From: Cyclobacteriaceae bacterium
Lineage (GTDB): Bacteria; Bacteroidota; Bacteroidia; Cytophagales; Cyclobacteriaceae
Assembly (NCBI GenBank): GCA_028281285.1
Contig: JANQKF010000015.1
Coordinates: 62,001-126,000, forward strand
Direction of reading: 5' to 3'
Length of the DNA stretch: 64,000 nucleotides
Shown here: positions 1-64,000 of the stretch, piece by piece
Layout of the letters: each line of letters starts with the position of its first letter
How positions within the stretch are numbered: position 1 is the first letter of the stretch
Position numbers and translations under genes: made by a program
The notes under the pieces: model-generated
Told to the model about the DNA's origin: nothing
Database searches by the model: none
Seen by the model: only the letters and a program-made list of their open reading frames with translations

Positions 1-187
1 TGAAAAATCGGATGACATCCCAAATAAACCACCATTTGGCACGCCTCATTCCAAGTTCCTGGTAGCGATAATAAAATGCCTCCAATAGGTCTCCCTGAAT
101 CTCATCAATCAAATGATGAGCGCAGTACCACTCGAGAAATCGATTGGCCCATTTAGGCGGGGAATCCGATTTTGGAGCGTTTTGCAT
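1..187 (-). CDS. Orphan FtsX-type permease with prefix domain, N-terminal fragment (cut by window edge)
   Basis: Reading the minus strand from ATG at 187 gives about 62 codons that begin MQNAPKSDSPPKWANRFLEW and continue with the prefix signature (YCAHHLIDEIQGDLLEAFYYR). The same signature opens the other seven permeases in this window (WFCREDYLEEIEGDLVELFEKR type). The start overlaps the upstream PadR stop by one base (TAATG), so translation is probably coupled. The family continues into two MacB periplasmic domains and two FtsX membrane blocks, which would lie outside the window. Its function as a transporter or mechanotransmitter is inferred only. Confidence 0.85.
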   Translation of the reverse strand, partial: MQNAPKSDSPPKWANRFLEWYCAHHLIDEIQGDLLEAFYYRYQELGMRRAKWWFIWDVIRFF

Positions 188-513
188 TAGTGCGAAAAAT
201 TAAGTTTGGGCATCATATTCCAGAGCTTCATTCTATTTTCCTGAATTTCCTCCAGGGTCTTCAGTCCTAATTTTGTTACACTGAAAATCCGTTTCCTTCT
301 TCCTCCTCTCTCAGCAGTCGAACCACCCATTTTCGATTTAATAAATCCTTTCTTTTCCAATCGCTTCAAGACAGTATGAACTGCAGAGATCGAAATTCGT
401 GATCCCATAGTCTTATAATATTGTTCTGAAACAGTATAACCATAAGCCTCATCCGGCATTACGGCCACGATCAAAAGCACTGTTTCTTCCAGGTTACCTA
501 AATTCTGACTCAT
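187..513 (-). CDS. PadR family transcriptional regulator (cassette 1)
   Basis: A 108-residue winged-helix repressor of the PadR family. The N-terminal LGNLEETVLLIVAV helix is followed by the DEAYGYTV segment, the recognition region (ISISAVHTVLKRLEKKGFI) and the basic wing GGSTAERGGRRKRIF. I chose the ATG at 513. The longer reading from 537 would place its first codons inside the -7 promoter box and a palindromic operator, giving an odd FYNSCRN leader. The gene lies directly upstream of a prefix-domain permease and overlaps its start by one base. It probably represses this operon, including itself; the ligand is unknown. Confidence 0.9.
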   Translation of the reverse strand: MSQNLGNLEETVLLIVAVMPDEAYGYTVSEQYYKTMGSRISISAVHTVLKRLEKKGFIKSKMGGSTAERGGRRKRIFSVTKLGLKTLEEIQENRMKLWNMMPKLNFSH

Positions 514-515
514 AT

Positions 516-577
516 TTCTACAACTATTGTAGAACAAATATAAAAATCAACGTGACATTTCTACAACTATTGTAGAA
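516..577. promoter_or_regulatory. Two identical palindromic operators for PadR 1
   Basis: The 19-bp palindrome TTCTACAACTATTGTAGAA (8-bp arms, 3-bp centre) occurs at 516-534 and again, identically, at 559-577. The start-to-start distance is 43 bp, about four helical turns, so both sites face the same side of the DNA. One covers the -33 element and the other the expected start point and the bases just before the PadR ATG. This is a strong candidate for PadR autorepression. Confidence 0.75.
535..566 (-). promoter_or_regulatory. Promoter of PadR cassette 1 (TTG -33, TAnnTTTG -7)
   Basis: On the minus strand TATATTTG (535-542) matches the Bacteroidota -7 consensus TAnnTTTG exactly. A TTG (564-566) lies 21 bases upstream, matching the -33 element. 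The -33 falls inside the distal operator and the expected start point falls inside the proximal operator. This is seen in sequence; transcription itself is inferred. Confidence 0.6.
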
Positions 578-700
578 CTAATAGATGCTGCCCATTCTTA
601 AAAAGTTGTATATCCGGAAATATTTTTTCGTTCACACCTCAATTTCAATCAAAGTGGGCCATGAAATTTTGATTCGTTGAATTGAATTTGCTTTATTGTC

Positions 701-720
701 ATATCGTAAATAAACGATAT
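701..720 (+). promoter_or_regulatory. Inverted repeat at the start of the GNAT gene
   Basis: ATATCGT (701-707) and its exact complement ACGATAT (714-720) flank a 6-base AT spacer and end in the ATG at 719. This could be a regulator site or a small hairpin masking the start codon. No function is known. Confidence 0.35.
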
Positions 721-1204
721 GAAAAAAGTAGAGATTCTTCCCTATTCGACAGAACTTGGAGAGCATTTCAAGTCAATTAGTTATGAATGGCTCGACCGAT
801 ATTTTGGCATTGATGATGTAGACCGAGAAGTCCTTGAAAATCATAAAGCCAATATCATCGACAAAGGCGGTCGCATTCTTTTCGCTAAAGTGGATGATGA
901 AATAGTTGGAACATGTGCATTAATTAAGCATGAAAAGGGCATTTATGAATTGGCCAAAATGGGGGTAAGAGAAGCGCATCAAGGACAAAAAATCGGAGAA
1001 ACCCTGGCCAAAGCGGTCATCGAAGAAGCTCGTGGTCTGAATGCCAATTATGTAGTGCTGGAATCAAGTGAGAAACTGGAAGTGGCTTTAAAATTATATG
1101 AAAAGCTAGGGTTTAAAGAAGACAAACACCTAATTAAGGAACCCTTTTCCAGATGCAATGTGCAACTGATGTTAAAACTAAATGAGAATGAAGCAGGAAA
1201 TTAG
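719..1204 (+). CDS. GNAT family N-acetyltransferase
   Basis: A 161-residue protein of normal GNAT length. The central strand GTCALIKHEKGIYELAKMGV is followed by the acetyl-CoA loop QGQKIG (residues 88-93) and a helix ending in EEAR. Near the end ALKLYEKLGFKE is the usual GNAT motif B. It should transfer an acetyl group from acetyl-CoA to an amine in the cytosol; the substrate cannot be told. The start at 719 sits within a perfect inverted repeat. The gene overlaps the following DinB-like gene by 17-23 bases, so the two are probably co-translated. Confidence 0.88.
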   Translation: MKKVEILPYSTELGEHFKSISYEWLDRYFGIDDVDREVLENHKANIIDKGGRILFAKVDDEIVGTCALIKHEKGIYELAKMGVREAHQGQKIGETLAKAVIEEARGLNANYVVLESSEKLEVALKLYEKLGFKEDKHLIKEPFSRCNVQLMLKLNENEAGN

Positions 1205-1715
1205 ATGGTTCGACCGAAAGTTTGAATTTGATCATTTGAAAGGAACTTACCCTTCCATTTATGAACGACTCTCAGGTTTGCTGATTCGACTGGAACATAA
1301 ATTAGAATCAATCCCTGTGGAACACCTTCACATCCAACCAGATGGAAAATGGTCTATCAAGGAACATATTGGTCATCTCATTGATCTGGAAAAGCTATGG
1401 AGCGCGCGAATGAAAGATTTCGTTGATGGTGCCAAAGTTTTATCTCCTGCTGACCTTGAAAACAGAAAGACACATGAAGCCAATCATAATAAGGTTTCCT
1501 TGGAAGACCTTATCGATAGACTTGGGGCGGAACGAGAATTGTTTTTGTCCTATTGCAAAGAATTAGCATCCGTAGCCGAATTAAAAACTTCGCTTCATCC
1601 TCGCTTAATGCAACCAATGCGTGTAATCGATTTGGCCTATTTCGTAGCAGAGCATGATGATCATCACCTGGCGGCAATAACGGAGATCAACACAAACCTT
1701 TTGGGTCAATTTTGA
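1182..1715 (+). CDS. DinB/YfiT-like four-helix metalloprotein
   Basis: A 177-residue DinB-superfamily protein. Conserved histidines fall where the family binds metal: H65 in KEHIGHLIDLEKLW, and H158 and H162 in VAEHDDHHLAAITE. KWSIKEHIGHL is the typical first-helix motif. Members are often thiol-dependent transferases or stress proteins; the actual reaction is unknown. ATG codons at 1182 and 1188 are both possible starts, and either overlaps the end of the acetyltransferase gene. This suggests a two-gene operon. Confidence 0.85.
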   Translation: MRMKQEIRWFDRKFEFDHLKGTYPSIYERLSGLLIRLEHKLESIPVEHLHIQPDGKWSIKEHIGHLIDLEKLWSARMKDFVDGAKVLSPADLENRKTHEANHNKVSLEDLIDRLGAERELFLSYCKELASVAELKTSLHPRLMQPMRVIDLAYFVAEHDDHHLAAITEINTNLLGQF

Positions 1716-1751
1716 TATTTTAGAGGAACGGCCCTAAGATTTTGGGCAACA

Positions 1752-2879
1752 TTGTCTAAAAACTCAGGTTTGTCACTTCAGATTCTGTTCTTATTCGGAT
1801 TTTTTCAAGGTGTAATCCTTGCCCTGGCCTTGATGGCAAAAAGTAAAAAATCAAAGGCCAATAGAATTCTGGCAATACTGATCCTATTACTTTCAATACA
1901 ACTCGGTCTTACATCTGAGAGCAAAGGAATCGTGGCCAACTATCCGGATCTAAGAGGACTTGCATGGACACTACCCTATCTTTTTGCTCCCTTGACGTTT
2001 TTGTATGTTAGGTCATTATTGGTCAGTTCACCCATGAAATGGAAGCACTTGCTCCATTTGGCTCCCTTTTTTATTGCCATCCTTGGACTGTCTCCTTATT
2101 TCTCCCTGTCGGCCATTGAAAAAATTGAGTTTGACATTACGGCAAGCTCCTACTTCTTCACATTTGCGATCGCCTATGAAGCGATCCGTATAGTGCAAAT
2201 TATCGTTTATGCCATCCTCACTATTAGCCTTATAAAGAGATTCAAGAGTGCTGCCCAAAGAGAAATAAGTACGATTCAACTTAATTGGATATACCAATTC
2301 ACCTACACTTCCCTGGCCTCCTGGGTGATTGCTTCCTTAGGAATAGTAGCTTTCTTTGTCAATCTTGATTTGCCGATCAATCCCTTCAATCTTGTTTATC
2401 TCCTGTGTCTGATCTTTATCTATGTTCTGGGATTCAAAATACTCTCAAATCCGGTGGTTTTCGGGTACTATCTTGGATCGTCAAATGCTACTACAGATTC
2501 TTCAGCACGTTATAGCAAGTCTGGTTTCAAGGGTTCGGATGAAGACAAATACCTCAAATCACTTGACGAATTAATGACACGAAAGCAGCCCTACCTCGAA
2601 CCGGAAATCACCATCGCTGAAATCGCTGAAATGCTCAATATCTCCAAGCACCATTTCTCGCAACTGATCAATGAAAAGCTCAACAAAAACTTCTTTGATT
2701 TCGTGAATTCCTACCGAATCGAACATGCAAAAACAATGCTTTGCGATCCAGGCAACAACCATCTGAAGATATTAGCCATAGCCTACGATTCAGGTTTCAA
2801 TTCAAAGTCTACATTCAACAGTCTTTTCAAAAAATACACTGGAATGACTCCTTCCAAATATAGGAGTGACTTTTCCTAA
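1752..2879 (+). CDS. Membrane-bound AraC family regulator (7TM-AraC type)
   Basis: A 375-residue protein with about seven hydrophobic helices in residues 8-235 and a C-terminal AraC helix-turn-helix domain (about 270-375). Features of the latter are ITIAEIAEMLNISKHHFSQL, the second helix near AYDSGFNSKSTFNSLFKKYTG and the closing PSKYR. It probably senses a signal at the inner membrane and controls nearby transcription. No in-frame ATG precedes the first membrane helix, so the start is taken as TTG at 1752. The first ATG would remove part of helix 1. The target may be the lipoprotein hydrolase gene just downstream (inference). Confidence 0.85.
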   Translation: MSKNSGLSLQILFLFGFFQGVILALALMAKSKKSKANRILAILILLLSIQLGLTSESKGIVANYPDLRGLAWTLPYLFAPLTFLYVRSLLVSSPMKWKHLLHLAPFFIAILGLSPYFSLSAIEKIEFDITASSYFFTFAIAYEAIRIVQIIVYAILTISLIKRFKSAAQREISTIQLNWIYQFTYTSLASWVIASLGIVAFFVNLDLPINPFNLVYLLCLIFIYVLGFKILSNPVVFGYYLGSSNATTDSSARYSKSGFKGSDEDKYLKSLDELMTRKQPYLEPEITIAEIAEMLNISKHHFSQLINEKLNKNFFDFVNSYRIEHAKTMLCDPGNNHLKILAIAYDSGFNSKSTFNSLFKKYTGMTPSKYRSDFS

Positions 2880-2949
2880 AAGTAGAGGTACGAACTTAGC
2901 GGTTTGGACGATTCGCACTCCTAAAGGCCACTTCTTTGCCTAAAAAAAG

Positions 2950-3987
2950 ATGAAATCAATAAAGAAAATTATCCTATTCGGAATCATCGTACTGATCATT
3001 TTCAGTGCGAGTTGCGCACGTACACCTCAATACAGCAATCGAATAGATAATGGAGTAGCCTCGCTCGAAACACTTGTGGTAAATGGAGACGAACAACACC
3101 TTTTGATCAGAGGTAAGAATATGAACAATCCAATTCTCTTGTTTCTACATGGCGGACCCGGAATGCCAATGATGTATATGGCTCACGAATTTCAGAAGAA
3201 GCTCGAAGAAGACTTCATGGTTGTTCACTGGGATCAACGTAGTTCCGGAAAATCATTCAAGAAAGATCTGAGTGCTGAAACCATTAATGTCAGACAGTAT
3301 CTCAATGATGCCAAAGTGGTGATTGAAAATCTCAGGGAGCGTTTTGCAGGAAACAAGTTCATTTTAGCCGGGCATTCCTGGGGCTCATACCTGGGAACAC
3401 TTTTAATATCCGAAAACCCTGACCGGTTTGATGCCTATGTTGGCATTGGACAAGTGGTAGATGACAGCATTGCTCTCGTGATGCAAAAGGACTTTCTCGA
3501 AGCCAGGGCAGTGGAACGACAAAAGGAAAAAGAGATCACAGAATTGAGAGAAAAGGGGACAGCCGTATTTGAAAAATACCTTTTCAAATATGGAGCCGAG
3601 TTAAAGGATTCCAAGAGCTTCATGCCCTTTATTTGGTCTGGATTAAAAAGTCCGGAATACACTTGGGGTGATGTGTTCAAAGTGCCACAAGGTTCTAGTA
3701 CTGCTTCCGCAAGAATGAAGTATAACGTAATAGACGGAAGTCTTTTGGAAGAGGAGATATTCGACTTTCAAATTCCCGTATTCTATTTCACTGGTAAATT
3801 CGATTATACAACTCCATTCCCACTAATCGAAGATTATTACTCCAAAGTCACTGCACCATATAAGGAATTTGTGTGGTTTGAGAACTCCGCTCATTTTCCT
3901 TTTTTCGAAGAACCCGATGAATTTTATCGTGCGATGAAAGCGATCAAGAACTTCTTGAATCAAAATGGGGCAATATCTTCCAACTGA
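2950..3987 (+). CDS. Alpha/beta hydrolase lipoprotein, prolyl-aminopeptidase-like
   Basis: A 345-residue secreted lipoprotein. A hydrophobic N-terminus ends in the lipobox FSAS-C22. The enzyme body has the oxyanion motif HGGPG (67-71), DQRSSGKS and the nucleophile elbow GHSWGS (S143). The late FDYTTP and ENSAHF segments can supply the catalytic acid and histidine. HGGPG with DQRG-like motifs is typical of proline iminopeptidases and related hydrolases. It likely acts in the periplasm or at the outer membrane on a small peptide or ester. A terminator follows at 4077-4101. Confidence 0.85.
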   Translation: MKSIKKIILFGIIVLIIFSASCARTPQYSNRIDNGVASLETLVVNGDEQHLLIRGKNMNNPILLFLHGGPGMPMMYMAHEFQKKLEEDFMVVHWDQRSSGKSFKKDLSAETINVRQYLNDAKVVIENLRERFAGNKFILAGHSWGSYLGTLLISENPDRFDAYVGIGQVVDDSIALVMQKDFLEARAVERQKEKEITELREKGTAVFEKYLFKYGAELKDSKSFMPFIWSGLKSPEYTWGDVFKVPQGSSTASARMKYNVIDGSLLEEEIFDFQIPVFYFTGKFDYTTPFPLIEDYYSKVTAPYKEFVWFENSAHFPFFEEPDEFYRAMKAIKNFLNQNGAISSN

Positions 3988-4076
3988 CTAACGACCTTCT
4001 GAAGGTTGTAAATATTTTGGAAAACAGCGTTTTATGGTAAAAGAACCCCTTTCACCGGTAACAGCCGAACTTATTC

Positions 4077-4101
4077 AGAGGAGCCATGGCTCCTCTTTTT
4101 T
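4077..4101 (+). terminator. Rho-independent terminator after the hydrolase gene
   Basis: A perfect 9-bp stem (AGAGGAGCC / GGCTCCTCT) with a 2-base centre is followed by T5 on the plus strand. It lies between the plus-strand hydrolase and the convergent TonB receptor. No T run follows on the minus strand, so it serves the plus direction. Confidence 0.85.
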
Positions 4102-6277
4102 AGTCTAAGTCTATGATTATCCCTCCATTCACAACAAACCCTTCCAAGGGAGCCCACACCTCAAAGGATTCAGGATCAGGATTCAACCCAAGGTTATAAG
4201 GTTCCAAATTGGATTGCCTGGTATCAGAGAAATTCTCCAGGTTTAGGTAAAGGCTGAATCTTTCGAATTTTCTAAGTGCCATTAACCCCACAATCACAAA
4301 ATCGGTAGTCTGAGTTCCATCCGATAACATTTGTCTACCGGTATAATAGCTTTCCAGACCGATTCTCCATTTGCCATGTCGCTCATACACCAAGACAGCA
4401 CCAATGTTGTGTTTTGCCGTAAGAGGCTTTTGATCATTGATATTATCATACTGAAGCTCAGTATCTATGAACGCATAGTTGAGAAACAACTTAAAGTCTT
4501 TGTACGTCAGTTTGAGATTTGTCTCCATTCCCTGACTTCTTACAGGTCCATCCGCATTTTCAAAAAAGAACCCTGCGGTACCAAGATTTCTTCGTAGCAC
4601 TATTGGGTCCTGTAACCGAGTATAGAAGAACAACTGATTCAGGCTAAACGTCCAATCCTCACCAATGGCCGTTCTATAGTTCACATCAAAATTTCCTCCG
4701 TATGAACGCTCAGCCTCTAAATCCGTCAGGTTGAGGGCCGATATACCCCGAAAGGAAAGTCGCTCAGAATCTTCCGTAAAAGGAGTAGGAGTTTTATAAC
4801 CCAAACCTCCTCCTATTCGATAGGTCAACTTCGGATTTACTTTGTAAGCCAAGGCAAATCTAGGTAGCAAAAACCAGCCATAAATATCATTTCGATCTAG
4901 CCTGAGGCCCGACTCAAATGACATTCTATCAGATAACTTTGAGACTTGTTGAATGAACCCTCCTACAGTAACCTGACTATAGCTCCTGTCCGAAATCGTT
5001 ATTGATCCCTCCTTAAAACTATCCGTGTAAACATTCAATCCTGTCACCCAGCTACTTTCTTGACTGCCAAAAGTGTAAGAAACCTCAGAAAATGAAGCCC
5101 ATTGATCGCCTTCGAACGAATGGCCAAACTGATTAATAGTACGATCAAAATTTTGCCAACTGTTCTTGATAGCCAGCTTTCGGTTTCCATTCCATTCTTT
5201 GTCATAACTCAATTGGTAAGAAAGTCGATTGGTAAGGTTTTCCTGGAGAAATTGGTTCATACTCCCCTGTTCGGATTCAATGGCATCCAAATTTCCACCT
5301 AGTCGATCTTCGAAGGTCCCATTCAATGAAAGTCTTATTTGACTTGATTGATCCGGATAATAGAAGAATACGGGGTTGACCGTAACCCTCCTGGATTTAG
5401 GAATGTCGGAGAAGTTATCATCGTTTGGATCAAAGCTTTCTTGAAGATTGCCAGTAGCAAAAAGGCTCATCCCAAATTTGTCTCCTCGTTTGGCGTGAAA
5501 GGCATTAAATGTCATTCCCCCGGCAGAAGTTCTATCCAGCATGTATCGGTTTTTTGCCTCTCGTTCGGGTTGAATACTAACTAAATTAACCAACCCCGCA
5601 ATCGCTCCTCCTCCATACAGGGTTGAATTACTTCCTTTAATTACTTCCACCTGCTTGAGGTCTAAGGGAGGAATTTGCATGATACTCAATCCACCAGAAA
5701 ATCCGCCAAACATCGGAAAACCATCTTTCAACAATTGTGTATATCGACCATCCAAGCCCTGGATCCGAATACTCTGGTTGGCTGAACTCGGGGATGTTAT
5801 CTGCATTTGAATGCCAGTACTCTCTCGAAGTAACATTGCAATATTATCTGATCTCATTACCGCCTTCTCCTCAAGCTCCTCGGTGCCCAAGAACTCAATT
5901 CTTGTCGGGATATCCTCTATACTTCTGGAAGCACGAGTGGTGGTAACAATCACTTCTTCCATCTCTTCCAAATCAGGAGACATTAAAATAATAATGGGTT
6001 GCTCTCGATTCGGAGCCACCTCAATGTCCCGGATTTGAGTTTTGAAACCTATAAAGGAGATTCTGACAGTGATTGAGGGCTCTGTTATACCATTCAATTG
6101 AGCAATTCCATTAATGTCCGTAATCGCTCCGAGATTTGGATTTATATAGATTGTTGCTCCTACCAATGGTTCTTGATTGGAAGCATCAAGGACACGAAAA
6201 CTGATAGAATTTTGAGCTATAAGTGTGGTTTTGACCAATATCAATAGGCATGACATGATCATTGCTTTAATGTACAT
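4100..6277 (-). CDS. TonB-dependent outer-membrane receptor with carboxypeptidase-like N-domain
   Basis: A 725-residue receptor. A signal peptide (about 1-21, ending LIAQ) is followed by a CarboxypepD_reg-like beta domain (about 23-105). A TonB-box-like stretch EEVIVTTTRASRSIEDIPTR leads into the plug domain, which contains IQGLDGRYTQLLKDG and VIKGSNSTLYGGGAIAGLVN. The rest is a beta-barrel ending in an aromatic-poor strand VNGGIIIDLD. It imports a ligand across the outer membrane using TonB energy. It lies 47 bp downstream of a His/Cys-rich DUF6660-like gene on the same strand, so a metal or metal-chelate substrate is plausible (inference). Confidence 0.9.
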   Translation of the reverse strand: MYIKAMIMSCLLILVKTTLIAQNSISFRVLDASNQEPLVGATIYINPNLGAITDINGIAQLNGITEPSITVRISFIGFKTQIRDIEVAPNREQPIIILMSPDLEEMEEVIVTTTRASRSIEDIPTRIEFLGTEELEEKAVMRSDNIAMLLRESTGIQMQITSPSSANQSIRIQGLDGRYTQLLKDGFPMFGGFSGGLSIMQIPPLDLKQVEVIKGSNSTLYGGGAIAGLVNLVSIQPEREAKNRYMLDRTSAGGMTFNAFHAKRGDKFGMSLFATGNLQESFDPNDDNFSDIPKSRRVTVNPVFFYYPDQSSQIRLSLNGTFEDRLGGNLDAIESEQGSMNQFLQENLTNRLSYQLSYDKEWNGNRKLAIKNSWQNFDRTINQFGHSFEGDQWASFSEVSYTFGSQESSWVTGLNVYTDSFKEGSITISDRSYSQVTVGGFIQQVSKLSDRMSFESGLRLDRNDIYGWFLLPRFALAYKVNPKLTYRIGGGLGYKTPTPFTEDSERLSFRGISALNLTDLEAERSYGGNFDVNYRTAIGEDWTFSLNQLFFYTRLQDPIVLRRNLGTAGFFFENADGPVRSQGMETNLKLTYKDFKLFLNYAFIDTELQYDNINDQKPLTAKHNIGAVLVYERHGKWRIGLESYYTGRQMLSDGTQTTDFVIVGLMALRKFERFSLYLNLENFSDTRQSNLEPYNLGLNPDPESFEVWAPLEGFVVNGGIIIDLD

Positions 6278-6324
6278 TAAATGGATGAATTAGAGATTAA
6301 AACTTGATTTCCTGGGTATTGGAA

Positions 6325-6630
6325 TCAAATTTTAGGTGGTTGCCAAATCTCAATAATTCCGGCCAGGTAATTATCAAGTCCAGAAGGTCTCATTCTGTCA
6401 ATACTTTCAGGAATCTCTTGAAGCCTCCAATTCAGAGTATATAAAACCGAAACTTCGCAACAAGAACAGCAGCAGAAAATACTACATTCATCGCTGCTAT
6501 GTTCATCAGAATCCTGATGCTCAGTTGACATATGAAACTCATTGGCACAATCATCACCTTCTTCGTGACTACAGGGCAGAAGATTAAAAAGTAAGATTAG
6601 CGATGCCAATATGACCTTAGGCAAGCTCAT
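6325..6630 (-). CDS. Small secreted Cys/His-rich protein, DUF6660-like
   Basis: A 101-residue protein with an N-terminal hydrophobic segment (about 1-20). A His/Asp-rich stretch (about 31-48) and a cysteine cluster ECSIFCCCSCCEV (about 48-60) follow, and it ends IWQPPKI. The layout and the WQPP ending match, from memory, the small DUF6660 proteins of Bacteroidota found beside cation-efflux and TonB receptor genes. A role in binding copper or zinc in the periplasm fits the residues but is not shown. It is first in an apparent operon with the TonB receptor. Confidence 0.75.
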   Translation of the reverse strand: MSLPKVILASLILLFNLLPCSHEEGDDCANEFHMSTEHQDSDEHSSDECSIFCCCSCCEVSVLYTLNWRLQEIPESIDRMRPSGLDNYLAGIIEIWQPPKI

Positions 6631-6716
6631 GTCACAAATTTAAGGGCCAAAAGGATGCAACATAGTTTCAAATGACAACTTTTCTTTAGTGCCGAAACAT
6701 TTTACATTATTTCCGT

Positions 6717-7358
6717 ATGTTAAGTGGTATGCTTACACTCGACTCGTTTCGAAAATTTTTTAGCAACCATCTGATTCTGGACATTCCTTCAACAACCTTT
6801 GAAAAAGGGGTGCATTGGGTAAAGGGCAAAAACGGCTCGGGAAAATCGACACTCTTCAATTGTCTGGCAGGATTACTCCCTTATAGCGGACATATTAAGC
6901 TTGAAGATATTGACCTCAGAAAGTCTCCGGAGGCTTATAAACTAAAAGTAAACTACAGCCAATCTGAACCCATTTATCCTGAATTCCTGACCGGATCCGA
7001 CTTGATACAATTCTATGTCAAACTGAAAAAGTCTAGCAGAGAACAGGTTGAAGAACTTGATCAACTTCTGGGAGTCAGTACTTATAAAAATCAACCCTGT
7101 GGCAACTTTTCGAGTGGTATGATGAAAAAGCTGTCCATACTCCTGGCTTTTTTGGGAAACCCAGAATGGATAATCTTGGATGAGCCCCTCATTACACTCG
7201 ATAAAGAATCTCAAATAGTTGTCAGTGAATTAATCAGATCCCGTGCGAAGAATGGCGTTTCCTTCCTTTTTGCTACGCATCAGGATTTTGAAAACTCGTT
7301 GATCAACCCTGACAATACCTGGATGATCAGCAATCAAACCCTGGAATCGGAGCTATGA
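6717..7358 (+). CDS. ABC transporter ATP-binding protein
   Basis: A 213-residue nucleotide-binding subunit. It has Walker A GKNGSGKST (37-45), the signature-like FSSGMMKK (131-138, a variant of LSGGQ), Walker B WIILDEP (151-157) and the switch histidine ATHQD (H188). The ATPase drives the membrane partner encoded next, with which it overlaps by ATGA. This pairing resembles small ABC-2/CcmA-type exporters. ATG at 6729 is an alternative start. It is the only ABC ATPase in the window, and it is bound to its own permease rather than to the prefix-domain permeases. Confidence 0.9.
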   Translation: MLSGMLTLDSFRKFFSNHLILDIPSTTFEKGVHWVKGKNGSGKSTLFNCLAGLLPYSGHIKLEDIDLRKSPEAYKLKVNYSQSEPIYPEFLTGSDLIQFYVKLKKSSREQVEELDQLLGVSTYKNQPCGNFSSGMMKKLSILLAFLGNPEWIILDEPLITLDKESQIVVSELIRSRAKNGVSFLFATHQDFENSLINPDNTWMISNQTLESEL

Positions 7359-8437
7359 ATCCTGTTTACAAGGTGCTGAACAGAATTTTCGTTACCGAGT
7401 TCTATCGTGCAAATACTGGGTTCTTTCTGGTTATTCTGCTCTTAGTCTTCGGTTTTCTGAAAACACCTGAACACATTTCAATTGCCGGGGCCCTGGCAGC
7501 CAATTCCAAATACTACTTAGTGGTATTAGGACTTTGGGTTTTGTATTCACTCAAAGTCTACCAGTTCTGCATTAGGTCCAAAAAGCTCCCTTCTTTACAA
7601 TTTGTGGCTGATTTCGGCATGATTTCATCGATAAACCGAACGAGTATAACCCTCCTGCTCCAGATTGGTCTTTCCTTACCTATTTTGGGATATAGCTTAT
7701 TCCTCGCCTATATGGCTTATACCACCCACCAAATCAATTCGATGATCCTGGTACTGGCAGGAACCACTTTGATCACAGTCATTTTCTCATTATTTCTCCA
7801 AAGGCTTTTAATAAAACCAGTGGACCTTTCCACTAGCTCAAGAATTATGAGCTGGACCGGTGCAATACCCCGTAACTTAAGTACTCTTTTCATTCACCAC
7901 CTCTTCCATCGATTGCCAATCCCATTTCTCCTAACAAAGGTATTTTCTTTGGCAATCGTAATTGGATCGTCAGCACTATACAGAAGTACAGAGGACGATC
8001 ATCGCTATCTATCGCTTGGAATACTGTTAGCAATTGGAGTGAATTCAGCTATAGCCTTTAGACATGCAGAATTCAAAAGCAATCGACTTCATATTTTCGA
8101 GAATTTGCCAATTAGTAAGTCAAAACAATTCATAAATGGATTACTGACTAGCGCGTTTATTCTGTCGCCTGAAATCATTGCAATGATCGGAAACAACTAC
8201 TCAGATGTCCCCATCACGAAATTATTTGCTATAGGATTAATGGGAATTTGTTTGATGATGCTTTATCACATTATTCCTTCTACTAAGCCCATGACAATGG
8301 ACAACTACACCAAGTATCCCTTCTTTCTGACCGCAATTCTCTTCTTTGTAATACTTGGTTATGTCAGTCCTATAATAATTGGCTTGATTGCATTGCTCAC
8401 GGCATTCTTTCTGTTTGTCTACAAGTACGCTCAATAG
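7355..8437 (+). CDS. ABC transporter membrane subunit, unassigned family
   Basis: A 360-residue polytopic protein with about nine or ten hydrophobic helices and no recognisable soluble domain. Its start overlaps the ATPase stop (ATGA), so the two subunits are almost certainly made together as one exporter. The substrate is unknown. It ends 2 bp before the convergent permease gene, and no terminator is visible between them. Confidence 0.75.
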   Translation: MNPVYKVLNRIFVTEFYRANTGFFLVILLLVFGFLKTPEHISIAGALAANSKYYLVVLGLWVLYSLKVYQFCIRSKKLPSLQFVADFGMISSINRTSITLLLQIGLSLPILGYSLFLAYMAYTTHQINSMILVLAGTTLITVIFSLFLQRLLIKPVDLSTSSRIMSWTGAIPRNLSTLFIHHLFHRLPIPFLLTKVFSLAIVIGSSALYRSTEDDHRYLSLGILLAIGVNSAIAFRHAEFKSNRLHIFENLPISKSKQFINGLLTSAFILSPEIIAMIGNNYSDVPITKLFAIGLMGICLMMLYHIIPSTKPMTMDNYTKYPFFLTAILFFVILGYVSPIIIGLIALLTAFFLFVYKYAQ

Positions 8438-8439
8438 AA

Positions 8440-11043
8440 TTATTCGTACCTAAGATTGTCCACCGGATTCTTGGAAGTCGACCTGGTTACCTGACCGCTT
8501 ACTACAATCAGGATGATCGACATCATGATACCTAGTGCAAGCAAAAAGCTAAGCCCAGTGAGTTCCACATGATATGCAAAACCTCCCAACCAATCGGAAA
8601 GACCCCAATATGCCACTGGAACAGCGATAACCACTGCAATCAGGCTGATCAATACCATTTTACCAAGAAACAACTGAAGGACGTTTTTAAGATTGGCTCC
8701 AAGCACCTTTCGGATACTGATTTCTTTCGCTCTTTTATTGATTAAAAATGCCATTAATCCAAAGAGCCCGGAAAACGCCAATGTCAGTCCAAGCAAGGTA
8801 GCGGCATCCATTATTCCTCCAAAACGCCTCTCTTCCTCAAAGTATTCTTTGAATCTGGAGTCAAGAAATTGAAATTGAAACGGACGGTCGGGTATCATAG
8901 CATTCCACTCTTTCTCAATAAAATCAATAGTCTCGGCAAAATCTTTAGTCGCCAGTTTAATAGATACAATCCGATATCGGCTATCAATATGAAAAGCCAT
9001 AGGACCTATGGGCATCTTCGTAGATTCGAAATGGAAGTCCTTCAAGACTCCTACAACTTGACCTTTCTTGCTCCAAAGCTCCAGGTCTTTACCAATTGGA
9101 TCATCCCATCCAATCTGCTTAGCAGCCGTTTCATTTATCAGGTAGCCTGCATTCTTGTCAGTAGAAAGCTCAAAATCCAACGCCCTACCATCTACCAATT
9201 CAAATCCAAACAGGTCCATGTAGTCTTCATCGTGCATGATATGTCGGATCTCAAATTCTCTTGTACCATTGTCAACCTTGGCCGTGCTGCCATAACCCGC
9301 ATTTCCCGGAATCCCCGAGGCAAAGGAAACATATTCGATACTGGGATTCTTCTTGAGCTCATTTTTGAAAGCTTCTGCTTTTGACCAGAATGCCCGATCA
9401 GCAAAATTGAAGTAGATCACTTGCTCCTTATCAAACCCAAGTGGTTTGTTGCTCAGAAAGTCAATTTGTTGATTAACAACCAAGGTGGCTGTGATCATGG
9501 AAAATGCTGCAGCAAACTGAATCACGAGGAGTACATTTCTGAAACCTCCTCGCTTCATTGAAACAGCGCCCTTTTGAAGGGCTTTGATTGGTCTGATCTT
9601 AGACAGAACCAATGCCGGATAAATTCCGGAAAGCAGACCGATGAAAAGTCCGGTTCCAACCACTAGTGCTCCGAATCGAGGGTTTATAAGGTCATCAAAA
9701 ACAAGCGATTTCCCTGTGAGCACATTAAAGGGTTCCAGTAGTAGAACCAGGAACACTACAGAGATCAATAGTGAAACCACTGCAGTGGTCATCGTCTCTA
9801 CAAGGAATTGTGACCTGAGATTTTTTCTCGATGACCCCACTACTTTCCTTACCCCCACTTCCTTTAGCCGATCCGTCATTCTGGCTGTAGTGAGGTTCAC
9901 ATAGTTAAATGCGGCAATGAGCAGAATAAAAACCCCAATCAACGGAATAACATAGCTATACCGCTTGTTGCTATTTGTTCCTCTTAAATCCGGGGTAATG
10001 TGCGGCTCAAAGTGAAGCGTCTGTATTGGCTGCATTGACATCACGTATTCCTCATCATCATCTAAATCCTCCAGCATAAAACTGTTAACGATGTCCGGAA
10101 ATTTTGACTCGGAAACGGAAGCTTCTGTCCCTTCAATAAGCTTGACAAAAGTTCCGGTGGTAGAACTTCCCCAATCATTCAGCCAATCATCATAATAGAA
10201 CAGTTTGGGGGTCGTATTGGAAATAAGGAAATTGAATTGGATCGAACTGTTGCTTGGAGGATCTTGAATAACTCCGGTCACCTGCAGTTCTGCCAGGTTT
10301 TCATAATTAATCACCTCTCCAATTGCATCCGTATCACCAAAGTACTTCTTTGCCATTGATTGCGTAAGAATAACCTGATTCGGTTCACTCAAGGCGTTTT
10401 TTTCATCACCCATCAGCAATGAAAACGAGAACACATCAAAGAGCCCGGCATCGGCCAGAAAAACACCGGTTTCGAAATACTCCTTGCTATCAACTCTGAA
10501 CAGGTTATCAGGGAAACGCGTTCTTGTAAGTTTAGCAGAGGCCACCACTTCCGGAAAAGTGTTTTTCAGATAATCGGCCACAGGAGCAGGTACTGCTTGC
10601 CTGTAAAAGTTGGCTTCCGGATTAAAACTTATGGCATTCACCTGGTAGATGTCATCTGCCCCCTCATGAAAAGAGTCATAGCTCAGTTCATGAGTAACAT
10701 AGAGAAAGAGAAAAAGACTCGCAGTTATCCCTAGAGATAACCCAACGATATTAGTCAGGGCATAGGCCTTTTGACGCTTCATTAAGCGCAGCGCGATTTT
10801 GAAATGGTTTTTCCACATGGTTGAAGATTTTTGAGTATTTCGATTCCTTTTTTTAATCATTATTGGCTGACAAAACCGGAGCACATTCCAGAAATAAAAA
10901 AGGTTGGCCTTCCAGGTTTTGCGAGTAGCCAAATGTCTTGAATAGAGTTCAAGTAAATCCCCTTCAATAGCATCAACCAGATCCTCCCGACAATACCATC
11001 GGAAGAAGCGGATCAATGCTTTAGGAGGATTCCGTCTATTCAT
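8440..11043 (-). CDS. Orphan FtsX/MacB-type permease with prefix domain (cassette 2, third gene)
   Basis: An 867-residue protein. The prefix domain (ALIRFFRWYCREDLVDAIEGD, about 7-45) is followed by TM1 near 105 and a MacB-like periplasmic domain. The first FtsX block (with RLKEVGVRKVVGSS) is followed by a fifth helix, a second periplasmic domain, and the last FtsX block (RAKEISIRKVLGAN). The C-terminus is SKNPVDNLRYE. The start at 11043 is chosen because the prefix begins there; it gives an 8-base overlap (ATGAATAG) with the preceding gene. The EVGVRK coupling motifs are intact, implying an ABC ATPase partner, yet none is adjacent. Function unknown. Confidence 0.88.
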   Translation of the reverse strand: MNRRNPPKALIRFFRWYCREDLVDAIEGDLLELYSRHLATRKTWKANLFYFWNVLRFCQPIMIKKRNRNTQKSSTMWKNHFKIALRLMKRQKAYALTNIVGLSLGITASLFLFLYVTHELSYDSFHEGADDIYQVNAISFNPEANFYRQAVPAPVADYLKNTFPEVVASAKLTRTRFPDNLFRVDSKEYFETGVFLADAGLFDVFSFSLLMGDEKNALSEPNQVILTQSMAKKYFGDTDAIGEVINYENLAELQVTGVIQDPPSNSSIQFNFLISNTTPKLFYYDDWLNDWGSSTTGTFVKLIEGTEASVSESKFPDIVNSFMLEDLDDDEEYVMSMQPIQTLHFEPHITPDLRGTNSNKRYSYVIPLIGVFILLIAAFNYVNLTTARMTDRLKEVGVRKVVGSSRKNLRSQFLVETMTTAVVSLLISVVFLVLLLEPFNVLTGKSLVFDDLINPRFGALVVGTGLFIGLLSGIYPALVLSKIRPIKALQKGAVSMKRGGFRNVLLVIQFAAAFSMITATLVVNQQIDFLSNKPLGFDKEQVIYFNFADRAFWSKAEAFKNELKKNPSIEYVSFASGIPGNAGYGSTAKVDNGTREFEIRHIMHDEDYMDLFGFELVDGRALDFELSTDKNAGYLINETAAKQIGWDDPIGKDLELWSKKGQVVGVLKDFHFESTKMPIGPMAFHIDSRYRIVSIKLATKDFAETIDFIEKEWNAMIPDRPFQFQFLDSRFKEYFEEERRFGGIMDAATLLGLTLAFSGLFGLMAFLINKRAKEISIRKVLGANLKNVLQLFLGKMVLISLIAVVIAVPVAYWGLSDWLGGFAYHVELTGLSFLLALGIMMSIILIVVSGQVTRSTSKNPVDNLRYE

Positions 11044-13687
11044 AACGTAGCGTTTTGACCGGATTGATGGTTGCTGCTTTCGAAGACTGTGTTCCAATGG
11101 CGACTATTGCCACAACTATGGAGGTCAGTGCGGCCATCAGGAAGATCCCTATGCCAATCGGTATTCGATAGGCAAAGTTCTGAAGCCATTGATCGAATAG
11201 GTAATATCCAATTGGTATGGATGCCACCAATGAGATTCCGATCAACACAAAGAATCGTTTGCTCACCAACAAGACAATAGCTCTGACACTGGCCCCGACA
11301 ACTTTTCGAATACCAATCTCTTTTGTTCGCTCCTGCACACTAAATGAAGCCAATCCGTAAAGCCCAAGACAGGCGATGAATATGGCCAGAACAGCGAAGT
11401 AGAGTATGGACTCTGAGAGTCTTTCTTCCTTCACATATTGCGATTGAATCGTCTCATCAAGAAAGCTGTATTCAAACGGCCAATCGGGAATTACTTTCTC
11501 CCAGGATTCTTCCATAGCCTGAAGCGTATTGCTAATATCTCCGGAATTAGTGAGTCGGATACTGATTTCACTTCCCTGGCTATCCGAAGTCCTTCGGAAA
11601 ACACTAGGCAATACCGGATCATAAAGACTTCTGAAATTGGCATCCGCGATTACACCGATCACTCGTATTGTCTCCGGATTTGTGGCTCCTCCCGGTAGAA
11701 AAGACAATTCTTGGTTAACACTTGATTCTTTATCCCAACCCAATGCCTTGGCCGCAGATTCGTTGATCAAAATCCCGTTGGCCATATCAGTCTGACTCGT
11801 TTCGTCAAAATCCCGACCTGCCACGACTTTCAGGTCAAACATGCTCAGAAAATCAGAACCCACCCATTTGATTCCTAATGAGTATGACGATTCCGACTCA
11901 TCACCTACCTTTTTGAAGGTGTTGGTAAACGAGCTGGTACCCGCAATATATCCACGATTCAATGCCTGAATGCTAGGAAGAGCCTTCATGTCGTTGGAGA
12001 ATATGTCGAATTGCTCGTTTGTCATATTCCTACCGTGACGCAGAGTGATGACATTATCCTTCGCAAATCCTAAATCCTTATTCTTGATAAATTCGAGTTG
12101 ATTCTGGATCACCAGAATGCCTACAATTAAAAGGTTGGACACCATAAATTGGACCACAACCAAGGCACGGTTGAAGCGCCTCTTGGGTCGTGTCGAACTA
12201 ATTCTTGAGGACAATCCACTTTGAGCATTGATTCCAACGATATACGCTATCGGTCTAAGGCTAGCCAAAATTGCAATTGCTATAACCAATAGTACCATCC
12301 ACATTAGAAAGGTTACATTATTGGAACCTATCTGAATTGCCTTGCCTGTAAACTGATTGAAGTAAGGCAGGGTAAGTGCCACAAGAACTCCTCCCAAAAT
12401 GGTCGCAATGCCTACAATCGCGAGCGACTCTGCAAGAAACTGATGTATCAACTGTTTTTTTCGGGCGCCCATCACTTTACGCATACCCACTTCCTTGATG
12501 CGTTTGTTCATCTGGGCAGTGTTCAGGTTAATGAAGTTGATACAGGCAATGGCTAAAATCAACAGAGCGATTCCAGCAAAACTATAGACCTGGGTCATAT
12601 TTCCATTCGGTCTGGCTTCCGCATTCATATCCGATTTCAAGTGAATGTCATAAAGAGGAGTAGTGACAATGGAAAAACCGTCTTGATTCTCGGTGTTGAA
12701 ATGTTCTTCAGCAATTGCCTGGATTTTTTGTGTGAATTCAGTCTTGTCAGTATTGGGCAATAACTCCGCATAAACCCAGGAGGCCGCCCAGTTCCAGTCC
12801 TTTTCCAAATCATAGGTAAACTGTCCCCATCCCATCCAACGTTGACGCTGAAGCTCAATCGGAACCAGGATATCGAACATGATATGTGAATTATCCGGAA
12901 TGTCTTTCAATACCCCTCGTACAATTAAATCATCTTCGTTTTTATAGCGCATGATCTTGCCCATGGGGTTTTCGTTCCCGAAGTACTTGGTTGCTATCCT
13001 TTCGGTAAGCACAATACTTCTTGGGTCGTCCAATGCGGTATTCGGGTCACCCATCACCCATTCAAAATCGAAGACTTCGAAGGCACTGGACTCGGAAAAG
13101 TAGATGCCGGGTTCGGTGAATTTCTGTTCTCCATACTGAAGCAATGGTGTATCACCACCCCAGAAATAAAACCGTCCCACCTTTTTCACCTCAGGATAGT
13201 CCTCCATTAATTCATGCTTTACAGGAAAAGGCACTTTTGCCCCAAAACGGGTTGCATTCGGTGTTTCGAGACGATAACCAATACGCACAATGTTCTCGCC
13301 CTTGGTATGGAATTTATCATAAGACAGTTCATCGATCACGAAAAGTGACATGAGTAGAAAAGCGGATAGACCCATGGCTAAGCCCAGGATATTGATAAAG
13401 CCAAATGCGCTATACTTTCTGAGAAATCTGAAACCGATTTTGAGGTAGTGAAAAAACATGTGAATTGAATTTAGTTGTGGGTATTGTTCGTGTTGACGTT
13501 TAAAGGCAAAGGGCTGACAAAATCGCAGGATATTCCAAATGAATAAAAATCGCGCTCTGAATGGGCCATACCTTACCAACCTTCGCTGATAGAGCTCCAG
13601 CAAATCACCTTCAATAGCATCCACGAGGTCTTTTCGGCAATACCACCGAAAGAATTTCATGCTCCATTTTGGTGGAAGATTATTCAT
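11036..13687 (-). CDS. Orphan FtsX/MacB-type permease with prefix domain (cassette 2, second gene)
   Basis: 883 residues with the same architecture: prefix (WSMKFFRWYCRKDLVDAIEG), TM1, periplasmic domain, FtsX block with RIKEVGMRKVMGAR, helix 5, second periplasmic domain, FtsX block with RTKEIGIRKVVGAS, and the tail TINPVKTLRYE. It departs from its sisters after the third FtsX helix, where the usual SGxYPAxxLS segment reads ASLRPIAYIVG. Starts and stops overlap the flanking permeases by 8 bases on each side. This tight coupling suggests that the three proteins are made in similar amounts and may form hetero-oligomers (inference). Confidence 0.88.
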   Translation of the reverse strand: MNNLPPKWSMKFFRWYCRKDLVDAIEGDLLELYQRRLVRYGPFRARFLFIWNILRFCQPFAFKRQHEQYPQLNSIHMFFHYLKIGFRFLRKYSAFGFINILGLAMGLSAFLLMSLFVIDELSYDKFHTKGENIVRIGYRLETPNATRFGAKVPFPVKHELMEDYPEVKKVGRFYFWGGDTPLLQYGEQKFTEPGIYFSESSAFEVFDFEWVMGDPNTALDDPRSIVLTERIATKYFGNENPMGKIMRYKNEDDLIVRGVLKDIPDNSHIMFDILVPIELQRQRWMGWGQFTYDLEKDWNWAASWVYAELLPNTDKTEFTQKIQAIAEEHFNTENQDGFSIVTTPLYDIHLKSDMNAEARPNGNMTQVYSFAGIALLILAIACINFINLNTAQMNKRIKEVGMRKVMGARKKQLIHQFLAESLAIVGIATILGGVLVALTLPYFNQFTGKAIQIGSNNVTFLMWMVLLVIAIAILASLRPIAYIVGINAQSGLSSRISSTRPKRRFNRALVVVQFMVSNLLIVGILVIQNQLEFIKNKDLGFAKDNVITLRHGRNMTNEQFDIFSNDMKALPSIQALNRGYIAGTSSFTNTFKKVGDESESSYSLGIKWVGSDFLSMFDLKVVAGRDFDETSQTDMANGILINESAAKALGWDKESSVNQELSFLPGGATNPETIRVIGVIADANFRSLYDPVLPSVFRRTSDSQGSEISIRLTNSGDISNTLQAMEESWEKVIPDWPFEYSFLDETIQSQYVKEERLSESILYFAVLAIFIACLGLYGLASFSVQERTKEIGIRKVVGASVRAIVLLVSKRFFVLIGISLVASIPIGYYLFDQWLQNFAYRIPIGIGIFLMAALTSIVVAIVAIGTQSSKAATINPVKTLRYE

Positions 13688-16346
13688 GACGAAGGGTTTT
13701 GATTGGATTGGCGGTAGCCGCTTTCAAGGACTGACTGCTCACCGCAATAGCCGCGATAATCAACGAGATAAGCCCGGCAATGACAAAGAACAATGGGCTT
13801 AGTGTGATTCTAAACTCAAAGTCCATCAACCATTGACTGGCCAAAAGATAACCCAGTGGAATTGCCACGAAAAATGAAATCAGGATTAGCCCTAAATAAC
13901 TTTTCGAAACCAGAATAAGGATTGATCTGACAGAGGCGCCTAATACCTTCCTGACCCCTATCTCTTTTGTCTTTTGCTGCACGGTGAACGATGCCAACCC
14001 GAACAAACCAAGACAGGCTATAAAAATGGCCAGAAAGGTAAAATACTGAACTGTTTGACTTAGGCGCGCTTCTTTTGCGTATTGGGCTTCCAACTCCTGA
14101 TCCAGAAAGTTGTATTCAAATGGCCAGGTTGGAGCCATTTCATCCCAAACGGCATTAATATCATCCAAGGCCGTTCTCAACTCCTCGCTCGTTTGCACAT
14201 TGAGCTTTATCGAGATACTACCCCATTGGCTAATCTTAAATACACTAGGTTTGATAGGCTCATAAAGCGATTCAAAATTGGCGTCCTTGAGAATTCCGAT
14301 GATCTTACCTTCAAATCGGGTTTGATTGTCCGAGCCCCCTATCCAACTGAATTGCTTGCCTAGTGCTTCTTCGTTGGTCCATCCAAATTGCCTTACTGCC
14401 GCTTCATTTAACAGTAGTGCACTTGCCGAATCAGAAAGCACTTCCTTGGAGAAAAATCGTCCTTCCGCAACTTCCAGGTCAAACATCTTGGCAAAGTCAT
14501 AGCTCACATACTTGATCCCCATTGATTTTCCGGCCTCAGCTTGCTGTCCATTGACCCTGAAAGTCTGTGTAAAGGCTCTTTTGCCAGCCACATAACCAAG
14601 ATTAGCCGCTTCAACTGAAGGGATCGTTGCAATCCTTGACTTGAACAGATCAAACTGATCGTCAATTTTGGTTCCGTGCTTGAGAACCAGAATCTGATCT
14701 TTATCAAAGCCAAGATCCTTGTTTTTCAGAAAATTCAACTGGGCCTGAACTACCAGAATCCCAATGATCAAAAGGTTTGACACAATGAACTGACCCCCTA
14801 CTAAAAATCTTCTTATTCTAACATTTCCACGGCCATTTCCCAAGTTGCCTTTCAATGTCTTCGAAGGCTGAAATCGACTCAAATAGAATGCAGGATAAAG
14901 GCCTGAAAGCAACCCGATCAGTGTAGCTCCAATCAAAATAGAAGGAACAATAAACACCTGATCCAAATAGGGAATGGCAAGCTGCTTATCCATGAATCGA
15001 TTGAAAAAGGGCAGAATCAGTTCTACCAAGAGCACCCCAAGTCCAGTGGCCAAAAATGAAATTAACATGGCCTCGGAAATAAACTGGGTAACCAATTGGG
15101 GTTTCAAGGCACCCATCACTTTTCTGAGTCCAACCTCTTTGGCGCGTTGCGCAGATCGTGCTGTACTTAGATTAATGAAGTTGATGCAAGCGATCACCAG
15201 GATCAGTAAGGCAATTACGCCAAACCCAATTACCTGCCCCATATTCCCATTGGGCTCCAACTCACCGACCATTTTGGAGTGCAGATGAATATCAGATACA
15301 GGAAATCCTGAAAACTTATAGTCGGTATTCTTATCTCTCCCGAAAAAGTCCTTTCCCTCATCCTGGAATTTCGCATTGAAGGTCTCAATGGACGCTCCTT
15401 CTTTTAGCAAAACATAAGTCACCGCACCCGACCAGTTCCAGTCTTGCTCAAAGTCATAAGTATTGTTCCCGTTACCTCTCATCCATCGCTGACGCTGCAA
15501 TTCGAGCGGCACCAGCATGTCGAATTGAAGATGGGAATTGTCGGGAACCGGAGCCAGAATTCCTGTGACCTGAAGCTTATCCCCGTTTTTGTACTCTACT
15601 ATTTTGCCCATCGGGCTTTCATGACCAAAGTACTTGGTGGCCGCAGCCCGAGTCATGACAATACTGTTTACATCGGTAAGTGCAGTTTTGGGATTCCCCT
15701 CTTCCAGCTCGAAATCAAAGACTTCAAAGACCTCCGGATCGACAAACAAAATGTCCTCTTCGGTAAAATTCTTATCACCATGCCGCACTGTAGTTACATC
15801 CAAGGTGTTGCGATAAAACCTCACCAGATTTTCTACTTCAGGGTACTCAGAAAGTAGAATTGGTTTTAGTGGATAAGGCACTTTGGCGATTTGTCGAGGC
15901 CCTTCTCCTGCCTGATAGTCATAACTCAACCGATATAGGCGATCTACTTTGGAATGGAACTTATCATAGGACAGTTCATGGATGACAAAGGTGGTCATCA
16001 GAATAAAGGCGGAGATGCCAATGGCCAAACCAAATACATTGATGGCCGTGAATCCTTTGCTTTTCAGCAGACTTCGATAAGCGATTTTCAGGTAGTTCGA
16101 GAACATATCAATGGTATTTAAACGGTGATGAAATTCAGATTTCTTTTTGAGTGCGAAGGGTTGGAAAAATCGCAGCACATTAAATACAAATAGCAAATTC
16201 GCCTTTCTGCGACTCATGGTTTGAAGTCGCCTCTGGTAGAGCTCAAGCATATCTCCTTCCAGGGCATCAGCCAATTCTTCCCGACAAAACCATCGGAAAA
16301 ACCGCAATGCCCATCGAGGTGGTCGATCTAGCTGTTTCCCTGCCAT
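13680..16346 (-). CDS. Orphan FtsX/MacB-type permease with prefix domain (cassette 2, first gene)
   Basis: 888 residues from the preferred ATG at 16346; an in-frame ATG at 16370 is also possible. The prefix (WALRFFRWFCREELADALEG) is followed by TM1, a periplasmic domain, FtsX block 1 (RAKEVGLRKVMGAL; LSGLYPAFYLSRF), the second periplasmic domain, FtsX block 2 (KTKEIGVRKVLGAS) and the tail TANPIKTLRHE. It is the closest sister of the 11036-13687 gene. The start overlaps the PadR gene by 19 bases and the end overlaps the next permease by 8, giving a four-gene coupled operon. Confidence 0.88.
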   Translation of the reverse strand: MAGKQLDRPPRWALRFFRWFCREELADALEGDMLELYQRRLQTMSRRKANLLFVFNVLRFFQPFALKKKSEFHHRLNTIDMFSNYLKIAYRSLLKSKGFTAINVFGLAIGISAFILMTTFVIHELSYDKFHSKVDRLYRLSYDYQAGEGPRQIAKVPYPLKPILLSEYPEVENLVRFYRNTLDVTTVRHGDKNFTEEDILFVDPEVFEVFDFELEEGNPKTALTDVNSIVMTRAAATKYFGHESPMGKIVEYKNGDKLQVTGILAPVPDNSHLQFDMLVPLELQRQRWMRGNGNNTYDFEQDWNWSGAVTYVLLKEGASIETFNAKFQDEGKDFFGRDKNTDYKFSGFPVSDIHLHSKMVGELEPNGNMGQVIGFGVIALLILVIACINFINLSTARSAQRAKEVGLRKVMGALKPQLVTQFISEAMLISFLATGLGVLLVELILPFFNRFMDKQLAIPYLDQVFIVPSILIGATLIGLLSGLYPAFYLSRFQPSKTLKGNLGNGRGNVRIRRFLVGGQFIVSNLLIIGILVVQAQLNFLKNKDLGFDKDQILVLKHGTKIDDQFDLFKSRIATIPSVEAANLGYVAGKRAFTQTFRVNGQQAEAGKSMGIKYVSYDFAKMFDLEVAEGRFFSKEVLSDSASALLLNEAAVRQFGWTNEEALGKQFSWIGGSDNQTRFEGKIIGILKDANFESLYEPIKPSVFKISQWGSISIKLNVQTSEELRTALDDINAVWDEMAPTWPFEYNFLDQELEAQYAKEARLSQTVQYFTFLAIFIACLGLFGLASFTVQQKTKEIGVRKVLGASVRSILILVSKSYLGLILISFFVAIPLGYLLASQWLMDFEFRITLSPLFFVIAGLISLIIAAIAVSSQSLKAATANPIKTLRHE

Positions 16347-16663
16347 ACCACTTTTGGGACTGCATTCCACATGTTGTTGCGAAGCTCTTTGGCTTGATTG
16401 ACCTGCTTCTTGCCTGAAGCGGTCAATTGATAGAGTCGTTTCTTCCTTCCTCCCCTTTCTTCCGTAGCACCACCCATATAGGATTTGAGAAATCCTTTGT
16501 CTTCCAATCGCACCAGGGCTTTGTGCACCGAACTGATGGTGACATTTCTGCCTGTTTGCTTTTCCAATTCATCAGTTATGGCCAGACCGTAGGCATCGTC
16601 ATATAAAATACCGACAGTCAAGAGAACGAGTTCTTCAAACTCGCCTAGATAAGTTCCTTTCAT
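16328..16663 (-). CDS. PadR family transcriptional regulator (cassette 2)
   Basis: 111 residues starting MKGTYLGEFEELVLLTVG. The winged-helix signature is NVTISSVHKALVRLEDKGFL, with the basic wing GGATEERGGRRKRLY. The longer reading from 16696 adds an unlikely leader, while 16663 matches the start of the other PadR proteins here (MKGTYLGEFEE in cassette 4). It is the first gene of the three-permease operon and is presumably its repressor. The upstream region carries a 16-base direct repeat that may be its operator. Confidence 0.9.
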   Translation of the reverse strand: MKGTYLGEFEELVLLTVGILYDDAYGLAITDELEKQTGRNVTISSVHKALVRLEDKGFLKSYMGGATEERGGRKKRLYQLTASGKKQVNQAKELRNNMWNAVPKVVWQGNS

Positions 16664-16676
16664 AGATGTATTAGTT

Positions 16677-16757
16677 TCACCTTTGTCTACTAACATACCG
16701 AGAAGTTTTCAAAAGGTTGCACGAAACGGGAAATATTTCTTTCGCCTTTGTCTAGTA
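16677..16757. promoter_or_regulatory. Direct repeats upstream of PadR 2
   Basis: TCACCTTTGTCTACTA (16677-16692) and TCGCCTTTGTCTAGTA (16742-16757) match at 14 of 16 positions and lie 65 bp apart, just upstream of the PadR start. The distal copy continues into a small palindrome (TCTAGTAGA). By analogy with cassette 1 these are candidate PadR sites; binding is inferred. Confidence 0.45.
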
Positions 16758-16769
16758 GAAGAGTATAGT

Positions 16770-17228
16770 CATTCTGAATTTATTTCAGAATCTAATAAGA
16801 CAGATCCTGAAACAAGTTCAGGATGACGTTTTACAATTCGTCATTCTGAGGTTCATAAACGAACCGAAAGAATCTCACTTGCTAATTCGAGACTCTTTCG
16901 GTTTCTCATCCTTCGAAACACTCAGAGTGACGGTCAACAACAAGAAGACATATTGAAAACGTCATTCAGAGGGAGGCACGACCGAAGAATATCGTTCAAC
17001 GATTAGGAAATTCTTCGCTCCGCTCAAGATTACAGTCAACAGCAAGGAAACCTTATAATGAATTTATTGATCCGTTGTGTTCTTGGTTTAGACTTTCTTT
17101 GCTTGCTCAAAGAAAAGGCAGCAACATCAAAACAGTCGGAGTAATACCGCTCACAAAGGAGATATTTCAGCCGACTGTCACGCTGATGTTGGATCTCAGC
17201 CCTCCATTTTCATGAATAAAAATCAAAA
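16770..17228. repeat. Intergenic region with BIME-like foldback repeats
   Basis: This is gene-free DNA between two permease cassettes. It holds a hairpin at 16771-16791 (ATTCTGAA / TTCAGAAT) and another at about 16805-16825 (CCTGAA / TTCAGG). A larger nested foldback follows: 16839-16850 pairs with 16921-16932, and 16861-16876 pairs with 16889-16905. More fragments of the same 'GTCATTCTGAG...GAAGAATCT' kind follow at 16960-17035. Such intergenic repeats are common in Bacteroidota chromosomes. From about 17040 to 17160 I see no gene or clear structure. Confidence 0.65.
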
Positions 17229-17258
17229 ACGTCATTCCCGTCTTCACGGGAATGACGT
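17229..17258 (-). terminator. Strong hairpin after cassette 3
   Basis: A perfect 13-bp stem (ACGTCATTCCCGT / ACGGGAATGACGT) with a CTTC loop sits 9 bp past the stop of the last permease. The minus-strand 3' flank is T-rich (TTTTTGATT), consistent with a terminator. The same core also resembles a widespread intergenic repeat. Confidence 0.65.
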
Positions 17259-17267
17259 AAAGAGATT

Positions 17268-19943
17268 TTACTCCGATCTCAACGACTTCACCGGATTGCT
17301 GAGCGCTGCCTTGATGCTCTGATAGCTCACGGTAAGCAAAGAAATGATCACTGCCAAAACCGCAGCCACCACAAAGACCCACTCGGGGATGTCTATCCGA
17401 TAGGAGAAGTTCTGAAGCCAACGATTCATCGCAATCCAGGATAAGGGAATCGACAAAACTACCGCAAGGGCCACCAATTTTAGAAAGTCTACGGAGAGCC
17501 TATAAGTGATCTGACTGACGCTTGCTCCAAGCACTTTACGGATACCAATCTCCTTCGATCGTTTCTCGGCATTAAAGGCAGCCAGGCCAAATAAGCCCAG
17601 ACAAGCGATAAATATGGAAAGCACTGTAAAGACCACGAAAATCTTACTCAGTCTTTGTTCGGCCTTATAAGTTTCATTGAAGGAATCGTCCATGAAATAA
17701 TAGTCAAACGGCTGTCCTGGTGCTACCTCCCTCCAGGCCCTCTCTATCCTATTGATACTAGCCGAATAATCCGATGACTTCAATTTGACCATCATTTTTT
17801 TCGATTCTGTTCCAATGGTCAGGCTCATGGCGTCAATGCCATTTCTCAAGGTTTCAAAATGAAAGTTCTTGACCACACCAATGATGGTCTTCCAGTCCAT
17901 TTCTGTTTCGGAGCCGTCCCTGAAATCATCGGTGACTAACATGCCTACGGCTTCTTCAGGGGTTACTCCCAGTTGGGCCACAGCAGCTTCATTGAAAATC
18001 ACTGCACTTGAATCTGTTGCGAGATTACTATCAAAATCTCTACCTACTAACATCTCAAGGCCAAGTGTTGAGACATAGTCAAAATCCACATCCCAGTTTC
18101 CTATTATGATCGCATAATCTGATTGCAAAACATGCCCTTTCGGAAAAAAGGTGGTTCCATTACGTTCTGAAGGTGTAGGCAAATAACTACTTAAAGAAAC
18201 ATTACTCACCTCAGCCAACCGCTTGACTTCCTCTTTGAATGTCAATACCTGATCGCCAGTGGCATCGACATCTTCAATCACAAGAATCTGATCCTTATTG
18301 TAGCCAAGGTCCTTGTTTTGGATGAATTTCAGTTGTTGAAACACAACCATCGTGCTTACAATCAGAAAGACAGAAACGGAAAACTGGACAATGACTAAAA
18401 TGCTTCTGACATTACCGTCCCTGGTTTTAATTGCTCCACCCCTAAGTGCTTTGATTGCAGAAAATTTGGACATCAGAAAGGCCGGATAACTACCGGAGAA
18501 CAGTCCGAGCAGAAGCATTGCCAGGATCAACACCATCCAGAACAAAGGGGACAACAACGGAATTTCCAGTGATTTATCCGCCAGCTGGTTGAAATAAGGC
18601 ATGACTAGTACAGCCATTCCAAGACCGAGGATCAGCGACATGAATGAGATTAGTGTGGCCTCTGTCAGAAACTGCCTCACCAAACCTACTCGTTCAGAAC
18701 CTAATGTTTTTCGAATACCTACTTCTTTGGCCCTTCTCAATGAACGAGCCGTAGATAGGTTCATAAAATTGACACAGGCCAGGAGCACCATAAACACCCC
18801 AATCAGTGCAAGGATATAGATGTTTTGAATATCCCCGTTGGCACTGAACTCTCCGGAGAGGTTGGGTGAGTTGAGATGAACTTCTTCGAGTGCTATAGCA
18901 TCGAATATCATGTAGTTTCCGGTTCTTTTAGACTCTTCTCGTGAGTTCTCGATCGTCAGGCCCGGAACGAAAGTCATCGCCCAGGGAATAAGATATCGTT
19001 CTTTTACTGTTCCAAGGTATTCCTGAAATTCAGCTACGCTGGCACCAGGCCTTAATCTGGCGAAGGTTGGAAAGTTCCAGTTGTTCCATGCGGGGCTGTC
19101 ATGATCAGCGAAACTATTGAGAGACAAGAATACCGTATGATCCCTGAAAAGTGAATTTCTGGGCATGTCATCAATCACCCCGGTGACTATATAGACATCC
19201 TTATTATCCATCAACATGCTCTGACCAACAGCCTTGTTAATATCGAAATGCTTCTCCGCGGCACTCCTTGTAAGCACAATCGAATTCTGTTCATTGAATG
19301 CAGTGGCTTTATTACCTATTAGTAGATCAAAGCCAAACATGTCGAAGAAAGTGCTATCCACGCCAACTACATGCATTTCTTTAACATTCACCTCAGCATC
19401 TACCTGCCGAATGAGTTTGCCTTCGGTATGTCTGAATCGAGTGACCAATTCCAGATGCGGATAATCTCTGCGCATCACGTTGGCCAGTGGGCTGGATACC
19501 GCAGCATATTTGTTTACTTCCCCGGCAATTTTATTCTCAATATTCACCCGATAAATGCGATCGGAGCCCGGATACATTTTATCAAAGCTGAGTTCATCAT
19601 AGATAAACAGGGAAATCAATAAGGTACCGGCCATTCCTATGGCCAGACCAAACGTGTTCAATACGGTGAAGAAAGGCTGACGTTTCAGGTTTCTCCACGA
19701 AATTTTGATGTTGTGTTGTAACATTGCTGTATTTGAGTTTTTGATATTAAAAAATGACCTGACAAACCCAGGTCTGAAATATTTGATCACACTCCAGACA
19801 AAGCCTCTCCTTGCTCTTGCAGGGGATGCCTCGTAGCGTTTTTCGAAGAGTTCGACCAGATCTCCTTCGATTTCCTCGAGGTAGTCTTCCCGGCAAAACC
19901 AGCGGAAGAATTTTAATGCCCGTTTTGGAGGTTGCGGTTTCAT
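17268..19943 (-). CDS. Orphan FtsX/MacB-type permease with prefix domain (cassette 3, third gene)
   Basis: 891 residues. The prefix (ALKFFRWFCREDYLEEIEGD, about 9-28) and a basic/aromatic helix (RRGFVWSVIKYFRPGF) precede TM1 near 100. Two periplasmic domains alternate with two FtsX blocks. Coupling motifs are RAKEVGIRKTLGSE and RSKEIGIRKVLGAS, and the tail is LSNPVKSLRSE. The gene begins 3 bp after the stop of the upstream permease. Its first 230 bases are nearly the same as those of the next two genes, although the remaining protein has diverged. Function unknown; probably an inner-membrane complex reaching into the periplasm. Confidence 0.88.
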   Translation of the reverse strand: MKPQPPKRALKFFRWFCREDYLEEIEGDLVELFEKRYEASPARARRGFVWSVIKYFRPGFVRSFFNIKNSNTAMLQHNIKISWRNLKRQPFFTVLNTFGLAIGMAGTLLISLFIYDELSFDKMYPGSDRIYRVNIENKIAGEVNKYAAVSSPLANVMRRDYPHLELVTRFRHTEGKLIRQVDAEVNVKEMHVVGVDSTFFDMFGFDLLIGNKATAFNEQNSIVLTRSAAEKHFDINKAVGQSMLMDNKDVYIVTGVIDDMPRNSLFRDHTVFLSLNSFADHDSPAWNNWNFPTFARLRPGASVAEFQEYLGTVKERYLIPWAMTFVPGLTIENSREESKRTGNYMIFDAIALEEVHLNSPNLSGEFSANGDIQNIYILALIGVFMVLLACVNFMNLSTARSLRRAKEVGIRKTLGSERVGLVRQFLTEATLISFMSLILGLGMAVLVMPYFNQLADKSLEIPLLSPLFWMVLILAMLLLGLFSGSYPAFLMSKFSAIKALRGGAIKTRDGNVRSILVIVQFSVSVFLIVSTMVVFQQLKFIQNKDLGYNKDQILVIEDVDATGDQVLTFKEEVKRLAEVSNVSLSSYLPTPSERNGTTFFPKGHVLQSDYAIIIGNWDVDFDYVSTLGLEMLVGRDFDSNLATDSSAVIFNEAAVAQLGVTPEEAVGMLVTDDFRDGSETEMDWKTIIGVVKNFHFETLRNGIDAMSLTIGTESKKMMVKLKSSDYSASINRIERAWREVAPGQPFDYYFMDDSFNETYKAEQRLSKIFVVFTVLSIFIACLGLFGLAAFNAEKRSKEIGIRKVLGASVSQITYRLSVDFLKLVALAVVLSIPLSWIAMNRWLQNFSYRIDIPEWVFVVAAVLAVIISLLTVSYQSIKAALSNPVKSLRSE
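19852..19934 (-). repeat. Prefix-domain DNA block shared between cassette 3 genes (copy in gene 3)
   Basis: Bases 19852-19912 are identical to 25063-25123 (61 of 61 by eye). Bases 19891-19934 are identical to 22483-22526 (44 of 44). The blocks encode the prefix domain. Such identity beside strongly diverged downstream sequence points to gene conversion or recent domain transfer. Confidence 0.8.
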
Positions 19944-19946
19944 ATT

Positions 19947-22535
19947 CTATTCATCCTTTAAGCATTCAATAGGATTGATTTTGGATATCTTGGCTGCTTG
20001 AGTGAGCACAGTAAACAGAGCGACAAACCAAGTCAAAATCCCGGCACTCAGGAAAAACCAGACCTCCATATCAATCTTATAAATGAAATTATCTAACCAT
20101 GATTTTGACGCGAAAAAACCAATGGGTAAACCTATGACCATTGAGATCAAAATAAGCTTAGAAAACCCCTGTGATAACAATCGAAAAACACCAAAGGAGC
20201 TCAAACCCAGAATCTTCCGCACACCCATTTCCTTGAGCCTTCTTTCAGCCGTGAAATTGACCAAGGCAAACAAGCCCATTATTGAAATCAAAATAGTGAA
20301 CCCAGTAAAGTACTTGGACAAAGTGGAGACCTTTTGCTCTGAAACATATTGTGCCTGATAAATTTGATCTAGAAATTGATATTGAATTGGAAACCCTGGA
20401 TTATGTTCAAGATGAAGCTTTTCTATAGCCTTAAGCGTTTGTTGTTGGCTTCCAGGCTGGAGTTTAGCCATTATCCGATTTGTTCTGCCACTCCACAGAA
20501 GAAATGCCAGTGGTTTAATATTCTGATGAAGCGATTCAAAGTGAAAATCTTTTACTACTCCAATGATCTGTCTTTCCGGTCCCCAACCTTTGATTGGCTC
20601 ACCAATCGGGTCCTTGAGCCCCATTAATCTAATGGCACTTTCATTGAAAACAATACTGCTAAATTCTGACCCAAAATCTCTTGAAAAAGATCGACCCTGA
20701 ACAAGTTCCATCCCAAGAGTTTCGAGCATATCGTAGTGGACCGGTACAAGTTCGAACTCTGTCTCATCTCCAGGGTTTTTACCTTTCCAAACCGGCCCTC
20801 CAACTCCCCAGACATGTCCTGCCAAATCATGACGGATACTTGAAGCACTCGTCACGCCTGGTAATTGACTGAGCTCCCTTAAAAAAGTTTCAAATGAGGA
20901 GTCATCCATCAATTTCCCTTCTCTAGGAAAGGAGATGATATTTTCTCGATTATATCCCAAATCCTTCTCCTGAATAAATTCAATTTGGTTATCTATTACA
21001 GTGACCGCCACAATCAACACCAGGGAAACGATGAACTGAAATACCACCAGACCTTTCCGTATCCAAGTGGCACTCCAGGAACCATTGAGGGTTCCTTTTA
21101 GAACTGTAAATGGTTTGAATCCTGATAAATAAAATGCAGGATAACTTCCTGCCAAAAAGCCTGTCGCCACAACTATCAATAGCATTTGCGTTACAAAAGT
21201 CAAATCAAACTTTAGCGTCAGCGCTTTACCGGTGACTTCGTTAAACCAAGGCAAAAGGGCCAAGGTCAACAGAACAGACATTATCGCTGATAAGAAGACG
21301 GTCACCAGTGATTCTTGAAGGTATTGGGCTACCAGCTGTTTTCTTTGAACCCCCATTACCTTCTTCACACCAACTTCCTTCAACCGTCTTGAAGCCTGGG
21401 AAGTAGAGAGGTTCATAAAGTTGATACAACCTATTATGAGGATAAGCACAGCGACTGTTGAGAACAATTTGACATAGATTACTCTGCCCCCAGCCTGTTT
21501 CCCATCTTTATATTGTCCATAAAGATATTTCGTAGAGTAGCGTTTCAAAAATGGTGTTCTGAAGGTAGTCCTACCCTCTGTCTTGAGAGTGATATAATCC
21601 TTGATCTTAGCATTTACTTGATTCACATCTGCATTCTCCTGCAGAAGGACATACACTTGATTACCACTATTTCCCCATTCCAAAACACTGGGAAATTGCT
21701 CTTCATAAACGGAGTATGGCAAAGCAAAATCAAACGGTTCTGATGCGTTTGAAGGAAGGTCTTCAAAAACACCGGACACAAAATATTTTCTGTCTTGTTG
21801 AATGACTATATCTCGACCGAGGACGTTCGTGGTAGTACCGAATAGTTTTATGGACAATTGCTCAGAAATCACGATCGCGTTTCTATCCGGAAATAGTCTC
21901 GCTTCATTCCCATATAAGAATTCATAGGAGAAAATCTTGAAGAACTCCTCACTGGTATACAGTCCATTTGCCCGTATCTGTTTTCCTTCGATCGACAGAT
22001 TTACCTCCTGCATAGCCCCTGCTGTAACAGCAGCCAGCTCAACTTCCGGCACTTCCATTTTTAGTGCATCTGCCATGGGACCCGAAGTACTGGTAACCGT
22101 CCTTACCCCGAAGTCTTGCTGGAAATGTTCCATAACTTGATAGAGCCTGGAATCATGCGTATAGAACTTGTCCACACGCTGCTCATCGTTGACCCATAGA
22201 AAAATCAACAGCGCACATGAGAGGCCTGCAGTCAATCCAATTAGATTAATGAAAAAAGAGACTTTGTGACGTTTGAAATTTCTGACTGTGATTAGAAAAT
22301 TGTGTCGAAACATCGCGTTTATATTTGAGTTTTTGGCCTTATAAAATGACCTGACAAATCCAGGCCGGAAGTATTTCAGCACGCTCCAAACGAAACCTCT
22401 CCTTGCTTTTGCAGGAGACTCCCCGTAACGCTTTTCAAAGACTTCGACCAAGTCGCCTTCGATCTCTTCGAGGTAATCTTCGCGGCAAAACCAGCGGAAG
22501 AATTTTAATGCCCGTTTTGGAGGTTGTGGTTTCAT
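19947..22535 (-). CDS. Orphan FtsX/MacB-type permease with prefix domain (cassette 3, second gene)
   Basis: 862 residues with the same domain order. The prefix matches its neighbours almost exactly for about 65 residues, and then TM1 reads FFINLIGLTAGLSCALLIFL. Coupling motifs are RLKEVGVKKVMGVQ, in which the usual arginine after V is lysine, and RLKEMGVRKILGLS. The tail is KINPIECLKDE. It is more like the 22539-25154 gene than the 17268 one, judging from LKDE tails and the YLYGQY/YLYDRY segments. Spacing is 3 bp on both sides. Confidence 0.88.
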   Translation of the reverse strand: MKPQPPKRALKFFRWFCREDYLEEIEGDLVEVFEKRYGESPAKARRGFVWSVLKYFRPGFVRSFYKAKNSNINAMFRHNFLITVRNFKRHKVSFFINLIGLTAGLSCALLIFLWVNDEQRVDKFYTHDSRLYQVMEHFQQDFGVRTVTSTSGPMADALKMEVPEVELAAVTAGAMQEVNLSIEGKQIRANGLYTSEEFFKIFSYEFLYGNEARLFPDRNAIVISEQLSIKLFGTTTNVLGRDIVIQQDRKYFVSGVFEDLPSNASEPFDFALPYSVYEEQFPSVLEWGNSGNQVYVLLQENADVNQVNAKIKDYITLKTEGRTTFRTPFLKRYSTKYLYGQYKDGKQAGGRVIYVKLFSTVAVLILIIGCINFMNLSTSQASRRLKEVGVKKVMGVQRKQLVAQYLQESLVTVFLSAIMSVLLTLALLPWFNEVTGKALTLKFDLTFVTQMLLIVVATGFLAGSYPAFYLSGFKPFTVLKGTLNGSWSATWIRKGLVVFQFIVSLVLIVAVTVIDNQIEFIQEKDLGYNRENIISFPREGKLMDDSSFETFLRELSQLPGVTSASSIRHDLAGHVWGVGGPVWKGKNPGDETEFELVPVHYDMLETLGMELVQGRSFSRDFGSEFSSIVFNESAIRLMGLKDPIGEPIKGWGPERQIIGVVKDFHFESLHQNIKPLAFLLWSGRTNRIMAKLQPGSQQQTLKAIEKLHLEHNPGFPIQYQFLDQIYQAQYVSEQKVSTLSKYFTGFTILISIMGLFALVNFTAERRLKEMGVRKILGLSSFGVFRLLSQGFSKLILISMVIGLPIGFFASKSWLDNFIYKIDMEVWFFLSAGILTWFVALFTVLTQAAKISKINPIECLKDE

Positions 22536-22538
22536 ATT

Positions 22539-25154
22539 TTATTCATCCTTTAAACACTCCACAGGATTGACTTTTGATGCACGGAAGGCCTGTAAGGCTA
22601 CGATTGCCCAGGCCAACAACACGACCATCAGTCCTGAGACGATGAAAATGCCTGTTTTGAGATCAATCCTATAAGCAAAACCGTCAAGCCATTCCTGGGA
22701 CAGGTAATAGCCCAATGGAATTGCGATAAAGAGCGCGATAAAAACGGTTCGTGTAAGGTCTTTGCTGAGTAGCATAATAATCTTCCAAATGCTTGAGCCC
22801 AATACCTTTCGGATCCCGATTTCCTTCAGTCGCATCTGAACCGTGAAGGCCGAAAGACCCAATAAGCCAAGACCGGAAATAAAAATGGCGACCAAGGCAA
22901 ATCCTTTGTAAAGACTGGCTGTCCGCTGCTCAGCATTGTATAGCTCTTCATAATTCTGATCCAGAAACTCGTATTCAAACGGCAGATTCGGATTAAAAGA
23001 ACGATAGACTTTCTCCAGCTCGGTCAAAGCATCTCGTTCCATACCCGACTGGATTTTAACGATTATGGTATTTACTTCCTCAGGTCTGAAGATTAAAAAG
23101 CTTGGCTTGATCTCTTCGTGAAGGGACTGAATGTGGAAGTCCTTCATAATACCGATGACCTGCTTGGTACCCCTGATGTTGTAGGTATTGCCTACGGGGT
23201 CTTCCAGTTCCATCGCTTTAAGGGCGGTCTCGTTCAATATGATCTTGGTTTCTTCATTGGCAAATTCTCTTGAAAACGAGCGTCCTTCAATGATTTCGAT
23301 GCCCATGGTCTCTACAAAATCATACCCCACCCTTGCAAAAGTGAACGAAGGGTTAGGATGTCCTTCCAGGAAAAAGCCACTTCCGGAATTTCTAAAGTTG
23401 ACAGGATCTCCCTGCACAGTCGCAGCTGTTTTCACTCCTTTGATCTTTTTCGCTTCATTCAGAAATGTCTCGTAGTTCTCGAGCAACTTTCCCTCTCGAC
23501 TGAATGAGATTACGTTATCTCGGTCATAACCCAGATTTTTGGACTGGGTGTATTCAATTTGCCGGGTCACCACAATCACAGTCACAATCAAAACCAGTGA
23601 CACACAAAACTGGAACACGACCAGACCTTTTCTTACGACTACTTCACCAGTAGAAGACTTGAGCTTGCCCTTTAAAATCTGGATGGGCCGGAGTCTGGAG
23701 ATATAAAAGGCCGGGTAGCTTCCTGCAATCACTCCGGTAGCAATCACGATTCCTATGATACCCAAAATCATTTCCGGAGTCCAGTCGATGATGATCTCTC
23801 TATCTGAAATCATACTTAATTGGGGATAGAGAGCAATGGCCCCAAAAACGGCAATCAGGGATGCTAGTGCCGCCAAAATCACCGATTCAGTGATATGTTG
23901 GAAAGCCAACATTCTTCGGTTTGCACCAACCACTTTCTTTACGCCTACTTCTTTCAATCTTCTGAAAGCCTGAGCAGTGGACAGGTTCATAAAATTGATA
24001 CAAGCTACCACCAGTACCATTAAGCCTATAGCAGAAAAGAGGATGATATAGTCAATCCTTCCACCTGCTCGCACCCCATTTTCATAGCGATCGTAAAGAT
24101 ATCGTTCAGAAAATTTCTCAATGAACATACCCTCACCCCAATCGGGGTCAAGGTCAGGCTTATCCGGATATCTTTTGTTGCGGAAAAAAGTATGGAGCTT
24201 CTCATTGAACTGCGCTACATCTGTGCCTTCATGAAGGGTAATGTATGTTTTTGAGCTATTGCTGTTCCAGTGGTTATTGCCCGGACTGCGTTTACTGAGG
24301 AACTGCTTGGTGGTAAGAAGAAAGTCATACCGCTCAGAAACATTTTGTTCAGACAGATCATAAATTCCTGTCACCACATAATCATCGGTATACCGGGCAC
24401 CATATTCTGTTTCTCCTAAAATGGAAACAACTTGCCCTAATTCCACTTCCCCATTATCAGACAAAGACCGGGCTAATCGCTTTGATAAGACAATGTTGTT
24501 CTGATCTGAAAGCGCCTTATTCGGATCTCCTTGAACAAGATTGTAAGAAAACACCTTAAAAAAATCCTCACCCGTCAGTTTACCCTTCGCTTTAATCTTC
24601 TTTTCACCATAAGACAAGTACACATCGGACCAGACCTCCACAAAGGAGACAGCATATTCAACCTCTGCGATTTCCTCTTTCAATGCGGGAACCAGCAAAT
24701 CTGAGTTATTATCATACACTCTGATTCCTCTACCATAATCGCTGTTTCTCATTACCTGGTAGAGCTGTTCATCTTTAGCATGAAACCCATCGACTGTAGC
24801 TTCACTATACACCCAAAGATAGATCAGAAGTGCAGAGAGTAGCCCGACTGACAGACCAATTAGGTTGATGAGAAATGAGCTTTTATAGCGTTTGAAATTT
24901 CTAAATGTGATTAAAAGATTGTGACGTAACATAGCGGTGTTGTTTGAGTTTTTGCCTTGATAAAATGCCTTAATAAAACCCGGACGGAAGTACCGGATCA
25001 CGCTCCAAACGAAGCCTCTTCGAGCTTTAGAGGGAGACACCTCATGATGTTTTTCGAAGAGCTCGACCAGATCTCCTTCGATTTCCTCGAGGTAGTCTTC
25101 CCGGCAAAACCAGCGGAAGAATTGCAGTGCTCGCTTTGGAGGTTGGGGTTTCAT
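22539..25154 (-). CDS. Orphan FtsX/MacB-type permease with prefix domain (cassette 3, first gene)
   Basis: 871 residues. The prefix (ALQFFRWFCREDYLEEIEGD) is followed by TM1 (FLINLIGLSVGLLSALLIYL), a periplasmic domain, FtsX block 1 (RLKEVGVKKVVGAN; IAGSYPAFYIS), a second periplasmic domain, FtsX block 2 (RLKEIGIRKVLGSS) and the tail KVNPVECLKDE. The start overlaps the PadR stop by four bases (ATGA), which makes it the first structural gene of cassette 3. No ATPase gene is present in the operon. Confidence 0.88.
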   Translation of the reverse strand: MKPQPPKRALQFFRWFCREDYLEEIEGDLVELFEKHHEVSPSKARRGFVWSVIRYFRPGFIKAFYQGKNSNNTAMLRHNLLITFRNFKRYKSSFLINLIGLSVGLLSALLIYLWVYSEATVDGFHAKDEQLYQVMRNSDYGRGIRVYDNNSDLLVPALKEEIAEVEYAVSFVEVWSDVYLSYGEKKIKAKGKLTGEDFFKVFSYNLVQGDPNKALSDQNNIVLSKRLARSLSDNGEVELGQVVSILGETEYGARYTDDYVVTGIYDLSEQNVSERYDFLLTTKQFLSKRSPGNNHWNSNSSKTYITLHEGTDVAQFNEKLHTFFRNKRYPDKPDLDPDWGEGMFIEKFSERYLYDRYENGVRAGGRIDYIILFSAIGLMVLVVACINFMNLSTAQAFRRLKEVGVKKVVGANRRMLAFQHITESVILAALASLIAVFGAIALYPQLSMISDREIIIDWTPEMILGIIGIVIATGVIAGSYPAFYISRLRPIQILKGKLKSSTGEVVVRKGLVVFQFCVSLVLIVTVIVVTRQIEYTQSKNLGYDRDNVISFSREGKLLENYETFLNEAKKIKGVKTAATVQGDPVNFRNSGSGFFLEGHPNPSFTFARVGYDFVETMGIEIIEGRSFSREFANEETKIILNETALKAMELEDPVGNTYNIRGTKQVIGIMKDFHIQSLHEEIKPSFLIFRPEEVNTIIVKIQSGMERDALTELEKVYRSFNPNLPFEYEFLDQNYEELYNAEQRTASLYKGFALVAIFISGLGLLGLSAFTVQMRLKEIGIRKVLGSSIWKIIMLLSKDLTRTVFIALFIAIPLGYYLSQEWLDGFAYRIDLKTGIFIVSGLMVVLLAWAIVALQAFRASKVNPVECLKDE
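25063..25123 (-). repeat. Prefix-domain DNA block (copy in cassette 3 gene 1)
   Basis: A 61-base stretch identical to 19852-19912. It encodes residues from about 11 to 31 of the first permease of cassette 3, including WFCREDYLEEIEGDLVEL. Confidence 0.8.
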
Positions 25155-25480
25155 TGACCAAATGAGATTTTCGGGATTTGATTGTAAATGCTGGTGCGCA
25201 GTTCGTACTGGCGGTCCAGCACTTTCTTGCCCAAAGAGGTGATACTATAGTATTTCTTGCGCCTCCCTCCTCGCTCGTTGGTAATGCCTCCGAAATTGGA
25301 TTCGACAAAACCTTTGTTCTCCATACGCTTTAGGGCCACATGGACGGCTGAGATATTTACTTTCTTTTGCAGTTTTTCTTCGAGGCATTCGAGGATCAGC
25401 ACACCATAGGCTTCCTGATTATGAGCCGCGACAAAGAGGAGTACGAGTTCTTCAAATTCTCCGAGTGAGGGTTCAGACAT
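25151..25480 (-). CDS. PadR family transcriptional regulator (cassette 3)
   Basis: 109 residues: LGEFEELVLLFVAAHNQEAY, recognition region VNISAVHVALKRMENKGFVE, and wing GGITNERGGRRKKYY. It is the head gene of the cassette, overlapping the first permease by ATGA. Immediately upstream lies a long inverted repeat with 16-base arms and a TACATTTG -7-like box, consistent with self-repression. The effector is unknown. Confidence 0.9.
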   Translation of the reverse strand: MSEPSLGEFEELVLLFVAAHNQEAYGVLILECLEEKLQKKVNISAVHVALKRMENKGFVESNFGGITNERGGRRKKYYSITSLGKKVLDRQYELRTSIYNQIPKISFGQ

Positions 25481-25488
25481 AGTGGTTG

Positions 25489-25543
25489 TATTTACTTAGC
25501 AAATGTAAAACTAATAATTAATTTCATATTTGTTAAGTAAATA
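25489..25543. promoter_or_regulatory. Inverted-repeat operator and promoter of PadR 3
   Basis: The arm TATTTACTTAGCAAAT (489-504 of this kb) pairs with ATTTGTTAAGTAAATA (528-543), 15 of 16 matching, across a 23-bp spacer. A minus-strand TACATTTG (25500-25507) fits the TAnnTTTG -7 consensus and overlaps the proximal arm. No clear -33 TTG is visible. From here to 25734 the DNA is AT-rich without a gene. Confidence 0.6.
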
Positions 25544-25734
25544 GAAAGATTTAATCCAAATACAGAAGGCACGCATCTTTACTATTGTCAGGTTTACTAA
25601 CAAAGAGAACGTGCTTATGATGAGAATTTTATTATTTATTCTTATTTATATAATAAATTAGTTGACTATTGAGAAACATTTGCCCAATTTCCTTGGAGAC
25701 ATGGGTTGTATGTATCTCATGAGAAAATTGGACC

Positions 25735-26367
25735 ATGCGAAAAAAAAGACCAGATTTTTCAAATTATTTAGCTCACTTTACGACAGGTAGACCACCTGTA
25801 TCAAAAGAAGAGAATAACCCTTCACTAAAACCGACTAAAGGAAAAACAGCCTATCAAAGACTTATCTCAATTCTTCAAAGCAAAAAAATTATAGCATCAA
25901 ATCTTCCATGGACTGGTAGACAGGCAGTCTGTCTAACTGAATGTCCTTGGTCGAGTCTAATAGATCACTCTCGTCAATATTCGGCATATGGTATTGGCTT
26001 CAACAAGCCTTTGGTTTTTGCTGCAGGAGGTGGACCCGTTTATTACGTGAGAAAGGATCATTGGGATAAACAAAATTGGGACAACCACTTAAGAACATTT
26101 GTGACCCCTTTTTGGCCTACCTACCGATCTAAAAAGCAAAGGGAGAGTGTCGATTTTGGTACTGTAGACTACTCTCAAGAAAGAGAATGGAGAGTACCCC
26201 ATGACCTCTTATTCGAGTATTCACATATTGAATTTGTTATTGTCAAGAAATATGAAGATATGGCTAGGTTTCCCAAAGAGTTAAAGGATGCAATTGGTAG
26301 AGACAAATTCATTATTATGGAAGTTTATACCAATATTGAACGACTTTGGCCTGTTCATAACATTTGA
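25735..26367 (+). CDS. AbiGi/DUF2971-like protein, possible abortive-infection component
   Basis: 210 residues with no firm family assignment. The pattern LAHFTT (about 12-17), LISILQSKKIIAS, AVCLTECPWSSLIDH, YGIGFNKPLV, GGPVYYVR and SQEREWRVP resembles proteins annotated AbiGi or DUF2971, as I remember them. Spaced H, Y and E motifs of this kind recall ADP-ribosyltransferase-like folds, but that is a guess. It lies 41 bp upstream of an EcoRI-type methyltransferase and a DUF262-HNH nuclease on the same strand. The context points to phage defence. Confidence 0.6.
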   Translation: MRKKRPDFSNYLAHFTTGRPPVSKEENNPSLKPTKGKTAYQRLISILQSKKIIASNLPWTGRQAVCLTECPWSSLIDHSRQYSAYGIGFNKPLVFAAGGGPVYYVRKDHWDKQNWDNHLRTFVTPFWPTYRSKKQRESVDFGTVDYSQEREWRVPHDLLFEYSHIEFVIVKKYEDMARFPKELKDAIGRDKFIIMEVYTNIERLWPVHNI

Positions 26368-26408
26368 ATATGAGGTATCTGTTACAAATAGGACTTTGAT
26401 AGACTCAA

Positions 26409-27500
26409 ATGGCAAACACCAATCTTACAGCAGCCAAGAAGGCAAAAAACGATGAGTTCTACACGCAATATCCCTATATACAGAAAGAAATTCAGGCATA
26501 CATAGATCACAACCCAAAGGTTTTTAGGGGTAAGACCATTTTGTTACCATGTGATGACCCAGAGTGGAGCAATTTCACAAAGTTCTTTGCACAGAATTTT
26601 GAACGTTTTGGTCTAAAGAAACTCATTAGTACAAGTTATGCGGTTGAAAGCAAACATTATAAGGAAGGTTATCAAGTGACCATGTTCGAGGAAAGTGCTC
26701 CGCAATACGATAAAAGTAAGACCAAATCCAATGGGAAAATATTCTCACTGACACGTGATATTTCGGGAGATGGAAAAATCGATGTCAACGATTTGGAATG
26801 GAAGTATCTCCAAGGTAATGGTGATTTTAAAAGTGACGAAGTAAAGGCTTTGCGAGACGAAGCCGATTTTATTATCACCAATCCACCTTTCTCATTGTTT
26901 CGTGAGTTTGTTGAATGGGTTATTGAAGCTGATAAGCAATTTCTCATAATTGGTAGTATCAATGCTATTACCTACAAGGAAGTCTTTAGCCGAATCAAAC
27001 AAAACGAAATCTGGTTAGGTGCAACAGGGTATAGTGATGACATGGTATTTGCTGTACCTCCAGGTACTGAAGTAGATGAGAAGGACAGAGACAAAGCGGC
27101 ACGTCTCGGTTATGTAGGGGACTACACAAGACTAGGAAACTCTTGTTGGTTTACAAGTATCGAACACGGGAAAAGATATCAGCCTTTACCACTTATGTCT
27201 CAATCTGACATAGTCAAATTCTGTCTAAAGAAACCTTTTGAAAGCTACGATAATTACAAAGCGATTGAAGTTCCTAAAGTAAAGTTTATTCCTGGAGACT
27301 ATTATGGCGTAATGGGTGTACCCATCAGTTTTCTGGACAAATATTGTCCTGAACAATTTGAGATAGTTGGAAGTGATTATTACATCAAAGACGGATTGCT
27401 ACCTGAACTAGTCAAGTCTAGTTGGAAAGGGAAACTCGATAGAGGATACATAAACAATAAGAGACTATATAGTCGTATTCTCATTAAGCACAAAAACTAA
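26409..27500 (+). CDS. Adenine-specific DNA methyltransferase, EcoRI methylase family
   Basis: 363 residues. The N-terminal [16 protein letters not shown], the loop [16 protein letters not shown] (about 45-60) and the catalytic NPPF (158-161, in [13 protein letters not shown]) match the EcoRI methyltransferase family, which adds a methyl group from S-adenosylmethionine to N6 of adenine. Residues 117-128 ([12 protein letters not shown]) fit the 12-residue EF-hand calcium-loop pattern exactly. The target sequence cannot be predicted. The gene ends 5 bp before a nuclease-like gene, so it probably protects host DNA in a restriction-modification or related system. Confidence 0.88.
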
Positions 27501-27505
27501 TCAGT

Positions 27506-28669
27506 ATGAAAACCACACTTCGAACTGACATTACAGTAAAAGATATTTGTCAAGGATTTCAATACAACGAATACGAAGGAAAGGGTTTATTTGGACTTTC
27601 AGGCACACTCACAATTCAGCCTGAATACCAGCGCAATTACATTTACGCTGATGGTAAAAAGGACGTAGCCGTTATAGATTCCCTTTTGAAGGAATACCCT
27701 CTCGGACTTATATACTTTGTTAAGGTAGCAGAAGAAAAATTCGAGGTATTGGACGGCCAACAGCGTATTACGAGTTTCGGGAGGTATGTTACAAACAAAT
27801 TTGCTGTGAAAGACGAAAATGGAATGGAGCAATATTTTGACGGACTACCTACCGATAAACAAAAGATTATCTTGGATGCTAAGTTGGTCATCTACGAATG
27901 CGAAGGGGAAGAAAGTGAGATAAAGGAATGGTTCAAAACAATAAATATTGTGGGCGTTCCCTTAAATGAGCAAGAAGTGAATAACGCTATCTTCTCAGGT
28001 CCATTTGTTACCCTTGCTAAGGCTGAATTCAGTAGTAGTCAAACTGCGGAAGTTCAAAAGTGGGGTGCCTATATAAAGGGTAGTGAAAAACGACAGGATT
28101 TCTTGGAACGGGCTTTAGATTGGGTTAGTAAAGGACAAATTGTTCCTTATATGAGTCGCCATAGGTATGATGATAATATTCGAGAACTGACCTCTTATTT
28201 CAACAGTGTTATCGATTGGGTAAGTACCACATTTGAAGATGTGGAAAAGGAAATGTGTGGTCTTGAATGGGGACGTTTATATGAGGAATACCACGCAACG
28301 GCCTACAGTCCTAAAAAGGTTTCTGAACAGTTGCAAGCCCTTTTAGAAGATCCTTTTGTCATCAACAAGAAAGGGATTTTTGAATACATTCTTGGAGGTT
28401 CGGTAGACAAAAAGTTATTGAACGTACGAATTTTTAGTGAAGCCACTAAAAAATCAGTTTATGCTACACAAACCACGAAAGCAAAGGATGAAGGAACTTC
28501 AAATTGTCCCCATTGTGCGATGGGACATGGTGCCAACAAAACTAAAATATGGGCACTGAAGGACATGGATGCTGACCATGTTACTGCTTGGATCAATGGT
28601 GGCAGCACGGATATCGAGAACTGCCAAACGTTATGTAAAACTGACAACCGCGCAAAAGGTAATCGCTAA
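27506..28669 (+). CDS. DUF262-HNH nuclease, candidate restriction enzyme
   Basis: 387 residues. The N-terminal DUF262 domain shows QPEYQRNY (38-45) and the key DGQQR (83-87), the motif associated with nucleotide use in GmrS/DndB-like ParB-fold proteins. The C-terminus is a compact HNH nuclease: CPHC (334-337), DADH (355-358), IEN (N372), a CxxxC-type cysteine pair (373/377) and TDNRAKGNR. It very likely cuts DNA; whether it senses unmodified, modified or phage DNA is open. Pairing with the methyltransferase suggests a restriction-modification unit. Confidence 0.85.
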
Positions 28670-28729
28670 GATTTCCAGAGTCAGCAAATTGACAAGTCTC
28701 ATTTTGTCTTATGAAAAACTAACAATGCA

Positions 28730-29425
28730 ATGCCTATGTCAAACAGTTCACAAGAAAAGATTGGGATCAAAGAAATGCACAACATTTTATGGAAATGTCG
28801 TGACTTCGAGATTTCTCACTTATGGCAAAGGTCCGTTTTCCTCACAGCCTTTCTAATTGCGACCATCACATTCTATGGAGCTGTGCTTTCGAAGTTAATT
28901 GAAATCACAAACTCTATGGGTCCAAAGTTTATCTTCTTGAATATTGCTACGCTAGTAATCTGTTTATTAGGATCAGTTTTCTCAACACTATGGATCAAGA
29001 TGGCTAAAGGTTCAAAAGCTTGGTATGAAATTTATGAAAAAGCCATTGTTGCCTTCGAAAGAGATAGCGAATTTATTGACAGTAAACTTAAAAAAATAGC
29101 CGCTTTTAACTACCCATCTCATCGCAATTACGAAGGGTTTAGATTGAACAATAGTCTCTTTGCTGTTCGAGCTGGAGCTTATTCAGTGTCCAAAATTAAT
29201 ATTGGAATAGGTCAGGTATTCTTGGTTTTCTGGCTGACAGCTTATGCGATTCACTGGATACTGTTTGCCTTGATGGTATACCCCAACTCCAATATTACCT
29301 TCTACTTTATTATGATAGTTGGGCTATTGCTTCTAATCCTTCTTTATGGTTTAGTTTTCAATAAAAGAACATTCAAGAGTTCAACAATTGAAAAATTTTC
29401 CTTAGCGAGCAATCAAGTGGAATAA
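28730..29425 (+). CDS. Four-helix membrane protein, RipA-like, in the defence island
   Basis: 231 residues; ATG codons at 28730 and 28736 are both possible starts. Two hydrophobic helices (about 35-55 and 65-90) are followed by a soluble stretch with KGSKAWYEIYEKAIVAFERD. Two more helices follow at about 165-190 and 195-215. The LWIKMAKGSKAWYEIYE signature resembles membrane proteins annotated as RipA family octameric proteins, and in layout SLATT effectors; this is from memory. It lies 60 bp after the nuclease gene on the same strand. It could be a membrane effector that depolarises the cell, or an unrelated passenger. Confidence 0.6.
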   Translation: MPMSNSSQEKIGIKEMHNILWKCRDFEISHLWQRSVFLTAFLIATITFYGAVLSKLIEITNSMGPKFIFLNIATLVICLLGSVFSTLWIKMAKGSKAWYEIYEKAIVAFERDSEFIDSKLKKIAAFNYPSHRNYEGFRLNNSLFAVRAGAYSVSKINIGIGQVFLVFWLTAYAIHWILFALMVYPNSNITFYFIMIVGLLLLILLYGLVFNKRTFKSSTIEKFSLASNQVE

Positions 29426-29578
29426 GGTGCTGCGCCAATCTCGTAAAACATGCAACTAAACCACTCCCATGTCGCTCAGAATGACAAAACTGGTTTTGAA
29501 TTTAGACCAACGTTGGTTTCATTACCAACATATTTTAGCTTGCCTATTGTCGACCAGATTGACCAATAGCTTAGAACA
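29426..29578. other. Short intergenic region with repeat remnant
   Basis: It holds a GTCGCTCAGAATGAC fragment (about 29469-29483) of the same kind as the repeats at 16.8-17.0 kb. It ends in the 5' flank of the truncated AraC copy. No gene is seen. Confidence 0.4.
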
Positions 29579-29758
29579 ATGAACTACCAAACCTTCCCCC
29601 CTCACCCTAATCTTGACGCGATTGTAAAATGTCATTGGATCTTGGAGGTGCCGGGCGATCTGAAGGCACCCAAACAACTGGTAGTTCCGGATGGATGTGT
29701 GGAGATGTACTTTATCCTTGGGGATGATGTGAAGCGGTTTACTTCAGAAACCGATTTT
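29579..29758 (+). pseudogene. Truncated duplicate of the AraC-family gene at 30404
   Basis: The first 60 codons (MNYQTFPPHPNLDAIVKCHW to FTSETDF) match the intact gene at 30404 with only three residue changes. The similarity then stops abruptly within the N-terminal DUF6597-like domain. The reading frame runs on into unrelated sequence and ends at 29824. A palindromic repeat sits just after the breakpoint. With no DNA-binding domain it cannot act as a regulator. Confidence 0.8.
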
Positions 29759-29773
29759 CCGCCAATATTGGTG

Positions 29774-29792
29774 CCTGCCTGCGGCAGACAGG
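29774..29792. repeat. Palindromic repeat at the AraC breakpoint
   Basis: CCTGCCTGCGGCAGACAGG is an imperfect palindrome lying 16 bp after the truncation point. A related CTGCC/GGCAG element followed by GGCAGGTGGG occurs at 38658-38680. This suggests a small mobile or amplifying palindrome family. Confidence 0.5.
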
Positions 29793-29896
29793 TTCCTAAC
29801 CAACATCTAATTAGCCCAGATTAAGGCTTAACCAATAGGTTATTGCAGCACTTTTCAGGAAATTTCATACATCAACCTTTTGGTATTAATAACGAC

Positions 29897-30328
29897 ATGA
29901 TGAAAACAAGCACCTTTTTAACCTTTGTAGGAGATCAATGCGGACAGGCTGAGGAAGCGATCAACTTTTACACCTCAATTTTTCCTAATTCGGAAATAAA
30001 AAACATCGTGTATTACTCTGAGGGAGAGGGTGGCGGTACACCTGAGCTTATTAAATATGGAATATTTACCTTGAATGGAACCGATTACATGGTTTCTGAA
30101 AGTAATTACAATCATGCCTGGTCATTTTCACCAGGCGTTTCCATTCTTATAAGTGACAGTTCTGATGATCTGATACAAACCCTTTTCGAAAAGCTATCCT
30201 CCAATGGTGGTCAGGTTATGGTTCCGCTAGACGACTATAAAGGAGAAGGAGATTACGGATTTGGCAAGAAATTCGGATGGTGTGAAGATAAATATGGTAT
30301 ATCCTGGCAATTTGTTGTCACGGACTAG
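29897..30328 (+). CDS. VOC family protein, PhnB-like
   Basis: About 143 residues from the ATG at 29897. The reading from 29843 adds a leader with no family match. It shows FVGDQCGQAEEAINFYTSIF, then VSILISDSSDDLIQTLFEKL, DDYKGEGDYGFGKKFGWCED and the closing YGISWQFV. These are typical of PhnB/3-demethylubiquinone-methyltransferase-like VOC proteins. Function is unknown; many bind small molecules without being methyltransferases. It is placed between the broken and intact copies of the AraC gene. Confidence 0.8.
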   Translation: MMKTSTFLTFVGDQCGQAEEAINFYTSIFPNSEIKNIVYYSEGEGGGTPELIKYGIFTLNGTDYMVSESNYNHAWSFSPGVSILISDSSDDLIQTLFEKLSSNGGQVMVPLDDYKGEGDYGFGKKFGWCEDKYGISWQFVVTD

Positions 30329-30403
30329 AAGTGTGACTCGATAAGATTTATCGCAAATGTAAGTATTCTTCACCAACCTAACTTAGGTCGACAAAATAGA
30401 GCA

Positions 30404-31225
30404 ATGAATTACCAAACCTTCCCTCCTCATCCTGATCTTAATGCCATTGTGAAGTGTCATTGGATTTTGGAAGTGCCGGGAGATTTGGAGGCACCCAAGC
30501 AATTAGTCGTTCCGGATGGCTGTGTGGAAATGTACTTTATTCTTGGGGATGATGTAAAGCGGTTTACCTCAGAAACGGACTTTATTATCCAGCCACGCAC
30601 GATGGTCTTCGGACCCATCACCAAACCCTATTATGTACGGCCTACTGGTGAGGTGAACACCTTTGCCGTACGGTTTTACCCCTATGGTTTTGCGAATCTG
30701 ATCTCTCAACCAATTCATGAACTGGCAGATAAGGAGACCCCGCTTAACGAGTTATTTGATAAGCAATCGGTTAGGACGTTAGAACAAGAAATTATTGAAG
30801 CTGCCTCCACTGAGGCTCGAATCAAAGTCATCGAAAGTTTCCTTTTAAGTAAACTCAAGGATCAATGGGTGATCGATAATATCGTGAAGTCTACTATTGA
30901 TACCCTCTCCCAAACCAAGGGCAATGCTTCCATCCATTCCATCTTAAAAGACGATCTCTCCAAGAGGAGAAACCTGGAACGGAAATTCTCAAAACAGGTG
31001 GGCATCAGTCCCAAGCAGTTGGGTCGGATCATTCGCTTGCAGGCCGCCCTGAAATTGATGCTGAACAACAAGGAAGCTAAACTCACCCAGGTGGCTTATG
31101 AAAGCGAATACTACGATCAGGCCCATTTTATCAAGGACTTTAAGGAGTTCACCGGCACTAACCCGAAGGAATTCTTAAGTGACGATCAGATGATGCTCTC
31201 CTCACTGATCTATGCCCGAGACTAA
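30404..31225 (+). CDS. AraC family transcriptional regulator with DUF6597-like N-domain
   Basis: 273 residues. The N-terminal cupin-like domain (about 1-130) has the KCHWILEVPGD and VVPDGCVEMYFILGD motifs common in DUF6597 regulators. The C-terminal HTH_18 domain (about 175-262) has RRNLERKFSKQVGISPKQLG and YDQAHFIKDFKEFTGTNPKEF. It probably activates or represses neighbouring VOC and hydrolase genes (inference). Its end overlaps the longest possible reading of the next VOC gene, but the likely start of that gene is 31302. Confidence 0.88.
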   Translation: MNYQTFPPHPDLNAIVKCHWILEVPGDLEAPKQLVVPDGCVEMYFILGDDVKRFTSETDFIIQPRTMVFGPITKPYYVRPTGEVNTFAVRFYPYGFANLISQPIHELADKETPLNELFDKQSVRTLEQEIIEAASTEARIKVIESFLLSKLKDQWVIDNIVKSTIDTLSQTKGNASIHSILKDDLSKRRNLERKFSKQVGISPKQLGRIIRLQAALKLMLNNKEAKLTQVAYESEYYDQAHFIKDFKEFTGTNPKEFLSDDQMMLSSLIYARD

Positions 31226-31301
31226 GGACGTCCAAGCTGTCGCATTTTTACAATTCCTGAGTTCTCAACTGATGTATCTATGCATCAGAATTCAGTACGT
31301 C

Positions 31302-31763
31302 ATGAAAACCAGCATTTATAAAATCGGGCTACTCCTCGGATTGGGCCTGATTACTTTCATCAATTCATCAGAAACTGCACAAAACAGCAACACCATGAAC
31401 AGCTATGTCTCCATTTTTGAAATTCCGGCCACCGACATTTCAAGGGCCATCAAATTCTACCAAAGCATCCTAGACATCCAGATCGAGCAAATGGAATTTT
31501 CGGGATTGGAAATGGGACTGCTTCCTTATGAAGGACAGATGGTCACCGGTGTGATTATGAAAGGAGAGGACTATACACCCTCATCCAATGGGGTCACCAT
31601 CTACCTCAATGGTGGGGACAATCTTCAGGTCGTCCTCGACCGTGTCGAAAAAAGCGGTGGGGAAATCCTTGTTCCTAAAACTCCGCACGCTGATGAAAGT
31701 GGTTTCTTTGCTTTATTTCTTGATTCAGAGGGAAACAAAATGGGACTGCATTCCCCTAATTGA
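31302..31763 (+). CDS. VOC family protein (glyoxalase/bleomycin-resistance type)
   Basis: 153 residues from the ATG at 31302. The VOC core is MNSYVSIFEIPATDISRAIK, FYQSIL and GFFALFLDSEGNKMGLHSPN. The first about 30 residues are hydrophobic and signal-like (YKIGLLLGLGLITFI), unusual for this normally cytosolic family. A second start at MNSYVSI (31395) would remove them. Either the protein is exported or the true start is the later ATG. The enzymatic role is unknown. Confidence 0.8.
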   Translation: MKTSIYKIGLLLGLGLITFINSSETAQNSNTMNSYVSIFEIPATDISRAIKFYQSILDIQIEQMEFSGLEMGLLPYEGQMVTGVIMKGEDYTPSSNGVTIYLNGGDNLQVVLDRVEKSGGEILVPKTPHADESGFFALFLDSEGNKMGLHSPN

Positions 31764-31810
31764 CGCTATGAAGTTTGTAGGGGTTGAAGTTTTTGAGAAC
31801 TTACTCATAA

Positions 31811-32638
31811 ATGAGAACTCCTGAAGACCAACTCAATCTCCGTTCACTACATCCGGACTTTCAGAAGTTCTTGGACATTAACGAATCTGAGTCAGAAAGA
31901 GTAAGGAACAATTATCGCTGTCATCTAAATCAAGAGTATGGCAAGGCTGCCTTACAAACCATGGACATTTTCCCTGCTGAAACGGCAAATGCTCCAATTT
32001 TGATTTTTATTCATGGAGGTTATTGGCGTGCATTGGATAAAGGCAGCTATAGTTTTGTTGCAGAGCCCTTTATTAAAAACAACTTTACGGTATGTGTATT
32101 GAACTACCGACTTATTCCAACTGTCAATATGAAAGCACTCTTGAAGGATATTCAAGAAGCCCTGATGTGGATTCAAAAAAACGCTTCTCAATACAATGGT
32201 GATCCTGACAAGTTAGTTCTCTCGGGCCATTCCGCGGGTGGACATCTGGCAATTATGGCCTATCTCATGAACGAAAGTCTAAGGCCAAGAATCAAAGCAA
32301 TTTGCAGTCTAAGCGGCATATTTGATCTAAAACCGATAAAGGAAAGCTATCTTAATGAAGTCCTGCAATTGGATCAGAGTGATGTAGAAAAGTATAGTGT
32401 CACAAACAAGGGTTTATCCGTCATCAAATGTCCCATCCTCTTAAGTGTAGGAGCTAGCGAAACCAATTTCTTTATTGAGCAATCCAAGGATCTGTACACC
32501 AAAAACAGGACCTTGATTCCATTACACTATTTTGAATACAAAGGGCTCAACCATTATGAAATAGTTCATCGATTAGGGCAAGGGGAAAGCCCTATATCAC
32601 AATTTATATTCCAACAGGTTGAGAGCAACAACCCATGA
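31811..32638 (+). CDS. Alpha/beta hydrolase, kynurenine-formamidase/esterase-like
   Basis: 275 residues, cytosolic. Motifs: HGGYWRALDKGSYSF (oxyanion-hole type), the nucleophile elbow GHSAGGHLAI, and a late GLNHYEIVHRLG carrying the candidate catalytic histidine. The HGGYW motif is typical of formamidase/BD-FAE-like esterases. A role in kynurenine breakdown is possible, but no other genes of that pathway are nearby. It is transcribed with the upstream VOC gene direction, with a 47-bp gap. Confidence 0.82.
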   Translation: MRTPEDQLNLRSLHPDFQKFLDINESESERVRNNYRCHLNQEYGKAALQTMDIFPAETANAPILIFIHGGYWRALDKGSYSFVAEPFIKNNFTVCVLNYRLIPTVNMKALLKDIQEALMWIQKNASQYNGDPDKLVLSGHSAGGHLAIMAYLMNESLRPRIKAICSLSGIFDLKPIKESYLNEVLQLDQSDVEKYSVTNKGLSVIKCPILLSVGASETNFFIEQSKDLYTKNRTLIPLHYFEYKGLNHYEIVHRLGQGESPISQFIFQQVESNNP

Positions 32639-32717
32639 GTATCATTTGTCCAAGATGACAATACCACTCTCAGAATTTTCAGATCTTGTTAATTCCTTTA
32701 ATCTCTACCTTAATTCT

Positions 32718-33002
32718 ATGAAACGCTATTCTCTGCTACTCCTCTCATTTTTGCTTTTCATCTCTTGCTCATCTTTAAAAAATGAGGTCAACTTTATAAT
32801 TCTCCAACCAAATCGTGCCTAGAAAATCGCCCCACCAGAGGGGGTGGGTGAAGTGGTCGGAATAGCACGTATGGAGAAAAGAGAGGACGCCTGGTTCATC
32901 AAAGGAAGACAGCACTCGAATAGCCAGACTTACACTTTGGCTATTCCCACCTTTGTTGTGGAAGGCAGAGAGGCCAACCTCGAATTCCTGGAAGTTATCT
33001 AG
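32718..33002 (+). pseudogene. Small lipoprotein gene interrupted by an in-frame TAG
   Basis: ATG at 32718 gives a lipoprotein signal MKRYSLLLLSFLLFISCSS (lipobox cysteine about residue 17), and the frame then meets TAG at 32820-32822. The same frame stays open afterwards for 59 codons (IAPPEGVGEVVGIARM to LEFLEVI) until TAG at 33000-33002. The simplest reading is a roughly 94-residue lipoprotein inactivated by one nonsense mutation. A sequencing error or stop readthrough are alternatives. No family recognised. Confidence 0.6.
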
Positions 33003-33149
33003 GAACAAGTCTCGAGTTCCTCGGAGACTTCAAAAATGATGTCCGGAATATGACTATGGCTTATTTCAGAACCAGGTAATCGGCCTTCTAGCTATTCTGG
33101 CAGACTAATGGTAGCACTCCAGGTGTTTGACTGCACCAACAATGATGTT

Positions 33150-33189
33150 CACGACATTTTGATGTCATACACGACATTTTAATGTCATA
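33150..33189. promoter_or_regulatory. Tandem 20-bp palindromic repeats
   Basis: Two head-to-tail copies (33150-33169, 33170-33189) differ at one base. Each contains GACAT-N4-ATGTC. Across the junction the sequence reads ATGT-N8-ACAT (33162-33177), the spacing reported for PadR-family operators. They lie about 100 bp upstream of the lipoprotein esterase gene in otherwise gene-free DNA (33003-33285). Confidence 0.5.
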
Positions 33190-33285
33190 TTCCATAGGTA
33201 ATCGTTAATCTCTATTCTTTTCTACATACCGAAACGAGCTTATTGTTGCCGGTCCTGAATATAAACAGTGAAATGAACTACCCTT

Positions 33286-34425
33286 ATGAACTGGCTCGAC
33301 TCCCTTCCTTGTAAAAAAAAGACATTCATCTTCCCATTTCTGGCTACACTCTCAATTGTGTTTATGTTAGTCAGTTGCTCTAGGGGCAACGATGATGAAA
33401 CCACACCTCTTCCCGCCAAGGATCCTAACGCAGTCAGACAAATCACCCACAAGAAAATAGCTGGTCATAGTATGGATATTTATGTGCCTAAAAACTATGA
33501 TGAAACCAAGGAATACCCCGTCATCTATTTCAATGATGGCCAAGCGCTATTCCAGGGTGGAGATTTTGAGATGGAACTTATACTTAATTACCTGATTGAG
33601 TATGGTTTCATCGAAGAGGTGATCATGGTGGGCATTTATGCCGGGCCGAACCGTACGGAGAATTACGTTCCCTATGTAGATTCCAGACTAACGGAAAACC
33701 CCAATGGCTTAGGGTATACCGAGGATTTAGTGAACCACATTATTCCTTGGGTAGATGAGAATTTCAGTACCATAGCGAATGCCACCGGTCGTAGTATTAT
33801 GGGATATTCCCTAGGTGGACTCCATGCCACTTGGGCAGGCATAAACTATCCGGAATACTTTTCAAAAGTTGCTGCGTTATCTCCTGTCTACTGGGCAGGA
33901 AACTGGGCCATATTCCGCGAACAACCTTCTGCTAATCCCAACCTCAGGATATGGTTTGATATCGGAACGGAAGAGTTCATTCCCTTATCCGAGTTTCAGC
34001 GATTGCTGATTTCTCAGGGCATCAGATATGGTCGCGATGCTTTCTACTACGAGGTTGACGGAGGAATTCATGACATATTTGCCTGGAGATTAAGAGTTCA
34101 TTTTCCTCTGCTGGCCTTTCATGGAATTAACCAGGATTTTACTCCTGAGGGAATGGAAGTAATCACGGAAGTTTTTCGCCATAGACTTGGCGGACCACTT
34201 TATACGAGAATTAATCCTATCGTAACAACGACCAACGGTATCAAATACTCTCTGGGGGATGCCGCACGATATACAGTCGAAAATCCAGAAGCGGGTACGG
34301 TATCATCAGATGGGACATTCACACTCTTTGGAGATGAAGACCTTAGGGTGAAGATTCAATTTCAACACCTAAGGCTAACGCATACCATAGAATATCGGGA
34401 TGTCAAGACCCGTAGTGGCAATTGA
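33286..34425 (+). CDS. Secreted esterase lipoprotein, enterochelin-esterase (Fes/EstD) fold
   Basis: 379 residues. The N-terminal membrane segment ends in a lipobox MLVS-C, followed by an Asp/Glu-rich linker. The PF00756-type esterase body (about 50-280) has MDIYVPKNYDETKEYPVIYF, GYTEDLVNHIIPWVDENF, the nucleophile elbow GYSLGGLHATW and VDGGIHDIFAWR with a candidate histidine. A C-terminal beta-like region (about 285-379) follows. It probably hydrolyses an ester or siderophore-like substrate at the outer surface. Confidence 0.82.
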   Translation: MNWLDSLPCKKKTFIFPFLATLSIVFMLVSCSRGNDDETTPLPAKDPNAVRQITHKKIAGHSMDIYVPKNYDETKEYPVIYFNDGQALFQGGDFEMELILNYLIEYGFIEEVIMVGIYAGPNRTENYVPYVDSRLTENPNGLGYTEDLVNHIIPWVDENFSTIANATGRSIMGYSLGGLHATWAGINYPEYFSKVAALSPVYWAGNWAIFREQPSANPNLRIWFDIGTEEFIPLSEFQRLLISQGIRYGRDAFYYEVDGGIHDIFAWRLRVHFPLLAFHGINQDFTPEGMEVITEVFRHRLGGPLYTRINPIVTTTNGIKYSLGDAARYTVENPEAGTVSSDGTFTLFGDEDLRVKIQFQHLRLTHTIEYRDVKTRSGN

Positions 34426-34453
34426 TGTTACTCAGTTTGGTTCCCTATGATTT

Positions 34454-35344
34454 TCAGAACAAAGTAGTCTGTGTTTGCTGCTGTGCAGGCACATGAATGG
34501 AATAGCCCAACTCCTCGTTCAAGCGCTTGATGAAATGTGCTGATAACAAAGGTGATGCCTTTTCCAGATTCTGATGGACAAAGAAGTAGATGTCCTCGAT
34601 TCCCTGGTCACTCCATTGTTTAACTCGATCGAACCAGTCATCCAATCGGTTGTAGTCGCTATCGTGATTCGCTCCAACGTAGCGAATAAAGGCTGAAGGT
34701 GTGGTCAAACGCATATGGAGCAGGTCTCTTCTGCCAGCGGTGTCCGTAATAATATTGGCCACATTGTGCTTTTCAAGCAGTGCATAAAAACGATCCGAAA
34801 CATCCGGATCATTCAACCAATCGGTGTGTCTCACCTCTACTGAAAGCGGAATTCCTGAAGGGAAATTAGAGATGTAGTTTTCGAGCCGGTCCCAGTTTTT
34901 CGGAGCGAAATTATTATGTAACTGCAGAAAAACAACTCCCAGTTTATCTCCGAGGCCTGCCAAGCTGTTGCAGAAATCTTCGGTATAGCGCTCGACATCG
35001 TTCAGTCTTTTCAAATGACTGATCATCTGGTTGATTTTGGGAAAGAATTTAAAGTCCTCTGGAGTCTTAGCCGCCCAATTCTGAAACTGCTCTACACTAT
35101 AGAAATTATAGAAGGAGGCATTAAGCTCAATGCTATTGAATTGGGTGGAATAGTAGGTCAATTCATCCTTGGTGCCTCTAGGATAAAACCCTTTGAGATC
35201 TGTTCTATTCCACTTGGCGCATCCCACATAGATATTGGGCTTGCCTCTTTTCTTCGAACTTTTTAAGACCCGTGCAGTCTCCGGATGATCTTCAGGCAAG
35301 GTAAAGTCGACTAGCTCTGGATTTGATACACTTCCAAACTTCAT
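34454..35344 (-). CDS. DUF72 domain protein
   Basis: 296 residues with the TIM-barrel-like DUF72 pattern: YVGCAKWNRTDLKGFYPRGT, NSIELNASFYNF, FPKINQMISHLKRL, VFLQLHNNFAP and SVEVRHTDW. DUF72 proteins are widespread and have no agreed function. The gene runs convergently to the esterase and is separated from the permease cassette by about 135 bp. Confidence 0.88.
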   Translation of the reverse strand: MKFGSVSNPELVDFTLPEDHPETARVLKSSKKRGKPNIYVGCAKWNRTDLKGFYPRGTKDELTYYSTQFNSIELNASFYNFYSVEQFQNWAAKTPEDFKFFPKINQMISHLKRLNDVERYTEDFCNSLAGLGDKLGVVFLQLHNNFAPKNWDRLENYISNFPSGIPLSVEVRHTDWLNDPDVSDRFYALLEKHNVANIITDTAGRRDLLHMRLTTPSAFIRYVGANHDSDYNRLDDWFDRVKQWSDQGIEDIYFFVHQNLEKASPLLSAHFIKRLNEELGYSIHVPAQQQTQTTLF

Positions 35345-35480
35345 ATTTGTTGATTGAGAGGAAGTGCAAGTTAGCCAATCCAGTTATTCTTACCTCAGGA
35401 TCAAAACAGGAATTATCCCTCGCTGATTTAAACAACTATTACCCTGCTGTGAATAACTATCACCTGCTATACATTATTTC

Positions 35481-38121
35481 TTACTCATTCCTTAATGAAT
35501 GCACGGGGTTACCCAAGGCAGTCTTGATCGCCTGCAAACAGATCGTGATCACCGCAATAGCCATGGCTATAAACCCTGAGAAAGCAATGAGTCCTACCCC
35601 GATAGAAATGTGATAGGCAAAAGTGTCTAGCCAGTTATTCAGGAAATAATAGGCGATCGGTATCGCAATAGCAAAGGCAATAAGAATGATCAAGGCGTAC
35701 CCTTTGTTGACCATAATCAGAATGCTGTTCACCGAGGCACCCAGTACTTTGCGCACACTGATCTCCTTGGAACGTTGTTCCATGGAGAAGGACACCAATC
35801 CCAGAAGTCCAAGGCAGGCAATAAGTATGGCAATCAGGGAGAATATCTTTGAAATCTCACTAAGCTGTTGCTCGCCTTCATACTGCTGATTAAAGAGCTC
35901 ATCGACAAATACAGAATTGAAATCTCGATCAGGGTTGTAGGCACTCCATTTTTCCTCCATAAACTCGAGGGTCTCCGGAATGTTGTTAGAACTGATCTTA
36001 ACCGACATCTGTCGTTTGTTCCGTGCATCATTGACCAGGATCATGGGTTGAATTACTGAATGGACAGATTCGAAGTTGAAGTCCTTGACCACACCCGCAA
36101 CAAAGCCAGACATCCAACCATACTCCACCTTCTGACCCAGGGCTTCTTCGGGACTGTTCCAGCCCAACATCTCTACAGCTTTTTCATTAAATATGAATTT
36201 CTGAGTACTATCCGGTAGACTGGGCTGAGTGAGACCGGTTCCTGCCACAAGTTCAATCCCATAGACATCGAGAAATTCATTATCGATTCGAATAAAAGGG
36301 AGCCTGAAATTGACCACCTGCTCCTCGCCTTCATTGAACAACTTGGTGTTCAAAGCATCTCCCAGTAGGAATGCGCGAAGAGGCAGATAGACCGAGAATA
36401 TTCGGATTACTTCGAAGCTCACTTTTGAACACTTCCATACTCCTATTGATCGGAGGAGATGCCCAGAAATTGACGACCATCTCCCGATCGAACCCAGGGT
36501 CCTGATTCTTAATAAACTTGATCTGCTGATCCACCACAGTAACTCCAATGATCAAACCAATCGTGATCGTGAATTGAAAAACAACGAGGGTCGTTCTGAA
36601 GATCGAACGGTTATTCACCTTAGCTCGTCCGCTTTTTAAGGCATTTACCACATTGAACCTGGACATAAACACCGCAGGATAACTCCCTGCCAGTAATCCA
36701 ATAAAAACAATCAATCCGAATACGAAGAGAATAATCGTGCTATTTTCAATAGGATTCAGGGTCAGATTTTTGTTGGCAAAGCCATTTACTTTTGGCAGCG
36801 CCAGTAAAGCCAGACTAAAACCAAGCACGAGAGCCACCAAGGAATAAAAAAGAGATTCAGACAGGAATTGTTGTGAAATATTGCTTTTACCAGCACCCAT
36901 AACCTTCCTTACCCCGATTTCCTTCAGTCTGTTTGAATACTTGGCCGTTGCCAGGTTCATATAGTTGATGCAGGCAATTAAAAGCACCATAATACCTATG
37001 GCTGAAAACAAATAGATGTAATAAGCATTACTGGTACCTCCGGCTCCGGCAGTCTGATCCAAATGAATATCCGTGAGTTTCTGAAATTTGATACCAATTT
37101 TCTCACTCGGTACCCGGCCACCAATATCATCAATGTACTTGTCCAGCATAGCCGGCATCTGTACCTGCAGATCATTGATGTTTGCTTCGGGTTCCATTCG
37201 GACATAAGTCGCATAGTTATAATTACCATAGTAATCATCCAGGGCTCGAGGGTTTGCAAGGTTCTCATAGGTCACCCATGAAGCAAGAAAATTGTAGGAC
37301 ATATGGGACTGCTCTGGAAAATCTTCAATTACCCCAATCACCTTAAAATCGCGACCATCACCGCCATCAAGAACCTGGATCGTTTTGCCAAGGGCAGGTT
37401 CATCACCAAAGTATTTCCTGGCGGTAGTTTGCGTAAGTATCACCGAATAGGGTTCGGTCAAAGCATTCTTCGAACTACCTTCCAGGAATTTAAAGGTGAA
37501 GACATCAAAGATGGTGGGTTCCACAAAATTAAAGTAAGGCTCACTGAATTGCTTTTCCTCATATCGAATAACCGGAAAATTCCAGGGATTGAAACGTACC
37601 GCTGTGACCACCTGCGCATATTCGTCTCTCAGCACGGGGCCGTGCATTGGAGAGGTGTAGGCAAAAGTCCGACTAATCTTGCCTCCTTCGTTGTAGTCCT
37701 CAACGACTACTCTGTAGATATCTTTGGCATATTCATGATATCGATCATAACTTAGCTCATCCTGAACATAAAGGAAGATGAGCATAAAACAGGCAATACC
37801 AACTGAAAGACCTGCGATGTTTATCCCGGAATACACTTTGTGTTTCCTCATATTCCGGAATGATATTTTGAAGTAATTCTTATACATGGCGATGTGATTA
37901 TTTTTGACTTTTGACTTTCTTTTTTTGAGGGCAAAGGGCCGCAGCATATCAAAGGCATCTTTGATGTAAAGCAATCGTGCACGCACTCTGCCTTTTGCCT
38001 CTACCCGATACTCAAACAGTTCGTATAGATCTCCCAGCAGAATCTCGATATGCTCTTCGGCACAAAGCCACTGGATCATTCGATCGGCCCAACGAGGTGG
38101 ATATGGTAGTTTTTTTTTCAC
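35481..38121 (-). pseudogene. Orphan FtsX/MacB-type permease with prefix domain, frameshifted (cassette 4)
   Basis: Two overlapping frames together make a full-length (~880 aa) permease. Frame one (36331-38121) covers the prefix (ADRMIQWLCAEEHIEILLGD), TM1, the first periplasmic domain, FtsX block 1 (RLKEIGVRKVMGAG) and helix 5. Frame two (from about 36350 down to 35481) covers the second periplasmic domain and FtsX block 2 (RSKEISVRKVLGAS), with the tail LGNPVHSLRNE. The break lies near 36350, just after SASSRIPTG. The start is GTG, overlapping the PadR stop by one base (TAGTG), with a run of eight A right after it. Either a pseudogene or a sequencing error. Confidence 0.85.
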
Positions 38122-38453
38122 TAAAGGCTTGAAAAGGAAAGGTTAGGGATTAGATTGAACAACTCATTCCTAAGTTCATTGGCTTTGATCAAGGTTTTCT
38201 TCCCGGCTGCAGTAATGGTATAAAATCGTTTTCTTCGTCCTCCCCTCGACTGTGTGGCTCCTCCCTCGAATGATTCGATAAAGCCTTTGTCCTCAAGTCG
38301 GCTTAAGGCAGAATGAAGTGCACCGATACTGGGTGTTCGATTGGTTCTTTTCTCAATCTCGAGTTTTATGGCTACTCCATAGGCATCTCCTTGCAATACC
38401 CCGATGGTGAGTAAAACGATCTCTTCGAATTCGCCTAAATAGGTCCCTTTCAT
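38121..38453 (-). CDS. PadR family transcriptional regulator (cassette 4)
   Basis: 110 residues: MKGTYLGEFEEIVLLTIGVL, recognition region TPSIGALHSALSRLEDKGFI, and wing GGATQSRGGRRKRFY. It is very close to PadR 2 in its first residues. It heads the cassette whose permease is frameshifted. Two imperfect direct repeats occupy the promoter region directly upstream. Presumed local repressor. Confidence 0.9.
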   Translation of the reverse strand: MKGTYLGEFEEIVLLTIGVLQGDAYGVAIKLEIEKRTNRTPSIGALHSALSRLEDKGFIESFEGGATQSRGGRRKRFYTITAAGKKTLIKANELRNELFNLIPNLSFSSL

Positions 38454-38466
38454 TGTAGTGCGTTTT

Positions 38467-38518
38467 ATTAGTTTCCTAAATGTAGAGTTCTTATTATTAA
38501 TTTCCTAATTGTAGAACT
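38467..38518. promoter_or_regulatory. Direct repeats upstream of PadR 4
   Basis: Two 23-base units (38467-38489 and 38496-38518) share ATTA-TTTCCTAA-TGTAGA with a 29-bp period. The distal one contains TTGTAGAACTAA, also present in the cassette 1 operator region. The minus-strand TACATTTA overlapping the proximal unit resembles a -7 box. Likely PadR sites. Confidence 0.5.
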
Positions 38519-38617
38519 AATTAATTTGCAAAACGTGCTTTGTTAAATAATGTGAATGGTAGTGTCTAAAATCTCTGGATTTCTAACTTCGAAGGGTCGA
38601 AAATTTGGGCATAAAAA

Positions 38618-38637
38618 AAGCACCGAAATCGGTGCTT
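38618..38637. terminator. Bidirectional-looking hairpin
   Basis: A 9-bp stem AAGCACCGA / TCGGTGCTT with a 2-base centre is flanked by A runs on both sides. It could terminate transcription in either direction. Confidence 0.6.
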
Positions 38638-38649
38638 AAAAAATGTGTA

Positions 38650-38720
38650 ATTCGGCTCTGCCATATGGCAGGCAGGTGGGTTTCCCGATATTCATCGGGA
38701 CAGGCTTCTCACCCCAGCCG
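38650..38720. repeat. Palindrome-rich element next to tRNA-Lys
   Basis: It contains CTGCCAT/ATGGCAG (38658-38671) and CCCGAT-ATTC-ATCGGG (38684-38699), bounded by TTCGGCT and CCCCAGCCG. The boundary sequences echo the 3' part of the neighbouring tRNA gene and its terminator context, so it may be a decayed tRNA duplicate carrying inserted repeats. Confidence 0.4.
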
Positions 38721-38733
38721 TAAAGTCATAAAA

Positions 38734-38754
38734 AAAGCGCCTAAAAGGCGCTTT
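38734..38754 (-). terminator. Terminator of tRNA-Lys
   Basis: Stem AAAGCGCC / GGCGCTTT with a 5-base loop; on the minus strand it is followed by a T7 run. It lies 9 bp past the tRNA 3' end. Confidence 0.85.
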
Positions 38755-38763
38755 GATAAGTAG

Positions 38764-38836
38764 TGATTCGGCTGGGGTTCGAACCCAGGACCCTCTCCTT
38801 AAAAGGGAGATGCTCTACCAGCTGAGCTACCGAATC
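38764..38836 (-). tRNA. tRNA-Lys (anticodon TTT)
   Basis: The minus strand gives a 73-nt cloverleaf. The acceptor GATTCGG pairs with CCGAATC, followed by discriminator A. The D-arm is AGCTCAGCTGGTAGAGC. The anticodon stem TCTCC/GGAGA closes the loop CTTTTAA (anticodon TTT). The T-arm is CTGGGTTCGAACCCCAG. CCA is not encoded. Confidence 0.97.
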
Positions 38837-38899
38837 AATACGTTTTATTTTGCCAATTAAGAGCGTTTTTCTTAATTGCGACTGCAAAGGTACGAGGTA

Positions 38900-39646
38900 A
38901 TGAATAAAATACAAATACGACTTTCTAAAATTCTTAGCACCTTTTTTATTCTCTTTCTCTTCTTATCTCAATCATCTTATAGTCAGGGAGTTACAAATGA
39001 GTTGTCAAAAGCCGACTCCCTCTTTGATCAAAGGAAATATACGGAGTCGCTGGAGATCTATGATCGTATCCATGACGCTGAAGGAAAAGCTTCTCCGGCC
39101 ATGCTTCTTAGAATGGCCTACATCTACGAGGGACTTGGTAACTTGAGCCGGGCGCTTATTTCATTGGATGAGTATTACAAGGTGACCTCGGACAAAAAGG
39201 TGCTTACTAAAATGAAAGAGCTGGCGGACCAAAATGGCTTACAGGGCTATCGGACCAATGACTGGGATTATATCCTGAATTTCTACGATAAATACCGCTA
39301 CCTATTCATATTAGTTACAATGGCACTCGCGGTTCTGATCCTCGCTATGATGTACCGCAAAAAGAGAAAGCACCAAGAATTTTCTCCCGGACTTGGAATA
39401 GGGCTAATAGCAACACTTGGGCTCTTCTTCTACCTTGTTAATTTCACAGGTATTGACAATCAGGGAATCATCACCGGATCAAGCTCGTATCTGATGTCCG
39501 GACCATCAGCCGGAGCCAATCTTATCGAAGTGGTAAGTGATGGTCACAAAGTAGAGATTATTAATCAGACTGATATTTGGGTGCAAATCAAATGGAAGGG
39601 TGGACGAGCCTACATTCGTGAGAATAATATTGAGGAACTTCTTTAA
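38900..39646 (+). CDS. BatE-like TPR/SH3 membrane protein
   Basis: 248 residues from the ATG at 38900. A signal peptide ends near SSYSQG. TPR-like helices follow (KADSLFDQRKYTESLEIYDR; AYIYEGLGNLSRALISLDEY), then a TM pair (about 135-155 and 168-185) and a C-terminal bacterial SH3-like domain (VEIINQTDIWVQIKWKGG). This layout is that of BatE proteins of aerotolerance operons, but BatA-D are absent here. It likely scaffolds at the inner membrane facing the periplasm. Its end overlaps nuoD convergently by 4 bp. Confidence 0.7.
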   Translation: MNKIQIRLSKILSTFFILFLFLSQSSYSQGVTNELSKADSLFDQRKYTESLEIYDRIHDAEGKASPAMLLRMAYIYEGLGNLSRALISLDEYYKVTSDKKVLTKMKELADQNGLQGYRTNDWDYILNFYDKYRYLFILVTMALAVLILAMMYRKKRKHQEFSPGLGIGLIATLGLFFYLVNFTGIDNQGIITGSSSYLMSGPSAGANLIEVVSDGHKVEIINQTDIWVQIKWKGGRAYIRENNIEELL

Positions 39647-40860
39647 CGGTCCACCTCTCCAAGTACAATATCGATTGATCCGACTATCGCAATTAAGTCA
39701 GCAATCAATCCTCCTTTGGCAAGCTCACTGATCACAGAAAGATTCATAAAGCTTGGTCCACGCGCTTTGACTCTTAAGGGAATATCAGAACGTCCGTCTG
39801 CCCTGAAAAAGAATCCTATTTCCCCTTTAGGATTCTCAGCTCGAACATAAAGATCCTGTGCTTTTGGACGAATTTTCTTGGGTACCATTTTACGAGGATC
39901 AAAATCGCGCGTCCGCTTATGATCTCCGATCAGTTGTTCAAGGCATTGCTCAATAATCCTCACCGATTGATGACACTCCTGTGCCCGAACCCAGGTTCTA
40001 TCCCAACAATCACCAATTGTACCCATTTCCCCTTTTCCCACAGGAACTTCAAATTCGATCTTCGGGTAGACCGAATAACCATCAACCTTCCTGAGGTCAT
40101 ATTTCAAACCTGAACCACGAAGCATAGGCCCGGTAACACCATAGCTGATTCCCAAATCTATTGGAAGAACTCCAACATTAGCGGTTCTTTCTATGAAGAT
40201 TTTGTTTTCTATAAAGACCTTCTCTAACTCTGTGAGTTTTGGTTTTAGGTAAGAGATGAATTCCTGGCAGCGCTCCTCAAATCCTACTGGAAGATCATAG
40301 AATAGCCCGCCAATCCAGATATAGTTATAGAGCATCCGGGCACCACATACCCATTCCAGCATACGGAGGATATGCTCGCGATCACGAAGCATCCAGAAAA
40401 ACGGAGTAAAGGCCCCTATATCGGCTCCATAGCTTCCAATTGCCACAAAATGCGAAGCCAGCCTGTTCAATTCAGCTACGAGCACTCGTATGTATTCTAC
40501 GCGCTCAGGTAATTGACCGTCAATCCCCAGCATGCGCTCCACCCCCATGGCATAGGCATGCTCACTATTCATTGCAGCGAGGTAGTCCATTCGGTCGACA
40601 AAAGGAATCGTCTGATTGAAAGGAACACTCTCCGCATGTTTCTCGAAGCACCGATGTAAAAATCCGATATGGGGAACTACATCCACTACGATTTCACCAT
40701 TGGTCACTACTTCCAATCGCAGTACACCGTGAGTCGATGGGTGCTGAGGACCAATATTGATGATCATTTCTTCAGACTTCAGATCCTCCTCCTTATATTT
40801 TAGGGGTTCCGAATTCCTTAGATTCTTATCGTCAAATATGTACTGGACCTGATTTGCCAC
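39643..40860 (-). CDS. nuoD: NADH-quinone oxidoreductase subunit D
   Basis: 405 residues, the normal 49-kDa-subunit size. Diagnostic segments are NIGPQHPSTHGVLRLEV, GFLHRCFEKHAE, DRMDYLAAMNSEHAYA and the C-terminal SFMNLSVISELAKGGLIADL with DIVLGEVDR. It forms part of the quinone-binding pocket in the peripheral arm of complex I. The start is GTG, immediately after the nuoC stop with no gap. It is the last nuo gene of this cluster; nuoE-N are not in the window. Confidence 0.97.
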   Translation of the reverse strand: MANQVQYIFDDKNLRNSEPLKYKEEDLKSEEMIINIGPQHPSTHGVLRLEVVTNGEIVVDVVPHIGFLHRCFEKHAESVPFNQTIPFVDRMDYLAAMNSEHAYAMGVERMLGIDGQLPERVEYIRVLVAELNRLASHFVAIGSYGADIGAFTPFFWMLRDREHILRMLEWVCGARMLYNYIWIGGLFYDLPVGFEERCQEFISYLKPKLTELEKVFIENKIFIERTANVGVLPIDLGISYGVTGPMLRGSGLKYDLRKVDGYSVYPKIEFEVPVGKGEMGTIGDCWDRTWVRAQECHQSVRIIEQCLEQLIGDHKRTRDFDPRKMVPKKIRPKAQDLYVRAENPKGEIGFFFRADGRSDIPLRVKARGPSFMNLSVISELAKGGLIADLIAIVGSIDIVLGEVDR

Positions 40861-41346
40861 TTACTCCTCCAACTTTATTCCATGGTAAAACTCCTGCTCC
40901 TCATAGTCCTTCCGCAGTGGATTTCCCTGCCAATCGGCAGGCATCAAAATTCTTCGTAAGTCGGGGTGACCATTGAAATTAATACCGACTAAATCGTAAG
41001 CCTCTCTTTCCTGCCAATCAGCAGTCTTCCAAACTCCGGATACTGTAGGAACTTCGGCCTGATCTCGATCAACCTGAACCTTTATCATAAGGTGATGGTC
41101 GAATGGGATCGAGTAGAGATTGTAGATCACTTCTACCGTACCCTCTTCCGGCCCATTGTCAAGGCCTGTCAGGCAGGATAAAGAATCAAAGTAGAGTTGC
41201 TCGTCAGAGTGAAGAAATTGCATAACACTGATAAGTCGATCAGTATTAGTGACAAAACCCTTTGGGGTAGCATTCTCAATCAGTTCCAGAACGACATTTG
41301 CTCCAAGTTCTGATTTTATGTATTCAACAATTTCTTCGAATTTCAT
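40861..41346 (-). CDS. nuoC: NADH-quinone oxidoreductase subunit C
   Basis: 161 residues from ATG at 41346 ([16 protein letters not shown]). A longer frame to 41559 exists but lies inside nuoB and has no family similarity. The conserved family segment is [29 protein letters not shown], with PLRKDYEE. It is the 30-kDa subunit of the complex I peripheral arm. The start overlaps the nuoB stop (ATGA). Confidence 0.96.
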
Positions 41347-41867
41347 TTCCTCTCCTCCTTCTCTAGCAACCGTTCGATCGCCTTTGGTGGACGGATTGTT
41401 TCTTGACGGATTTTCTCCTGCAGTTTGAGCAAACCTCCAATAAGTGCTTCTGGTCTTGGTGGACAACCCGGCACATAGACATCTACCGGAATAATTCGGT
41501 CGACCCCTTTCACGACATGGTAGCCATGTTGCCAATAAGGACCTCCACAATTGGAGCAAGAACCCATTGAAATTACATATTTGGGCTCAGCCATTTGCTC
41601 GTAAAGCCGCCTCAAACGATCGGCCATTTTAAAGGTCACTGTTCCCATAACTATCATCACATCTGATTGCCTGGGACTAGCTCTTGGAAATACGCCTAAA
41701 CGGTCGAGGTCATAGGGAGTACCAGCAGTACTCATAAATTCAATGGCGCAACAGGCCAAACCAAACCCGAGGGGCCACATGGAAGATAGTCGAGCCCAAT
41801 TAATCAGGTCGTCAAACTTGGTGACAATTACACCACCCTGTCCCGTCTTTTGATCTAACAGTCCCAT
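41343..41867 (-). CDS. nuoB: NADH-quinone oxidoreductase subunit B
   Basis: 174 residues. The ligands for the N2 iron-sulfur cluster are visible: the adjacent pair CC in [12 protein letters not shown], the cysteines of [13 protein letters not shown] and [24 protein letters not shown] and [17 protein letters not shown] are family hallmarks. It passes electrons to quinone. It overlaps nuoA by one base (TAATG) and nuoC by four. Confidence 0.97.
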
Positions 41868-42334
41868 TAGTCTCTCAGATGGTTATAAGCTGATTCCGGA
41901 ATTTCTGATTTGAATTCAGTTTTGGTCATATTCGGTTTGAACCAATCCAGGTATCCTTTCCTCCAGGCATAAGCAAGACCAAGCGCCAATACAACAATAA
42001 AGATGAACATCTCCGCAATAGCAAACCAAGCCCATGCCCAGTTAGTACCTTCTACTAACTCTTTATCACCGAAAATTATAGCCCAGGGAAATAGATATAA
42101 GATTTCCACTTCAAAAAGCAGGAATATAATTGCAACCACATAAAACCGCACATTGAATTTACCCCATGCATTACCTACAGGGTCCTCTCCGGATTCATAG
42201 GTAGTGAGTTTCTCATAATTGGGTTTATTGGGTCGAAGAATTCTGGCAACAAATAGCCCAATCACAGCAAATCCAATTGCTCCTAGAACAAAAATCAAAA
42301 TCGTTCCGAACTCGGATAGATTGGGTGTTAGCAT
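41867..42334 (-). CDS. nuoA: NADH-quinone oxidoreductase subunit A
   Basis: 155 residues with three transmembrane helices. [44 protein letters not shown] and the third helix ([20 protein letters not shown]) are typical of the ND3/NuoA subunit. The start is taken as ATG at 42334; TTG at 42337 lies just before. It is first of the nuoABCD run and follows the LON-domain gene by only 3 bp. Confidence 0.95.
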
Positions 42335-42337
42335 CAA

Positions 42338-42967
42338 CTAGAAATTCAGTGGGTCGAGGTTCTTGAAGTGGCCATTCATCTTAATGATGTCCTTTGCCCG
42401 CTCCATTTGCCTGACAATTGGTATCGCTCTGTCCATATGGTTGATGATGTACTCGACCCTTGCCGATTCATTCTCCATTTGGAGCAGATCATACTCCTGT
42501 TCCAAAGATAGTCCTAATTTATGAGCCAAATCAAATGAATTCTCCATCTCTTCGATGTGAACCCGATGCTCCATTTTAATAAGACCGACCAGTTCTTTCG
42601 CCAATTCCAATAGGCGGTCCCATTCCTGGACATTACCGTCATCAATATTGTGAAGGTAAGACACATCGCCACCGGCATATAATTTACCTTCGACCTTTTC
42701 TTCAAACGATTCGACCTTAAAGACCCTTAGACATCGTGTAGTGATATCCATTTCACCTGTGGGATAAGTCTTCACTAATTCCATCACCTCCATTTCAGAG
42801 CCATATTCCAATAAACGATCGGAAAAAACCGGAATCCCAAAGTGTGATCTATCCTTGATGCACTCTCCTATCAGCTGTTTATACCGGGGCTCAAAAATGT
42901 GGAGATTCACCTGCTCCCCTGGAAAAGCAACCAGTTTAAGCGGAAAAAATGGGAGAAAGTGATTCAT
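42338..42967 (-). CDS. LON N-terminal (substrate-binding) domain protein
   Basis: 209 residues. FLPFFPLKLVAFPGEQVNLHIFEPRYKQLIGEC is the classic start of the LON_substr_bdg domain. No ATPase or protease domain follows. Stand-alone LON-N proteins have no settled function. It sits directly upstream of nuoA, 3 bp apart, so the two are co-transcribed. A link with complex I assembly is only a hint from position. Confidence 0.88.
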   Translation of the reverse strand: MNHFLPFFPLKLVAFPGEQVNLHIFEPRYKQLIGECIKDRSHFGIPVFSDRLLEYGSEMEVMELVKTYPTGEMDITTRCLRVFKVESFEEKVEGKLYAGGDVSYLHNIDDGNVQEWDRLLELAKELVGLIKMEHRVHIEEMENSFDLAHKLGLSLEQEYDLLQMENESARVEYIINHMDRAIPIVRQMERAKDIIKMNGHFKNLDPLNF

Positions 42968-42985
42968 TCTAAGTTCGTTCTAAAT

Positions 42986-43010
42986 AAAAAAGCTCCTTTC
43001 GGAGCTTTTT
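42986..43010 (-). terminator. Terminator of icd
   Basis: Stem AAAAAGCTCC / GGAGCTTTTT with a TTTC loop, directly after the icd stop. The minus-strand 3' side carries a T run and continues TTTA. Confidence 0.85.
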
Positions 43011-43012
43011 GT

Positions 43013-44239
43013 TTACATATTTTTTACAATCTCATCACCAAACTCAGAGCACTTAAGCAAAGTAGCTCCATCCATAAGGCGTTCAAAATCATAGGTGACT
43101 CTCTTAGAAGCTATCGCCTTTTCAAGCCCTGAATAAACCAAATCAGCGGCTTCTTGCCAGCCCATATATTCAAACATCATAGCTCCTGACAAGATTACCG
43201 AACCAGGATTCACTTTGTCTTGACCAGCATACTTAGGTGCTGTACCATGAGTGGCTTCAAATATCGCATTACCGGTAACGTAGTTAATGTTTGCTCCTGG
43301 TGCAATCCCAATACCTCCGACAATGGCCGCCAAAGCATCAGAAACATAATCACCATTCAAGTTTAAGGTAGCAATCACCGAATATTCAGCCGGTCTAAGA
43401 AGGATTTGCTGTAAGAAGGCATCGGCAATCACATCCTTGATAATGACTCGGTGACCGTCCTTTTCGATGATTTGCCAAGGACCTCCTTCGTAATCCTGAG
43501 CACCATAAGCATCTTTGGCAAGTTCATAGCCCCAAGCTTTAAATGCTCCCTCGGTGAACTTCATGATATTCCCCTTGTGAACTAGTGTCACGGAATCCCT
43601 CTTTTGAGCAAATGCGTAATCTATTGCTCCTTTTACAATTCTGTGAGTACCCTCTTCAGATACCGGTTTAATACCGTACCCGGCTGTATCCGGAAACCTT
43701 ACTTTTTTAAATCGCTTTGGAAAATTTTCCCTGATTAAATCAGCAAACCTAGCCGCATCTTCTGTTCCTTTTTCGAACTCGATACCGGCATAAATATCTT
43801 CCGTATTTTCCCTGAAAATCACCATGTCACATAGGCCAGGCTGTTTTACAGGAGAAGGCGTTCCTTCAAACCATCTCACAGGTCTAACACAGGCATAGAG
43901 GTCAAGTACCTGACGAAGCATCACATTAAGTGATCGAATACCCCCACCAACTGGAGTGGTCAACGGACCTTTGATCCCAACAAGATACTCTTTAAAGGCT
44001 TCCAGAGTATCAGCAGGCATCCATTCACCCGTTTGATTAAAGGCCTTCTCTCCTGCCAACACTTCCTTCCAATTGATCTTTCTTGAATCGCCATAGGCCT
44101 TGGACACTGCGTTGTCAAAAACATGCTGTGCAGCTGGCCAGATGTCAATGCCTATACCATCGCCTTCAATAAATGGAATTGTTGGATTGTCAGGCACGTT
44201 CAACACTCCCCTATCTATCGTTATTTTTTGTTCGCTCAT
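43013..44239 (-). CDS. icd: NADP-dependent isocitrate dehydrogenase
   Basis: 408 residues of the E. coli-type (dimeric) enzyme, which oxidises isocitrate to 2-oxoglutarate in the TCA cycle. [15 protein letters not shown] opens the fold. [27 protein letters not shown] contains the substrate-binding serine that AceK phosphorylates in E. coli, and the conserved arginines. [15 protein letters not shown] and the adenine-site segment near [17 protein letters not shown] follow. Transcribed alone, with its own promoter box and terminator. Confidence 0.96.
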
Positions 44240-44278
44240 TGCTGATTTGAATTATTATTTCTGTATTAATGTGAAGGG

Positions 44279-44307
44279 CAAAAGTAATAAATATTACCTG
44301 CCAACAA
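44279..44307 (-). promoter_or_regulatory. Promoter of icd
   Basis: Minus-strand TACTTTTG (44279-44286) fits TAnnTTTG. A TTG (44305-44307) lies 18 bases upstream, fitting the -33 element of Bacteroidota promoters. It stands about 40 bp before the icd ATG. Confidence 0.5.
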
Positions 44308-44349
44308 CCGGTGAAAAGATAAAAGGACTTTTAAAAAACCTGGAATTGA

Positions 44350-45168
44350 CTAGTAGCTTTCCTTTTCATTCGGGAAGTCCCGGGATTTGACATCCTGAAT
44401 GTATTTGCTGACCGCCTCGTTGATTATAGCACCTACATCAGCATACTGTCTTAAAAACCTGGGTTTGAATTCCTTGGTAATCCCCAACATATCGTGCATC
44501 ACTAGTACCTGACCATCCACATGAGGTCCGGCACCAATACCTATAATGGGGATCTTGACCGTTTCAGAAACCTTCTTGGCGAGTTCGGCCGGAATCTTTT
44601 CCAATACTATCGCATAGACACCACACTCCTCCAAAATCTTAGCGTCCTCAATTAACTTATTGGCCTCCTCCTCTTCCTTGGCACGAACAGTGTAAGTTCC
44701 AAACTTATAAATGGATTGTGGCGTAAGTCCCAAATGCCCCATTACAGGAACACCGGCACTCAGTACCCTTACAATGGATTCTTTGATCTCAGCTCCACCT
44801 TCCATTTTCACACTATGAGCACCTGACTCTTTCATTATTCGGATAGCTGACCTAAGTGCTTCGGAAGAATTTCCCTGGTAGGAACCAAAAGGAATATCTA
44901 CAACTACAAACGCACGGTTGACCGCCCTGATCACAGAACTGGCGTGATAGATCATTTGATCCAAAGTAATTGGCAGTGTAGTTTCATGTCCCGCCATTAC
45001 ATTTGACGCAGAGTCGCCCACCAGAATGATATCCACTCCTGCTCCGTCAATTAGGCTGGCCATAGAATAATCATAAGCCGTTAGCATGGAAATCTTCTCA
45101 CCTCGATCTTTCATGGCCTGCAACTGATGCGTGGTGACCTTTTTAATATCTGACTTATGAACTGACAT
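44350..45168 (-). CDS. panB: 3-methyl-2-oxobutanoate hydroxymethyltransferase
   Basis: 272 residues from ATG at 45168 ([20 protein letters not shown]). Upstream codons to 45231 lack similarity. Metal and substrate motifs: [46 protein letters not shown], and [15 protein letters not shown]. It adds a hydroxymethyl group from methylene-THF to 2-oxoisovalerate in pantothenate and CoA synthesis. panC and panD are not nearby. Confidence 0.96.
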
Positions 45169-45268
45169 CGCTATAAAGTTTGCGCCTGTAAATATATAGA
45201 ATTGGTACATGAATGCTAAGTTCCATGCCATTGGTGACTTCTAAAGGAAAATGGGAGGACACTTAATA

Positions 45269-46645
45269 TTAGTGAGAATCTATTACCTCAATTACCCCGG
45301 ACACCAAGGCATTGAAGTCAAAATTTTCGGCTTGTGTATATCCCAATCTGACTACCACCAGGTCCTTTGAAGGCACAACAAGGATTGATTGTCCCTGAAA
45401 ACCACCGGCATAGTAGGCGTCTCTTGGTACATCTGGCATCTTTTGACCTCCGGCATTCAACCAGAATTGAGCCCCATAAACTTGATCTTGAGCAGCAGGG
45501 GTTGGTCGAGTGGAATATTCTACCCAGCCTTCAGGCAAAATTCGTTCACCATTCCAAACACCATCATTTAACAGGAAAAGACCAAAACGAGCAAAATCTC
45601 TTGGGGTCATGTATAAATAGGAAGACCCAACGAAAGTACCTGAGGCATCCGGTTCGAAAACAGCACTACTTATGCCTATTTTATTGAATAGTTCTTGATA
45701 TGGAAATGCCCAATAAGACTCGTCACCAAGAGTATGTCTGATTATTCGGGAAATAATATTCGAAGTCCCACTGGAATAATACCATTCTTCATCGGGTTCG
45801 AATTCCAGTTTTTCAGCCGCTGCTGTAGCAGCCATATCAGCATCTCTAAACAACATGTTTGTAGCGCTGCTCGGTAGTGCATAGATTTCCTTCCATCGCA
45901 GACCACTGCTCATCCGCAAGAGCTGATCAAGGGTAATATCGTTTCGAGGATCTTCAGGATCATTCCACTCAGGAACAGGAGCCCTTTCATCAATATTTAG
46001 TTTACCCTGACGAACCAAAATACCCACCAGCGCATTCGTGAAGCTTTTGGCCATTGACCAACTCAATTGGCGTGTATCTTTATCAAATCCATGTGCGTAT
46101 TTCTCGGCCAGCAGCCTCCCTTTGTGCACAACCACAACCCCTCGAGTCAAGAGCAACTCTTCCGGGTTAGGTTCTTCGAACGCCATGTCAATAGCTTTGC
46201 TTAACCTATCCTTTAACGATCGCAACGAATCATACCGGGGAATAATGTTGCCTTCAGGCCATTGGAGTGTGTCAGGCTCATATGGAAACTCGGGCTTATC
46301 GAAAACCTGGCCTCTCAATACTTCCTCTGAAACTTCGTTGACCAAAGTGCATCCTAAGCCCGGGCGAAAAATGGCCTTCTTACGGGCGAGTCCAAATACC
46401 GAGGCGCTGGCAGAAGAATCTTCTATGTTGAGGCTAAAACTTCCCAGCGATAAGGGGAAGGCTCCCAGTTCATTTTGCAGGACATCTTCAGAAGTCCTAT
46501 TGGACAAAAAAGCATTGGAACACAGGTTCTTGGCACCAAATCCACTTATTATAGGAAAAGCAGTGACTGCAAGTACTACAAATAATACTGCAACAAGCGC
46601 TACCAATCCAATGAGAACTCGTTTAACGTATTTTTTAAATTTCAT
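45269..46645 (-). CDS. Serine hydrolase of the beta-lactamase/class C family
   Basis: 458 residues. An N-terminal membrane anchor (about 10-32) is followed by a periplasmic enzyme domain. The catalytic SxxK is S197-M-A-K200 (LSWSMAKSF); YYSSGTSN supplies the tyrosine; the late YYAGGFQGQSILVVP holds the third motif region. The family includes esterases, 6-aminohexanoate-dimer hydrolase and D-Ala-D-Ala peptidases, so the substrate is open. It has no obvious operon partner. Confidence 0.85.
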   Translation of the reverse strand: MKFKKYVKRVLIGLVALVAVLFVVLAVTAFPIISGFGAKNLCSNAFLSNRTSEDVLQNELGAFPLSLGSFSLNIEDSSASASVFGLARKKAIFRPGLGCTLVNEVSEEVLRGQVFDKPEFPYEPDTLQWPEGNIIPRYDSLRSLKDRLSKAIDMAFEEPNPEELLLTRGVVVVHKGRLLAEKYAHGFDKDTRQLSWSMAKSFTNALVGILVRQGKLNIDERAPVPEWNDPEDPRNDITLDQLLRMSSGLRWKEIYALPSSATNMLFRDADMAATAAAEKLEFEPDEEWYYSSGTSNIISRIIRHTLGDESYWAFPYQELFNKIGISSAVFEPDASGTFVGSSYLYMTPRDFARFGLFLLNDGVWNGERILPEGWVEYSTRPTPAAQDQVYGAQFWLNAGGQKMPDVPRDAYYAGGFQGQSILVVPSKDLVVVRLGYTQAENFDFNALVSGVIEVIDSH

Positions 46646-46678
46646 CGCTTACAGATTCGGAAGGTACGAATACAATAA

Positions 46679-46701
46679 GAGGGTGGCAAAATGCCACCCT
46701 C
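46679..46701 (-). terminator. Hairpin after the MscS gene
   Basis: A 10-bp stem GAGGGTGGCA / TGCCACCCTC with a 3-base loop, about 30 bp past the MscS stop. The minus-strand 3' flank is only moderately T-rich (TTATTGTA). Confidence 0.6.
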
Positions 46702-46731
46702 CATTTGTTGAGTGAAGTAATATTTGGTTAT

Positions 46732-47544
46732 TTACTGGTTATGCACATATACATCTCTTTGTGGGAATGGGAATGAAATTCCTTCTTTGTCAAAAGTGAC
46801 TTTTACCCTTTCGATCATATCAAAGTGTAGCCCCCAATAATCGGCTCCTTTGCACCAACACCTGATCGTGATATTGACGGCATTGTCACCAAGCTCACTT
46901 ACTAAAATCGCATATTCAGGGTCTTTCATGATACGAGATTCGTCCTCAATGATTTGCTTCAAGACCGACTTGGCTTTGGCAATATCATCACTATAGCTAA
47001 TGCCATAGACCTGATCCAATCTTCGGTCCTCTTCCTCTGAATAATTGGTGATGGTGGCACCGGCCACTGAACCGTTAGACATATAGATTACGCGATTATC
47101 CGGAGTTTTCAACACTGTGGTCAAGATCGAAATTGCCTGAACTGCTCCTGTCTCACCATTTACAGTGATTACATCGCCATTTTTAAAGGGTTTTAGAGTG
47201 AGAAGTAATATTCCACCTGCAAAGTTGGCCAAACTGCCCTGGAGAGCGAGACCAATTGCCAAACCGGCAGCACCAAAAATAGCCAGGAAACCGGATGTTG
47301 GGATACCGAGGATTCCCACCACTGCAAAAATCAAGGAGGCCATTAGAGCCACTTTGATCACACCCCTTAGTGTAGGAATGATAGTTGGGTCGAGTCCTCT
47401 TTTGTTAAAGGATTTTACGATGAGATTTACAATTCGCTTGATCACCCACATACCAATGATGAGGACGACTATAGCCTTGAGAATATTGGCTCCCCAAGTC
47501 ATGATCAACTCCTGGTTGTCATCCCAGAGCTTCTGAATATCCAT
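46732..47544 (-). CDS. MscS family mechanosensitive channel
   Basis: 270 residues. Helices at about 20-40, 65-85 and 88-110 are followed by a beta domain. The pore helix GAAGLAIGLALQGSLANFAGG and the segment FKNGDVITVNGETGAVQAI are diagnostic. It releases ions when turgor rises. Size and layout equal E. coli MscS. It stands alone, with a hairpin after it. Confidence 0.95.
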   Translation of the reverse strand: MDIQKLWDDNQELIMTWGANILKAIVVLIIGMWVIKRIVNLIVKSFNKRGLDPTIIPTLRGVIKVALMASLIFAVVGILGIPTSGFLAIFGAAGLAIGLALQGSLANFAGGILLLTLKPFKNGDVITVNGETGAVQAISILTTVLKTPDNRVIYMSNGSVAGATITNYSEEEDRRLDQVYGISYSDDIAKAKSVLKQIIEDESRIMKDPEYAILVSELGDNAVNITIRCWCKGADYWGLHFDMIERVKVTFDKEGISFPFPQRDVYVHNQ

Positions 47545-47574
47545 AATAAATACTGTTTAAGATTGAATAAAAAA

Positions 47575-48078
47575 TTAGTATAAAAATGCCGAATAGTCAT
47601 TGTCGGCCAACTGAACTTCAATATGCTCCTGGATTGTGGTGCCCAATTCATATCCTTTGTAGTCTACGGCAATGGGAAACTTGTTATGACTTCGATTGAC
47701 CAATACAGCAGTTTGAATCTTCTTCACATTCATTCTCAAGAATGGATCCAAAGCATAAATCATGGTACGACCTGAATTCAAAACATCATCCACAATGATC
47801 AAAGTAAATCCTTCGACTTCGGGAACTCCGCTCAGTTGAACTTGAGGTTGACTGGAGGCTTCTTTATCTATGTCAATTCTGACGAGGTGGCAGCGAAGTT
47901 CCGAAATTTTTTCCAACTCCTGCTTAATAAGATCAGAAAGTTTTAGCCCCATACCATCAATGCCGGCAAGCACAAGGTGCTCGGCATCGTGATTTTGCTC
48001 GAAAATTTCGTACGCAATGCGCCTGATTTTTTGTTCAATCTGGGGTTTATTAAGAATCTGCTTTCTTTCCTTAGACAT
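47575..48078 (-). CDS. Phosphoribosyltransferase, PyrR-like
   Basis: 167 residues of the type I PRTase fold. The PRPP-binding loop LIIVDDVLNSGRTMIYAL (about 90-107) is clear, and AVLVNRSHNKFPIAVDYKG recalls PyrR (uracil PRTase/regulator). It lies 23 bp after the Lrp-type regulator on the same strand. Whether it attenuates pyr genes or salvages bases cannot be told here. Confidence 0.85.
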   Translation of the reverse strand: MSKERKQILNKPQIEQKIRRIAYEIFEQNHDAEHLVLAGIDGMGLKLSDLIKQELEKISELRCHLVRIDIDKEASSQPQVQLSGVPEVEGFTLIIVDDVLNSGRTMIYALDPFLRMNVKKIQTAVLVNRSHNKFPIAVDYKGYELGTTIQEHIEVQLADNDYSAFLY

Positions 48079-48101
48079 GAGGTACTGACTTCGAATCGAA
48101 G

Positions 48102-48575
48102 TTAAGGAATTGGCATTACTTTGCTGTCTTTGAACGTGGAAAGTATCACCATTGACTGAAGGTTGTCTACCACTTCAATATCACTTACTTTTTCCAGCAT
48201 CAACTTCTGATAGGAAGCAATATCTTCTGCAATGATTTTCAAGATGAAATCTCCGGAACCTGTGATGTGATGACATTCAATCACTTCATCAATTTTATTG
48301 ATCTCTTCAAGAAAGACATCAATGTTCTTTTTATTGTGACCTTTCAGGGTCACATACACAAAAGTACTTACACCCAATCCTATTTTATCAATGTCGAGTT
48401 TGGCGTGGTAACTCTTGATGATACCTGACTGCTCGAGTTTCTTTACCCTTTCCAATGTTGGTGCAGGAGAGAGACCTATCTCTTTGGACAACTGGGCATT
48501 AGTGATCTTAGCATTGGATTGAAGGATATCTAAAATCATCCGATCGATCCTATCTAATTTTAAAGAAGTGTTCAT
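48102..48575 (-). CDS. Lrp/AsnC family transcriptional regulator
   Basis: 157 residues: N-terminal HTH (LDRIDRMILDILQSNAKITN, AQLSKEIGLSPAPTLERVKK), then the RAM ligand domain with ECHHITGSGDFILKI. These proteins respond to amino acids and act as octamers. A minus-strand TACCTTTG (48606-48613) and a near-palindromic GAATAAAATTTCATTC (about 48624-48639) upstream may be its promoter and self-regulatory site. Confidence 0.93.
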   Translation of the reverse strand: MNTSLKLDRIDRMILDILQSNAKITNAQLSKEIGLSPAPTLERVKKLEQSGIIKSYHAKLDIDKIGLGVSTFVYVTLKGHNKKNIDVFLEEINKIDEVIECHHITGSGDFILKIIAEDIASYQKLMLEKVSDIEVVDNLQSMVILSTFKDSKVMPIP

Positions 48576-48661
48576 TTTGACCTATTTGCGAAATATTATT
48601 TTGTTCAAAGGTAATAACAATGAATAAAATTTCATTCGACAGCGATATTTATTATTAAAAA

Positions 48662-49861
48662 TTATTTTCGCCTGTTTTTCCTGATCTGCTTTTCAAGGGC
48701 TCTCGCCTTCTTGTAGGTCGGATTTCTTCGCTTAGTATTCTCCCGAATCTTTTTGATCAAGGGAATTGCCAAATCAGGATTTCCCTGATCTACATGGTAC
48801 TCTGCCATATGCATTGCTGAAAAAATATAGTACCCTGAATCATGCGATTGGGTCTGGTCAGTAAAGTCTATAACCTTCTGAAAATAAGTATTCGCTTCAG
48901 CTTTCTTATTTCTACCTGATAGTATATGTGCGATGAAAAAACTGGCCCATCGGCCGCTAACTCCTTCATAACCGAGTTTACCGGATTCAATTTTGGCAAG
49001 TATGTCTTCTGATTCCTCAAAGGCTCTGTTGTATTGACCTGAAGAATACAGCATTCGCGCATAAAACCTATGGAAATAGGGGTTATTAGGGTATTTCTGA
49101 TACATGTATTCGCCCAGCCTTAAAGCCTCATAAATATTCTTTTGTTCGAATGCTTTGATCCTCATCAAAAAGTATTGTGCCTCAACACGCGTGTAGAATG
49201 CATTGGTAGCCACCTCCTCAAGCTGCCGGATTCCTAATTCCTTATCTCCCTTTTTAAAGAACATCAATATGGGTTTGAGCATGGGATAATTCTCGCGTAT
49301 CCATATTGAATAGTAATTAAACAGAGCATCTCCAAAGAGTATCTCAGGACTGAAATTCTCATTACCCTTTGTTCGATCTAGGTATTTAAGCGCTAGTCTC
49401 CCGGCACTGGCAGATCTGCCCCAATTCCTTCTTTCGGAATGATACCTCCCCTTAAAACCATAAGCCCCTGCCAAAAAGAAATTGGCCTCGATGTTTTCCT
49501 TGTCCTTCTTTGTAATCCTTTCGGCCATATAAATGGCACTATCCATATAGGCCAAAAACTCATCCCCGATCTCCTCGCTGGCACCGTCAAGGTCGGGCAT
49601 CATTTGCCACCAGGTACTTATCCCAAAAAGGAAATAGGGTAAGGGATGATCAGGGTGATCGTATTTGAGCCAATTGAATCTTACTTCAGCATTATGGAAG
49701 TCGAAGTTGTACATCTGATCCACCGCATCAGTGATCTGTAGTTGCAGGTTGAAATCCAGTAAAAGGTATTTCGAGCTGTCGTTTTGGTACAGATTTCTGG
49801 CTACTGATGAGCACAGACCAATGATTAGTAAAATGAATATAATGGCTGTTTTCCTGAACAT
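48662..49861 (-). CDS. Secreted TPR-repeat protein
   Basis: 399 residues with a signal peptide (FRKTAIIFILLIIGLCSSVA). Helical TPR-like repeats run across the body (DAVDQMYNFDFHNAEVRFNW; GEYMYQKYPNNPYFHRFYAR; ARMLYSSGQYNRAFEESEDI). The C-terminus is basic. Proteins of this kind are common periplasmic scaffolds in Bacteroidota; no specific partner is evident. Confidence 0.75.
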   Translation of the reverse strand: MFRKTAIIFILLIIGLCSSVARNLYQNDSSKYLLLDFNLQLQITDAVDQMYNFDFHNAEVRFNWLKYDHPDHPLPYFLFGISTWWQMMPDLDGASEEIGDEFLAYMDSAIYMAERITKKDKENIEANFFLAGAYGFKGRYHSERRNWGRSASAGRLALKYLDRTKGNENFSPEILFGDALFNYYSIWIRENYPMLKPILMFFKKGDKELGIRQLEEVATNAFYTRVEAQYFLMRIKAFEQKNIYEALRLGEYMYQKYPNNPYFHRFYARMLYSSGQYNRAFEESEDILAKIESGKLGYEGVSGRWASFFIAHILSGRNKKAEANTYFQKVIDFTDQTQSHDSGYYIFSAMHMAEYHVDQGNPDLAIPLIKKIRENTKRRNPTYKKARALEKQIRKNRRK

Positions 49862-49974
49862 CTCTATTAGCCGAACGCGAATATCACCACAAAATTATTG
49901 CCTTACAAGCAGGGAAAAGTACGCTGATACAAATATCGTCATCCCTTCGTCTGATAATCGTAGTTTTATGAAAA

Positions 49975-50625
49975 TTGTTTCTAATGCCCAGACAGGAAAC
50001 GGCTTTTGATCTTAGAATTCGGGAGACACTTAACGTCAACATGAGATATTTCTTTGTTGGACTAAGCCTGATCAATTTTTTACTCATCTACATCAAGAAG
50101 GAGTTTGTCTTTGAGAATATCGCTGCCATTAAATTTATGGATCCCGCTCAAAGGCTTGTTTTCGAAATTTTCCAAGGCATCGAGCTTGTGGGCGTACCGG
50201 TTTACCTTGCTCTTCAGTTTACGGTCATTGGGTTTGTCATCTGGACTGGCTGCTTTTTATGGGGTTATCGAGTCACTTACTATCAATGTTGGAAAATTGT
50301 GATGATTGCTTCAGTAATATTTCTTGTACCGCAAGTATTGACTATTCTATGGTTCACCCTGGTTGAAAACGATCCCACTTATTGGCAGGTAGAAGCATTC
50401 TCACCACTCTCATTTATGAATCTCTTCAACCACGAAACGCTGAATCCAAAGTATTTCACAGCTTTTAAGTCCATGAATGTATTCCAGGTCCTGTTTTGGT
50501 TCGCCTTAATCAAGGGCATCGATCTGGCCGCGCGAAAACGGAAGGACATCGCACAAGCCATTGTTTTCACTTCCTATGTGCCCGTATTCCTCTTTTGGCT
50601 TTGGTTTGTCGTTGCAACACACTGA
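49975..50625 (+). CDS. Polytopic membrane protein, unassigned
   Basis: 216 residues with about five hydrophobic helices (near 23-40, 72-95, 105-130, 168-182, 192-214). The layout is reminiscent of Yip1-like membrane proteins, but no motif settles it. ATG at 49984 or 50041 are alternative starts. It is transcribed divergently from the TPR protein and lies 136 bp before the DUF2723 gene. Confidence 0.65.
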   Translation: MFLMPRQETAFDLRIRETLNVNMRYFFVGLSLINFLLIYIKKEFVFENIAAIKFMDPAQRLVFEIFQGIELVGVPVYLALQFTVIGFVIWTGCFLWGYRVTYYQCWKIVMIASVIFLVPQVLTILWFTLVENDPTYWQVEAFSPLSFMNLFNHETLNPKYFTAFKSMNVFQVLFWFALIKGIDLAARKRKDIAQAIVFTSYVPVFLFWLWFVVATH

Positions 50626-50761
50626 TTGAGGGTCGCCAAAAAATGTTAAAAATTCTTCTTTATTAATCATTAAACCCAATTTTGCCGTTAGCAGGTTTAT
50701 CGGTTTTTACTCAAAGCACTAACCGAAATTTTACTATTTTCGCCTGTTCAAAAAACACAGC

Positions 50762-53734
50762 ATGACGGATTTTAGGAAGATCAATAATCTCACAGGTTGG
50801 TCGGTTTTTTTTATCTCGCTTATCGCCTACATTTTCACTGTTGAGCAGACCGCCAGTTTTTGGGATTGTGGAGAGTTCATAGCCATCGCTTATAAATTAG
50901 AGGTATCCCACCCTCCTGGCGCTCCTCTGTTTATGCTAATCGGACGTTTGTTCTCCTTCCTGTCATTTGGGGATGTAACGCGTGTGGCTTTTTGGGTGAA
51001 CATGGCCAGCGTACTGGCTAGCGCATTCACGATTCTCTTCCTGTTTTGGACAATTGTAATGGCCGGCAGAAAGTTGATTGGTATGAAAATGGGAGAAGAG
51101 AATTCTCTACAAACCATCCTTTTAATGGGTGCAGGCGCCATTGGTGCACTTAGTTTCGCATTTACAGATTCTTTCTGGTTCTCTGCTGTCGAAGGAGAAG
51201 TATATGCCATGTCGTCTTTCTTCACTGCCTTTGTGTTTTGGGCAATGCTCAAATGGGAGCTTGTAGAAGATGAAAGTAAGGCGAACAAATGGCTAATCTT
51301 AATAGCCTACATGATGGGGCTTTCGATTGGAGTTCACCTCCTGGGGCTGGTTACTCTGCCGGCACTCGGACTCATTTATTACTTCAAGAAATATGAAAAA
51401 GTAACCAAATGGGGTGTTTTAGCAACCCTTGCTCTGAGTGGCTTCTTTATTATCCTGATCAATAATATGATCATTCCGGGTTTGCCTTCGTTGGCGGGAA
51501 AATTTGAAATAACCTTTGTCAACACCTTCGGTTTACCTTTCGGATCAGGCGCTTTGTTCATGACCGCTGCTTTCATCGGTGGACTGGTTTGGGCAATAAG
51601 ATATTCGATCAAAAAGGAGTTAGTCAACCTGAACACCACACTTATTGCCCTAACCTTCGTACTTATCGGGTATGCCAGTTATGGTGTCATCTTAGTTCGT
51701 TCAAAGGCCAACCCTCCAATTGATCAGAACAATCCGGAAAACGTAATGACCTTCGTTTCCTACTTGCTCAGAGAGCAATACGGAGACCGTCCGTTGCTAT
51801 ATGGGCGTTATTTCACTGCTGATCAAATCAGCACGGATAGAGGTAAGCCGGTGTATTCCAAGGGAGAGGACAAATATGAAATCACTGACTATAAAGTAAA
51901 CGTTGAATACGACCCTACACATGAAACCATTTTCCCTAGAATGTGGCGGAATACCCCGGGCGATGTGCAGCGCTATCGCGAGGTAACGGGCCTGCGACCG
52001 AATGAAAAACCGAGTTTCATTGATAACATGGCCTTCATGTTCAAATGGCAAATAGGCCACATGTACATGAGGTATTTCATGTTCAATTTTGCCGGACGAG
52101 AAAGTGATATCCAAAATGCAGATTGGCTCGGACCATTGGATGGTAATTCAGATTTGCCGCAAATTCTGAAAGAGAATAAGGGCAGAAATCAATACTATAT
52201 GATCCCTCTGATCCTAGGGCTAATTGGTTTCTTTTTCCAATTCAATCGTGATGTTCGTGGTTTTTCAGCCACCTTGATGTTCTTCCTGCTTACGGGGGTC
52301 GGTTTGGTACTCTACTTGAACTCACCGGCAGTAGAACCTCGAGAGCGAGACTATATTTATGCCGGATCCTATTATGTATTTGCTATCTGGATTGGGCTAT
52401 CTGTGCTTGCCATTGGCAAAACACTAATGAAACGTGGCAAAGCAGGGGTTTATGGAGCTATCGCGGTTTGCCTACTTTGTCCATACATTCTGGTATCACA
52501 AAATTGGGACGATCACGACCGATCTAATCGATACTTCTCGGTAGATTCAGCGCGTAACTTCTTAGCCTCCTGTGCACCAAATGCCATTCTTTTCACCGGT
52601 GGAGATAACGATACTTTCCCTCTTTGGTATGTCCAGGAGGTAGAAGGATTCAGAACCGATGTCAGGGTGGTTGTGCTGAGTTATTACAATACTGACTGGT
52701 ACATCGACCAGACAGCGATGAAAATGAATGACTCCGATCCGTTTCCTTACTCGCTGACCATCGATCATTATAGAAACGGCACTAATGATTATCTGCTTGT
52801 CCAGGAGGAACCACAATATGTTGGACAAGCCGCCTCACTCTCGCAGTACCTTGATCTGATTCGAAAAGAAAGCCCATACATTGCCTTGGAGACCCCTTCA
52901 GGCGCAAGGTTAAACAAGGTCCCGGTGCGCGCATTTACAGTAGATATCGATACTGCAGCTGTTAAAGCAAAAGGAATTATTCCCAAAAATCTGGAAGATA
53001 ATCTGGTAAGCACCATGTATATCCCATTGAAACAAGGAACCAACTTCATTGAGAAAGGTCAAATGATGATCCTGGATCTGATTCTCGAAAACAACTGGGA
53101 ACGCCCGATCTATTTTAACTACACTTCTATAAGTGCATTGAATTTTGATCTAAGCCCCTATTTGGTTCAGGAAGGGATGACATCAAGATTGCTACCTGTT
53201 CAAATGGCACCTGGTCAAATCGATCAGGTCAACCTGGACGTGATGTACGACAATGTGATGAACAAATTCGCATGGCGTGGCATGGATGATCCGGATGCGA
53301 ACCTGAATGAGGATTATCGTCAATTCGCGCAGAACCATAGGTCAATCTTGACTACTTTGGCTGATGCCCTGATTGAGGAAGGCGATTCTATTCGTGGTAA
53401 GGAGGTGCTTGATTTGGGTATGAAAGTTCTGCCAAGAGAGTCGATTCCTTATGACATCACTTCTGTGGGATTCGTGCAAGCCTACTTCAATTTGGGAGAG
53501 GACGAAATTGCACTAAAAATGGCGATGCAAATGGCTAAAGAATTTGACGAAATGGTTACGTATCACCAAGAGAAAGGTCGATATGACCTTGACTTTCAAC
53601 GATACTACAGAAGTCTTCTAGGGTTAGAACAAGTATTAAGAAGAGCCGGTAAAACTGAAGAAGCCGATCAGGTGAGGCAGAAGCTGGAAGCTCAAATGAT
53701 TAGAATGCCAGATACTAATCCGACTAATTTCTGA
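50762..53734 (+). CDS. DUF2723 membrane protein (O-mannosyltransferase-like)
   Basis: 990 residues. The N-terminal half carries about 12 membrane helices and the DUF2723 hallmark FWDCGEFIAIAYKLEVSHPPGAPLF (about 36-60), in which D and E recall the catalytic region of GT-C glycosyltransferases such as POMT. The C-terminal half (about 600-990) is a soluble domain with TGGDNDTFPLWY and TPR-like helices. Likely transfers a sugar from a lipid carrier on the outer face of the inner membrane (inference). Ends directly against the convergent methyltransferase gene. Confidence 0.9.
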   Translation: MTDFRKINNLTGWSVFFISLIAYIFTVEQTASFWDCGEFIAIAYKLEVSHPPGAPLFMLIGRLFSFLSFGDVTRVAFWVNMASVLASAFTILFLFWTIVMAGRKLIGMKMGEENSLQTILLMGAGAIGALSFAFTDSFWFSAVEGEVYAMSSFFTAFVFWAMLKWELVEDESKANKWLILIAYMMGLSIGVHLLGLVTLPALGLIYYFKKYEKVTKWGVLATLALSGFFIILINNMIIPGLPSLAGKFEITFVNTFGLPFGSGALFMTAAFIGGLVWAIRYSIKKELVNLNTTLIALTFVLIGYASYGVILVRSKANPPIDQNNPENVMTFVSYLLREQYGDRPLLYGRYFTADQISTDRGKPVYSKGEDKYEITDYKVNVEYDPTHETIFPRMWRNTPGDVQRYREVTGLRPNEKPSFIDNMAFMFKWQIGHMYMRYFMFNFAGRESDIQNADWLGPLDGNSDLPQILKENKGRNQYYMIPLILGLIGFFFQFNRDVRGFSATLMFFLLTGVGLVLYLNSPAVEPRERDYIYAGSYYVFAIWIGLSVLAIGKTLMKRGKAGVYGAIAVCLLCPYILVSQNWDDHDRSNRYFSVDSARNFLASCAPNAILFTGGDNDTFPLWYVQEVEGFRTDVRVVVLSYYNTDWYIDQTAMKMNDSDPFPYSLTIDHYRNGTNDYLLVQEEPQYVGQAASLSQYLDLIRKESPYIALETPSGARLNKVPVRAFTVDIDTAAVKAKGIIPKNLEDNLVSTMYIPLKQGTNFIEKGQMMILDLILENNWERPIYFNYTSISALNFDLSPYLVQEGMTSRLLPVQMAPGQIDQVNLDVMYDNVMNKFAWRGMDDPDANLNEDYRQFAQNHRSILTTLADALIEEGDSIRGKEVLDLGMKVLPRESIPYDITSVGFVQAYFNLGEDEIALKMAMQMAKEFDEMVTYHQEKGRYDLDFQRYYRSLLGLEQVLRRAGKTEEADQVRQKLEAQMIRMPDTNPTNF

Positions 53735-54508
53735 TCACTTTCTAAGAACCAGAAACAGATCCAAAGCATCGTCCGGTTGTTCGGATAAGATATAATCCGT
53801 TTCAACGATTTGTGATACCAAGCCTGTATTGGCTTTATTCAAATTATTCCTGTTCAACCTGTTTAAGATATCATAAGGAATTCTAAGCAGAGGAGCAGGC
53901 AATCTGTATTGCAGATTAAATATGTCAAAACGAGTAATTTTTCTTACTGCCCGCTTATTCTCCTCGTAATAGGCCATGACCTTTTCATTGCCGGCAACTC
54001 CCTTCATTTCAACATTATCAAAGTATTTTTCAGAAAGCTCTGTCAACTGCTGAGCTGTATATTCTCTGACATGCCATGGATTTCGTGTGAGGGTCTTTTT
54101 GATGTTGGGAGTAGTGAGCACTGCTGTTCCTCCGGGTTTTAACACCCTTTCAATTTCCTTTAGAAACAGCTCATCATCCTTAATGTGTTCAATCACCTGG
54201 AAGGAAACTATGGTGTCAAAGCTTTCATCCTCAATACCTTTAAATGGAGGGAAAACTGCTTGCCGGAAGTCTAATTTAGGATATCTTTCTTGAAGCTTAT
54301 CAATTACTTCAATGATCTTATCAAGAGCCACATATCTTTGGGCCAATGGTGCCAATAATTCGACACCTCGACCTTCTCCACATCCAAGTTCCAGAAGATC
54401 ACCTTTTATGTAAGGAACAGCCAAAGAATACGCCCTTAACAGTCGTTGGTGGATAGGATTGTCCGAAACTAGGGTATCCGATGCTATTTCTGTTGTATAA
54501 GTGGCCAT
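53735..54508 (-). CDS. SAM-dependent methyltransferase (class I)
   Basis: 257 residues. Motif I is LLELGCGEGRGVELL, followed by YVALDKI, DTIVSFQVIEHIKDDELFLK and LKPGGTAVLTTPN. The VIEHI and LKPGG motifs place it among Methyltransf_11/UbiE-like enzymes. The substrate may be a glycan or lipid. It is convergent with the DUF2723 gene with no intervening base. Confidence 0.92.
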   Translation of the reverse strand: MATYTTEIASDTLVSDNPIHQRLLRAYSLAVPYIKGDLLELGCGEGRGVELLAPLAQRYVALDKIIEVIDKLQERYPKLDFRQAVFPPFKGIEDESFDTIVSFQVIEHIKDDELFLKEIERVLKPGGTAVLTTPNIKKTLTRNPWHVREYTAQQLTELSEKYFDNVEMKGVAGNEKVMAYYEENKRAVRKITRFDIFNLQYRLPAPLLRIPYDILNRLNRNNLNKANTGLVSQIVETDYILSEQPDDALDLFLVLRK

Positions 54509-54593
54509 TCTCGATTTTCGGCAAAAATAAGCGATTTATTCACAAACCCATTTCTTCCGAATGGGTTATGAACGTCTTGAAGCTCATTTTCGT

Positions 54594-54601
54594 TACATTT
54601 G
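54594..54601 (+). promoter_or_regulatory. -7 box of the GWxTD gene
   Basis: TACATTTG fits TAnnTTTG and stands 18 bp before the ATG at 54620. A clear -33 TTG at normal spacing is not seen. Confidence 0.4.
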
Positions 54602-54619
54602 ATACTCGATTGAAAAATT

Positions 54620-55840
54620 ATGTCAAGGTTAATCCTGATTGTTAGTCTGTTAGTACTCTCGTTTTTGGCGCAATCTCAGAATCGCATGAGTTCTGCGGAG
54701 ATTAGTTATCTCTATGATGCAGAGCATGAGTTTTTGATTGACCATCGGATAGCACAACGAGGAAATGAAGTCAAAATATATGTCAGGTTTGCTCTTAATA
54801 GTGGATTCGTCAAAATCACCGACTATGAGCTAAGATATGACCTAAGAGATAATTATATCTCGGAAAAACGGAATGGGTCCAGTATCAAATTAGACAGTAC
54901 TCATTTGATCGGTACCGGATTTCGCGAGTTCTTTTATGAGATCGATATAAATAAGACTCCTTCTCAGAATCTTGCTGTCGTGGAAGTCCGCAATGTGATC
55001 AAAAACAAAAGTTACTATCTGGATATCCCAATTTCGACCAATGCCAATTTTCCTAACCCTTCGTTTCTGATTTTTGACAAGGACGGCACGATACCTATTT
55101 TTCGAAATCACGTTAATATTGGGACACCGATTCGAATCAAAGATGCATTCTCAACTGAGGGTAGTTTCGAAATTAATGGACAAACGAACAACAAACCTGT
55201 GGCAATGCCCCCCTTTGATGAGACTAGGCTCAACCCTCCAACCAAAGTTCTGTTAGATACAATTTACGGGTCAAATCATGATGAGATTTTCACTTTCAAT
55301 ATTGAGGGACTGTACACTATAACCGATTCAAATAACAAGGATAATCGTATTGGTATATTGGTCACTGATAAGTTCTTCCCGTACTATGGAGATTACAAAA
55401 GAATGACTCAACCGCTTATTTACATCAGTACAGGAATAGAGTTCAATGCACTGCGGGAATCTACGGATACAAAGGACAAGTTTGAAGATTTCGTAATCAA
55501 TACAATCAATGATAATCCGTCCATCGCCTCGGATTTTGTCAAGTACTATTATCGCAGAGTGAAAAATGCCGGGTACTTCTTCACAGATTCTCAGGAAGGC
55601 TGGAAAACCGACAAGGGTATGCTCTACCAAATATTTGGAAACCCCCGCCAGGTTTTTCGAAATGAAACCTCGGAATTATGGGTCTATGCCTTTCAGGGAG
55701 GTGGACGCATTCGATACACATTTGATATTCAGTCAGGTGAAGGAGGTATCAAGGAGTTTTCATTAATCCGAGGAAAAAAATACCGCGAAATCTGGATGAG
55801 TGCCGTTACCCGATGGCGGAATGGCCAAGTAATCGACTAA
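54620..55840 (+). CDS. GWxTD domain-containing protein
   Basis: 406 residues with a signal peptide (VSLLVLSFLAQSQ). Beta-rich N-domains precede the C-terminal GWxTD domain: YYRRVKNAGYFFTDSQEGWK, TDKGMLYQIFGNP and ELWVYAF. Such proteins are common and secreted in Bacteroidota; the function is not established. It overlaps the rlmB start by one base (TAATG), so both are expressed together. Confidence 0.92.
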   Translation: MSRLILIVSLLVLSFLAQSQNRMSSAEISYLYDAEHEFLIDHRIAQRGNEVKIYVRFALNSGFVKITDYELRYDLRDNYISEKRNGSSIKLDSTHLIGTGFREFFYEIDINKTPSQNLAVVEVRNVIKNKSYYLDIPISTNANFPNPSFLIFDKDGTIPIFRNHVNIGTPIRIKDAFSTEGSFEINGQTNNKPVAMPPFDETRLNPPTKVLLDTIYGSNHDEIFTFNIEGLYTITDSNNKDNRIGILVTDKFFPYYGDYKRMTQPLIYISTGIEFNALRESTDTKDKFEDFVINTINDNPSIASDFVKYYYRRVKNAGYFFTDSQEGWKTDKGMLYQIFGNPRQVFRNETSELWVYAFQGGGRIRYTFDIQSGEGGIKEFSLIRGKKYREIWMSAVTRWRNGQVID

Positions 55841-56583
55841 TGCAAAAGAGAAACAAAGAAGACTTCATTTATGGAACAAGAGCCATAATTGAAGCCATAG
55901 ACGCTGGCAAGGAGCTGGACAAACTGTTAATTCAAAAGGACGTTCGAAATGAATTGATGTCGGAGCTTGTACACATGGCCAAAAGACATCAAGTCCCCTT
56001 CACTAAAGTCCCGCTTGAAAAGCTCAACCGAGTGACTCGAAAGAACCACCAAGGGGTAGTCGCATTTGTTTCGGCTATTCAATATGCTTCTCTGGATAAT
56101 ATTATTTCTGAAGCTTACCAAAAGGGTGAGAATCCTTTGTTGATCATTCTTGATAGAATTACAGATGTCAGAAATTTTGGTGCCATTGCGAGGTCTGCCG
56201 AATGTGCAGGTGCACATGGAATAATAATCCCCTCAAGAGGATCCGCACAAATCAATAGTGATGCCATGAAAACCTCAGCCGGAGCCTTAAATCACATACC
56301 CGTAGCGAGGGCTGAAAATTTAAAGACGACAATCCAAGAAATACAAGAAAATGGCATTCAGGTAATTGCATGTAGCGAAAAAGCTGAAAACTCCATTTTT
56401 GAATTAAAACTGGACGACCCGGTAGCTATACTTATGGGATCAGAAGAAGATGGTATTTCTCCAGAGTATATGAAACTATCAGATCACGCAGGCCAACTCC
56501 CAATCCTTGGCAAGATTGGGTCTTTGAACGTTTCGGTGGCTACAGGAGTAATTTTATATGAGGTGATTCGTCAAAGGCAATAA
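55840..56583 (+). CDS. rlmB: 23S rRNA (guanosine-2'-O-)-methyltransferase RlmB
   Basis: 247 residues from ATG at 55840 (MQKRNKEDFIYGTRAIIEAI). It has the SpoU_sub_bind domain, then the knotted SPOUT domain with ILDRITDVRNFGAIARSAEC, SAGALNHIPVARA, ILMGSEEDGISPEYM and IGSLNVSVATGVILYEV. It methylates a guanosine in 23S rRNA (G2251 in E. coli). The upstream ATG at 55813 lies inside the GWxTD gene and is less likely. Confidence 0.95.
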   Translation: MQKRNKEDFIYGTRAIIEAIDAGKELDKLLIQKDVRNELMSELVHMAKRHQVPFTKVPLEKLNRVTRKNHQGVVAFVSAIQYASLDNIISEAYQKGENPLLIILDRITDVRNFGAIARSAECAGAHGIIIPSRGSAQINSDAMKTSAGALNHIPVARAENLKTTIQEIQENGIQVIACSEKAENSIFELKLDDPVAILMGSEEDGISPEYMKLSDHAGQLPILGKIGSLNVSVATGVILYEVIRQRQ

Positions 56584-57273
56584 TCAGTCGCGGATCATCA
56601 GTTTGTATCCTATTCCTCTAAGGTTAACGATTTCAATTTTTGGATCAGCAGCCAGGTATTTTCTGATTTTTGTGATATAGACATCCATACTTCTTCCATT
56701 GTAGAAGGTGTCGTCCCCCCAGATCTTCTTTAACGCAGCAGATTTATCCATTTTACCCTGCATATTGAGACAAAGCTCCTTCAACAGGTCTGCCTCTTTC
56801 GGAGATAACTGTCTTTCCTCTCCACTGTGTTTAAGAAGCATCTGATGATGATCAAAAAAATAGGTCGAAATCTCAAATTCATTCTGCTCGATTAACGATT
56901 CTGTTTGCGTTGCAAACAGCAGAAGCGTCTTTATCCTGGCCTTCAGCTCCTCAAGACTAAATGGCTTTTTGATATAGTCATTTGCCCCGGATTCAAACCC
57001 TTCCAATACATCTTTCAATTGAGACTTAGCCGTAATGAATATAATCGGTATTCCGGGATTCTTAGACCTTATTTCTCTACCCAAAGTAAAACCATCTTTG
57101 ATGGGTAACATGACATCCAATAAGCACAAATCGGGTTTGAAGTACTCATATTCTGTCATGACCGGTCCACCACTGGTGCATAACTTAACCTGGTAGCCTT
57201 CAGATTCCAGATATTGGGCAGTCAGACTCCCGATATTGGGATCATCTTCAGCAAAAAGTATTTTATGACTCAT
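56584..57273 (-). CDS. OmpR family response regulator
   Basis: 229 residues from ATG at 57273 (MSHKILFAEDDPNIG). The receiver domain has acidic residues E9-D11, the phospho-acceptor D53 (LCLLDVMLP) and FITAKS with the conserved lysine. The C-terminal winged helix (about 130-229) has LSPKEADLLKELC and RSMDVYITKIRKYL. It overlaps the kinase gene end by 11 bases. Control target unknown. Confidence 0.94.
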   Translation of the reverse strand: MSHKILFAEDDPNIGSLTAQYLESEGYQVKLCTSGGPVMTEYEYFKPDLCLLDVMLPIKDGFTLGREIRSKNPGIPIIFITAKSQLKDVLEGFESGANDYIKKPFSLEELKARIKTLLLFATQTESLIEQNEFEISTYFFDHHQMLLKHSGEERQLSPKEADLLKELCLNMQGKMDKSAALKKIWGDDTFYNGRSMDVYITKIRKYLAADPKIEIVNLRGIGYKLMIRD

Positions 57274-58753
57274 CCGTAACAATTGGAATTTTAATAATAA
57301 AGGTACTGCCTTGGCCCTCTTCGCTTTGTACTGAAATCGTTCCCCCCAATTGATCAATTACCGATTTAGTATAGCTCAGACCTAAGCCATAGCCTTTCAC
57401 AGTATGAACATTACCTGTGTGTACTCTGAAGAACTTATCAAATATTCGTTTTCTATCTTCCCTCGAAATCCCAATTCCCTGGTCCGATAATCTGATTTCC
57501 GCTTCTATTGGACTTGCATTTAAGACAACATCGATTAATGGAGTACTATTAGCGTATTTAATGGCATTATCCAGAATGTTCAGTAGCGCATTTTGAAAGT
57601 GCATTCGATTGACCATCACGTGTGGCGAATTTGATGGTAAATCCAATGCTATTTTTCCACCCCTCTCTTCAACCGAAAGCCGCATGCTTTCTACAATAAC
57701 GTCCAGCTCCTCTCCCAAATCCACGATCTCGACATTCTTTGTGATGGGCTTTTCAGCAGATGTATTGTCCAGAATTGAATTCACTATTTGTAAGATTCGT
57801 TTTTGCTCTGACTCCGCGATTCCTACAAGATCCTTCAGCTTATCATCTTCCTTTACTTTTTTGTTCTTCCTCATTACCTCCAGGGCTATAGAAGATGCTG
57901 TCACAGGTGTTTTTAGTTCGTGGGTCATATTACCGATAAAGTCATCCTTTATTTGAGCCAAACGATATTGCTTTTGAAGACTTCTCACAATATAGTACCA
58001 AGCGCTAATCAATAAAACCAGCATTAATATTGACGCCCCAACTACTGGCCCAATACCGGCAAATGAAGCCTTAAGCCTTTCACCTCTTGGAAAATCTAAT
58101 CGCAGCTCATTTGACTGTGGATTCCCAAAGGAGAAAGTCTTTACTGAAAACCCTTCACGCTCAGCAGAAGAATCTTCCACAAACCTATTGGTATGGGCAA
58201 ATCGATCATGCCCCTCATCCCACACACCCAAAAAGTAATTATTATTAAGCCCCTTGATCTGGAGGTTTTCTGCTACGAGGGAGTCCAAAAGCTCGAAATC
58301 CATATCTGAGATTTTGGTATGAAAATCTGACATGATCGGAAGAATCTTGTCAGTATCGGTTATAAACGACTGGGACATTACCGAGCCTTTGAGGTACAAA
58401 ATATCTGAATCACGAACCGAATCTCTCCTCATGAAGTGCCTGGGAGACATCATATCAAATCCAAAAGTAGAGCTAATACCAAAACTCTCATCATCTCCCA
58501 TAGTGATCGAAATAGAGCTGGCATCAGAAACATCCACCTTAAGGCCTCCTAAAAGACCAAGTTTTTTGATCAATAAGCTTTGATTCGCGGAATTGAGAGC
58601 CGCTTGAGCGTCAGTCTCAAAGTTGAACTTATTATCCTGATAAATAGAATTGATCCAGTAGGCTTGAAAGCTTAATAAGCCTATCAATGCAAAGAGCATA
58701 ATTGCCGAAGCCAACTTCACATCACGTTTCATGTCGTGAATATACGAGTTCAA
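57263..58753 (-). CDS. Sensor histidine kinase
   Basis: 496 residues; ATG at 58732 is an alternative start. TM1 (about 14-36) and TM2 (about 233-256) enclose a ~200-residue periplasmic sensor with no known domain. HisKA has the phospho-acceptor H278 in GNMTHELKTPV. The HATPase domain has NALLNILDNAIKYAN, LSDQGIGISREDRKRIFDKF and GYGLGLSY. It signals to the response regulator encoded directly downstream. Confidence 0.94.
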   Translation of the reverse strand: MNSYIHDMKRDVKLASAIMLFALIGLLSFQAYWINSIYQDNKFNFETDAQAALNSANQSLLIKKLGLLGGLKVDVSDASSISITMGDDESFGISSTFGFDMMSPRHFMRRDSVRDSDILYLKGSVMSQSFITDTDKILPIMSDFHTKISDMDFELLDSLVAENLQIKGLNNNYFLGVWDEGHDRFAHTNRFVEDSSAEREGFSVKTFSFGNPQSNELRLDFPRGERLKASFAGIGPVVGASILMLVLLISAWYYIVRSLQKQYRLAQIKDDFIGNMTHELKTPVTASSIALEVMRKNKKVKEDDKLKDLVGIAESEQKRILQIVNSILDNTSAEKPITKNVEIVDLGEELDVIVESMRLSVEERGGKIALDLPSNSPHVMVNRMHFQNALLNILDNAIKYANSTPLIDVVLNASPIEAEIRLSDQGIGISREDRKRIFDKFFRVHTGNVHTVKGYGLGLSYTKSVIDQLGGTISVQSEEGQGSTFIIKIPIVTDES

Positions 58754-58799
58754 TCCACTGAGGATGTGGATTTTAACAGACCTTTAACAAAAAAGATGT

Positions 58800-59870
58800 T
58801 TATTGATATTCTTGTCCTTTGGACTTGGCATCATTCAGAAACTCCCTGAACTTCTTTTCTGCATCTTTTTTGCAAACAATGACCACATTTCCCGATTTCG
58901 TAATCAAGTAGCCATCCAAATCCTGGGCCACGATCAGAAGATCATCGGGGCCTTTTATGTAGCAATTCCTGGAGTCATATAATAGGGCATTGCCATCCAC
59001 TACATTTCCGTCATGATCTTTTTCTCTGATCTCATGAAGCGAGTCCCAACTGCCTAAATCGGACCAGTCGAATTTACCTTTGACCATATAGACATCACTT
59101 GCCTTTTCCATGATCCCATAGTCAACAGAGATGCTTTTGCATTGGCTATACGCATGATCGATAAAGGCTTGCTCCTGGTCTGTATAATATTTATCAGCTC
59201 CTTCTTCAAAGATCACGGCAGTGTCCTTCATATAATTGTGAAATGCTTTGGTAATTGTATCGATCGACCAAACAAACATGCCTGCATTCCATACGAAATC
59301 ACCACTTTCTACAAATTTCCTGGCTAGTTCCAGTTCAGGTTTTTCTGTGAAGGTTTTTACTTTTTTCACTTTTTTGAGAGGACTAGAGTGATATTGAATA
59401 TATCCGTAGCCGGTCTCAGGTCTGCTTGGTACAATACCAATTGTTATCAATTTCTCAGAGCCTCTTGCAGCCTTGATTGCGGCAGATAGATTATCATTGA
59501 AAACCTTCTCTTTGAAGACAACATGGTCAGATGGGGCAACAATCATCACACCTTCAGGGTCCCGTTGTTTTATCTTAAACGCAGGATATGCAATAGCAGG
59601 GGCGGTGTTTCTGCCAATGGGTTCAAGGAGAATCTGATCCTCAGACAAAGATGGAAGTTGTTGTTTCACTAGTCCTTCATATCTCTTGTTGGTCACAACA
59701 AAGAAATTTTCTTCCGGACATTGACCAAGAAAACGATCATAAGTCATCTGTAGCAATGTCCTTCCAGTACCAAGCACATCCAAGAATTGTTTAGGTTTGT
59801 CGACCCGGCTGTACGGCCAAAAGCGGCTTCCGATACCACCAGCCATGATCACCACGTAATTGTGTTCCAT
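58800..59870 (-). CDS. manC: Mannose-1-phosphate guanylyltransferase
   Basis: 356 residues from ATG at 59870 (MEHNYVVIMAGG). The nucleotide motif GGIGSRFWPYSRVDKPKQFL, VAPSDHVV, ETGYGYIQ, FTEKP and FVWNAGMFVW are those of GDP-mannose pyrophosphorylases. It makes GDP-mannose for polysaccharide or glycoprotein synthesis, which fits the DUF2723 protein nearby. The C-terminal isomerase domain of longer ManC forms is absent. It follows kpsF by one base. Confidence 0.93.
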   Translation of the reverse strand: MEHNYVVIMAGGIGSRFWPYSRVDKPKQFLDVLGTGRTLLQMTYDRFLGQCPEENFFVVTNKRYEGLVKQQLPSLSEDQILLEPIGRNTAPAIAYPAFKIKQRDPEGVMIVAPSDHVVFKEKVFNDNLSAAIKAARGSEKLITIGIVPSRPETGYGYIQYHSSPLKKVKKVKTFTEKPELELARKFVESGDFVWNAGMFVWSIDTITKAFHNYMKDTAVIFEEGADKYYTDQEQAFIDHAYSQCKSISVDYGIMEKASDVYMVKGKFDWSDLGSWDSLHEIREKDHDGNVVDGNALLYDSRNCYIKGPDDLLIVAQDLDGYLITKSGNVVIVCKKDAEKKFREFLNDAKSKGQEYQ

Positions 59871-59871
59871 C

Positions 59872-60840
59872 TTAGACAATTCCTTCATTCAGTAAATCAC
59901 TTATATGAATGAATCCAACAATCTTTTTCTCATCCAACACAACAAGCTGGTTAATATCATACTCTCGCATTAAATTCAACGCCCTGATTGCATATTCTCC
60001 TTTCGATACTACCTTGGGATCTGTTGTCATCACCTCTTTTACTTTAAGGTGATCGAAATCATGATGTTTTTCAAGCATACGCCTAAGGTCGCCATCTGTG
60101 AATATTCCGGAAAGTTCATTCCCAGAATTGACTACGGCAGCAGCCCCTAGCCTGTTTTTGGAAATAATCAAAATTGCATCTCTTACTCCATCATCTTCCG
60201 CTACGATTGGAAGTTCATTTTTAGGATAAATATCATCTACCTTAAGATACAGTTGCTTTCCCAACGAACCACCAGGGTGATATTTGGCAAAATCCTCACC
60301 GGTGAATCCTCTTGCTGCAAGCAAAGACACAGCCAGAGCATCACCGAGAGCGAGATGTACAGTAGTGCTTGTTGTAGGTGCTAAGTTGTTTGGGTCTGCT
60401 TCTTTTGAAATGGTGGCATTCAAAATGAAGTCCGCGTGTCTCGCCAAAAAAGAATCCAAATTGCTGACCAACCCTATTAATTTTGCACCAGTTCTTTTCA
60501 AAAGTGGAACCAACACTTTGATTTCAGGCGTATTGCCACTTTTTGAGATGCAAATCACGGCATCACTCTCCTGAATCATACCCAGGTCTCCGTGAATGGC
60601 ATCAGCAGCATGCATAAATAAGGAAGGAGTACCTGTGGAATTTAGAGTCGCTACAATTTTGTTCGCGATAATCGCACTTTTACCAATTCCGGTGATCACC
60701 AAACGCCCTTTCAAAGAGAGGATCAGCTCAACAATCGACTCAAATTCCTCGTTTACGAGGTCTGCTACCTTCTGAATTGCCTGTGCTTCCTCCAGTAGGG
60801 TTTCCCTAGCTATAGTTTGGATATTTTTTCCTAAATTCAA
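59872..60840 (-). CDS. kpsF: Arabinose-5-phosphate isomerase (KpsF/GutQ family)
   Basis: 322 residues. The SIS domain (about 35-170) has RLVITGIGKSAIIANKIVAT, STGTPSLFMHAADAIHGDLG and ISKSGNTPEI. Two CBS repeats follow (about 205-320). It converts ribulose-5-phosphate to arabinose-5-phosphate for Kdo of lipopolysaccharide. It is paired with manC, so the two form an envelope-sugar operon. Confidence 0.94.
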   Translation of the reverse strand: MNLGKNIQTIARETLLEEAQAIQKVADLVNEEFESIVELILSLKGRLVITGIGKSAIIANKIVATLNSTGTPSLFMHAADAIHGDLGMIQESDAVICISKSGNTPEIKVLVPLLKRTGAKLIGLVSNLDSFLARHADFILNATISKEADPNNLAPTTSTTVHLALGDALAVSLLAARGFTGEDFAKYHPGGSLGKQLYLKVDDIYPKNELPIVAEDDGVRDAILIISKNRLGAAAVVNSGNELSGIFTDGDLRRMLEKHHDFDHLKVKEVMTTDPKVVSKGEYAIRALNLMREYDINQLVVLDEKKIVGFIHISDLLNEGIV

Positions 60841-60924
60841 TTTAGTGGGTCTTTAAAAATCTGACCTCGGCAAAGATAACGATATGAGTCGAGCCAGCGC
60901 AAAGGACCATAATAAATATGGGGA

Positions 60925-63111
60925 GTGGACGAATTAAAGAATAAACTCAAGGAAGTCTTTGGCTACGACAAATTCCGCGGTAACCAAGAGGCTATTATCA
61001 AGAATATTCTCGCAGGAAAAAACACATTTGTGATCATGCCAACGGGTGCTGGCAAATCGATGTGTTACCAATTACCCGCCATACTTCAGGAAGGTACTGC
61101 AATCGTTATTTCACCACTGATCGCACTAATGAAAAACCAGGTGGATCAAATGAACGCCTTTGGAGTTAATGCCCGATTCCTGAATTCAACGCTCTCAAAA
61201 TCCGAAATCAACAAAATAAAAAGGACAACTCTTGAGGGAGAAGTAAAGCTTCTTTATGTGGCTCCTGAGTCACTCACTAAGGAAGAAAATGTAGATTTTT
61301 TAAAGCAGGCCAATATTTCGTTTGCTGCCATTGATGAGGCCCACTGTATTTCCGAATGGGGCCATGATTTTCGACCGGAGTATAGGAGAATTAAAGACAT
61401 CATTAAACAAGTTGGTCAGCTCCCAATAATTGCTCTCACGGCTACCGCAACACCAAAGGTTCAATTAGATATCCAACGTAACCTGCAAATGGAAGGAGCT
61501 GATATCTTTAAGTCTTCATTCAATCGAGACAACCTTTATTATGAGGTACGCCCTAAGAAAACGGTTAAGAAACAGCTCATTAAATTCTTAAGGGAACAGG
61601 CCGGTAAATCCGGAATCATCTACTGTCTCAGTCGTAAAAAAGTAGAAGAGATCGCAAACTTTCTTCAGGTAAACGGAATAAAAGCAGCGCCCTATCATGC
61701 GGGCTTTGAAGCCGCTGTAAGAATGAAAAACCAAGACGATTTTCTAAACGAGGAGGTTGATGTCATAGTCGCCACCATTGCCTTTGGTATGGGAATTGAC
61801 AAGCCAGATGTACGTTTTGTGATCCATTATGATGTGCCTAAATCTCTTGAGGGGTATTATCAGGAAACCGGTAGAGCAGGAAGAGATGGACTTGAAGGCA
61901 ACTGCATCATGTTCTACAGTTACAGTGATATCCTGAAGTTGGAGAAATTCAACAAGGACAAATCCGTGACAGAAAGGGACAACGCCTTGATACTACTGGA
62001 AGAAATGTCGTCCTATGCGGAATCAGCCATGTGTCGCAGAAAACAACTCCTTCATTACTTCGGAGAAGAGTACTCGGACGATGAATGCAAGAAACAGGGC
62101 AAATGTGATAACTGTAGATTTCCACGAGAAGAATATGAAGGCAAGGAGTTTGTCAAGATTGCGATAGAAGCTGCAAAACAAACGCAAGAACGATTTGGTA
62201 TGAGCCATTTGGTCAGTGTTATAAGGGGCTCTCAGAATCAGTATGTAAAAAGTTATTCCCACGATGAATTGCCAATTTATGGTGCTGGCAAGGATAAGGA
62301 TGAACCTTTTTGGAAATCAGTAGTACGGCAAACACTTCTCAATGAATTTCTGATTAAAGACATCGAGAATGTCGGAGTACTGAAAGTTACAGAAAAGGGA
62401 CACGGCTTTTTGGAGAATCCGTTCAGTGTCCAACTCACCAAGAATCATGATTTCAGCGATACCGATTCTGATGAGGATGAAAGCAATGAGCATCCAAGTG
62501 CTTCGGGAGGCAAATCCCATGACCCTGTTCTATTCGATTTACTAAAAGCAGAACGCAAAAAAATAGCGAAAGAAAAAAATCTACCTCCTTATGTCATTGT
62601 CCAGGATCCATCCTTAGAAGAAATGGCAACCACGTTCCCAACTACCACCGAGGCATTATCCAACATAAACGGTATTGGTATGGGAAAGGTCCAGAAATTC
62701 GGAGGATCATTTCTGAAGCTTATTCAGAAATATGTTGAAGACAACGATATTGATATCGAAGACGTGGTGGTGATCAAATCATCGGGTAGTAAGTCAAAAA
62801 ACAAGATCTATATTATTCAACAAATCGATCGAAAAATAGATTTGGAGGAAGTAGCCGATGAAAAAGGTTGGACCATGAGTCAGCTATTGGATGAGATTGA
62901 AATGATCTGCTACTCTGGCACTCGCCTCAACCTCGATTATTACTTAGAACAGTTTCTCGATGAGGAAAGGCAGGAGGATATCATCGATTATTTTCTCACA
63001 GCAGAGTCTGATGATATTGATGATGCGCTTGAGGAATTTGAAGATGAGGACTATAGTGAAGAAGATTTACGACTTATGCGTATTAAGTTCCTCTCGGAAC
63101 ACGCAAATTAA
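60925..63111 (+). CDS. recQ: ATP-dependent DNA helicase RecQ
   Basis: 728 residues, GTG start at 60925; the nearby ATG at 60918 is out of frame. Walker A GAGKS (41-45), DEAHCISEWGHDFRPEYRR (motif II and aromatic loop), then helicase motifs ending QETGRAGRDG. The zinc site uses the cysteines of MCRRKQLL, DECKKQGKCDNC. A winged-helix domain and HRDC domain (LLKAERKKIAKEKNLPPYVI) follow, and a long acidic C-terminus. A role in recombination and replication-fork repair is standard for the family. Confidence 0.96.
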   Translation: MDELKNKLKEVFGYDKFRGNQEAIIKNILAGKNTFVIMPTGAGKSMCYQLPAILQEGTAIVISPLIALMKNQVDQMNAFGVNARFLNSTLSKSEINKIKRTTLEGEVKLLYVAPESLTKEENVDFLKQANISFAAIDEAHCISEWGHDFRPEYRRIKDIIKQVGQLPIIALTATATPKVQLDIQRNLQMEGADIFKSSFNRDNLYYEVRPKKTVKKQLIKFLREQAGKSGIIYCLSRKKVEEIANFLQVNGIKAAPYHAGFEAAVRMKNQDDFLNEEVDVIVATIAFGMGIDKPDVRFVIHYDVPKSLEGYYQETGRAGRDGLEGNCIMFYSYSDILKLEKFNKDKSVTERDNALILLEEMSSYAESAMCRRKQLLHYFGEEYSDDECKKQGKCDNCRFPREEYEGKEFVKIAIEAAKQTQERFGMSHLVSVIRGSQNQYVKSYSHDELPIYGAGKDKDEPFWKSVVRQTLLNEFLIKDIENVGVLKVTEKGHGFLENPFSVQLTKNHDFSDTDSDEDESNEHPSASGGKSHDPVLFDLLKAERKKIAKEKNLPPYVIVQDPSLEEMATTFPTTTEALSNINGIGMGKVQKFGGSFLKLIQKYVEDNDIDIEDVVVIKSSGSKSKNKIYIIQQIDRKIDLEEVADEKGWTMSQLLDEIEMICYSGTRLNLDYYLEQFLDEERQEDIIDYFLTAESDDIDDALEEFEDEDYSEEDLRLMRIKFLSEHAN

Positions 63112-63144
63112 TTACATTTACGACCTACTTTAAGATTCTATCTC

Positions 63145-64000
63145 ATGAATATTCTCGTTTTGGGAAGTGGAGGCAGAGAGCATGCCTTTTCCTGGAAAAT
63201 AGCACAAAGTTCCCGATGTGAAAACCTGTTTATAGCACCTGGAAATGCAGGTACGGCACAAATAGGTACCAATGTCGACATCAAAGTAAACGATTTCGAA
63301 GCCATCAAATCGTTCGTCTTGCAAAATGATATCGATTTGGTTGTTGTAGGGCCAGAAGACCCTTTGGTAAATGGAATTCGAGATTTTTTTGAAGGGGATG
63401 AGAATCTTTCAAAAATATTAATGGTAGGACCCGGTCGAGCAGGAGCGGAATTAGAAGGAAGCAAAGACTTCTCAAAAAAATTCATGGAACGCCACGGGAT
63501 TCCAACCGCTAGGTCAAGAACATTTACCTTAGATAATCTTGAAGAGGGATTGAACTATGTTTCAAGTCATCCTACTCCTGTAGTACTGAAAGCGGATGGA
63601 CTTGCAGCTGGCAAGGGTGTGATTATCTCTGAAACAAACGAACATGCCCGTGAAACATTAAAGGAGATGCTGGTTGATGCAAAATTTGGAAATGCTTCGA
63701 GCAGAGTGGTTATCGAACAATTCCTCAAAGGTATTGAGCTTTCAATTTTTGTATTGACCGATGGAAGGAATTATAAAATCCTCCCCGAAGCAAAGGACTA
63801 CAAGCGAATTGGTGAAAATGATTCGGGACTTAACACGGGAGGTATGGGTGCTGTTTCACCTGTTCCTTTTGCTGACGATGAATTTATTTCAAAAGTCGAA
63901 GAAAGAATCATTAGGCCCACCATTAACGGTTTGACTAGCGAGGGAATCGATTACAAAGGATTTCTTTTCATCGGGCTTATGAATATGGATGGAGATCCTT
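63145..64000 (+). CDS. purD: Phosphoribosylamine-glycine ligase, N-terminal part (cut by window edge)
   Basis: About 285 residues are visible from ATG at 63145: MNILVLGSGGREHAFSWKIA, APGNAGTAQ, VVVGPEDPLVNGI, GSKDFSKKFMERHGIPTA, LKADGLAAGKGV and NTGGMGAVSPVPF. These give the N-domain and the ATP-grasp domain of GARS, which joins glycine to phosphoribosylamine in purine synthesis. The C-terminal part lies beyond the window. Confidence 0.96.
   Translation, partial: MNILVLGSGGREHAFSWKIAQSSRCENLFIAPGNAGTAQIGTNVDIKVNDFEAIKSFVLQNDIDLVVVGPEDPLVNGIRDFFEGDENLSKILMVGPGRAGAELEGSKDFSKKFMERHGIPTARSRTFTLDNLEEGLNYVSSHPTPVVLKADGLAAGKGVIISETNEHARETLKEMLVDAKFGNASSRVVIEQFLKGIELSIFVLTDGRNYKILPEAKDYKRIGENDSGLNTGGMGAVSPVPFADDEFISKVEERIIRPTINGLTSEGIDYKGFLFIGLMNMDGDP

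Follow-up and report, generated by a model that had tools for sequence, protein, structure and literature searches.

Which of four closely spaced genes on the same strand belong together, and how would the nuclease that one of them encodes find its target? Both questions arise from a 64,000-nucleotide stretch of a Cyclobacteriaceae contig (the window), in which a first-pass annotation had read a defence island made of an AbiGi/DUF2971-like protein, an EcoRI-type methylase (M), a DUF262-HNH protein (R) and a membrane protein. All four plus-strand ORFs are present where that annotation placed them, with intergenic gaps of 41, 5 and 60 bp in gene order (ORF coordinates). The features are as follows.

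25544-29571, no strand: approximate extent of the cargo, from DNA comparison with the same-genus genome G405
25735-26367, + strand: AbiGi-like gene, 210 aa (ORF and Pfam PF10899); a neighbour, outside the conserved unit
26409-27500, + strand: M gene, EcoRI-family adenine-specific DNA methyltransferase, 363 aa (PF13651, PADLOC MTase_II)
27009-27143, + strand: V1, hypervariable, TRD-like block of M, residues ~201-245 (M-R pair alignment)
27369-27464, + strand: V2, second hypervariable, TRD-like block of M, residues ~321-352 (M-R pair alignment)
27506-28669, + strand: R gene, GmrSD_N (DUF262, ParB/Srx-like) plus HNH nuclease, 387 aa (PF03235, PF01844)
27752-27766, + strand: DGQQR, the NTPase signature of GmrS, at residues 83-87 of R
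28559-28666, + strand: HNH nuclease domain of R, residues 352-387 (PF01844)
28730-29425, + strand: 8xMP-family membrane protein gene, 231 aa (PF24838); a neighbour, outside the conserved unit

A co-inherited methylase and nuclease pair

To follow the genes beyond the window, we used 168 loci holding M or R (records partly redundant; 132 different R proteins when the last 300 residues are compared), of which 80 were genome loci chosen as the best matches to R. M lies upstream of R in 77 of these 80, and the remaining three (L177, L179 and L196) are cut by contig ends, with at most 669 bp of contig upstream. The two genes are tightly packed, 67 of the 77 M-R gaps being within 60 bp and 34 exactly -4. 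A further 91 records came from plasmids and 10 from phages (43 and 4, respectively, with at least 80% cover); M precedes R in all 17 that were read (15 plasmid, 2 phage). The possibility of an orphan R was rejected, as the six loci that appeared to lack M are explained by contig ends (L022, L038, L177, L179 and L196, where R is preceded by only 0 to 669 bp of contig) or by a distant M. In the latter case, L006, the M gene is found farther upstream (L242) beyond two intervening ORFs, and its product shares 40% identity with the window's M across 348 residues. The first-pass annotation's reading of the methylase and DUF262-HNH protein as a restriction-modification-type unit is thus borne out by co-inheritance, and the M-R pair is a widespread, putative mobile unit of that type.

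M is a full-length match to the Pfam family EcoRI_methylase (PF13651, E 2.5e-115) and also matches PADLOC MTase_II (E 9.8e-87). Its NPPF motif, residues 158-161, is invariant in all 62 aligned sequences, the window's included. R contains a GmrSD_N/DUF262 domain (PF03235, E 4.2e-19) and a C-terminal HNH domain (PF01844, E 9.8e-9). These were the only families that matched R in Pfam at E ≤1; a helicase domain was not among the matches, nor was DUF1524 (PF07510). The DGQQR sequence, described as the GmrS NTPase signature (PMC4619093), is invariant from D83 through G84, Q85 and Q86 to R87 in 57/57 aligned sequences (window counted). In the HNH domain of the same 57 sequences, H358 and N372 are invariant, and D357 and N381 are at least 90% conserved. 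R is also a full-length match to the PADLOC REase_II model PDLC03418 (E 1.1e-81), and PADLOC files all 57 aligned members as REase_II.

Sequence searches of the PDB gave no hits for M, either alone or as a profile, and none for R alone; the R profile gave four weak hits (E 0.007-0.019), namely the HNH protein 4h9d, a lysozyme, the DUF262 protein 7p9k and the restriction enzyme 6ghc. Our literature search returned no paper pairing the EcoRI methyltransferase name with DUF262 and none for "methyltransferase EcoRI family"; PF13651 surfaced in one paper, on a chlorovirus methylome.

Variable blocks in M beside a nearly constant R

We compared M and R as pairs, with minimum lengths of 1050 nt for the R ORF span and 850 nt for M and no more than 5 kb between the two genes. 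This yielded 129 pairs including the window, 115 after removal of identical pairs and 95 in which R is at least 60% identical to the window's; the 20 pairs below this threshold were analysed apart. Across 4465 comparisons among the 95 pairs, mean identity is 74.4% for R (biased upwards, since the 80 genome loci were chosen as best R matches), 71.3% for the M core, 29.4% for V1 and 17.3% for V2. The core excludes a third, moderately variable region of M at residues 81-130 (47.6% identity).

Both blocks fall into discrete types that combine freely, with 70 V1 by V2 combinations among the 95 pairs. V1 has 18 types, the window's with 15 members, and identity is 76.0% within types (491 comparisons) versus 23.7% between them (3974). 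V2 has 42 types, the window's with 5 members, and the corresponding values are 72.5% (161) versus 15.2% (4304). The window has its V1 in common with L141 and its V2 in common with L146. Unconstrained drift as the sole explanation was rejected because identity within types is as high as in the M core. R has no variable block among the 95 pairs; its alignment has 5 gap cells out of 36765 at window positions, and internal insertions span 1-5 columns.

R does not appear to follow the blocks. In Mantel tests (199 permutations), R correlates with the M core (rho 0.23, p 0.005) but not detectably with V1 (rho 0.04, p 0.18) or V2 (rho 0.03, p 0.27). No R column is associated with V1 type (0/387) or V2 type (0/387) at z>4, a test that would miss a weak dependence because it ignores phylogeny and has 95 sequences; at the same threshold, 46 of 264 M columns outside the blocks are associated with V1 type and 28 of 264 with V2 type. 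Nearest neighbours by R share a V1 type in 26/95 cases (~10 expected) and a V2 type in 9/95 (~4 expected).

Individual loci show the same pattern. For example, the R proteins of L034 and L037 are one residue apart, with only 27% identity in V1 and 16% in V2; this swap has sharp DNA borders, and all five locus pairs examined drop in both blocks. Two loci within a single genome (G212) are 97% identical in R, 23% in V1 and 13% in V2, and in the plasmid set L234 and L235 show 87%, 38% and 24%. The V1/V2 pattern resembles an exchange of target-recognition domains that is not mirrored in R, and from this allele pattern we infer a DNA-reading role for the two blocks. Exceptionally fast change is confined to the blocks. 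R does not evolve exceptionally slowly overall, since the order of R and core reverses at larger distance: the 20 distant pairs average 46% for R, 61% for the core, 28% for V1 and 21% for V2, and the plasmid/phage set 61% for R and 69% for the M core.

Some loci carry more than one M. L146 and L047 each have one R and two M genes with different blocks, and a third two-M locus, L073, has no block contrast (core 50%, V1 42%, V2 50%). One strain carries two M-R plasmid systems.

How R could find its target

A nearly constant cutter beside a variable protector suggests that the protector aims the cutter. We therefore lean, with modest confidence, towards the reading that M and R form a two-gene mobile restriction-modification system in which V1 and V2 set the target and the constant R is aimed by M. 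To judge from its family, M would be an adenine methyltransferase that marks host DNA, choosing its target sequence through the exchangeable blocks. R would be a GmrSD-like effector, its DUF262 NTPase-type domain and HNH domain predicting a nuclease that most likely acts where M meets unmethylated sites, either in an M-R complex or through recruitment by M, with cleavage presumably gated by NTP binding or hydrolysis. Exchange of V1 or V2 would then shift modification and restriction specificity together and leave R unchanged.

Two other explanations account for some of the same data. R could sense the mark without binding M, its DUF262 domain reading adenine methylation regardless of sequence and attacking unmarked DNA, much as SspE does with phosphorothioate. 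In SspE, phosphorothioate is reportedly sensed by the DUF262 domain (PMC8713573), GmrSD and BrxU enzymes are described as targeting modified DNA (PMC12707154), and the absence of R columns tracking V1 or V2 type fits this as well as it fits M-guided action. We nonetheless consider it unlikely, as detecting the absence of a sparse mark without recognising a site is mechanistically awkward, and R is accompanied by a window-like M wherever the contig is long enough, which is slightly more in keeping with a protein partnership. Alternatively, the pair may be an ordinary Type II-like system in which R reads its own fixed sequence, with one specificity for all members, and V1 and V2 vary for another reason such as escape from phage inhibitors of M. 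The PADLOC calls (MTase_II, and REase_II for 57/57 R members) agree with this, and an R with no variable block is what a fixed specificity would give. However, the blocks form discrete types (72-76% identity within versus 15-24% between) and are swapped with sharp DNA borders, like TRDs, and both the two-M operons of L146 and L047 and the strain with two plasmid systems make little sense if M has a single specificity. We rate this explanation as distinctly improbable. Guidance by M remains our preferred reading: R most likely owes its specificity to M, in the manner of Type III or BREX, and is probably not the Type II enzyme of the PADLOC label.

In Type III systems, the TRDs of Mod are swapped while Res stays constant, and the M-R pair resembles them, at the level of sequence pattern, in joining a variable recognition region in the methyltransferase to a conserved restriction subunit. 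Res, however, consists of a helicase and a nuclease, whereas R matched only GmrSD_N and HNH, and the M described here is an EcoRI-family enzyme with two variable blocks. BREX provides a precedent for a methyltransferase that sets specificity, as its PglX is reported to be the sole specificity factor for both marking and phage targeting (PMC11341690). Type 1 BREX has six genes rather than two, and the single TRD of PglX is followed by spacer helices. Type I systems likewise have two recognition blocks that vary between members (PMC12707154), but these TRDs are borne by HsdS, while the variable blocks here lie inside M itself; no specificity subunit is annotated in the 15 annotated plasmid/phage stretches.

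R shares DUF262, the invariant DGQQR and a C-terminal HNH with GmrSD, BrxU and SspE, which carry DUF1524 where R has PF01844; R is also bound to an EcoRI-family methylase gene. Unlike a free-standing Type IV enzyme, it is accompanied by M wherever the contig allowed. The first-pass annotation had also set the pair apart from classical EcoRI, and this distinction stands. Although M belongs to the same methylase Pfam family, R is a DUF262-HNH protein that does not track the blocks of M, and the order is M then R where EcoRI has R before M (PMC12707154). Type IIP systems also have separate, tightly linked M and R genes. A Type IIP R recognises its site by itself and should therefore change with the recognition region of M, and none of the 387 columns does so, if V1 and V2 are the recognition regions.

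PDLC03418 already places the family among Type II restriction enzymes; the entry is silent on the M-borne variable blocks and on the constancy of R, and its label may be wrong for this family. That the pair represents a distinct restriction-modification architecture, found across phyla, plasmids and phages and hidden under the Type II label, with two built-in, freely reassorting blocks of M setting the target for marking as well as destruction and M in turn aiming a constant, NTP-gated DUF262-HNH nuclease, is a tentative proposal that falls just short of an even chance. If M does aim R, recombination of two short blocks within a single gene could change both specificities of a two-gene system of ~2.3 kb, which would explain near-identical nucleases beside methylases with different recognition blocks. 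DUF262 proteins would gain a function beyond Type IV restriction and the sensing of phosphorothioate, and natural allele pairs with the same nuclease and different blocks would provide direct test material.

The outer genes and their chromosomal slot

The AT-richness claimed for the island relative to the flanking permeases is real yet modest, with GC of 0.378-0.400 in the five 1-kb bins at 25-30 kb and 0.406-0.456 in the permease bins at 9-25 kb. In the rest of the window, GC falls below 0.400 in 7 of 59 bins, and a single bin (0.374, 48-49 kb) is below the island. DNA homology to G405 ends at 25543 and restarts at 29579 (a second AraC copy, whose repeat starts at 29572) or at 30401; the corresponding slot in that genome is occupied by other genes.

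The first-pass annotation had taken the outer genes as a second, suicide layer of a four-gene island. Their shared strand, close spacing and common slot favour a defence operon with the AbiGi-like and 8xMP proteins as an abortive layer, as does the naming of AbiGi as a phage-resistance family. However, the neighbourhood comparison shows that the four genes are not co-inherited: the window's outer proteins occur beside M or R in 1/168 loci, the window's own (single-sequence phmmer, E ≤1e-3, where distant relatives may escape and many flanks are short), and in 0/17 plasmid/phage loci at E ≤1e-5. Together with the different filling of the slot in G405, this led us to reject the four-gene operon, which we regard as very improbable. 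The AbiGi-like and 8xMP genes appear to be unrelated to the M-R pair, a separate cargo that shares a variable chromosomal slot with it.

Viral scans gave no confirmed relatives of either protein. Of the AbiGi/DUF2971-like label, the first half has some basis in a match to PF10899 (E 1.6e-7, above the cut-off) that covers residues 62-119 only, 58/185 profile positions, while DUF2971 is not listed at E ≤1. An AbiGii gene was not found next to the AbiGi-like gene, which is flanked by a PadR regulator and the methylase (Pfam). Among lactococcal two-component Abi proteins tested in E. coli, AbiEii was reported as the only toxic one (PMC3985639), so AbiGi and AbiGii were each non-toxic singly. The AbiGi-like protein has one PDB hit (E 0.48) and, among 296 genomes of the phylum including its own, matches in five others, all weak. 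For the 8xMP protein, the PDB sequence search gave no hits, and a literature search on 8xMP or "octameric membrane protein" in bacteria found nothing relevant. It matches PF24838 (E 2e-22, Pfam) and has matches in six others of the same 296 genomes, one of them strong. In L222, a relative of the 8xMP protein sits among genes that appear by eye to be phage-structural, a setting that would also suit the four-gene reading.

The four-gene island and its slot

The window lies at 62001-126000 on contig 12 of a 40-contig draft genome of 5.16 Mb. An ORF check recovered the four same-strand genes of the defence island proposed in the first-pass annotation, and the Pfam names in order are AbiGi, EcoRI_methylase, GmrSD_N plus HNH, and 8xMP:

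25735-26367, + strand, AbiGi-like gene (AbiGi match spans 58 residues only)
26409-27500, + strand, adenine methyltransferase M (EcoRI_methylase match over the full length; PADLOC MTase_II)
27506-28669, + strand, DUF262-HNH nuclease R (PADLOC REase_II over the full length)
28730-29425, + strand, 8xMP membrane protein gene

The AT-richness ascribed to the island is real, though modest. The island occupies a variable chromosomal slot. In a same-genus genome (G405, locus L101), the flanks match those of the window with their order kept (PadR regulator, 95% amino acid identity; permease, 77%; AraC gene, 87%), and the slot holds genes other than the window's four. DNA homology between the two genomes ends at 25543 and restarts at 29579, in a truncated second AraC copy, and is also found at 30401-31763 (76.8%), covering the AraC gene and the next gene. 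At the right island edge, the AraC-type gene at 30404 has the beginning of its sequence (30397-30583) duplicated as a truncated second copy at 29572-29758 (86% over 187 nt). A 3-dmu-9_3-mt/glyoxalase-like gene separates the two copies.

The closest relative found of the window 8xMP protein (41%) is encoded in a same-class genome (L222:5594-6259) among neighbors that appear phage-structural by eye, which suggests a phage-carried cargo gene. A second 8xMP-family match in the window's own genome lies on contig 1 at 237136-237546 (L216; E 8.4e-8).

Linkage and distribution of M and R

Of the proposed four-gene unit, only M and R were found co-travelling. The AbiGi-like and 8xMP proteins had a phmmer match in 1/168 loci, the window's own, in a single-sequence search with many short flanks that distant members could escape. 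R matches were present in at least 563 stretches of the genome collection; in the best 80 of these at least 563, M lies upstream of R in 77, and the remaining three are interrupted by contig ends. The gap is within 60 bp in 67 of these 77 loci and exactly -4 in 34. In 17/17 plasmid and phage loci examined, M likewise precedes R with both on one strand; one of these loci (L237) has an M fragment adjoining an IS256 transposase. R matches occur in 16/395 phylum genomes, own included (E≤1e-20), 20 viral loci, 91 plasmid records (43 with at least 80% cover of R), and 10 phage records (four with at least 80% cover). Two R copies (L012 and L016) have one in-frame stop each and are possibly decaying.

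The M-R interval seems to collect cargo. Nine of the 77 gaps among the best 80 of at least 563 matches measure between 180 bp and 3.2 kb, and 8/8 of these that were examined contain further ORFs.

Single genes between M and R, by locus
L149:7440-7889, IS200-like Y1 transposase (Pfam)
L183:831-1280, resembles the L149 protein (by eye)
L154:2858-3595, DUF3800 (Pfam)
L160:239-895, ORF6N (Pfam)
L034:2469-3320, Bro-N (Pfam)
L173:6912-7970, RhuM (Pfam)

In a Moraniibacteriota bin (L161:4868-6427), the restriction pair encloses a CBASS-like unit: between M and R are genes for a Cap15 cyclic-nucleotide receptor protein and a nucleotidyltransferase (NTP_transf_2, with SMODS below cut-off).

Allele-like blocks in M and no variable block in R

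Divergence is typically faster in restriction genes than in methylases. In classical Type II pairs, the methylase and restriction enzyme recognize the site in different ways (PMC4081073). Across 115 distinct pairs (4047 comparisons with R at least 65% identical), mean identity was 75.7% for R and 58.7% for M, and M fell below R in 98.9% of comparisons, though the loci were picked by similarity to R, which favors this direction. In the window's clade, taken as 95 pairs with R at least 60% identical to window R, mean pairwise identity of M drops to 0.19-0.46 at residues 201-250 and 0.15-0.22 at 321-350, the latter with long insertions; residues 81-130 are moderately variable (0.42-0.55). Outside its variable regions, M approaches R in conservation (71.3% vs 74.4%). 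R has no variable block across these pairs: mean pairwise identity does not fall below 0.49 in any ten-residue stretch, 5 of 36765 alignment cells at window positions are gaps, and insertions within the protein span 1-5 columns, with longer ones confined to the ends.

The two blocks, V1 (residues ~201-245) and V2 (~321-352), appear from their sequences to behave as exchangeable alleles. V1 pairwise identities are bimodal, and a 60% identity cut gives 18 V1 types (nine with at least three members) and 42 V2 types (12 with at least three), in 70 combinations among the 95 pairs. Mean identity is 76.0% within V1 types (491 comparisons) and 23.7% between them (3974); for V2, it is 72.5% (161) and 15.2% (4304). 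The within-type values are near those of the M core and R in the same comparisons (75-77%). The window's V1 type recurs in 14 other loci, some of them in bins of Chloroflexi and Clostridia; four other loci have its V2 type, including Maribacter and a Wolfebacteria genome.

The variable-block pattern extends beyond the clade, and R's relative conservation is limited to it. In 20 distant pairs, V1 (28%) and V2 (21%) are again the variable parts, with R (46%) below the M core (61%); means for the 17 plasmid and phage loci are 61% for R, 69% core, 31% V1, and 21% V2. Two distant comparisons keep similar nucleases with different blocks (L018/L013: R 97%, V1 23%, V2 13%; L020/L014: R 85%, V1 23%, V2 12%).

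Natural swaps best illustrate that R does not follow the blocks. The nucleases of L034 and L037 differ at one residue. DNA identity of their M genes is 97-100% over residues 1-160, drops by way of 85% and then 77% to reach 28-53% over 201-260, returns to 90-93% over 261-320, and falls to 25-46% at the end, with R at 95-100%. Both blocks drop in four other locus pairs examined as well. Genome G212 has two loci on separate contigs (R 97%, V1 23%, V2 13%; strain mixture in the assembly is possible), and Pseudarthrobacter psychrotolerans YJ56 has two plasmids with one system each (R 71%, V1 18%, V2 12%). Two M genes precede a single R in Maribacter algarum (L146:5693-9164; V1 21%, V2 12% between them) and in L047 (1549-4994; V1 15%, V2 15%). 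These methylases could alternatively each serve one strand of an asymmetric site; a third two-M locus, L073, lacks the block contrast (core 50, V1 42, V2 50).

Across the 95 pairs, Mantel tests with 199 permutations show a correlation of R distance with that of the M core (rho 0.23, p 0.005) and none with V1 (rho 0.04, p 0.18) or V2 (rho 0.03, p 0.27). At z>4 against shuffled labels, 0/387 R columns were tied to V1 type and 0/387 to V2 type (maxima 3.56 and 3.59), compared with 46/264 and 28/264 M columns outside the blocks (residues ≤195 and 250-318). As counter-evidence, nearest-R neighbors share V1 type in 26/95 cases (~10 expected) and V2 type in 9/95 (~4 expected), a degree of sharing that recent common descent would also produce.

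How R may be directed

R has the predicted parts of an NTP-gated nuclease. DGQQR (residues 83-87), H358, and N372 are invariant in 57 aligned sequences, and D357 and N381 are nearly so; for GmrSD, PMC4619093 and a review (PMC12707154) propose DGQQR for NTPase activity and HNH for cleavage.

V1 and V2 resemble the target recognition domains (TRDs) of Type I HsdS in being discrete, widely shared, and independently reassorting. Type III Mod TRDs look alike in these respects. If V1 and V2 are TRDs, the systems differ in target sequence, and since R has no visible means to follow such changes alone, it would have to be directed by M or sense the mark itself. We favor direction by M as somewhat probable; an experimental precedent is PglX of BREX, a methylase that alone sets the specificity of both marking and phage targeting (PMC11341690). 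The main rival, an SspE-like R that senses methylation, would equally free R from following the blocks, and we consider it rather unlikely. Next after mark sensing, and quite improbable, is a plain Type II enzyme with V1 and V2 unrelated to recognition. PADLOC already catalogs the R family, calling a Type II restriction enzyme in 57/57 members; against this reading stands the TRD-like reassortment of the blocks.

Plasmid-record annotations often name the adjoining EcoRI-family methylase. No paper that mentions DUF262 together with the name of the EcoRI methyltransferase was found in the literature searched, outside which most subscription papers fell, and the pair is undescribed in the available portions of the DUF262/GmrSD literature examined (PMC4619093, PMC12707154, PMC7785942, PMC4978471, PMC8713573, PMC12839542, PMC4081073, PMC7230728, PMC10117892, PMC11341690).

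A viral scan with M returned 48 loci, 22 of which hold M without detected R, some of them truncated. Three viral-contig M genes without detected R (L062, L065, and L086) have V1/V2 blocks that fit types from complete pairs, with best identities of 77/90, 72/91, and 76/73%, respectively. These methylases could possibly serve in phage self-protection against the M-R system.
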